Source: Mariniblastus sp. (GTDB lineage: Bacteria > Planctomycetota > Planctomycetia > Pirellulales > Pirellulaceae). Taken from it: DNA of 34,251 bases. Below the pieces are notes generated by a model, which saw only the letters and a program-made list of their open reading frames with translations, had not been told where the DNA came from and did not search any database. Positions 1-34,251 of the stretch are shown here, one piece after another; the stretch's first letter is position 1; each line of letters opens with the position of its first letter. Both the position numbers and the translations under genes were made by a program. The DNA is taken from positions 1 to 34,251 of the forward strand of contig JALZWN010000032.1 of NCBI GenBank assembly GCA_023300235.1, given 5' to 3'.

Positions 1-100
1 TGCATGGGGGCAGCGCGTAAGACAGGCTAGAAGCCCATCGCCACATTTTTTGCTGGGTTAAAACATGCTAAATCAACAAGCCCGTAAGCAAGGAACCCGT
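1..100. repeat. Dispersed repeat, copy A
   Basis: This stretch is the reverse complement of 33236-33335, with position n pairing with 33336-n. Positions 1-84 match except at 40 and 56-59, and similarity fades towards 100. It contains the core GACAGGCTAGAAGCCCATC. A second short module (107-126) matches 33367-33386 in direct orientation with two mismatches in 20. No ORF of plausible coding character lies here. The copies look like members of a dispersed intergenic repeat family; whether it is mobile cannot be told from this window. Confidence 0.85.
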
Positions 101-176
101 GACAGTCCTCGCTTACGCCTCGGGCTAACGCTCAACCGAACTACAGTCGGCGATCGAATAAACTTATTGAATGCCG

Positions 177-206
177 GCGATCCAACAAACTCGGTTGTTG
201 GATCGC
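177..206. repeat. Hairpin downstream of the FAD oxidoreductase gene
   Basis: GCGATCCAACA at 177-187 and TGTTGGATCGC at 196-206 form a perfect 11-bp inverted repeat around an 8-nt loop. It lies about 80 bases past the stop codon of the minus-strand oxidoreductase gene. No T-run follows on that strand, so it is not a classical intrinsic terminator. It could still end or protect the transcript. Confidence 0.55.
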
Positions 207-284
207 TGCCTCAATCGCTGCCGTTCAGTGCAATTTGAAACGCTGTCCCCGTACAAGTTCAGCCCTTGGCTAAAGCAGTGTCTT

Positions 285-1742
285 TTAGGAAACCGATGCC
301 AAGGTCTTCGTAGAGCAGAAAAGCTTCTTGAGCAACGGTATGGCCTCTCCAGGATTTGAATCCAACTCGTGCATTAGTAGGATCTCTGCCGAAATTCCGA
401 AGTCAAAACCATGCGTGTCGTAGAACTTCCTGATCTTTTCTTCAGCAACCTGACGAGTAGCGTCCTGGCTGGAGATCTTGGGTGCTCGCCAACCGTGCTC
501 GTAGTACGCAGCAATCAGGTGATCGAGGTAGACCTTGATCGACTGTTCCTTGGTGACCGTTGGAATGAGGTCCCGTTCGGGTTGGTAATCGTGCTGCCAT
601 GTCGGTTCTTCACCAAGAATTTCTTCGGCCATCATCTCCGCCAGAACAGGGCTCTTGTGAAAACCGTCGCGATAAGTTCCCGAAAGAATGTACAAGCCAT
701 CAATCGAGGTTTCCCCAACTAGCGGGAAGCCATCGGCAGAAACAGGGCGATTGCCAGTACGTGTTTGCAGTAAATTGGAACGGTACAAAGTAGGATTGAT
801 CTGCTCGATTCCACACTCCAACAAGAAGTGAACGATGCCGGTCATCGGAAGCGTCTGCGGCCTCAAGTACAAATCATTGGAGGCACCTAAATATAGTGAA
901 CCATCACTCTGTGGCACAACATGCAAGCCGCATGCACCAGCGCGATTGGGGGTGCGGACAACTTTTCGTATCGGGTTGTTGGGCACTTGCTCAAGGTTTG
1001 CCGAAAATCCAACGCCTGGGAACAGGTGTGGAATTCGATCTGCAAGGTCTGGGTGTGCATCCAAAAGATCCTGTGTGAATGCACCTGCTGCCAAAAGACA
1101 TTTTGTCGATTGAACCGTTTCAGAATTCTCCAGATCTACCGAAAATCCTGAACCGTCTTGGTGGAAACCAAGTGCTTTTTGTTCAATAAATTGAACCCCA
1201 CGTTGTTCTAGAAGCGATCGTACCACAGACATGAAGCGTCTTGAATCCAGTGATCCTTCATTGGGAATCACCAAAGATCGCAATGGCCGTAGATTTTCAT
1301 TGGGGTTAAAACCCTCAATGTCCCGCGGATCAATCTCTTCATGAGGTTCATTTAGACGTTGGAGCGTTGAAACGAGCTCTCTAAAACTATCACTCTCAAT
1401 TTGCCCAGAGCAAGGGTTCATTACGACGAACGTGCCCATGTTAATTTCTTGTTGGTCCGCTTTGGGAACCAACGAGTTGAGATTCTCGATGACACTTGGC
1501 CAGCGCTTGTGCGCGTCAAAGGCCATCATGAATCTCTTGTCCGCCTGTTCATTGACGAAGGTTTGATCGGTAATTTCCCCGAAGCAACCAAGCATCGCCC
1601 CTGAAGCTTGGCTAGCGCCACCTTTTCGGTCAGCGGGACCGATGACCGCAATCTTCAGATTCGGATTTTTATTCGTTAACTCAAAAGCGGTCATCAGACC
1701 AAGGATGCCGTTTCCGACAATTGACAAATCAACAGTGGACAA
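285..1742 (-). CDS. FAD-dependent oxidoreductase, D-amino-acid oxidase (DAO) family
   Basis: This predicted flavoenzyme oxidises an amine or amino acid substrate; the substrate is not known. The chosen start is a TTG at 1742, preceded by GGAG with a 7-nt spacer, giving 485 residues; the frame is open upstream but without a better start. Residues 4-15 form the dinucleotide-binding strand and GxGxxG turn (VGNGILG), followed by a typical DAO substrate-domain region. Near residues 350-390 come the DAO C-terminal elements TRTGNRPVSADGFPLVG and LYILSGTYRDGFHKSPVLA. About 90 further residues at the C terminus have no motif I recognise. Glycine/sarcosine oxidase-like or ThiO-like roles are possible, but no thiamine genes are nearby. 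It is the only gene between the repeat region and the ribosomal operon terminator, so it is probably monocistronic. Confidence 0.85.
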   Translation of the reverse strand: MSTVDLSIVGNGILGLMTAFELTNKNPNLKIAVIGPADRKGGASQASGAMLGCFGEITDQTFVNEQADKRFMMAFDAHKRWPSVIENLNSLVPKADQQEINMGTFVVMNPCSGQIESDSFRELVSTLQRLNEPHEEIDPRDIEGFNPNENLRPLRSLVIPNEGSLDSRRFMSVVRSLLEQRGVQFIEQKALGFHQDGSGFSVDLENSETVQSTKCLLAAGAFTQDLLDAHPDLADRIPHLFPGVGFSANLEQVPNNPIRKVVRTPNRAGACGLHVVPQSDGSLYLGASNDLYLRPQTLPMTGIVHFLLECGIEQINPTLYRSNLLQTRTGNRPVSADGFPLVGETSIDGLYILSGTYRDGFHKSPVLAEMMAEEILGEEPTWQHDYQPERDLIPTVTKEQSIKVYLDHLIAAYYEHGWRAPKISSQDATRQVAEEKIRKFYDTHGFDFGISAEILLMHELDSNPGEAIPLLKKLFCSTKTLASVS

Positions 1743-1749
1743 AACAAGT

Positions 1750-1768
1750 CTCCAAAAAAAGGGGGGGG
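1750..1768 (-). promoter_or_regulatory. RBS and C8T7 homopolymer tract upstream of the FAD oxidoreductase
   Basis: On the minus strand the sequence reads C8, T7, then GGAG (1750-1753), a 7-nt spacer and the TTG start. The GGAG decides the start codon. Eight G and seven A in a row on the plus strand (1754-1768) are prone to slipped-strand change and to sequencing error. Confidence 0.65.
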
Positions 1769-2269
1769 ATCTCAGCGAGGTAGCAAAGCAGATTGCGCAA
1801 AACAAATCAGCTTGTCAAGCAACAAAAATCCTCGGTGTTCTGGAATGTTCACTAAGTTGATATTGATTGATCGGAGTGTTAAATTGCTTACAACGGGCGC
1901 TGCATTTATCACCTTGTTTGCTTTCGGAGGACTGTCGACGGGTAGCAGTTCTTGCAGCCGAGCGAGCGATAGAAGTGTTGTTTTCGATTCGGAGCCTGAA
2001 TCACATCGACGATGTTCTCAAATTTCAATTCGCAGACGCGAAGCTTGAGTTGGAAGATTCAGATAAGGGCATTGGATGAACTGGGCGTCACTCTTGCTTT
2101 GCTGCCTGGCGACTTTCAGTGAGATAGATTACTGAATACGCATTGGGCTTGCTCTGCCGACTACCACGTGACTTTGGACCGATCACCAAGTGTATTTGCT
2201 CATGTCTGTTGAAAAACATGAAAAGCACCTTGTGGCGAAACACAACGAGCGCAGCAGCGAGTGCGCACG
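1769..2269. other. Intergenic region, possible decayed coding sequence
   Basis: No complete gene is visible. On the plus strand, 1812-2115 gives short protein-like pieces in three frames, including a signal-peptide-like hydrophobic stretch (about 1885-1945) and ELGVTLALLPGDFQ before a stop near 2112. This could be a frameshifted relic, but I recognise no family and the evidence is weak. rpmJ, infA, map and adk, which often follow secY, are not here. Confidence 0.3.
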
Positions 2270-2301
2270 AAAAAAGCCACAGCAATGATGCCGTGGCTTT
2301 T
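2270..2301 (-). terminator. Intrinsic terminator of the S10-spc operon
   Basis: Read on the minus strand, GCCACGGC, a 6-nt loop and GCTGTGGC form an 8-bp stem (one G-T pair) followed by six T residues (2270-2275). It starts about 28 bases after the secY stop codon. TTTT on the other side means it may also work weakly for plus-strand transcription. Confidence 0.9.
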
Positions 2302-2325
2302 GATTGGTTTCGGTTTTCGCTGAGC

Positions 2326-3705
2326 TTACTCGAGCAAACCGGTGTAGTTTCGCATCACCAAGTGACTGTCGATTTTTTGAACCAAGTCAAACGCGACACT
2401 CACCGCGATCAACAAACCGGTGCCTCCATAGAAACTGGAGACCATGTAATCGACGCCCATCAATTCAGAGATGATCGTTGGTACTACTGCGATCAATGCT
2501 AGGAATGCAGCACCGACGTAGGTGATTCGCTCGATCACGTTCTCGAGGTAATCTTCTGTACGACGACCAGGGCGATAACCTGGGATGAAGGTACCGTTGT
2601 CCTTCATGTTGTCGGAGATCTCCTTGGTGTTAAACGTGATCGCAGTCCAGAAGTAACAGAAGAAGTAAATCATTCCGATGTACACCAACGTATAAGCCAT
2701 CGATGTCGGGCTTCCCATGACCTCGGCAATGTCACCCATGATTCCTTGAAACGTTGACTCGCCGGATCCTTTTAGGAAGTTAAAAATCAGCGGTGGAACC
2801 ATCAGCAATGACTGAGCAAAGATGATCGGCATAACGCCTGCTTGGTTTACGCGAAGGGGCATGTACTGACGCGTACCACCGTAAACTCGTCGGCCGCGAA
2901 CGTGCTTGGCCGATTGCGTCGGAATCCTGCGTTGTCCCAGCGTGATAAACACCACGCCGACGACCACACCGACAAATATCAAGGCCAGCAAGATGATTTT
3001 TTCGAGGCCAACGGCAGACGACCCCAACCCTTGTAGGCCAAAGCTTGCGTTCCGCAACAGGTTAATCAGGGCACCTGGCATCATCGCGACGATACCAGCC
3101 ATGATCAACAAACTGATCCCGTTGCCGATACCATATTCGTCGATTTGTTCACCCAACCACATTAGGAAGACTGAACCACAAGTCATGATAAAGACGCCAG
3201 TGATTTGCCAAGACAAAGGCAACCCATTGGAGCCGATTTCAAAGCTGTCGGCGATCTGGTTTTGTGCAAAAGGAATGTTTGGCTGCATCAGCATGTAACG
3301 CAAGAACAGGTAGGACTGGATCACACACAGTACAACCGTCAAATAACGCGTGTACTCGTTGATCTTCTTACGTCCGGCTTCGCCTTCCTTCTTCAAATCT
3401 TCGAGCGGTTTGTAGACCGTGCCCATCAGCTGCAAAATAATCGAAGCTGAGATATACGGCATGATGCCCAAGCCAAAAATCGTGGCCTGGCTCAAGTTAC
3501 TACCGCTGAACATCGAGACTTTTTGAAAGAACGAACCAAAGGTGCCGTTGGCAAGGTTCTTGGCTGTTTCAGCGATCTGTTCTTGATCGACAAACGGCAT
3601 CGTGATCTGCCAACCGATACGATAGATCGCCAAAAGACCGAGCGTCAACAAGATCTTTCTACGAAGCTCGGGAATGGTCCAGCAGATTCGAAGTTTTTCT
3701 AACAT
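2326..3705 (-). CDS. secY: Protein translocase subunit SecY
   Basis: SecY is the channel subunit of the SecYEG translocon in the inner membrane, exporting unfolded proteins and inserting membrane proteins. The start used is the internal ATG at 3705 (MLEKLRICWTIPELRRK), which matches the usual SecY N terminus and gives 459 residues; the frame runs open 24 codons further upstream without homology. Family landmarks are the N-terminal helix LLTLGLLAIYRIG, the plug region FGLGIMPYISASIILQLM, the GIGNGISLLIMAGI segment and the cytosolic loop DNGTFIPGYRPGRRTEDYL. It is the last gene of the operon, separated from rplO by about 200 bases that hold a strong hairpin, and followed by the operon terminator. 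Confidence 0.97.
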   Translation of the reverse strand: MLEKLRICWTIPELRRKILLTLGLLAIYRIGWQITMPFVDQEQIAETAKNLANGTFGSFFQKVSMFSGSNLSQATIFGLGIMPYISASIILQLMGTVYKPLEDLKKEGEAGRKKINEYTRYLTVVLCVIQSYLFLRYMLMQPNIPFAQNQIADSFEIGSNGLPLSWQITGVFIMTCGSVFLMWLGEQIDEYGIGNGISLLIMAGIVAMMPGALINLLRNASFGLQGLGSSAVGLEKIILLALIFVGVVVGVVFITLGQRRIPTQSAKHVRGRRVYGGTRQYMPLRVNQAGVMPIIFAQSLLMVPPLIFNFLKGSGESTFQGIMGDIAEVMGSPTSMAYTLVYIGMIYFFCYFWTAITFNTKEISDNMKDNGTFIPGYRPGRRTEDYLENVIERITYVGAAFLALIAVVPTIISELMGVDYMVSSFYGGTGLLIAVSVAFDLVQKIDSHLVMRNYTGLLE

Positions 3706-3828
3706 TACAAAATCGATTCCTGTAAGACGATCGGATAACCAGGACGTCCTCGCCAGCGCACCCTCCGGGGTAGACACTGTTTTTACGGGGAGGTTCAGTT
3801 CCAGTCGTCTTTAGATTATTAACGTGGG

Positions 3829-3859
3829 AACGCCGACTTAAAAGCTTCAAGTCGGCGTT
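3829..3859. repeat. Perfect 11-bp hairpin between rplO and secY
   Basis: AACGCCGACTT (3829-3839) and AAGTCGGCGTT (3849-3859) are perfect inverted repeats with a 9-nt loop. Pairing continues outward with one bulge. There is no T-run on the minus strand, so an RNA processing or stability signal separating secY expression from the ribosomal genes is more likely than termination. Confidence 0.75.
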
Positions 3860-3909
3860 TCCAGATTGTTTCAAATTTTAGTAAAAAGCTAAAGCCCGAT
3901 AGCCGCTGC

Positions 3910-4404
3910 TTAAGCCTTTTTAGCTGATTTTTGTTTGTTCTTTACAACAGCTTTTTTGGCTGGTAATACAACACACGTGCCGCCGGCGGCTTCAATCTTT
4001 TTCTTAGCTGACTCGCTAAAGCGATGAGCACTAACAGTCAACTTCTTTGAAATTTCGCCCTTGCCAAGCACTTTAAGCACTGAATAGCGGTAATTGGCCA
4101 ACGCTTTCAACTTCAAAGTGTCCATGGTGACTTCGTCGCCAGCGGAGAAGTACTTCTCCAGATCAGCAACATTCACCTCACCCACTTGGACGGCAAACTT
4201 GTTGTTGAAACCACGCTTCGCGATCCGTCGGATCATCGGCATCGCACCACCCTGGAAAGTCGGGTGTTGTGAGTGACCTGCACGTGATCGCTGTCCCTTG
4301 TGTCCTCGGCCGGATGTCTTGCCTAAGCCAGAACCCGTACCGCGACCAAGTCGCTTGCGTTTTTTGTATTTATCAATGCCTTCGTGGACTTCGTGGATAT
4401 TCAC
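3910..4404 (-). CDS. rplO: 50S ribosomal protein L15
   Basis: L15 is a large-subunit protein that binds 23S rRNA late in assembly. The N terminus (MNIHEVHEGIDKYKKRKRLGRG) and the Gly-rich GTGSGLGKTSGRGHKGQRSR region are diagnostic. The start is GTG and overlaps the rpsE stop codon in the 4-base arrangement GTGA, implying translational coupling. At 164 residues it is slightly longer than the common ~145; the extra part is a Lys/Ala-rich basic tail (about 145-164). rpmD (L30), which usually precedes rplO, is absent. Confidence 0.97.
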   Translation of the reverse strand: MNIHEVHEGIDKYKKRKRLGRGTGSGLGKTSGRGHKGQRSRAGHSQHPTFQGGAMPMIRRIAKRGFNNKFAVQVGEVNVADLEKYFSAGDEVTMDTLKLKALANYRYSVLKVLGKGEISKKLTVSAHRFSESAKKKIEAAGGTCVVLPAKKAVVKNKQKSAKKA

Positions 4405-4913
4405 AGTTCAACTCCTCGCAGACGTTGCGTGTCTTCTTTGGTTTGTAGTTGACGCAGAGCTTCGAGAGTGGCTTTAACCAGTGTGACGGGGTTATTGCTA
4501 CCAAAGCTCTTCGTCAGGATATTTTTTACACCAGCGGCTTCGCAGACTGCACGAACAGCTGACCCAGCGATGATACCTGTACCAGGACCGGCAGGAAGCA
4601 TGACCACTCGGGCCGCACCGAAGCGTCCATCGACGCGGTGTGGGATCGAGCCATCGACCATGCTGATTTGATGCAGCGTGCGTGACGCTTGCTTGTTTGC
4701 CTTTTCGACGCTTGGGCCAACCTCGTTAGCTTTGCCGTAGCCCCAGCCAACTTTGCCCTTGCCGTCTCCGCAGACCACCATGGCCGCAAAGCTAAAGCGA
4801 CGACCGCCCTTTACAACGGCAGCACACCGCTTGATCTTCACGGTACGTTCAATCAAACCCGAGCTCGGTTTATCATCCTTTTTACGGGAATCTTTTCTGT
4901 TGCCTTTAGCCAT
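4401..4913 (-). CDS. rpsE: 30S ribosomal protein S5
   Basis: S5 is a small-subunit protein near the mRNA entry site, important for decoding accuracy. The 170-residue protein shows the N-terminal double-stranded-RNA-binding-like region (RTVKIKRCAAVVKGGRRFSF, then GDGKGKVGWGYGKANEV) and the C-terminal GPGTGIIAGSAVRAVCEAAG segment. The ATG at 4913 is used. The basic N-terminal stretch of about 20 residues is typical of many bacteria. Its stop overlaps the rplO GTG start, with no room for rpmD. Confidence 0.97.
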   Translation of the reverse strand: MAKGNRKDSRKKDDKPSSGLIERTVKIKRCAAVVKGGRRFSFAAMVVCGDGKGKVGWGYGKANEVGPSVEKANKQASRTLHQISMVDGSIPHRVDGRFGAARVVMLPAGPGTGIIAGSAVRAVCEAAGVKNILTKSFGSNNPVTLVKATLEALRQLQTKEDTQRLRGVEL

Positions 4914-4986
4914 TTTCTATCTCTGTCTGATCGGGTGGTTGTTGCCACCGATGGTGACTTAGTTTTGCTTGATATTGGGTGTCAAA

Positions 4987-5355
4987 TTAAAATTTCAAAC
5001 CAGCTTCGCGAGCCGCGTTGGCAAGCTCGGCGACTCGGCCGTGGAACTTGTAAGCTCCGCGATCGAATTTAACTTCAGTGATGCCAGCTTCTTTGGCTTT
5101 TTCGGCCAAGGCTGCACCGATGACTTTTGCAGCATCGCAGTTGCCACCGTAGCTGACTTTGCCAGCTAGAGCTTTATCGCGAGTGCTTGCCGCACAGATC
5201 GTAAGTCCTGCGTCGTCATCGATCAACTGGCAGTACAAATGCTTGTTGCTGCGGTTGATGCTTAGACGTGGACGATCGGCCGTACCGTTGATCTTCTTAC
5301 GGACCCGGTTGGTTCGACGCCATCGCTGCTTGTTCACCAATTTTTGTTTTTTCAC
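4987..5355 (-). CDS. rplR: 50S ribosomal protein L18
   Basis: L18 binds 5S rRNA and joins it to the large subunit with L5. The 122-residue length is normal. Recognisable parts are the basic N terminus (KKQKLVNKQRWRRTNRVRKK), RPRLSINRSNKHLYCQLIDD, and the C-terminal VKFDRGAYKFHGRVAELANAA. The start codon is GTG and no strong Shine-Dalgarno sequence is visible. Confidence 0.97.
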   Translation of the reverse strand: MKKQKLVNKQRWRRTNRVRKKINGTADRPRLSINRSNKHLYCQLIDDDAGLTICAASTRDKALAGKVSYGGNCDAAKVIGAALAEKAKEAGITEVKFDRGAYKFHGRVAELANAAREAGLKF

Positions 5356-5469
5356 GACTCTCTCGCTTATTCTTAAATGCTAAATCGAACGGCATTTTGC
5401 GCCCGAGTGCACTCGATGTTGTTCTGTATTTGGCGGGATTTAAAGGGCTTGCCGGAGCCCGCTTGTCTC

Positions 5470-6006
5470 TTATTGAGCCGATTTACCAGGCTTAATCTTG
5501 ACGTGCTCACCAACGTAGCGAATTCCCTTACCTTTGTAAGGTTCTGGCTTACGCAAGGCACGTACTTCTGCAGCGAACTGGCCGACCTTTTGCTTATCGC
5601 AGCCTTGGACGTCCACGTGAGTTTGGTCAGGGCAAGTGACTACCAGACCTTCAGGAATCTCCTTGACAAGTTCGTTAGCAAGACCAACACGAAGGCTAAG
5701 TGTTTTGCCTTTGATTTGGCAAACGTAACCCACGCCTTGAAGTTCTAACTTCTTTTCGTAGCCTTCCTTGACTCCCAAGATCATGTTACTGACCAAGGAG
5801 CGAGTAAGACCGTGAAAGGATCGAGAAAACTTGTCGTTATCACGACGGCTGACTTTGACTTCAGCACCTTCTACCACAATATCCACTTCTGGACGATGAG
5901 TATAAGACAGTTTACCTTTAGGTCCTTCAATGTTGATGGTGCCGTTGGTTACTTCAACCTTAACGCCGTCAATGATGGGAACCGGTTTATTGCCAATTCG
6001 AGACAT
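5470..6006 (-). CDS. rplF: 50S ribosomal protein L6
   Basis: L6 lies near the GTPase-associated centre of the large subunit. The start chosen is the ATG at 6006 (MSRIGNKPVPI), which matches L6 N termini and follows a GGAAA about 7 bases upstream, giving 178 residues. The frame is open a further 13 codons without homology. The C-terminal signature (PEPYKGKGIRYVGEHVKIKPG) is present. The 113-base gap to rplR contains only a short GGGCT/AGCCC stem. Confidence 0.97.
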   Translation of the reverse strand: MSRIGNKPVPIIDGVKVEVTNGTINIEGPKGKLSYTHRPEVDIVVEGAEVKVSRRDNDKFSRSFHGLTRSLVSNMILGVKEGYEKKLELQGVGYVCQIKGKTLSLRVGLANELVKEIPEGLVVTCPDQTHVDVQGCDKQKVGQFAAEVRALRKPEPYKGKGIRYVGEHVKIKPGKSAQ

Positions 6007-6054
6007 GGATCTATTTCCAGGGTTGGCGGATCTTACGATCCACACGTTGATTGC

Positions 6055-6450
6055 TTACCAAATTTCACAGAGGACTTCGCCGCCAACTTTTTGTTGACGA
6101 GCTTCGCGGTCACTCATGACGCCTTTGCTAGTGGACAGGATCGAAATCCCCAGTCCATTCAAAACGGGTCGCAAATCCCGGGCACTGCTATAGACGCGGC
6201 AACCTGGCTTGCTAACTCGTTTAATATGCCGGATGACTTTTTCGCCACTCGGTCCGTATTTTAGATCTATTTGTAGATGCCCAACTGGTTCGCCTTCTTC
6301 GGCTTTCCAGTCCCAGATGTAACCTTCGCGTTTAAGCACGTCAGCTACGCCCTGTTTCACTTTGGAAATTGGCATGTCTACTTGTGGCCGCTCTACACTA
6401 ACCGCGTTTCGGATGCGAGTTAGCATGTCGGCAATTGGGTCTGTCATCAT
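6055..6450 (-). CDS. rpsH: 30S ribosomal protein S8
   Basis: S8 binds the central domain of 16S rRNA and in other bacteria (E. coli) acts as the autogenous repressor of the spc operon. Diagnostic parts are TDPIADMLTRIRNA at the N terminus and GISILSTSKGVMSDREAR near the C terminus. Length is 131 residues, as usual. Two consecutive ATG codons occur; the first (6450) lies at better distance from an AAGGGA. No S8-binding-like structure was identified in the leader of rplE. Confidence 0.97.
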   Translation of the reverse strand: MMTDPIADMLTRIRNAVSVERPQVDMPISKVKQGVADVLKREGYIWDWKAEEGEPVGHLQIDLKYGPSGEKVIRHIKRVSKPGCRVYSSARDLRPVLNGLGISILSTSKGVMSDREARQQKVGGEVLCEIW

Positions 6451-6472
6451 GGTCGTATGTTCCCTTTAGCCC

Positions 6473-6655
6473 TTACCAACTTGCCTTGCGAACGCCGGGG
6501 ATTAATCCTCGGTCCGCAAGGTTACGAAAGCAGATCCGACAAACGCCAAATTTGCGGTAGACGCCTCTGGGTCGCCCGCACAACTTGCAACGTCGCTCTC
6601 GTCGGACCGGGTATTTCGGTCGAGACGCTTTGGCGATCTTTGATTTTCTTGCCAC
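6473..6655 (-). CDS. rpsN: 30S ribosomal protein S14, zinc-binding (type Z)
   Basis: S14 is a late-assembling protein of the 30S head. At 60 residues this is the short zinc form: CKLCGRP and CRICFR provide two CxxC pairs for a zinc ribbon, and the C terminus [11 protein letters not shown] is typical. The start is a GTG with no clear Shine-Dalgarno sequence. It sits between rplE and rpsH as in the standard spc order. Confidence 0.97.
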
Positions 6656-6770
6656 AGCAAAAGCCCGTTTAAAAAATTTACTTACGATTCAAATGTAACG
6701 GTCGGCAACTTCCCGCCAACAGGCAGGTGCTCTCCGCGTGATTACTTGCCACCGGTGTGACAAGAGTGAA

Positions 6771-7325
6771 TTACTTTTGGTCTTTGTTCTTGAACGGCAT
6801 GCCGAACAATCGCAATAGCTCGCGGCCCTCATCATCATTGTCTGTCGAAGTGACAAACACGATGTTCATGCCTTGCTTACGAGTGAACTTGTCTGGATTC
6901 AACTCAGGGAAAACGCCGTACTCATTCAAGCCTAGGCTGTAATTGCCTCGGCCATCAAACGCCTTCTCACTGATGCCGCGAAAGTCACGAACACGCGGTA
7001 ACGCGAATGTGAACAAGCGATCCATAAACTCATACATGCGATCTCCACGAAGGGTCACTTTGCAACCGATGTTTTGGCCTTCACGCAAACGGAAGTTCGC
7101 AATCGACTTGCGAGCCTTTGTCAGTACTGGCTTTTGACCAGCGATCAAAGTCATCGCTTCGTTGGCATCGATCAACTCCTTCTTGTCATTGACTGCGGTA
7201 CCGACACCCATGTTGATGACGATCTTTTGCAGACGCGGCAAAGAAAGAATGTTCTCGCGTTCGAACTTAGTTTTAAGTTCTCCCACGATTGTATTGTTGT
7301 AAAGTTCTCTTAGTCGAGCTGGCAT
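6771..7325 (-). CDS. rplE: 50S ribosomal protein L5
   Basis: L5 binds 5S rRNA and contacts the P-site tRNA. The 184-residue protein has the expected PRLQKIVINMGVGTA, GQKPVLTKARKSIANFRLRE and FPELNPDKFTRKQGMNIVFV regions. The ATG at 7325 is preceded by GGAAG at reasonable spacing. Its upstream neighbour should be rplX (L24), but only 116 non-coding bases separate it from rplN. Confidence 0.97.
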   Translation of the reverse strand: MPARLRELYNNTIVGELKTKFERENILSLPRLQKIVINMGVGTAVNDKKELIDANEAMTLIAGQKPVLTKARKSIANFRLREGQNIGCKVTLRGDRMYEFMDRLFTFALPRVRDFRGISEKAFDGRGNYSLGLNEYGVFPELNPDKFTRKQGMNIVFVTSTDNDDEGRELLRLFGMPFKNKDQK

Positions 7326-7419
7326 GTTTTCGCTTCCGATTCCAAGTGCCCGTTGATGATTCCAACAGGCAGTGTTGGTTAGGATTATTTAAGTTGTTTT
7401 GATTTGTGGTGTTGGGATT

Positions 7420-7450
7420 GTGATCTAGATCGATTCGACTGCTAGATCAC
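7420..7450. repeat. Palindrome spanning the rplN stop codon
   Basis: GTGATCTAG (7420-7428) and CTAGATCAC (7442-7450) are perfect 9-bp inverted repeats around 13 bases. The right arm contains the last codons and the TAG stop of rplN. No T-run follows. It marks the place where rplX would normally begin. Confidence 0.7.
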
Positions 7451-7810
7451 TTCGTTCGCTAAGCTAACGATCTTCATGAAACTCTTTTCACGAAGCTCAC
7501 GAGCAACCGCACCGAAGATTCGCGTGCCACGTGGGTTCTTGTCTTTGTCAATGATCACAGCTGCGTTTGAATCAAACTTAATGTAGCTGCCGTCGGGGCG
7601 ACGAGTCGACTTTTTGACACGAACGATAACCGCACGGACAATCGACTTCTTTTTGATGTCACTACCAGGAATGACACTCTTGACGCTGCAGACGATCACA
7701 TCGCCAAGGCCTGCAACTCGCTTTCGCGAGCCACCAAGCACTTTGATGCACATGATTTCACGAGCACCGGTGTTGTCAGCGACTGATAGTCTTGATTCGG
7801 ATTGGATCAT
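7442..7810 (-). CDS. rplN: 50S ribosomal protein L14
   Basis: L14 is a core large-subunit protein at the subunit interface. The 122-residue protein is full length: [20 protein letters not shown] at the N terminus, the conserved [20 protein letters not shown] centre and [20 protein letters not shown] near the end. The stop codon lies in a palindrome. rplX does not follow. Confidence 0.97.
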
Positions 7811-7886
7811 GGTTACAAGTTGACGGTACGCCCGCCGGTTAATTGAATTTTGTCAGGTTAACAAAGAAGCCGTTTGGGTCCGTTGT

Positions 7887-8237
7887 TTACTCAGCAGCGG
7901 CCGGGGTTTCCGGTGCAGTTGTTTCGGTTTCGACTTCTGAAGCCAACTGCTCTTTCTGCTTACGAGCGGCTTTCATCGCGGTCACGTCCACTTCGTTGCT
8001 CTTCGTAACAACTTTCACCAACGCCCAACGCTTCTTCTTAGAAGTCGGTGCAGCTTCGATGATCTGGACGGTGTCGCCCTCTTTTGATTCGTTGTTTTCA
8101 TCGTGAACATAACAAGTAGTTCGGTCACGATAAATTTTGCCGTACTTCGGGTGGCGAACCAAACGGGCGATCTGAACGACCCGCGTTTTGTTCATTTTGT
8201 CGCTCTTGACGCGACCGGTAAGTACTCGTTTTGGCAT
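7887..8237 (-). CDS. rpsQ: 30S ribosomal protein S17 with C-terminal extension
   Basis: S17 is a primary 16S rRNA binding protein with an OB fold. GRVKSDKMNKTRVVQI and the KYGKIYRDRTTCYVHDENN region identify it. At 116 residues it is about 30 longer than common S17. The extra C-terminal part (about 88-116) is rich in Lys, Gln, Glu, Thr and Ala and ends in an acidic, low-complexity tail; its role is unknown. The ATG at 8237 is used. Confidence 0.96.
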   Translation of the reverse strand: MPKRVLTGRVKSDKMNKTRVVQIARLVRHPKYGKIYRDRTTCYVHDENNESKEGDTVQIIEAAPTSKKKRWALVKVVTKSNEVDVTAMKAARKQKEQLASEVETETTAPETPAAAE

Positions 8238-8315
8238 GACTGTTCTCGGTGATTTGGTTCGCGGGTTACCGCGTTATATTCGATGACTGTTGATCGTTCG
8301 CGTTTGCGAAACTGC

Positions 8316-8570
8316 TTATTCTGCTGCTGCGGTTTGAGCTGCAACGTTGGCTTCGGCAGTTGCTCTAGCCTGTACCTGGGCGATTTCTCGCTCACGAACA
8401 AGGGTTTTGATTTGAGCAATCAACTTGCGGTTACGCTTCATCTCGGAAGGAGCGTCCAAACGGTCAGTTTGAGCTTTAATTCGCAAGTTGAACAGATCTT
8501 TGCAGGCTTCACGAAGCACAGCATTCATCTGATCGTTACTCATCTCTCGCAATTCGGAAAGGCTTGACAT
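8316..8570 (-). CDS. rpmC: 50S ribosomal protein L29
   Basis: L29 is a two-helix protein near the exit of the peptide tunnel. The start is set at the ATG at 8570 (MSSLSELREMSNDQMNAV), three codons inside the longest frame, because L29 homology begins there. DLFNLRIKAQTDRLD and RNRKLIAQIKTLVRERE match the family. The 84-residue length is slightly above the usual 60-70 owing to an Ala-rich C-terminal tail. Confidence 0.95.
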   Translation of the reverse strand: MSSLSELREMSNDQMNAVLREACKDLFNLRIKAQTDRLDAPSEMKRNRKLIAQIKTLVREREIAQVQARATAEANVAAQTAAAE

Positions 8571-8736
8571 GGCTATCAACAGGGTTGGTTAAAACCGAAA
8601 TAAATCTTATATGAAAATCGTCTTTGTCGAATTGCTCCCGGTTCTCACCGAAGCAAAACGACTCGACTGTTGCGTTTGCCAAGCCCACCGAAAAAACGAT
8701 GGGTTCGGCAACCAAAGCCTCGCGGCTCCGGCAATT

Positions 8737-9153
8737 TTACATGGGCCGACGTTTTACCATGCGGACCTTGAATGGCATCTTGTGAGCCAAACGAGCAAAG
8801 CAAATCTTCGCTTGCTGTTCAGTCACGCCACTCAATTCGTAAAGGATAGTTCCGGGCTTGATCGTTGCGACCCAGTATTCCGGTTCACCCTTACCTTTAC
8901 CCATCCGAGTTTCCAACGGAGTCGATGTGATCGACCGGTGTGGGAAAACCCGAATGTACAATTTACCGATACCGCGTACGTATTGTTGGGCTGCGATACG
9001 GCCTGCTTCGATGGTCTGAGCCTTCAACCAACCTGGATCAAGTGATTGAAGCCCGTAGTCACCAAAGATAACTTTATTACCACGAGTGGCGTTACCTTTT
9101 ATATGACCTCTTTGGACCTTTCGATGCTTGACCCGCTTTGGCATCTGAGCCAT
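8737..9153 (-). CDS. rplP: 50S ribosomal protein L16
   Basis: L16 helps form the A-site region of the peptidyl transferase centre. MPKRVKHRKVQRG at the N terminus and GKGKGEPEYWVATIKPGTIL are diagnostic; length is 138 residues. The ATG at 9153 is preferred because GGAG (9163-9166) lies 9 bases before it; an in-frame ATG at 9144 is the alternative. Either start places the first 18-21 codons inside the 3' end of rpsC in another frame, an unusually long overlap (62 bp). Confidence 0.96.
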   Translation of the reverse strand: MAQMPKRVKHRKVQRGHIKGNATRGNKVIFGDYGLQSLDPGWLKAQTIEAGRIAAQQYVRGIGKLYIRVFPHRSITSTPLETRMGKGKGEPEYWVATIKPGTILYELSGVTEQQAKICFARLAHKMPFKVRMVKRRPM

Positions 9154-9802
9154 CGATTTCGTCTCCGTAATTACCTTGATTAATCCAAACTTGAACTCCG
9201 ATGTGCCCTTGAGCAGTCAACGCTTCGTAAAAACCATAACTGATTTTCGCACGAATCGTACTCAAAGGAATCGAACCACTGATGTGTTTCTCTCGTCGAG
9301 CCATTTCAGCTCCACCTAGACGACCGGCCAACTGGATCTTAATCCCTTTAGCACCTGCGTCCATTGTTTCTTCTGCCGCACGCTTCATCGCACGTCGAAA
9401 ACTTGCTCGTCGTACCAACTGCTCTGCAATCTTCTCGGCCACCAATTGGCCCTGCAAGTCAGGTCGGCTTACCTCTTCAACCTTAAGATTGACGCGGCGC
9501 CCGATCAAGTTCTGTATTTCGATCTGCAAACGTTCGACTTCTTGGCCTTTTTTACCAATGATCAAACCAGGCCGAGCGACGTGTAAAGTGACCTTCACTT
9601 CATCACGAGTACGCTCAATCTCTACTCGATCGATACCGGCGGCTTTGTAGTTTTGCGTGGGATGCTTCCCTACAAAGTCACGGATCTTTTTGTCTTCTAC
9701 CAACAGCGTTGCAAACAAATCACCGGTCTTGGCGTACCAACGGCTTTTCCAGCCTTCCATGACACCGGTGCGAAACGCGATTGGATTTACTTTTTGACCC
9801 AT
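9092..9802 (-). CDS. rpsC: 30S ribosomal protein S3
   Basis: S3 lines the mRNA entry channel. The 236-residue protein starts MGQKVNPIAFRTGVMEGW, has a KH domain with the GKKG loop (PGLIIGKKGQEVERLQIEI), and ends its conserved C-terminal domain with GHIGVQVWINQG. The last ~25 residues (GNYGDEIDGSDAKAGQ onward) are a variable hydrophilic tail, most of which is encoded by DNA shared with the start of rplP. Confidence 0.97.
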   Translation of the reverse strand: MGQKVNPIAFRTGVMEGWKSRWYAKTGDLFATLLVEDKKIRDFVGKHPTQNYKAAGIDRVEIERTRDEVKVTLHVARPGLIIGKKGQEVERLQIEIQNLIGRRVNLKVEEVSRPDLQGQLVAEKIAEQLVRRASFRRAMKRAAEETMDAGAKGIKIQLAGRLGGAEMARREKHISGSIPLSTIRAKISYGFYEALTAQGHIGVQVWINQGNYGDEIDGSDAKAGQASKGPKRSYKR

Positions 9803-9875
9803 ACTGGACTCACTAACTTATCAATGGTCGCGGCAAACTTATCACCGCTCGATTGTCCAAAAAACTGTGTGTACG

Positions 9876-10223
9876 TTAAACTTCTTCGATGCCAACACGG
9901 ATGTGCGACATACGCTTTTTGATCATGAACGACATGCCTCGACCACCTGGGCGAACCCGTTTGAACATCGGTCCTGCGTCGATGCAGCATTCCGATATAA
10001 ACAAGTTCTGCTCGTTGATCATTTGACCTGGGTTTTGATCCGGGTCCATCGCATTAGCAAGAGCGGTCTTGATAACCTTCTCTAACATCCGAGCACCACG
10101 CTGAGGCTGGTACCTAAGGATGTCCAAGGCTTCGTCGACGAACTTGCCGCGAACCAAATCCGCGACCGGACGCACCTTTTGGGCGCTGATTCGAGCGTAC
10201 TTGTGTTTTGATCGAAATACCAT
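9876..10223 (-). CDS. rplV: 50S ribosomal protein L22
   Basis: L22 reaches into the peptide exit tunnel. The ATG at 10223 (MVFRSKHKYARISAQKVRPV) is chosen over the longer frame because homology starts there, giving 115 residues. KVIKTALANAMDP and the C-terminal GPMFKRVRPGGRGMSFMIKK (the hairpin loop region) are typical. It lies between rpsS and rpsC as in the standard order. Confidence 0.97.
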   Translation of the reverse strand: MVFRSKHKYARISAQKVRPVADLVRGKFVDEALDILRYQPQRGARMLEKVIKTALANAMDPDQNPGQMINEQNLFISECCIDAGPMFKRVRPGGRGMSFMIKKRMSHIRVGIEEV

Positions 10224-10325
10224 GATTCTGCTTCGTATGTTTTGATTCAAACGTTGCTGCCACTAGTCACCTACAACCAGAAAGCAATGCCAATACTGCT
10301 GCTGGCCAAAGCCAGCGGCCGTCTA

Positions 10326-10595
10326 CTATCTTTTCTTACTACCACTGTGGCCCTTGAACGTCCGCGTCGGAGCAAACTCGCCCAACTTGTGACCCACCAT
10401 GTCTTCCGTCGCTTGGACTTTGACATGCTTGCGGCCATCGTGAACTAGGAAAGTGTAGCCAATGAACTCAGGAATGACGGTACATGACCGAGCCCAAGTT
10501 TTGATTGGCTCGCGACTCCCGGCTGCTTCCGCTTTTTGAACTTTGCGGAAAAGCTTTTCGTCTACGAACGGCCCTTTTTTCTGTGATCTACTCAT
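10326..10595 (-). CDS. rpsS: 30S ribosomal protein S19
   Basis: S19 is located in the 30S head near S13 and contacts the A-site tRNA region. The 89-residue protein has the standard [15 protein letters not shown] start, [20 protein letters not shown] and [18 protein letters not shown]. The ATG at 10595 is used; rplB ends 27 bases upstream in the transcript. Confidence 0.97.
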
Positions 10596-10622
10596 TTGAT
10601 TTCTGCAGCTAACTATCTAGTG

Positions 10623-11480
<858 letters not shown>

Positions 11481-11553
11481 CAAACTTGTCCGTTTATCTT
11501 TTTACTACCGACCGAAACCGATCACTGACCCGAGGAACCTCACGACTTCTCGT

Positions 11554-11889
11554 TTAGAAGAAGTCGATCCGGCTATCGGAGTCGAGCGTAACAATCGCCT
11601 TCTTCCAAGTCTTCGTTCGCCCTGTCGTGAAACGACTACGGCGAGGCTTACCTTTGCGAATCTGGGTAGAAACGCCAGTCACCTTGACCTCGAACAGCGA
11701 CTCAACCGCTGCCTTGATCTCTGGTTTGGTAGCCAGAATGTTGACCTTAAATGTGTATTGGTTAAGCTCAGTTGACTGAAACATTGCCTTTTCAGTCACG
11801 GCCGGCTTGACGATCACCTGATGTGGTTCCAGGACAATCTTAGCCGGTGCTACTGGCTTCTTTGTTCGTTTTGTATAAACCTTGCCCAT
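11554..11889 (-). CDS. rplW: 50S ribosomal protein L23
   Basis: L23 sits at the tunnel exit and docks trigger factor and SRP. The 111-residue protein shows VIVKPAVTEKAMFQSTELNQ, YTFKVNILATKPEIKAAVE and the basic RKGKPRRSRFTTGRTKTWKK loop. It has an N-terminal addition of about 15 basic residues. Its ATG lies 3 bases after the rplD stop codon, so the two are likely translationally coupled. Confidence 0.96.
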   Translation of the reverse strand: MGKVYTKRTKKPVAPAKIVLEPHQVIVKPAVTEKAMFQSTELNQYTFKVNILATKPEIKAAVESLFEVKVTGVSTQIRKGKPRRSRFTTGRTKTWKKAIVTLDSDSRIDFF

Positions 11890-11892
11890 GAC

Positions 11893-12534
11893 CTAGCCCT
11901 TTGCTTCTGGTTTGACTTTGTTTTTCAGTTGGTCAATAGCTGCCTTCTCGATGACCATTCGCTGTGGACGAAGAATCGCCAACGCGTTCAAGTCTGAGGC
12001 CTGCAAAACTTCAACACCAGGAACGTTGCGAACACTCTTATATACATTCGGAGAGTGCTCAGCCGTCGCGACTAAAGCAGTTGTGCCCTCAAGGCCCATT
12101 CCCTTTAGCATTTTAGCGACAACGCTTGTCTTCGGTGCGTCCATTGACAAGCTGTCGATCACGACAACCTGTTCGTCTTGAATCTTGCCAGCCAATGCCA
12201 TGCGAGTCGCCAAGCGGATTGCTTTACGAGGCAAACGGTAGCTATAGTCACGATTGCGGATCGCAAACGCGTGACCACCACCGCGACGAATGTTCGAAGC
12301 ACGCGAGCCAGCACGAGCGTTACCCGTACCTTTTTGCTTGTACATCTTCTTGCGGTTACCAGCAACCTCAGACCGATTCTTGGTCTTGTGCGAACCCTGT
12401 CGCGCGTTTGCTTGATACATCACAACAACATCGTGCAGCAACTGACGATTGACCGTTGCGGCGATTTCCGTCGGATCGATCTCGTACTTACCGATTTCTT
12501 TTCCGGAAACATCAAAAATAGGCAAACTTGCCAT
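11893..12534 (-). CDS. rplD: 50S ribosomal protein L4
   Basis: L4 extends into the exit tunnel and in E. coli represses its own S10 operon through the leader RNA. The ATG at 12534 (MASLPIFDVSGKEIG) is preferred to the longer frame, which would overlap rplC; this gives 213 residues. RQGSHKTKNRSEVAGNRKK, QKGTGNARAGSRASNIRRGG and PKTSVVAKMLKGMGL match the family. Confidence 0.96.
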   Translation of the reverse strand: MASLPIFDVSGKEIGKYEIDPTEIAATVNRQLLHDVVVMYQANARQGSHKTKNRSEVAGNRKKMYKQKGTGNARAGSRASNIRRGGGHAFAIRNRDYSYRLPRKAIRLATRMALAGKIQDEQVVVIDSLSMDAPKTSVVAKMLKGMGLEGTTALVATAEHSPNVYKSVRNVPGVEVLQASDLNALAILRPQRMVIEKAAIDQLKNKVKPEAKG

Positions 12535-12544
12535 AGCTTCAACC

Positions 12545-13261
12545 CTACTTCTTGTTGGTTTCACGGATAACTAGATAACCGCCATTTGGACCTGGCACAG
12601 CACCTTGAACCAACAACAAGTTGTTCTCGGTGTCGATCTTGTGCAAACCCAAGTTGCGAACAGTGACTTGAGCAGAACCGTAGTGGCCCGCCATCCGCTT
12701 GCCCTTGAAGGTACGACTTGGCCATGCACTCATGCCAGTACCGCCAGCATGACGGTGACACTTCTTCACGCCGTGAGTCGCTCGTTGGCCCGAGAAATTA
12801 TGACGCTTCATAACCCCTGCAAAACCGCGACCCTTGCTGACGCCGATAACGTCGACCTTTACTACGCCGTCAAGAACGTCAACCGCGACGTCGGAGCCAA
12901 CTTCGTAACCTTCGACACAGCCACGCAATTCGCGGATGAACTTTTGAGGTTCGCAGTTCGCCTTAGCTTTTGGCTCAACACCAGCAGCAGCAAGACGTGC
13001 ACTTCGCTTTGACTTAATGTCCGCAACGTGCCCACGCTCTGAACGTGCTGCTTGGCTGCGACGTGAACGACGCTCTTTGGAAGGTCGCTTTTTGTCTAGG
13101 TAACCCAACTGAACCGCTGAATAGCCATCTGTCTCTTCGCTGCGAAGCTGAAGAACCTTGCAAGGCCCTGCTTCGATCACTGTGACGGGAGTTGCGACAC
13201 CCGTTTCCGGATCGAACACCTGCGTCATCCCAACCTTACGGCCGAGTATGCCTTTTGTCAT
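12545..13261 (-). CDS. rplC: 50S ribosomal protein L3 with basic insertion
   Basis: L3 starts large-subunit assembly and reaches the peptidyl transferase centre. The ATG at 13261 (MTKGILGRKVGMTQVF) is used. GRGFAGVMKRHNFSGQRATHG and RMAGHYGSAQVTVRNL identify it. At 238 residues it is longer than the usual ~210, because a stretch at about 72-100, rich in Arg, Ser and Lys (RPSKERRSRRSQAARSERGH), is inserted after the VQLGY strand. The insertion may be a lineage-specific rRNA contact. Confidence 0.96.
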   Translation of the reverse strand: MTKGILGRKVGMTQVFDPETGVATPVTVIEAGPCKVLQLRSEETDGYSAVQLGYLDKKRPSKERRSRRSQAARSERGHVADIKSKRSARLAAAGVEPKAKANCEPQKFIRELRGCVEGYEVGSDVAVDVLDGVVKVDVIGVSKGRGFAGVMKRHNFSGQRATHGVKKCHRHAGGTGMSAWPSRTFKGKRMAGHYGSAQVTVRNLGLHKIDTENNLLLVQGAVPGPNGGYLVIRETNKK

Positions 13262-13389
13262 GACTATCGCCTTATTATCCAATTGGACCAACCGATGGGA
13301 ACCGCTCTAATTGAGTTGGTTATCCCGCCGGCTTCCGTACATATATATCGTTACGCTTTTCAGCAGATTAAAAACTAAACACTTTCGCC

Positions 13390-13719
13390 TTAGGCGGTCT
13401 TGATCTTGATCTCTACATCAACGCCCGCTGGCAAGTTTAATTTGTTCAAGGCTTCAATCGTCTTGGCGGTTGCTTGAACAATGTCAATCAAACGCTTGTG
13501 AGTTCGGATCTCGAACTGCTGACGAGCCTTCTTGTTTACAAAGGGCGAAGACAAAACGGTGTAGCGTTCAATCCGAGTCGGCAACGGAATAGGACCGTGC
13601 ACTTCCGAGTGAGTACGCTTGGCTGTATCCACGATTTCAGCAGCACTCTGGTCCAGGACCGAGTGGTCGTATGCTTCCATTCGAATGCGGATAACTTCTG
13701 TATTTGAATTTGCAGCCAC
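13390..13719 (-). CDS. rpsJ: 30S ribosomal protein S10
   Basis: S10 is a 30S head protein and also NusE, the partner of NusB in antitermination. It is the first gene of the operon. The GTG start at 13719 is supported by AAGGAA at 13728-13733 with an 8-base spacer. The 109-residue protein contains [35 protein letters not shown] and [13 protein letters not shown]. About eight N-terminal residues precede the usual start of homology. Confidence 0.97.
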
Positions 13720-13917
13720 GCGTTTTGTTCCTTCGAGAACTTTTGTTCGATGACAACATCGAACCCGTAAACAATTTTATTTCTTTGACGATCTTGTCTC
13801 ACATGAACCAACCACGTTTACCTCGCTGTTGGTGTCGCCGAGAAGCTCAGGTTGTTTTCAACCAAAGCGTTAGTTCGGCGTGAAGATCGTTTTCCGATGA
13901 ATTTTGGAAAGACGCAG
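13720..13917 (-). other. S10 operon leader region (about 190 nt)
   Basis: Between the predicted transcription start near 13911 and the rpsJ GTG lie about 190 bases with no ORF of coding character. A small GGTTG/CAACC stem (near 13851-13864) and the rpsJ RBS are present. A leader of this size could carry autoregulation, but I cannot match it to a known L4-type leader. Confidence 0.4.
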
Positions 13918-13946
13918 AAGATATTGTCCGGTTGCCCGATCGTCAA
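13918..13946 (-). promoter_or_regulatory. Promoter of the S10-spc operon
   Basis: On the minus strand, TTGACG (13941-13946) and TATCTT (13918-13923) are separated by exactly 17 bases, a good sigma70-type match. It lies about 200 bases before rpsJ and after the terminator of the upstream gene. Confidence 0.7.
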
Positions 13947-14042
13947 CTGCAAAAATCCCAAATTTAACTCAGTTTCTCACTCTTGCTGAAACGGTTCGAG
14001 GTGTTCGAATTCGCATCACCTAGTGAGGCGGGGATTGTGCAC

Positions 14043-14077
14043 AAAAAAAACCGTTTGGCAATGAGCACCGCCGGTTT
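14043..14077 (-). terminator. Probable terminator of the small hypothetical gene
   Basis: AAACCG (14072-14077 on the minus strand) pairs with CGGTTT (14048-14053) across an 18-base loop that can pair partly within itself, and eight T residues (14043-14050) follow. It lies between the hypothetical gene at 14206-14478 and the S10 promoter. Confidence 0.5.
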
Positions 14078-14205
14078 ATCGGCAAGGAATTTCAAATTCG
14101 TTACAACAGCCTGAACTTTGTTCGCAGTTTGTCGGATTTCGCTGAAATATAAATCCGAGCGAGTTCGGCTTGAGCCGGTTCGGTCGCGGTTTTAGCTTGG
14201 CAGAA

Positions 14206-14478
14206 TTAGGCTGCTTTACTGCCTCGGTCGCCGTGGATAGAAACGGTTCCCAGGGGCGTTAAGTCCCGGAAAAACTCGATTTTGTCGTCGCTTTCGTACC
14301 ATTTCGCGACGAACGGACCGGCGGTGATTTTGACTCCGCAAACATGGTCGTTGCGAAACAGGTACGACTCGCGGTAGTCTAGTTCGGTGTTGCGAGAGAA
14401 GCCGGCTAGTCGCTGTTTGGCCAGCATCGTTACGCGGTTGTAAATCGATTGTAGGCTGGTTTCGTTGTTGCGATCCAT
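14206..14478 (-). CDS. Small hypothetical protein, 90 residues
   Basis: I do not recognise this protein. The sequence is compositionally normal for a soluble protein: a charged helix-like N-terminal half (NETSLQSIYNRVTMLAKQRL) and a C-terminal half with aromatic and acidic residues (PFVAKWYESDDKIEFFRD). There is no signal peptide or membrane segment. The ATG at 14478 has no strong RBS. A longer frame overlapping it (14216-14695) is Gln/Arg/His/Pro-rich and looks like a shadow. A T-rich hairpin follows downstream, consistent with a transcribed unit. Confidence 0.55.
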   Translation of the reverse strand: MDRNNETSLQSIYNRVTMLAKQRLAGFSRNTELDYRESYLFRNDHVCGVKITAGPFVAKWYESDDKIEFFRDLTPLGTVSIHGDRGSKAA

Positions 14479-14904
14479 GGAGCTGGGCAGGGTGAGAAAG
14501 GAATCGAATTACAGGGTGCTTTGCACCTGTTGGTCTATCGACTCGATTTCGACCAGCAAGGCTGGAAGTCGGTTGCAGTCGGCAAGGTTGTTGCAGCCTG
14601 CCTATTGTGTTGCTGGCTGGCGAGGCTGAGTGGGCAGTTCTGCCAATTCGAAGCCAAAAGCCAACTGAATGGTCGTCGTATCTAAATTGCTGCATGAAGC
14701 TTGCAGCCTATTGCCCTCGGTGCTACTCATAATCTTAATTTCGCGCCCGGGATTAGGCGGGGAATAGCTAGAAGCACTCGTGATGTCTGGTGTTTTATGT
14801 CTCTTGGACGAGCGGTTCGCGATACCGGTGTGTAGGGCGATTGCGGTTGCGATTGAGGTGATGCAGGCCATGGGCCGTTACGCTGCGCACAAAACACTGC
14901 GCAC
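14479..14904. other. Intergenic region between the small hypothetical gene and the PVC gene
   Basis: A minus-strand frame at 14602-14871 (89 residues) is open, but it is low in complexity, has no RBS and no recognisable domain, so I do not call it. A direct repeat CTGCGCACAAAA occurs at 14883 and 14897, next to the following terminator. Confidence 0.4.
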
Positions 14905-14941
14905 AAAAAAAAGAGCCGCGATAGGATCGCGGCTCTTTTTT
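14905..14941 (-). terminator. Bidirectional intrinsic terminator of the small basic protein gene
   Basis: GAGCCGCGAT (14913-14922) and ATCGCGGCTC (14926-14935) form a perfect 10-bp stem with a 3-base gap. It is flanked by eight A (14905-14912), which is a T-run on the minus strand, and by six T (14936-14941). It is about 40 bases past the stop codon of the small basic protein gene. Confidence 0.92.
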
Positions 14942-14980
14942 GGTTTTTCTGGATAGCAGCAATGAATGCTTGCCGAAAGA

Positions 14981-15187
14981 CTACTTTTCTTCAGTTTCTT
15001 CGGTCTTGGCTTTCTTCTTTTTCTTCATTGAGACTTTAGCGACGCGAACTTTTGGTAAGCCGTAAACCGGATCGCCTTCTTCCCAGCGATCATCGCTGAT
15101 TAGCTTCGCAAGTCGCTCAGGGCGAGTCAAAACGTTTCTTGTCTGTGCCCCGCCGGCTTTGATTTTCAGGCTTTTATCGATCGTCAT
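14981..15187 (-). CDS. PVC-superphylum small basic protein
   Basis: This 68-residue basic protein has the pattern MTIDKSLKIKAGGAQTRNVL, TRPERLAKL, W-x-EGDP-x-YGLPKVRV and a C-terminal KKKKK run before an acidic tail. From memory it fits the short signature protein reported for Planctomycetes, Verrucomicrobia and Chlamydiae, thought to bind nucleic acids and proposed to be linked to the loss of ribosomal protein L30. The absence of rpmD in the nearby ribosomal operon agrees with this. It has its own promoter (15231-15259) and a strong terminator, so it is probably monocistronic and well expressed. Its biochemical role is not established. Confidence 0.85.
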   Translation of the reverse strand: MTIDKSLKIKAGGAQTRNVLTRPERLAKLISDDRWEEGDPVYGLPKVRVAKVSMKKKKKAKTEETEEK

Positions 15188-15230
15188 GATATTGAATCTG
15201 AGTTAACTTTGCTATTTATTAAGGCCGCGG

Positions 15231-15259
15231 ATTCTACGTCAGGTGCTGGCCGGCATCAA
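15231..15259 (-). promoter_or_regulatory. Promoter of the small basic protein gene
   Basis: On the minus strand, TTGATG (15254-15259) and TAGAAT (15231-15236) are separated by 17 bases. The predicted transcript would start about 35 bases before the ATG. Confidence 0.65.
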
Positions 15260-15473
15260 TAGCTAAAATCGACGCCAATTCCCGATTTCTCCAGTAAAAC
15301 AACGCCAGATAAAAACGGATCGCCAGAATTTTTGCCCGTTTGAAATGCCCTCCTGCAAGGCTTTTTGACGCGAATCAACCGTCTCGGGCACTGGCTGGCT
15401 GGCTGCTGTTTGGGTTATTGTTCTGGCAGCGTTTCATCGGTTTTTACCTCGTTTTATCAATTCTGACTGCGGT

Positions 15474-15502
15474 TTATCAATCGACCCGGTTTCAATTACA
15501 AT
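15474..15502 (+). promoter_or_regulatory. Candidate promoter of the TonB/TolA-like protein gene
   Basis: TTATCA (15474-15479) and TACAAT (15497-15502) are 17 bases apart on the plus strand, about 130 bases before the proposed GTG start. The rest of 15260-15637 shows no gene; short frames there are unconvincing. Confidence 0.4.
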
Positions 15503-15637
15503 GCGTTCTTCGATCGCTCTTTGCAATGTTTCGGTCCTTGATGTTTCTCGTCATGTTTAAGCCCCTTCAAAAACTGTTTCTCTTTGCCTTTGGTGGCGAT
15601 CGCATGAGGATTTTTGCGATCAATCTTGGTGGTTACT

Positions 15638-16390
15638 GTGAGTAATCCACCCCCTGAAAGCGACTCAATCGATGTCAACGGTGATGCCTCGCCGGTTCAA
15701 GTTTCCCGTCGAAGCCAGCGGATTCGACGAGCCATTATTGTTTCGGTCGTCGTTCATTTCGTTGTTGTTCTTGCGCTTTTGGGTTGGTACATGCCTGCTG
15801 CCAAGACACCGCTCGCGAGTGAAGCGTCGTCGAGCTCCGAGTCGTCGAGGGATGCGTCACCGCGAAATTCGTTGCCGGCATCAGAAGTGCCGGCGAAGCG
15901 TCGTGCCAGTGCCGTTGCCGACGCGGAGATTCAAAGATCTTTGCAATCGCAGATCGAGGCGGCTCAGCAGGTCCCCGACGAACAAAAACTGGACCAGCTT
16001 GAAAAGCATCTCAAGCGGCTGGAGTCGGTCTCCAGTCAGGAGTCTACCGACGAAGTCGCGAGCAAGATCGCTTCGTCGCTAGGTTTGGATACGGAGCAAT
16101 ATGCAGTTAGGAAACCCAAAGATGTCGAAGCAGGCGACATCGACCTAGACAAAGCGCAGGTCGCGGATGTCACAAGGGCTCGAAATTCAGAAGGTGGCTG
16201 GGACTACGTAACGACTCTCGTGGATGATCGCGGACGCGAACTGGAAATCCCGGTGACCGAGGCAGAAGGCCAAGCGATGTATCGGGCGTTTGAGCAAATG
16301 AAAAAGTTCCCCATCGCCGCAGGCATCTACCGCAAGGTGGTCATGCCGATGGTCCAAAAGATGGTCGAAGCACAGTCGCAGGGGAAATGA
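15638..16390 (+). CDS. Membrane-anchored coiled-coil protein with TonB/TolA-like transmembrane helix
   Basis: This is a 250-residue protein of unknown function. The GTG at 15638 is chosen because GGTGG (15628-15632) lies 5 bases before it; a TTG eight codons upstream is the alternative. Residues 1-31 are cytoplasmic and end in an Arg-rich patch. Residues 32-51 are a single transmembrane helix with S36-x3-H40-x6-L47, the spacing of the first three residues of the Ser-His-Leu-Ser motif in TonB and TolA, which couples them to ExbB/ExbD or TolQ/TolR; the final Ser is Tyr51. A Ser-rich linker and a charged predicted coiled coil (about 100-150) follow. The C-terminal ~80 residues do not resemble a TonB C-terminal domain. 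No exbB/exbD or tolQ/tolR genes are in view. Confidence 0.65.
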   Translation: MSNPPPESDSIDVNGDASPVQVSRRSQRIRRAIIVSVVVHFVVVLALLGWYMPAAKTPLASEASSSSESSRDASPRNSLPASEVPAKRRASAVADAEIQRSLQSQIEAAQQVPDEQKLDQLEKHLKRLESVSSQESTDEVASKIASSLGLDTEQYAVRKPKDVEAGDIDLDKAQVADVTRARNSEGGWDYVTTLVDDRGRELEIPVTEAEGQAMYRAFEQMKKFPIAAGIYRKVVMPMVQKMVEAQSQGK

Positions 16391-16503
16391 AATTGGCCGG
16401 GCGAATCCGCACGCGAGCCAAGGTCTCAAAGGCATTCGGCACCAAAGCATCCGGCAACCAGGCGCTGCCTTGGTACCGGAGGATGACAGGTGCTTGCGCT
16501 GGC

Positions 16504-17448
16504 TTACTTCTTTCCGCTCCAGTTGCCCCACCAGTTTCGGAACAGCTGCCATTGCTGGGTCAAATAAGCCCGCTGGCTGTTGCTCAGCTGGTCCGATGCA
16601 TACAGCTGGTGCTCGTATTCCTTGTGCCCTTCCAAGACCATTAAGTGCTTGTAATGCAGCACCAGATCCGGGCCTTCGTCGAACGTCGACAGCACCTTCA
16701 TCGCATCATTTAGCTCTTGGGCAAGCCTCCGAGCTTCGGCGTCGCCAGCGGCGGCTTGTTCGCAAAGCTCGACCAAACGCAGCACTTCTGTCGGCAATGC
16801 ATTGCCCACGCCCGTGATCGCTCCGCCCGCTCCGCAGTTGATGAAACCGTGGAAAACCTGGGTGTCCACGCCGACCATCAAGATCAGCTGGTCACAGCCG
16901 CTGGTGATGAATTCAGCTGCGTAGCTGAGCGAATCACTGCCACCAAATTCTTTGAACCCAATCAAAGTCGAGAACTCCGCGCGCAAATCAAAGAACAAAT
17001 CTGCCTTGGTTTCAAAGCCGTAGTACGGGCTGTTGTAGATCACCGCCGGCAGGCTGGGAGCTGCTTTGAGGATGTCCGCAAAGTGATTTCGCTGTGCCGC
17101 TGGAGAGCTGCTGCGAGAGAGAACACGAGGGATCACCATCAGCCCCGCGGCGCCGACTTCTTGAGCGTGGGCTGCGTGATCAACCGCGTCGCGTGAGTTC
17201 TTTGCTCCGGTGCCGACGACGACAGGAATGCCCGCTTCGACCAATCGAGCGACGCCAGTTTTGCGTTCTTTGTCAGTCAGTAACGGCCAGTCGCCCATCG
17301 ATCCGCAATAGACCACGCCTCGCATGCCGGCAGCGATCAGGCTTTTGGCGGTCGCTACCAGAGCGTCGAAATCAGGCACGCCGTTAGCCGAGCAGGGGGT
17401 CATTAGTGCAGGAATGCAGCCTGAGAAAATAGAATCGTTTTGAGCCAT
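16504..17448 (-). CDS. Dihydrodipicolinate synthase / N-acetylneuraminate lyase family protein
   Basis: This 314-residue TIM-barrel class I aldolase forms a Schiff base with a keto-acid substrate. Catalytic residues are visible: Tyr138 in VIYNSPYYGF and Lys166 in IGFKEFGG. The usual GTTGE loop is CGSMGD (49-53), and the Arg of the DapA motif NVPxRT is missing, so I do not call it DapA although a lysA-like gene is nearby. Another keto-acid aldolase or dehydratase activity is more likely; the substrate cannot be deduced. The ATG is preceded by GAAAGG with a 6-base spacer. It converges with the TonB/TolA-like gene and diverges from lysA. Confidence 0.85.
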   Translation of the reverse strand: MAQNDSIFSGCIPALMTPCSANGVPDFDALVATAKSLIAAGMRGVVYCGSMGDWPLLTDKERKTGVARLVEAGIPVVVGTGAKNSRDAVDHAAHAQEVGAAGLMVIPRVLSRSSSPAAQRNHFADILKAAPSLPAVIYNSPYYGFETKADLFFDLRAEFSTLIGFKEFGGSDSLSYAAEFITSGCDQLILMVGVDTQVFHGFINCGAGGAITGVGNALPTEVLRLVELCEQAAAGDAEARRLAQELNDAMKVLSTFDEGPDLVLHYKHLMVLEGHKEYEHQLYASDQLSNSQRAYLTQQWQLFRNWWGNWSGKK

Positions 17449-17693
17449 CAGTGGCCTTTCGGGCGCTATGCGCTATGCGATATGTGAAGATTGATTTGAG
17501 GTGGAATCTGAAATGTAGCCTGGGCGTTCGGCGACCAAGTTCACCGTATGGCTGGCAGCGGGAAGGTTGCGAATATATCCATCGCATTGGGATGTCGAAT
17601 TGAGCCGTAGGGCGATCGTACCGGTTGTCGTAGCGAGCGGCATCGCACCATCGGGGTTATCGTCTAAACGGGGCAAAGTTCACAGCCTCGAAG

Positions 17694-17726
17694 CGTACGC
17701 CCTGTTTCGTTCAGGCAGGGCGTACG
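17694..17726. repeat. Perfect 11-bp inverted repeat
   Basis: CGTACGCCCTG (17694-17704) and CAGGGCGTACG (17716-17726) are perfect inverted repeats around 11 bases. Such a palindrome in a gene-free stretch may be a REP-like repeat unit or a regulatory site; nothing further can be said from one copy. Confidence 0.75.
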
Positions 17727-17743
17727 GAACCACGGAATGGTCG

Positions 17744-17764
17744 GCCGTTTGCCGTTTGCCGTTT
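17744..17764. repeat. Short tandem repeat GCCGTTT x3
   Basis: Three exact copies of the heptamer GCCGTTT lie end to end, with a partial fourth (GCTC). It is a simple replication-slippage tract in non-coding DNA. Confidence 0.8.
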
Positions 17765-18176
17765 GCTCAAGCCCGCATTATCACCGGCGGCCAGAATATT
17801 GCTTGTCGATCCAAGCTGCAAGCGATTGGTTTTTGCGCATAAGCACAATTGGCCGAATGGTAGGTTTGCGGGCGTGCAAGCTAACCACCTATGAACGTAA
17901 AGGCACATGGATGCTGTGGGTTTTGAAAAAACGGTGTTTATCGGTGTACATCTGGGGTTCAGCATCTGAACGTTCAGCCGTTCCAGCCTGCCAACATATG
18001 TCGAGTTTCACGATGTCATCTGTTAAGCGGCGCTTGATATCAACGGTATTTCGTGGATAATCTCTGCCCGTGCTGAGCCTACCGCTCGGCCGACACGAAC
18101 CGACCGATAAAGCTCTTTGGGCTTGCCTCGGTTCCGATCGCAATCGCAACGAACAATCTTACATAGGACTCTAAAC

Positions 18177-19424
18177 TTGTCTGAACGAACATTACCTTTT
18201 GACAGTGCTTTGGTCGCAAAGCTTAGAGAGCGTTTTCCGACTCCGTTTTACATCTATGACGAAGCCGCCATTCGCAAATGTGCTCGTGATTTGATCGCCG
18301 CCTTTTCTTGGTGCCCTGATTTTAAAGAATACTTCGCGGTCAAGGCCACACCGACGCCGGCGATTTTGAAGCTGTTGGCCGAAGAAGGGTTCGGCGCGGA
18401 TTGCTCAAGCTTGGCTGAGCTGATCATCAGCGATCACTGTGGTGTGACTGGCGAAGATATCATGTTCACGTCCAACAACACCATGTCCAAAGACTACGCC
18501 AAAGCCAAAGAGCTCGGCGCCGTGATTAACTTGGACGATTTGTCTCACGTGGATTACTTAGCCGAAACCGTCGGCATGCCAGAGCTGATTTGTTTCCGCT
18601 ACAACCCTGGCCCGCTGCGAACCGGCAACGCCATCATCGGCGAGCCGCAAGAAGCCAAGTACGGTTTCACTCGTGAGCAGCTTTTCGAAGGCTACGCCAA
18701 AGCTCAAAAACTCGGTGCGACACGGTTTGGTTTGCACACGATGGTGGCTTCAAACGAGCTGAATCCGAAGTTCTTCGTTGAAACCGCAGAGATGCTATTC
18801 GAGCTGGTGTTGGCGTTGCACGAAAAGCTCGGTATCCGCATCGAATTCGTCAATCTTGGCGGCGGCATGGGGATTCCTTATCGTCCGGGCGAAGAGGCGT
18901 TGCCGATCGGCGAGGTTGCTTCAGGGATCAAAGAATCTTACGAGCGAATGATCGCTGGTTCGGCTGCTGATCCACTGAAGATCTACCTTGAAAACGGACG
19001 AATCATCACTGGCCCGTACGGCTACTTGGTCACCGAAGTAGTCCACAAGAAAGACATCTACAAGCAATACGTTGGTGTCGACGCTTGCATGGCGAACCTG
19101 ATGCGGCCGGGAATGTATGGCGCTTATCACCACATTTCGATCTTGGGCAAAGAAGACGCTGAAGCCACTCAAGTGGTGGACGTTGTTGGTTCGCTCTGCG
19201 AAAACAACGACAAGTTCGCAATTAATCGCAAGTTGCCAGAGATCGAGATCGGCGATTTGGCCGTAATTCACGACGCCGGTGCTCACGGGCACTCGATGGG
19301 TTTCCAGTACAACGGAAAACTCAGAAGTGCCGAGTTGTTGCTCAAAGAGGACGGCACGGTCGAAGAAATTCGTCGAGCAGAAACGTTGGAAGATTACTTT
19401 GCCACCATCGAAGTGACGCCTTAA
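18177..19424 (+). CDS. lysA: Diaminopimelate decarboxylase family PLP enzyme
   Basis: This 415-residue fold-type III PLP enzyme most likely decarboxylates meso-diaminopimelate to lysine. The start is a TTG preceded by AGGA with an 8-base spacer; the frame is open 20 codons upstream without homology. Lys56 in EYFAVKATPTP is the PLP lysine, VNLGGGMGIPY binds the cofactor phosphate, and the catalytic Cys-Glu pair is in GSLCENNDK. The motif usually written GAYG is GAHG, and the HCHIGS region is HTMVAS, so it belongs to a divergent subgroup; a related amino-acid or polyamine decarboxylase is an alternative. A strong terminator follows. The nearby aldolase is not a partner in the pathway as far as its motifs show. 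Confidence 0.82.
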   Translation: MSERTLPFDSALVAKLRERFPTPFYIYDEAAIRKCARDLIAAFSWCPDFKEYFAVKATPTPAILKLLAEEGFGADCSSLAELIISDHCGVTGEDIMFTSNNTMSKDYAKAKELGAVINLDDLSHVDYLAETVGMPELICFRYNPGPLRTGNAIIGEPQEAKYGFTREQLFEGYAKAQKLGATRFGLHTMVASNELNPKFFVETAEMLFELVLALHEKLGIRIEFVNLGGGMGIPYRPGEEALPIGEVASGIKESYERMIAGSAADPLKIYLENGRIITGPYGYLVTEVVHKKDIYKQYVGVDACMANLMRPGMYGAYHHISILGKEDAEATQVVDVVGSLCENNDKFAINRKLPEIEIGDLAVIHDAGAHGHSMGFQYNGKLRSAELLLKEDGTVEEIRRAETLEDYFATIEVTP

Positions 19425-19452
19425 TTAAGCACCTGAAAACTGTAGCTTCAGC

Positions 19453-19484
19453 AACGGCGGTCTCTTATGAGGTCGCCGTTTTTT
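19453..19484 (+). terminator. Intrinsic terminator of lysA
   Basis: A 12-bp stem (19453-19464 with 19469-19480, two G-T pairs) with a TTAT loop is followed by six T (19479-19484), starting about 30 bases after the lysA stop codon. Confidence 0.93.
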
Positions 19485-19794
19485 GTTGCAATGTATTAGA
19501 AAGGTTGCCGGCCTAGGTTGGGTGAGTTGCAGGTCAGTTCTACCTAGCCCGAGCCTACGCTGGACGGCAGTAAAAGCAGGATTGGCGTAGCAGGTTCTCA
19601 GTCATGCGGGGAAATAGAACTGAAAATCGAGAGTCGTCATCGTCCTGCGTTTGGCTTGTCGCGACAGCGGGTATCTTGGTTCAGGTTTCACTCCGCCCCG
19701 CTCTGATGCACGTAAACCATAGTGCAATAATGGTGTCTCTCTGACCTAATAACTCACCACGTGCGGATGCCCCCAATGCCAAAAGAAATTCAAC
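19485..19794. other. Intergenic region with no clear gene
   Basis: About 310 bases contain no gene-like frame. In the frame of the following remnant, CPQCQKKFNVK (about 19768-19800) resembles one half of a zinc ribbon but has no start codon after the TAA TAA at 19747-19752. Confidence 0.4.
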
Positions 19795-20031
19795 GTGAAG
19801 TTCACGTCACCCAAGCTGATCAATGTAGTTAACGATCGTTTTGGAACTGATTTCAACGACGCAGGTCAACTCTTCTTTGACCAAATTGTAGCAGCCGCCT
19901 TGCCTCGCGCTCGTGGTAGGCTGGAAGCATCCTCGCTGCCGCTTGCGTGCTCGCTGCCGCTCGGGTCCTTGCTGCCGCCGCGGGCTTCCATTGAGGGTGA
20001 CAAGATCATTCTCGGAGAGACGAGTTACTAA
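19795..20031 (+). pseudogene. Remnant of a type I restriction enzyme R subunit (HsdR-like), interrupted
   Basis: The translated stretch LINVVNDRFGTDFNDAGQLF followed by FDQI closely resembles, from memory, a C-terminal segment of HsdR proteins. Only about 35 residues remain. They run directly into a repeat element (19922-19990) encoding Leu/Pro/Ser-rich filler and end at 20031, where the stop overlaps the stop of the convergent transporter gene. No motor or nuclease domain and no HsdM or HsdS gene is present. I interpret it as debris of a lost restriction locus; with so few residues a chance likeness is possible. Confidence 0.45.
19922..19990. repeat. Small repeat element with terminal inverted repeat
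   Basis: TGGAAGC (19922-19928) and GCTTCCA (19984-19990) bound three imperfect units of 18-19 bases starting at 19931, 19950 and 19968, each containing CTGCCGC. The element sits within the HsdR-like remnant. No target-site duplication is evident. Confidence 0.55.
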
Positions 20032-22325
20032 TCGGTGTCCGACTTGGGCATGAAATGAGCCAGCAGGGCGGGCAAGAAAACCAAGTCCGCGAACAACGCC
20101 GCTGAAAGCGTGATGATCGCCATCGATGCGAACGTGAAGTGGTCCCGCGAGTCGCTCACCAGCACCGTCGTGAATCCGGCAACCAAAATGATTGTGGTCA
20201 TGATCAATGCGGTTCCAACCCCAGTAAACGCATTATGAATTGCGACCAATTCGTCGTCGTGCTGGGCCTTTTCTTCTTGGTACCGAGTCAAAAAGTGGAT
20301 CGTGTCATCGACCGCGATCCCCAAGCAAACCGTGAACGCGCAAACGGTAACGACTTCCAGGGATTGTTCCGTCACCGCTAGGTACACACCGGCCACCGCC
20401 AGCGGAAACATATTGGGGATGATCGAAATTAAACCAATCCGAAGCGACCGATACACAATCGCCAGCACCGCAAAGATAATCAGCGAAGCAACCCCTAGGC
20501 TCGTCGCTAGGTCGACCACGATTTGGAACAGGTTCTCCCAACGCCAAACCGGCTGGCCTCCCAGCGACACCTTGAACGCCGGGTGATCGGCTTCTACCTT
20601 TTCAAGGGCCGCAGTGATTCGGTTGAAAGCACCGTCATAAGCTGCGATCCCTAAGTCTTGTACTCGAAACGAAACCGTCGCGTAGCGTTGTTCAGGCTTG
20701 AAAAAGTTCCTCGTGATCTCCGGCGGCACGATTTCTAATAACGATAGTCGGTCCTCCGCTAAGCCATCGCCGGGCAGTGATTCGATCAACGAGCAAATCG
20801 ATAGCGGATGGCCGATCAACGGTTCGCTTTGCAAGATTTTGTCCACTTGAGCGATCACCGAGACAAACTCGCGCGAGTCGGTCGGTAATTCGTTCCATTC
20901 GATATGGACATTGGCCTCTTCGATTCCTGCTAACGCGACATCCAGTTTGGCCATCGTGACGACGGCTTCGGAGCCTTCGGGCAGCATGTTCGACAGGCGT
21001 TCGTCGGGCCGCAGGGTTAGTGAGATCAGGATGAACGCGGCGGTTGAAATGATCGCGATGTAGCTGACGAGCTTCTTGCGCGGCAGCACGAAGGTGACCA
21101 CGCCTCCGATTTTGGCCAGATTTTTATCGATCAAACTTTTATCTTGGCCGGTCTGCACGTACTTTCCAAGCCTGGTCGCGCAGATCAAGGGGATCGTGGT
21201 GACGACGGAGATGAACGTCAGCAGTACGCCGATCACGCAGCAGTACCCAAACTCCTGGACGAACGTGTGATTGGCTAGGCTCAGCGAGGCGAACCCGATC
21301 GCGGTGGTCAACGAAGTCAACGCACACGCCAAACCGACTTGGCGGATCCCAAGTTTCGCGGCGTCGCGTGGCTCAAGCCCGGCTGTGCGGAGCTTGCGGA
21401 TCTGGACCATCAAGTGCACCCCATCGGTCAAACCGACCAAGCTCACGAGCACCGGCAGCACGACGTCGTTAAATGGATTTCCTTGGAATTCAAAGAAGCG
21501 AATGATGCCCATCGTCCAAAATACCCCCAGCGCAGGGGCAATCGCAACCACAAAAACTGCGGCGATGCCACGGAACAAGATGACCGCCATGAGAGCGATC
21601 ATGGTGTAGCCAATCGTTTGGTAGAAAAACAGATTCGCGTCTCGCGATTTTGTGGCGGTTACATGAAACGGAACTTCGCCCGTCACGCCAAATTCAAACT
21701 CAACCTCGGTGAAGTCCGCCACGGCTTGCTCGGCGAGCGTTCGCAGTCCCTCGCAGCAATCCGCGTCGGATTTGATGAACAAGTAATCGAAGTCCACCAT
21801 CATGATCAACGTCTTGGCATCGCTAGAGAGAAAATGCCCGTGGACGATCGGGTGGTTGAGGGCTTTCTCTTTCGCGTTTTGAAAGCTTGCTTCCGATGCG
21901 GTTGGGTGAGGGAGGATCGGAGCCGGAATGCTGAACGCGTTAGGCATCGGGATCTTGTCCATCCACAAGACGTTCTTGATATGGTCTTGGGCCTCGAGGG
22001 TTTCGACGAGCTTGCGGAGGGCTCGGGTGCCTTGTTGAGTAAACAAGGAATCGGATTGGACGACCAGAACCGAATCGCCTCGCAACGGCATCGCTTCGAC
22101 CTGCTTAGCAACAGGAATGGCGTTGCGTGGTTGATTGGATTCCGTCTCTTGAACTTCGAGTTCTTTGCTGCGAAACAGGTCGGTGACCAAGTTCGGATTG
22201 TAGTAGCCGATCAAGGCGATTGAGGTGATCAGCGTCAGCAAAAACGTGGTCACCCAGGGCAGATCGACGATCCAGTTGGTTGCGCGATCAAACAAGCGAT
22301 CAGAAGGTTTAAGTTGCTCTGTCAC
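20028..22325 (-). CDS. RND superfamily (MMPL/HAE3-type) transporter
   Basis: This predicted 765-residue inner-membrane exporter is driven by proton flow; its cargo is unknown, with lipids or hydrophobic compounds usual for the family. It has the duplicated RND layout: one helix at about 23-42, a large outer loop, five helices at about 230-390, then the same pattern again (one helix near 415, a loop, five helices to the end). Acidic residues lie in the fourth helix of each half: SLVGLTDGVHLM and CLGIAVDDTIHFL, as expected for proton relay. The start is GTG with a weak RBS. It is shorter than AcrB-type pumps (~1000), as usual for this subfamily. It lies 162 bases downstream of the redoxin fusion gene on the same strand and may be co-transcribed. 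Confidence 0.88.
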   Translation of the reverse strand: MTEQLKPSDRLFDRATNWIVDLPWVTTFLLTLITSIALIGYYNPNLVTDLFRSKELEVQETESNQPRNAIPVAKQVEAMPLRGDSVLVVQSDSLFTQQGTRALRKLVETLEAQDHIKNVLWMDKIPMPNAFSIPAPILPHPTASEASFQNAKEKALNHPIVHGHFLSSDAKTLIMMVDFDYLFIKSDADCCEGLRTLAEQAVADFTEVEFEFGVTGEVPFHVTATKSRDANLFFYQTIGYTMIALMAVILFRGIAAVFVVAIAPALGVFWTMGIIRFFEFQGNPFNDVVLPVLVSLVGLTDGVHLMVQIRKLRTAGLEPRDAAKLGIRQVGLACALTSLTTAIGFASLSLANHTFVQEFGYCCVIGVLLTFISVVTTIPLICATRLGKYVQTGQDKSLIDKNLAKIGGVVTFVLPRKKLVSYIAIISTAAFILISLTLRPDERLSNMLPEGSEAVVTMAKLDVALAGIEEANVHIEWNELPTDSREFVSVIAQVDKILQSEPLIGHPLSICSLIESLPGDGLAEDRLSLLEIVPPEITRNFFKPEQRYATVSFRVQDLGIAAYDGAFNRITAALEKVEADHPAFKVSLGGQPVWRWENLFQIVVDLATSLGVASLIIFAVLAIVYRSLRIGLISIIPNMFPLAVAGVYLAVTEQSLEVVTVCAFTVCLGIAVDDTIHFLTRYQEEKAQHDDELVAIHNAFTGVGTALIMTTIILVAGFTTVLVSDSRDHFTFASMAIITLSAALFADLVFLPALLAHFMPKSDTD

Positions 22326-22487
22326 TCGTGGCTTTCTTGGGTGTGCTTAAGCTGGAAAGGCGGACCGTTTTGGGGGCGTAGTCAGCACTCGCCGAAAATC
22401 GGACGAAGGCGGTGGGCTTTAAAATGCAGACGCTTTTAGCGCTAGGGAATTTTGGGCGATAAGGAGTTTTTGCAAATCCCAATACAA

Positions 22488-24518
22488 TCATTCACGCTCA
22501 AAGCGTCGCCTCGCTTGTTCAGCGATATCTTCGCGAGAAAGGCCAGCCTTGCCGTCAGTGTTGAACCGTCCAAAAACCTTTCTCCTAACCGACAGCGGCA
22601 ATTCAGCATGCATGATGATTCCGTCTTGGTCCGCATCGAAACGCTCGAAGTACTCCTCAACCAGCTTGCTGACTCTGGCTTCCAGCTTGGCTGCTTTCTC
22701 TGTGTCGGCTTTGGTTTGAGCGGGTGTTTTTTTGGCGGGTTGCTCCGGTTGCTTTTTTCGAGGGGTGCGAGGGACCGCGACATCAAAGAACCCGATCGCC
22801 ATTTCCTCCCAAGTCTGGTCGCCCCACGTCACGTACTTTTTCGGGTCGGGGTTGAACGGATTGCCGTCTGAGTTATCAAACGCGATCGCGGCTGTGATTG
22901 AACGAACATCCGATAGGGGCAGCGGTTCGCGGAATTGGTAAATGTGTTGCCAGTTAAAGTCGTAAGCCGGCACGCTCAAAATCGTCGACGTGTCGCCTTT
23001 GTTGTCGCCATTGCCCTGGGTGGTCAGTTTGGCTGTAAACGACTTGCCGCGAAAATGCATGTGGGGGCTGATGCTTAGCAGTTTTCCGTTTTTAGGAATC
23101 CTACCCAAGCGAACGTTGACGACATGATTGGGATCGTTGGGTTTGATTTCAAAACTTTGGTCGATCGCCATGTAGGTTTCCAGACGCTCGGTAACTTCGC
23201 TTTCATTGGAAAAGACCAAACCGATTTTCGTCAGGTCGGTTTGTTCGGTTCCGTTGGGCGTGTAGTGTTGTTGGAAAACCAGCTTCGATCCTTTGGGAAC
23301 GAAACGAGCTCGCGACTTCGAGAATTCGATGCCTGTTTGGCCCGGCACGTAGGCTCCAAGCCAGCCGAGGTCAGGCAAGAGTTCGCCGTTGGGAGGGCGA
23401 ATAAAGACGATGCTGTGGTGAACCACACTGCGGTTGCCTGGCGTAACGTCGACTGCGGAAACCCACTTGTCCTCCGTGAATTTCGGGTCGACGACGAAGT
23501 ACTGATAGTCGACCGAGCCATCGGCAGGAATGGTGAAGGGATTCTTTCGCATTGGCACGACCAAGTCAGGTTCTTGGGGAAGTCGCCAGCCAGTGGTGTA
23601 GATTGTTTTATCGGGAAGGTCCGCCGCATCGCCATACGGCGTGCCGTCTTCTACCCATTTGCGGACTAATTCTTTGTCCGTTTCGTTCATCCGGCGGTCG
23701 TTCAAAAACGAGCCGTGATTTGGGTCGGCGTGCCACGGCGGCATGCGGCCATTGTCAATGGTTTCAACGATCATGTCGCCCCAGCCAACGGCTTCTTCAA
23801 AGTCGTCCAGCACGAACGGACCGATCTCGCCGTCGCGATGGCACTGGTTACAATTGGCTTGAAAGATCCGTGAGATTTGATTGGCGTAGGTTACCGTTGG
23901 CTTTTCGACTGGCTGTTTGACTCGGCCTAACAAACAGCCTTCGGCGGCGGTTGTTGGTTCGGTAACTGGCTTGCCGGCGAGTAATTCATCGATCGCGATT
24001 TTTAGGTCTTGTCGTTTGATGGAGTTGCGAGCGATGCCGGGCGAGTACTGATCGTCGACGCGGCCTCGGTAGCGAATGGTGAAGTCTTGGTCGAGCACGA
24101 TGACTTCGGGGGTACGTTTTACTTTGAATTGATCGGCGACGACATTATTGAAGTCTTTGCCGCAGGGGAATTTGATTTTGTGGTCGGTTGCGAACTGTTG
24201 AAATTCTTCGGCTGAGTCTTGTTGGTTGCTGCTGATGCCAAAAAAACGTGTGGACTTCGGGTACGTGTCCGCCAGAGAAGCAACTCGCGGCGCGTACAGT
24301 TTAGCAAGCGGACACTCGATGCCCGAGAAGAACAGCACGGTTAGTTTGGCGTCGTTTACTTCGACGGATTCGACTGGTTCAACGATCAGCTTGCCGCCAT
24401 CGAGCGAAGAAAGGTGGAAGCTTTTGACTTGCGCGGTTGCGGTTGCGTTGGCAAGGGATGCCAGCGACAGGATGAAAGTGGCAACCAGCGGGAGCCAGTT
24501 GCGATGGTCAGCAATCAT
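22488..24518 (-). CDS. Secreted redoxin / cytochrome c / copper type II monooxygenase / EF-hand fusion protein
   Basis: This 676-residue exported protein joins four modules. Residues 1-30 are a signal peptide. About 30-185 is an AhpC/TSA-type redoxin with Cys69 in GIECPLAK; no CxxC pair is seen there. About 210-300 is a cytochrome c-like domain with heme-binding CNQCH (223-227) and Met259 as a likely ligand. About 320-590 resembles the copper type II ascorbate-dependent monooxygenase (PHM/DBM) fold, with His367-His368, His418 (QQHYTPNG) and His486/His488 (PHMHFRG). After a Lys/Pro-rich linker, DADQDGIIMHAE (628-639) is a full EF-hand loop and a weaker second one follows. This implies a periplasmic oxidoreductase with heme, copper and calcium; the substrate is unknown. 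The architecture is, from memory, common in planctomycetes. Confidence 0.85.
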   Translation of the reverse strand: MIADHRNWLPLVATFILSLASLANATATAQVKSFHLSSLDGGKLIVEPVESVEVNDAKLTVLFFSGIECPLAKLYAPRVASLADTYPKSTRFFGISSNQQDSAEEFQQFATDHKIKFPCGKDFNNVVADQFKVKRTPEVIVLDQDFTIRYRGRVDDQYSPGIARNSIKRQDLKIAIDELLAGKPVTEPTTAAEGCLLGRVKQPVEKPTVTYANQISRIFQANCNQCHRDGEIGPFVLDDFEEAVGWGDMIVETIDNGRMPPWHADPNHGSFLNDRRMNETDKELVRKWVEDGTPYGDAADLPDKTIYTTGWRLPQEPDLVVPMRKNPFTIPADGSVDYQYFVVDPKFTEDKWVSAVDVTPGNRSVVHHSIVFIRPPNGELLPDLGWLGAYVPGQTGIEFSKSRARFVPKGSKLVFQQHYTPNGTEQTDLTKIGLVFSNESEVTERLETYMAIDQSFEIKPNDPNHVVNVRLGRIPKNGKLLSISPHMHFRGKSFTAKLTTQGNGDNKGDTSTILSVPAYDFNWQHIYQFREPLPLSDVRSITAAIAFDNSDGNPFNPDPKKYVTWGDQTWEEMAIGFFDVAVPRTPRKKQPEQPAKKTPAQTKADTEKAAKLEARVSKLVEEYFERFDADQDGIIMHAELPLSVRRKVFGRFNTDGKAGLSREDIAEQARRRFERE

Positions 24519-24914
24519 TTGTGTGCTCTGGTTAAAACAGGTCGTTTAACGGGTAACCGGAAGGCGAGGCCGTTGTGTAACGGGCTCGGGATTTAGGTTC
24601 TAAGCTGATGGAGTTGTCGGTCTAGCCACACCAGTAACATTCAGCCAAAGTTTGAAACCGGCAATGGATGCAAATAAACGCGAATGGCTAAGTGCTTATC
24701 CCAACGCTCCGCGACAAAACAAAAACGTGCGTCGCTCAAAAAAAAGGTTGCCATTTGAAACACGTTTTACCAACGCCAAACGGCGTAGCCAAAACTTGAC
24801 TACGCCGTTAAGCATAAGTAATTTCATGTCGAAAACAAAATCGAATCTGAGCGTGCTGCGAATTCGCGCAAGGTTGATGGCCGTTTTGTGAGCAGCCAAA
24901 AGTTGCCGCCCGGT
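24519..24914. other. Intergenic region between uvrA and the redoxin fusion gene
   Basis: About 400 bases without a convincing gene. AACGGCGTAG (24779-24788) and CTACGCCGTT (24800-24809) form a perfect 10-bp hairpin about 105 bases past the uvrA stop. There is no proper T-run, so it may be a weak or factor-assisted terminator. A looser AAAACGTG/CACGTTTT pair lies beside it. Confidence 0.5.
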
Positions 24915-27900
24915 CTAGCCCGCTGCTGCTGCTCGCTGGCTCAGGAACTCTTTCAAGTCACTGGCGTTTACTTCATCGACTTTCGAAAAGCCTAATCGAA
25001 CGACGTCTGATTCATTTTCAGCAGTAACGTCCGTATCGCTGGCCAATCCCGATACCGCATCGTGTTCTACTTCGCCTTTAGGGACAGGGACATTCAGCCA
25101 CAATCCATCGGCCTGCTTCGTGTGAATGCTCGCCCATGGCAGTTGGTGATCAGGTAGCACCACGTGAACGACTTGTTCATTGGCCCACTGAAACTCGCTG
25201 TCGGGAGCAGCTTCGGACAGCGTTGCTTCCAACGCTTCCAAAACTTCCGGAGCCCACGCCGCCTCGGCATCGAAGCCTTTTTGCATCAGGTGCCATTTTT
25301 TGCCCAGCTTAGCCCAGGGGGTTTGAGCCGCCATGTCGATCGGTTTGGCGTTTTTCTTATTTTGGAAACTGTTGGCCGCGGTTTCTAAGAACTCCCAGAA
25401 GCCCGGAATGTCGATCTCTTTCAGGTTGTTGGCTTTGATTTCAACTTCCTGCCACGATGCCTTGATACTGGTCAAACGAACTCGCGGAGCGTTGCCGTAT
25501 ACCGGGATGTCATCCAAGTCGTTGGCCGAAAGCAAAGGAATCTGCGCGACCAATTCTTCTCGTTTGAAAGTCTTTGGGCGGACGCGGAACTTGATCTTCA
25601 AGAACCAAGGGTCACCAGTGAGTGCTTGGAAGAACCAGTTTTCGTTCTTTTTCGTGCCAGCAATTTCGACAACCGATTGGTCGTTCCAGTTCGTCGCCGC
25701 AAAGCCTTCGTGCTGCTGGATCGTGTCGACGACTCGTTTGAGCACATCGCCGTCCCAGTTGACGGTCTCGCCCGAACGCCCGACTCGATCTTTGGTGTGC
25801 CAACGTCGGCCGTCGGATTCCCATGGCATGAGCGCGGACAAGCCGACGTCTTCGATGTCCAAATCGCCTTTCTTCCAGCGATCGTCTTTGTCTGGGTCGT
25901 AGTTTTTTCGTTTCTTGTACGGGTCTTCTTCTAGCACTGGGATCAACGCTTCACCGGTGTAGCTGCGCGGGATCCCGGCTTTGCTCTTGCCGGTTTTGGA
26001 GGCCGCTGCCAGAGCCGCCTTGGCGTACTCGACCACCATCTCGGGGGTTCCTTGAGCCACAATCGAACCGCCGTTGAGGCCGGCTTCGGGGCCGAGTTCG
26101 ATCATCCAGTCAGCGGCTTTGATCAGGTCAAGGTTGTGTTCGATCAAAACGACGGTGTTGCCCACGTCGATCAAGCGTTGGATAACGTCCAGTAGTTTCT
26201 GCAAATCGTCAAAGTGCAAACCTGTCGTCGGTTCGTCCAGCAAGTACAACGTACGGCCAGTGTCTGGTCGAGAAAGTTCGGCTGAGAGTTTCACTCGTTG
26301 AGCCTCACCGCCGGACAGGGTCGGAGCGGATTGCCCCAACTGCAAGTAGTCGAGTCCCACATCGCAGAGCGTCTGCAGAATGCGACGGATCTTGGGAATG
26401 TTGTGGAACAGTTGAACTGCTTCGCCGCAAGGCATCTTCAAAATGTCGTCGATCGATTTGCCTTCGTAGCGAACCGCCAGCGTCTCTTCGTTGTAGCGAC
26501 GGCCTTTACAAGTTTCACATTCGACCCAAACGTCCGGCAAGAAGTGCATCTCGATGCAACGTTGACCGTTACCCGCACACTCTTCGCAGCGACCGCCGGG
26601 GACGTTGAAGCTAAAGCGACGTGACGTGAATCCGCGAAGTTTCGCATCTGGCAAGTGGGCAAACAGTTCGCGGATCGCATCAAACGCACCGGTGTAAGTC
26701 GCCGGGTTGGACGAAGGGCTGTTGCCCAAAGGAGTTTGGTCGACGCGAATCACTTTGTTGATGTGCTCGATCCCACGGATGCCTCGGTGGGCTCCCGGAG
26801 TCTGAGCGGATCGGTGGAGACGACGAGCAAGTGCTTTGAACAGGATATCGTTGACTAGCGAGCTCTTGCCACAGCCCGACGGTCCGGTCACAACCGAAAG
26901 TGATTCCAGTGGAAACTTGACTTCGATGTTCTTCAGGTTGTTGTGTTTGGCTCCGACGACGTCCAGCGTTTGGGCCAGCATGTCGGTCGAGTTTACTTTC
27001 ACGTTGGCGAGCACTTGAGCTTCGGCCTTGGTGGGAGCCTTGGTTTTGGCCAGTTTTTCGGTGGCAGTTTTTTCGGCGGCCGGCTTTTTGGCCGCCTTTT
27101 TCTTAGTCGCTTTCTTTGGCTTGACCACGCTTTGCGGGAACTTCTTCGGGTCTAAAACAGGGCGGCGGTTGAGCGGAATTGGGATCGCTTTTTTGCCGCT
27201 CAGGTAGGGGCCCGTTACTGAACCCGCTTTTTTACCCAGCGACTCAGGCGTGCCTTGGGCCACGATTTCGCCGCCGCCGATGCCGGCTTTAGGGCCGAAA
27301 TCACAGATCGCGTCGCTGTTGGAGATGACCTCTTTGTCGTGTTCCACCACGATCAATGTGTTGCCCAAATCGCGGAGACGATGGAGGGCTTTTAGCAAAC
27401 GAGTGTTGTCGCGTGGGTGCAAACCGATCGTTGGTTCGTCCAGAACGTACAGCACGCCGCATAGGCCACTACCAAGTTGCCGAGCCAAACGAATACGCTG
27501 GGCTTCGCCGTTGGACAATGAAGCCGCGGTTCGGTTGAGCGTTAGGTATTCAAGGCCGACGTCGTTGAGGAAGTCGACGCGGCCAACGATCTCGCGAATC
27601 AATTCGCCAGCGATTTTCTTTTCGCGTTTGTCCAGTTTCCAGCTCTTGAGCATCTTCGACAGTCCTTCGATCGGCATCCGACAAATGCCATCGATCGTCG
27701 TATCGCGGAAACGCATCGCCGCCGCGTCGTCTCGCAAGCGACTACCACCGCAGGATCCGCATTCCACCTCGCCGATCAACGACTGCATCCGTTGGCGCAG
27801 TACCGCCGACAATCGTGAGGCCTCTTCCATCGTCGGGTAGGCCCCTTTGTACTGGAAGCTGAACTGGACTTTGTCGTCAGCGTTCTTGACGTCAAACCAG

Positions 27901-30900
27901 CGATCGCCGGTTCCGTAAAAAACCATCCGGCGATGGCGAGATTCCATTTGCGAGAACGGCATGTCGCTTGGAATACCGGTGCCCTTGGTCCACGCGGTCA
28001 GCATCGCTTGCGACATCGGCGACTTCATGTCCGGCCACAGCAACACTGCGCCTTGCTCCAGTGAAAGCTCGGCGTCGTTCATGATCGCCGCAGACGTCGC
28101 ACCGGTTTGAGTACCGATGCCGTCGCAGTCAGGACACCAGCCAAGTTGGCTGTTGAAGCTAAAGTTGTTCGGCGTCAACGTGTCGAAACTGCGTCCACAG
28201 CAACTGCACGATAAATGCTGGCTGTGCTTGATCACGTTCCAGTGTTGTTCCGGCATGTTATCCGAAGGTTCGGCAACATTGATCACGCCTTTGCCGATCG
28301 ACAACGCTGATTCGACACTGTCGGCGATGCGTGAGCGAGACGATTTTTTGATTGCGATCCGGTCGACCACGATTTCGATTGCGTGGCGCGAGCGGCGATT
28401 AAGCGCTGGAACTTCGTCGATTCCGTGAGTCACGTTGTCCACGCGAACACGGATGAAACCGTTGCCTTGGATTTCTTCAAACAGTTGTTCGTAAGTCTGA
28501 TTGGTGTCCAGTTCAACCGGAGCCAACAACAGCAACCGTTGGCCTTCGGGGTACTCCATGATCTTGTCGACGACTTGGTCGCTGGTTTGCGTGCCAATGC
28601 CTTCGTCACAATCGGGGCAGTAAGGTGTTCCCAGTCGAGCAATCAAAATCCGCAAGTAATCGTAGACTTCGGTCACGGTTCCGACGGTACTTCGCGGAGT
28701 CGAGCCGAGGTTTTTTTGTTCGATCGCGATCGCGGGCGAGAGACCGTCGACCTGTTCGACTTTTGGTTTTTCCAATTGATTGACGAATTGCCGAGCGTAG
28801 GAACTCAGGCTTTCGACGTAACGTCGTTGACCTTCGGCATAGATCGTGTCCATCGCCATCGAAGATTTACCACTTCCCGACGGGCCTGAGAAGACCGTCA
28901 TCTTGTCCCGTTCGATGTCCACATCGACTGACCGCAAGCTATGTTGTTCAGCGCCGCGAACTTTGATCATGGTCGCTTCGACAGGTTTCTTGCTTTTGGT
29001 TTCGGATGGTTTTGGAATCGCCGGTCGGTCGGCCAACGCTTTCTTGAGTGCGCGACCGGTGTAGGATTCTTCGCAGGCGGCGATCACTTCTGGCGGGCCG
29101 CAGCAAACGACTTTGCCACCGCCCGAACCGCCTTCGGGACCGATGTCGATGATCCAGTCCGCGGTTTTGATGACGTCCAAGTTGTGTTCGACGACCAAAA
29201 CCGTGTTGCCGGCTTCGACGAAGTTTTGCAAAACCTTCAGCAACATCGAGATGTCGGCAAAGTGCAAACCGGTCGTCGGTTCATCCAATAAGTACAACGT
29301 CTTGCCGGTGCTGCGTTTGACTAGCTCCCGGGCAAGCTTGATCCGTTGGGCCTCGCCACCGGAGAGCGTTGGAGAGGGTTGGCCAATTTTCAGGTAGTCC
29401 AATCCAACCGCGTCGAGCGTTTGAAGCTTTGACAGGACTTTGGGTTGGTTTTCGAAGAACACCATCGCTTCGCGGATGTCCATGTTTAAAACGTCGGCGA
29501 TGGATTTGCCGCGGAACTTCACTTGCAGCGTTTCGCGATTGAAGCGCTGGCCTTCGCAAATATTACACGTGACCCAAACGTCGGCCAAGAAATCCATCTC
29601 CAGTTTATTCGAGCCGTTGCCTTCACACGCCTCGCAGCGTCCGCCTTTAACGTTGAAGCTAAAGCGGCCTGGCGAGTAACCACGGGTTTTTGATTCAGGC
29701 AGTTGCGTGAATAACTTGCGAATCTCATCAAACAGCTTGATGTAGGTGCCGGGATTTGATCGAGGCGTACGACCGATCGGCGATTGATCGATCGCGATCA
29801 TCTTGTCCATCAATTCGACGCCTTCGAGCGACCCGTAGCTGCCGGCCTCGGAGATGCCGCCGTTGAGTTTCTCGCGGAGTTCTTCTTTGACGATGTCGTT
29901 TACAAGCGAGCTTTTGCCGCTGCCGCTGACGCCGGTGACGCAGACGAATTTGCCCAATGGGATTTCAACGTCGACGTTTTTCAGGTTGTTGTGCGTCGCT
30001 CCGTTGACACGGAAAACGTGGTTGCCGTCGAACTTTCGGCGTTGGTTGGGAACCTCGATCTCCAAGCGGCCGGACAAGTACTGAGCGGTCAACGACTTTG
30101 TGTTTTTGATGATCTCCGATGGGTGGCCTTCGACGACCACTTCACCACCGCGGACACCGGGGCCGGGGCCAAAGTCGATCAAGTAATCGGCCGCTCGCAT
30201 CGTGTCTTCGTCGTGTTCGACCACGACCACGGTGTTGCCCAGGTCGCGTAAGTGTTGCAGCGTGCTGACCAAGCGGTCGTTGTCGCGGGCGTGCAAACCG
30301 ATTGAAGGTTCGTCCAAAATGTACAACACACCCACCAAACCAGCACCGATCTGGCCCGCCAAACGAATCCGTTGGCTCTCGCCGCCCGAGAGTGTCGGGG
30401 CGGTGCGGTTTAGCATCAGGTATTCCAAGCCGACGTTTAGCAAGAAGCCGAGTCGGTTGCGGATCTCTTTGAGCGGTTCGGTAGCGACGTATTGCTTGGT
30501 GTCGTCAAGGACCAGTCCGCTAAAGAATTTGAACGCGTCGTCGATGGATAGGTCACAGACTTCCGGCAACGATAGGCTTGGTTTGTCTTTGAACGATTCG
30601 TGAATTGATTCCAACCGGAAATGCCGAGCCTGCTCGTTGAGCCGATCACCGTTACAGCGAACGCAATGCAGGTCGGACATGAAAGTTTCCAGCTTGCGGA
30701 TCTTTGCCGCTCCGCTGGTCCCGCGATATTTTTCGTCCAGTTCCGCGATCACGCCGTCGAACGTGCCGCCGTACTTCATCGGCGATGCGCCACCTTTCCA
30801 GGTGTAGGTGATGGCCAGGTTGCCGGTGCCGTAGAGCCAGAAGTTTTGCTGTTGCTCGGTTAAGTCCTCCCAAGCGCTTTCTAGCATGGTGCCGGCATCA

Positions 30901-32021
30901 AAGCCGTGTTCTTTTTCCAGTGTGTCGGCAACGCCTTGGTAGATGTGCTGACGCCAACGGCCGAGTTCTTTCCATTTGCCCAGCAGTTCGATGCAGCCTT
31001 GTTGGAACGATCGCGAAGTATCGTTAATCAACAGGGTCGAATCAAAGGTAAATACCTCGCCCATTCCGTCGCAGCCACCGCACATGCCTTGCGGGCTGTT
31101 GAAGCTAAACATCTGGGGCGTAGGCGGATTGAAGCTGACTCCACACGCCGCACAAGCGTAATCGCAGCTGTAAACACGGTCACCGAAGGCAACCGTCTGG
31201 GCGGATGACTTGGTGCGGCCACGTTTGGTTTTTGTTTTTTTGCCGGTGTCTTCATCGGCGGGTTCGGGAGCTTGTTGCGGCGCACTGGGGGCTTCGTTTT
31301 CGTTAGCCGAAGTGACGATCAGTGCTCCCTTGCCGAGTTTTAGTGCGGTATCGACAGATTCAGCCAGCCGCGACTTGATGGTAGGTTTCAGTTCCAAACG
31401 GTCGACGACGACTTCGACATGGTGGCGGCGAGTACGATCGAGATTGATTTCGGAGTTCAATGAAACCATCTGCCCATCGACACGGGCACGCACGTAACCT
31501 TTTTTGACCAGTTCGACGAACAGCTCGCGGTGTTCACCTTTTTGGGCGCGGACGACGGGCGCGAGCAGGTAGAACTCGGTGCCGGCTTCCATCCGCATGA
31601 TCCCGCCAACAATTTGGTCACGGGTTTGAGCGGCGATCGGTTGGTCGCATTTCGGGCAGAACCCCTGAGCCACTCGCGCGTACAAAATGCGCAAAAAGTC
31701 GTAAACTTCGGTGATCGTTCCGACTGTCGATCGGGGGTTTTTGCCGGATGACTTCTGCGAGATCGAAATCGAGGGGCTTAGGCCAGAAATCAAATCGACG
31801 TCCGGCTTTGGCATTTGCCCCAAGAACTGTCGAGCGAAACTGGAGAGGCTTTCTAGGTAACGACGTTGACCTTCGGCAAAGACCGTATCAAACGCGAACG
31901 AGCTCTTACCGCTGCCGCTGACGCCGGTCAGGCAAATCAATTGGTTTCGAGGTAAGACGAGGTTGACGTCACGAAGGTTATGTTCGCGGGCACCTTTGAC
32001 GACAATATCCGAAGCGGGCAT
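24915..32021 (-). CDS. uvrA: Tandem (double) excinuclease ABC subunit A with C-terminal extension
   Basis: UvrA detects bulky DNA damage as a homodimer and loads UvrB in nucleotide excision repair. This 2368-residue protein holds two whole UvrA units, so one chain could form the dimer. Unit 1 (about 1-990) has Walker A motifs at 32 and 696 and LSGGE at 544 and 886. Unit 2 (about 1014-2032) has Walker A at 1045 and 1712, LSNGE at 1502 and LSGGE at 1902. Each unit has its zinc-finger cysteines, for example CEACEGNG...CNICEGQRF and CEECAGNG...[10 protein letters not shown] Lys/Ala-rich linker (about 1631-1671) splits unit 2. The last ~336 residues, with [20 protein letters not shown], are not part of UvrA and not recognised. 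The ATG at 32021 is chosen because homology starts there and the -10 box lies upstream. It is monocistronic; uvrB and uvrC are not nearby. Confidence 0.93.
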
Positions 32022-32091
32022 AGAGGCAGCGTTTTCATCCAAGTTGAGCAAACAGAAACGAATCCTGCCGGTGGCAAAATTCGAACCGAGC

Positions 32092-32097
32092 ATTATA
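32092..32097 (-). promoter_or_regulatory. Candidate -10 box of the uvrA promoter
   Basis: A perfect TATAAT lies on the minus strand about 70 bases before the uvrA ATG. No good -35 box is visible 16-18 bases further upstream, and I see no clear LexA-type palindrome. Its position argues against starts upstream of 32021. Confidence 0.45.
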
Positions 32098-32390
32098 AGC
32101 GTTTTGTCGAATACCTAAACCGCCATTTGGTAAGACAAAATGTTTTTCAGTAATCGTGACGTGGAGGCGGTTTGTTGGTTGTGTGTGCAGGGAAATTCGT
32201 GTATCGACAAATGCTCGCCAGAGCGACTGTTGGTGGGAGTCTATGCTGGTCGCGTCAGATTCAAAGTGCAGTAAAAAAGTGCAGAAGACAGTCCGTTCAA
32301 TTTTGTCCGTTCAATTTTGGCCTTTGGGCAGGATCCTGTGCGGTAGCGGCCATTAAGAAAGTTGTGTTATCTTACGATTCCATAAAAACC
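32098..32390. other. Divergent intergenic region with tandem duplication
   Basis: About 290 bases separate uvrA from the methyltransferase gene. GTCCGTTCAATTTT occurs twice in direct tandem (32291-32304, 32305-32318), and GTGCAG occurs twice just upstream. No ORF of coding character is seen. Confidence 0.6.
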
Positions 32391-32396
32391 AAGGAG
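32391..32396 (+). promoter_or_regulatory. Strong RBS of the methyltransferase gene
   Basis: AAGGAG lies 7 bases before the TTG at 32404 and fixes that rare codon as the start. Confidence 0.85.
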
Positions 32397-32403
32397 TTGA
32401 TCG

Positions 32404-33204
32404 TTGTCCAAAGAAAAAGCGTTGTCCAAAGAAAAAGACGCAGTTCAGTTCAACCGTTCGGCTTGGGATCGTATGGCTGCAGCCGGTGATCGATATTACC
32501 GAGCCGTGACAGCGGATGAGATTGTCGCCGCGCGGGCAGGCGATTGGCATTTACGTTTGACGCCGACCAAGCGAGTTCCGCTAGATTGGTTTGGCGATCT
32601 AAGAGACAAAGACGTGCTGTGCTTGGCCGGCGGTGGGGCTCGACAAGCCCCGATCTTGGCGGCGGTCGGAGCGAAGGTGACCGTTTTTGATCTGAGTGAG
32701 AAGCAATTGGACCGCGATCGTGAAGTTGCACAGCGTGAGCAACTGGAGATCAAGTGCGTGGCTGGCGACATGCGGGATCTAAGCGTTTTTGCTGACGAGT
32801 CGTTTGATTTGGTAGTGAGTCCGTGTGCGACTTGCTTTTGTCCGTCGGTGCAAGAGATTTGGGAAGAGACGTTTCGGGTGTTGCGGCCGGGCGGCAAATT
32901 CATGACGGGGTTTATTAACCCGGTTTATTATTTGTTTGATGCGGCAAAGATGGACCGCGATGAGTTTGCGGTGCGGCACAAGATTCCTTATTCGGATTTT
33001 GATTTGCCGGAAGAAGAACGCGAGCGATTGTTGGGGCCCGAGCGACCGATCGAATTTGGTCACTCGTTGGAACAATTTATCGGTGGGCAGTGCGAGGCCG
33101 GGCTCCAGCTAGTTGGTTTCTTCGAAGACGGTTGGGGTGGTGGTGATCAGTTGAGTAAATTGATCAGTGTTTTCGCGGCCACGTTGGCTCAGAAGCCGCT
33201 GTAA
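32404..33204 (+). CDS. SAM-dependent class I methyltransferase
   Basis: This 266-residue protein transfers a methyl group from S-adenosylmethionine; the substrate is unknown. Motif I is VLCLAGGGA (71-79), the acidic end of strand 2 is VFDLSE (94-99), GDMRDL is at 121-126 and the post-motif RVLRPGG at 158-164. The remaining C-terminal part, with FGHSLEQFIGGQCEAGLQLV, is typical of small-molecule methyltransferases. The TTG start has an excellent RBS. An 18-bp tandem duplication covers the start and encodes the repeated LSKEK near the N terminus. It is a single gene diverging from uvrA and converging on the PEP-CTERM gene. Confidence 0.85.
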   Translation: MSKEKALSKEKDAVQFNRSAWDRMAAAGDRYYRAVTADEIVAARAGDWHLRLTPTKRVPLDWFGDLRDKDVLCLAGGGARQAPILAAVGAKVTVFDLSEKQLDRDREVAQREQLEIKCVAGDMRDLSVFADESFDLVVSPCATCFCPSVQEIWEETFRVLRPGGKFMTGFINPVYYLFDAAKMDRDEFAVRHKIPYSDFDLPEEERERLLGPERPIEFGHSLEQFIGGQCEAGLQLVGFFEDGWGGGDQLSKLISVFAATLAQKPL

Positions 33205-33235
33205 ATGGCAGCGCGACGCGCGAGCGAGGAGTTTT

Positions 33236-33335
33236 GCCGGTTGCTCGCTAACGGGCTTGTTGATTTAGCATGTTTTGGCGCAGCAAAAAATGTGGAGATG
33301 GGCTTCTAGCCTGTCTTACGCGCTGCCCCCATGCA
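33236..33335. repeat. Dispersed repeat, copy B (inverted relative to copy A)
   Basis: This is the reverse complement of 1-100. The best matching part is 33252-33335, with differences at one position near 33296 and in a four-base block opposite 56-59. Confidence 0.85.
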
Positions 33336-33363
33336 AATGACAGGCTAGAAGCCCATCACCACA
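33291..33363. repeat. Long inverted repeat (copies B and C) between convergent genes
   Basis: The arms 33291-33315 and 33339-33363 are 25 bases each with one mismatch, around a 23-base loop. The core is GACAGGCTAGAAGCCCATC. As RNA it would fold into a very stable hairpin that could end or protect transcripts from both sides, though no long T-run follows. Confidence 0.85.
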
Positions 33364-33546
33364 TTTCCTCGCTGACGCGTCGGGCTGCCAGAGCACCTCG
33401 TTTCAAAAACTGATTTGCCCTGCCCTGCTCTGCCGCCGGCATCTTTGCAAAGCCGCTCGCTCTGAAGGCAACCGGCGGATGTTGCTCTGTCGCTCACCGT
33501 TGAGCCATCATGCTCTCAGCACTGTTGCCCCCACCATGGTCTCGAG

Positions 33547-34227
33547 TTACTTCGGTCGACGGCGAGTCGATAGGCAGCCTACTAGCAGCAAGCCCAGCAG
33601 GCTCGCTGACCCAGGTTCGGGGACCGCGGTGGTTGTCGTGTTGAGTTCGACAGCGAACTCTCCATCGAGCCTTGCTCCGCCGAAGCCATTCAGAACGAAA
33701 AACTCGATGTTGTTATCGCCCACAACCAGCAAGTCGTTGAAGTTTTGAATTGCAAAGATGTTTGAGTCTGGGTTTGGCGTATAGGTGGTGATTGAATTGT
33801 CTGTAGGGGTGACGGCACCGCTAAATGAGGTGCCGGTTGAATCTGAAGCTACCGTTAGTCGAGGAAGCCCGTTGCTGTTGACTACGAATGGAGTTTGGAC
33901 TCCGCCATTGGCAACACCAGTGCCCAAGAAAACAGGGGTTGGGCCGAACTGAGAAATGTCGTTGAATTGTGTAAACAAGGAGGTCCCATTAACAACAATG
34001 TCTACTCCAGCGTCAACGATAAAAAAATCCGCCAGAAGTTCGGCGTCTGGGATTTCCGCCGCAGTAAGTGAAAATGAAGCAGTGCCTCCAAGCTGAGGCG
34101 TTGTCGTGAAGATCTCAAGAACCGATACATCGCCAGAGACAACAATGTCGGCAAAAGTTGTATCGCTTAAAAGAATGGATGAAAATAGCATGCCCAAAAA
34201 CAGCGCTCGCGTATGCATGTTTATCAT
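33547..34227 (-). CDS. PEP-CTERM sorting domain protein
   Basis: This 226-residue exported protein has an N-terminal signal peptide (ALFLGMLFSSILLSDTTFA) and, from residue 203, the C-terminal tripartite signal PEP, a short hydrophobic helix (SASLLGLLLVG) and a basic end (TRRRPK). This signal is recognised by exosortase-type enzymes (EpsH/XrtA family) and leads to anchoring or release at the cell surface. The middle part is rich in Thr, Ser, Asn, Gly and Val, beta-type, without a domain I recognise. The ATG at 34227 or one three codons later is possible. No exosortase gene is in the window, and upstream sequence ends at the window edge. Confidence 0.85.
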   Translation of the reverse strand: MINMHTRALFLGMLFSSILLSDTTFADIVVSGDVSVLEIFTTTPQLGGTASFSLTAAEIPDAELLADFFIVDAGVDIVVNGTSLFTQFNDISQFGPTPVFLGTGVANGGVQTPFVVNSNGLPRLTVASDSTGTSFSGAVTPTDNSITTYTPNPDSNIFAIQNFNDLLVVGDNNIEFFVLNGFGGARLDGEFAVELNTTTTAVPEPGSASLLGLLLVGCLSTRRRPK

Positions 34228-34251
34228 GGGGGTTAACAGGAAAAGAGAGCA

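Follow-up and report, generated by a model that had tools for sequence, protein, structure and literature searches.

UvrA works as a dimer (UvrA2), and each monomer builds its two ATP sites entirely from its own parts, the proximal one from NBD-I with signature II and the distal one from NBD-II with signature I (PMC6486640). The dimer is symmetric and its UvrB contacts are crossed; it probes the helix, cannot tell which strand is damaged, and recruits UvrB to each side (PMC7616783). Residues 131-250 of UvrA bind UvrB and Mfd (PMC7083872). A double UvrA of Planctomycetes, twice the length of the E. coli protein, appeared in print in 2021 in a study of the Tuwongella immobilis proteome, in which UvrABCD was detected (PMC8567305). 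The gene described here likewise consists of two fused uvrA genes and has twice the E. coli length. Because of that publication the fusion, the main point of the original prediction, is known, not new. The section of PMC8567305 on the fusion is silent on unit asymmetry, on a C-terminal domain, and on an origin shared with Chlamydiae; in the literature that we searched, which did not take in Figure 13 (phylogeny) of that paper, we found neither the asymmetry, nor the ancestry shared with Chlamydiae, nor a double-wing tail.

We analyzed a window of 34,251 nucleotides, which is an entire contig (C32) of a 4.73 Mb genome in 311 contigs. The genome is classed here as planctomycete by the names that its closest relatives in the database bear (Planctomycetota, Pirellulales, Mariniblastus). 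The fused UvrA gene (24915..32093) and all of its features described below lie on the minus strand. Its single frame runs from 32093 to 24915 and encodes 2392 residues counted from the first ATG, which is the numbering used here, or 2368 residues from an internal ATG at 32021. In an alignment of the window protein with its 120 best hits (121 sequences), mean occupancy was 0.40 for residues 1-40 and 0.98 for residues 41-80. Because conservation begins near the second ATG, the true start is probably the one at 32021, and the length of 2368 residues originally given is probably right. A promoter scan found no promoter-like sites and seven terminator-like sites, both counts being under the shuffled mean.

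Both halves of the protein match ordinary UvrA over its whole length. Unit 1 (residues 28-1020; 29034..32012) matched TIGR00630 with 1279 bits over 29082-32006, and unit 2 (residues 1041-2032; 25998..28973) matched it in two pieces (27156-28967 and 26034-26987) with 1206 bits together. In each unit model positions 2-923 were covered (by 29082-32006 and by 26034-28967, respectively), and the cut-off of 729.8 bits was exceeded, for unit 2 by the summed pieces; the E-values of 0, 1.2e-207, and 7.3e-154 therefore exclude chance. Pfam also identified both units, with two stretches each for UvrA_inter (PF17760) and UvrA_DNA-bind (PF17755). The domain order is common to the two: NBD-I, signature I with the UvrB-binding and DNA-binding domains, NBD-II, and signature II with the zinc hairpin. 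The protein has four Walker A motifs, at residues 57, 721, 1070, and 1737, four ABC signatures (568, 910, 1526, and 1926), and four Walker B motifs, as well as four switch histidines together with 12 CxxC pairs. Across the alignment of 121 sequences, exceptions to the conservation of the four sets of Walker A, Walker B, signature, and switch motifs are few; among them, three rows have a gap at the first Walker A and one has a VAHN switch. Judged by TIGR00630, Pfam, and motifs, both units are complete UvrAs that together carry all four ATPase sites, which confirms the original prediction of two units with Walker A motifs, ABC signatures, and zinc cysteines in one frame. Signature I of unit 2 reads LSNGE instead of LSGGE in 120 of the 121 close sequences, but when unit 2s from the whole class are compared, just 1 in 17 has it; LSNGE is therefore a local trait, and we rejected it as a general property of unit 2.

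Aligned with each other, the two units share 420 of 919 residues. They are joined by a linker of 34 residues (1011-1044; 28962..29063), lying between the counterparts of E. coli UvrA residues 930 and 6; the corresponding linker measures 28-44 residues in seven Chlamydiae, and three planctomycete rows gave no usable value. In unit 2, a poorly conserved lysine- and alanine-rich stretch (residues 1640-1710; 26964..27176) separates the NBD-I half from the NBD-II half. Each unit resembles ordinary UvrA (TIGR00630, PRK00349) in having every domain and the motifs for two ATP sites, and the window protein differs from it in carrying two diverged units on one chain, plus a tail. A tandem UvrA in one frame is also modeled by NCBIfam NF001885 (PRK00635, excinuclease ABC subunit A, 1809 positions), which we take to be the chlamydial protein; the window protein scored 1354.7 bits against it, below the cut-off of 3054.

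An assembly or sequencing error that merged two neighboring uvrA genes had been named at the outset as a danger to the prediction. A genome of the same genus (G433) contains a 2408-residue frame with identical architecture and 73% identity to the window protein, and the hits listed as the 120 best in the database, drawn from the 8000 scored candidates that shared most words, are fused as well (1980-2583 residues). Among the 150 matches listed (16 candidates scored per genome), fused frames of 1980-2462 residues occur in 37 of 40 genomes of the family, our own included. The other three genomes hold two long frames near contig edges, judged by coordinates (G409), a unit-1-like frame that stops at a contig end (G377), and a 1105-residue unit-1-like frame whose end reads, by eye, like out-of-frame unit 2 (G417). 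Because the G433 frame and the 120 best hits are fused, and with fused frames family-wide and in print (PMC8567305), we consider a joining error ruled out, its probability being vanishingly small. The double UvrA is real, conserved, and published.

We considered whether the fused gene is the only UvrA of these organisms. This was rejected for the family, as further, shorter UvrA-like frames accompany the fused one in 36 of 37 genomes among the matches listed, the exception being G421. Our own genome contains one full UvrB match, a UvrA-like frame cut off by the end of contig C257, and a single-length UvrA at C27:8260-10980, the kind of second gene that the original prediction had proposed to look for. 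Because these other frames are listed, the idea that one chain replaces the homodimer is weakened in this genome and family. It fits better in Chlamydiae: in a wider survey of 12 genomes reached via named records, all seven Chlamydiae encode a fused UvrA of 1866-1971 residues, with no other match at E <= 1e-60. A Poribacteria genome has a fused 1982-residue frame plus a single UvrA, and two Kiritimatiellae, one Ignavibacteriae, and one Hydrogenedentota genome have single-length frames only. In genus g30 (L176 and L177), unit 2 is shortened to its first ~270 positions, stopping after the UvrB-binding domain (read in G018 and G124, and judged by frame length only in G099), and the tail is missing; the rest of unit 2 was not found in the 13 kb examined for each of G018 and G124. 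The fused frame of the original prediction stands; the minus strand, the conserved C-terminal region (2036-2392), and the further UvrA-like genes were absent from it.

To compare the units, we counted how many of 271 columns each one keeps, the columns being those in which at most one of 34 single UvrAs deviates; six divergent single UvrAs, including our genome's own C27 copy, had been excluded beforehand. The domain borders are our own and lie near the Thermotoga maritima modules as given in PMC7616783. The window protein keeps 256 of the 271 columns in unit 1 and 239 in unit 2. Across the class (genomes marked as the same class or closer), the share of invariant columns kept by unit 1 is 96-99% for five domains and 90% for the DNA-binding insert; for unit 2 it is lowest in the UvrB-binding domain, at 85%, and amounts to 87-94% in the other domains. 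Invariants of the UvrB-binding domain number 83/91 in unit 1 versus 51/91 in unit 2 in Chlamydiae, and 39/39 versus 25/39 in families f25, f40, and f53 (family codes, as is f22); the DNA-binding insert of f22 goes in the opposite direction (12/16 in unit 1 versus 14/16 in unit 2). When pooled, the contact domains of class unit 2 keep 1015/1139 versus 3229/3468 for the ATPase and signature I parts (unit 1, 1221/1273 versus 3758/3876), and those of chlamydial unit 2 keep 280/469 versus 1231/1428 (unit 1, 400/469 versus 1264/1428), counts that are descriptive only because the cells are not independent.

Two positions distinguish the units most clearly. At the position of E. coli K159, lysine is present in 34/34 single UvrAs and 29/32 unit 1s (with two Arg and one X), and in 1/30 unit 2s; this lysine is also absent from three of the six divergent singles and from four single paralogs. 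At the position of E. coli R695, a basic residue is found in 34/34 singles, 6/6 divergent singles, and 32/32 unit 1s, and in 1/30 unit 2s; the 29 unit 2s that lack it belong to five lineages. The fused genes L257 and L258 show the same contrast. In the window protein, Lys185-Gly186 in the UvrB-binding domain of unit 1 (E. coli K159-G160; 31536..31541) is kept in 119 of the 121 close sequences, with a gap in two, and its unit 2 counterpart is Asn1198-Gln1199 (28497..28502), where Lys occurs in 0/121 at the first position and Gly in 3/121 at the second. Arg775 and Arg778 in signature domain II of unit 1 (E. coli R695 and R698; 29760..29771) are both Arg in 121/121, and their counterparts Asn1791 and Ser1794 (26712..26723) are Asn in 121/121 and Ser, Thr, or Ala in 121/121. 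In chain 2r6f the coordinates place the counterpart of E. coli R695 at position 711, which we take to be Bst R691, provided that the chain has a 20-residue tag. This residue presumably contacts DNA; a literature search on such DNA-contact residues found no paper. As far as sequence can tell, unit 2 consistently lacks residues that unit 1 keeps. Because of these losses, the pair is likely to be uneven in its work rather than a pair of equals, in line with the original suggestion that a fusion would let the halves specialize.

The prediction had also raised a duplication within planctomycetes. We built trees from 102 unit sequences, after removing what is left of unit 2 in L176 and L177 as well as the duplicate locus L203. 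The backbone was not resolved by FastTree; mixture-model trees of 57 and then 32 rows drawn from the same set were resolved better. In the 32-row tree (unrooted), the unit 1s of ten proteins from the class, f22, and Chlamydiae cluster with support of 100/99, while the ten corresponding unit 2s are set apart from every other row with 99/97; the f25 and f40 units have no firm placement. In the 57-row tree all 18 unit 2s, those of Poribacteria and f25, f40, and f53 included, fall on the same side of a branch with support of 96.6. AU tests rejected a duplication inside the planctomycete lineage (21 class and f22 rows held together; p-AU 0.011), disfavored without rejecting a separate duplication in Chlamydiae (chlamydial units held together; p-AU 0.094), and did not reject a tree in which all unit 1s are held together (p-AU 0.315). 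The p-AU of 0.011 and the grouping of chlamydial with planctomycete unit 1s speak against the planctomycete duplication. The trees indicate that the duplication of UvrA is not recent, and the simplest interpretation is a single ancient fusion with subsequent losses or transfers, the long branches being a caution; branches of unit 2 tend to be longer than those of the corresponding unit 1s. Chlamydial and planctomycete proteins also differ, in that unit 2 is far more diverged in Chlamydiae and the tail has no match there (7/7).

The C-terminal region (residues 2036-2392, 357 residues; 24918..25988) is conserved in relatives. Profile searches gave it no Pfam match; a search with the window's own tail at E <= 1 returned HHH_6 alone (E 0.2). 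It contains two homologous repeats, R1 (residues 2086-2246; 25356..25838) and R2 (residues 2256-2392; 24918..25328), both predicted to take a fold like the double wing of YjbR/MmcQ (PF04237, DUF419) and the C-terminal domain of T4 MotA. We rejected true membership in PF04237 on sequence and kept the likeness of predicted fold: PF04237 is absent among the best 25 of 30 families matched by 52 tail sequences, hhalign gave the tail a probability of at most 1 against it, and a PF04237 search of our own genome gave no hit at E <= 10. In contrast to YjbR/MmcQ, with which it has no detectable sequence relation, the tail consists of two diverged copies fused to UvrA. Foldseek matches were weak for the whole tail (none at E <= 0.001, and low TM), and R1 alone ranked likewise weakly. 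The tail as a stand-alone gene was also rejected, as the 11 examined of 65 hits of 200-622 residues look like broken-off UvrA C-termini or tail ends, and none is clearly a gene in its own right. In E. coli, yjbR adjoins uvrA tail to tail, a neighborhood that is only suggestive because the genes converge, and our literature search found no paper joining UvrA with YjbR or MmcQ. DNA binding by the YjbR/MmcQ family is described in PMC7641849 as itself a prediction.

We propose that the two diverged units and the tail form a built-in asymmetric dimer, with unit 1 as the UvrB loader and unit 2 as its partner; on the sequence evidence we regard this proposal as evenly poised. The 34-residue linker would let the units pair in cis. 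The dock on the UvrB-binding domain of unit 1 would stay strong, so that unit 1 would load UvrB, and the dock on unit 2 would be weakened or re-purposed, leaving unit 2 to serve mainly as an ATPase and DNA-clamping partner. Unequal docks could make a damage sensor of fixed polarity, and the tail may contribute an extra DNA contact. Alternatively, two fused chains may associate in trans through their unit 1s, in the manner of ordinary UvrA2, with unit 2 as an accessory arm, for which holding Mfd or tethering DNA are suggested jobs. That unit 1 is the canonical half, and that other UvrA-like genes accompany the fused gene in 36 of the 37 family genomes with a fused frame among the matches listed, agrees with trans pairing, as does genus g30, where unit 2 is cut down without a tail and unit 1 must therefore pair with something else; we nevertheless find it unlikely, since the ATPase motifs are kept in both halves with few exceptions in the 121 sequences and Chlamydiae keep both halves although the fused gene is their only UvrA match (E <= 1e-60).

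The losses in unit 2 could also be decay under relaxed selection after a fusion that was a historical accident, as the longer unit 2 branches, the truncation in L176 and L177, and the low count in chlamydial unit 2 contact domains (280/469 versus 1231/1428) would suggest. This is quite unlikely, in that the zinc cysteines and ATPase motifs of unit 2 remain, and the basic residue at the R695 position is gone from 29/30 unit 2s in five lineages and replaced by Asn in 121/121 close sequences. In a fuller version of the asymmetric dimer, the covalent UvrA2 would have arisen once, before the planctomycete/Chlamydiae split, with the working UvrB dock on unit 1 and a unit 2 that no longer makes the contacts to UvrB and DNA expected of a free protomer; the sensor would lie on DNA in one polarity and pass on UvrB from one side, and two C-terminal double-wing domains would grip flanking DNA. 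This version is in our judgment rather unlikely. Were the planctomycete and chlamydial fusions independent, their unit 2s would have changed in parallel; the long branches, the p-AU of 0.094, and the lack of firm placement of the f25, f40, and f53 proteins leave room for this, and against it stand the 100/99 and 99/97 supports of the 32-row tree, the common side of all 18 unit 2s at the 96.6 branch, and the rejected planctomycete duplication (p-AU 0.011), so that we hold independent fusions to be distinctly doubtful.

Should planctomycetes and Chlamydiae have inherited the fusion from a common ancestor, it would be a rare molecular marker for that region of the bacterial tree. The tail would connect excision repair with a YjbR-like fold. 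With a natural UvrA whose halves are unequal and covalently linked, one could alter either half separately within one chain and ask whether both UvrB docks and both DNA grips are needed.

The UvrA frame lies among genes for a methyltransferase, a redoxin-cytochrome protein, an MMPL transporter and a PEP-CTERM protein, and Pfam assignments revealed no link to repair for these flanking genes. The same contig carries the ribosomal protein genes S3 and L4 (window positions 9092-12564). Within unit 2 of the fused protein, a stretch rich in lysine and alanine separates the two ATPase halves (window positions 26964-27176, minus strand); it varies among relatives. Its composition recalls histone H1 tails.

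The genome of this Mariniblastus encodes two UvrA-like genes in addition to the fused one: a divergent single UvrA of 939 residues (L002, G000:C27:8260-10980), and a UvrA-like frame that lacks the DNA-binding insert and runs off its contig (L005 and L006, G000:C257:9041-10702). Further short or divergent UvrA paralogs recur in the family genomes among the matches listed. The best match to UvrC in the same genome, a 449-residue frame (L240, G000:C303:6625-7452), scored 150.6 bits vs a family cut-off of 285.45, and UvrC may be short, diverged or absent from the assembly. Across the planctomycete phylum, with two candidates scored per genome, no UvrA match at E <= 1e-100 was found in 4 of 393 genomes (G055, G121, G149 and G268), all of which belong to one family (f49).

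In G417, a frame resembling unit 1 (L245, contig C18) ends in about 100 C-terminal residues that appear to be out of frame with unit 2, which may reflect a sequencing slip or decay. A fused UvrA of 1982 residues (L189) was found in a Poribacteria record (G402), a source that is neither planctomycete nor chlamydial; it carries unit 2-type residues at the positions of E. coli K159, G160 and R695, and it lacks the tail. In one planctomycete genus (g30), represented by UvrA frames of 1277 residues (L176, G018:C1) and 1255 residues (L177, G124:C1), and in G099 by the frame length of 1255 residues, unit 1 is followed by a truncated unit 2 that stops after ~270 positions. The remnant extends through the UvrB-binding domain, and the tail is absent. 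Judged from these reading frames, the UvrA of this genus is a natural 1.3-unit UvrA.
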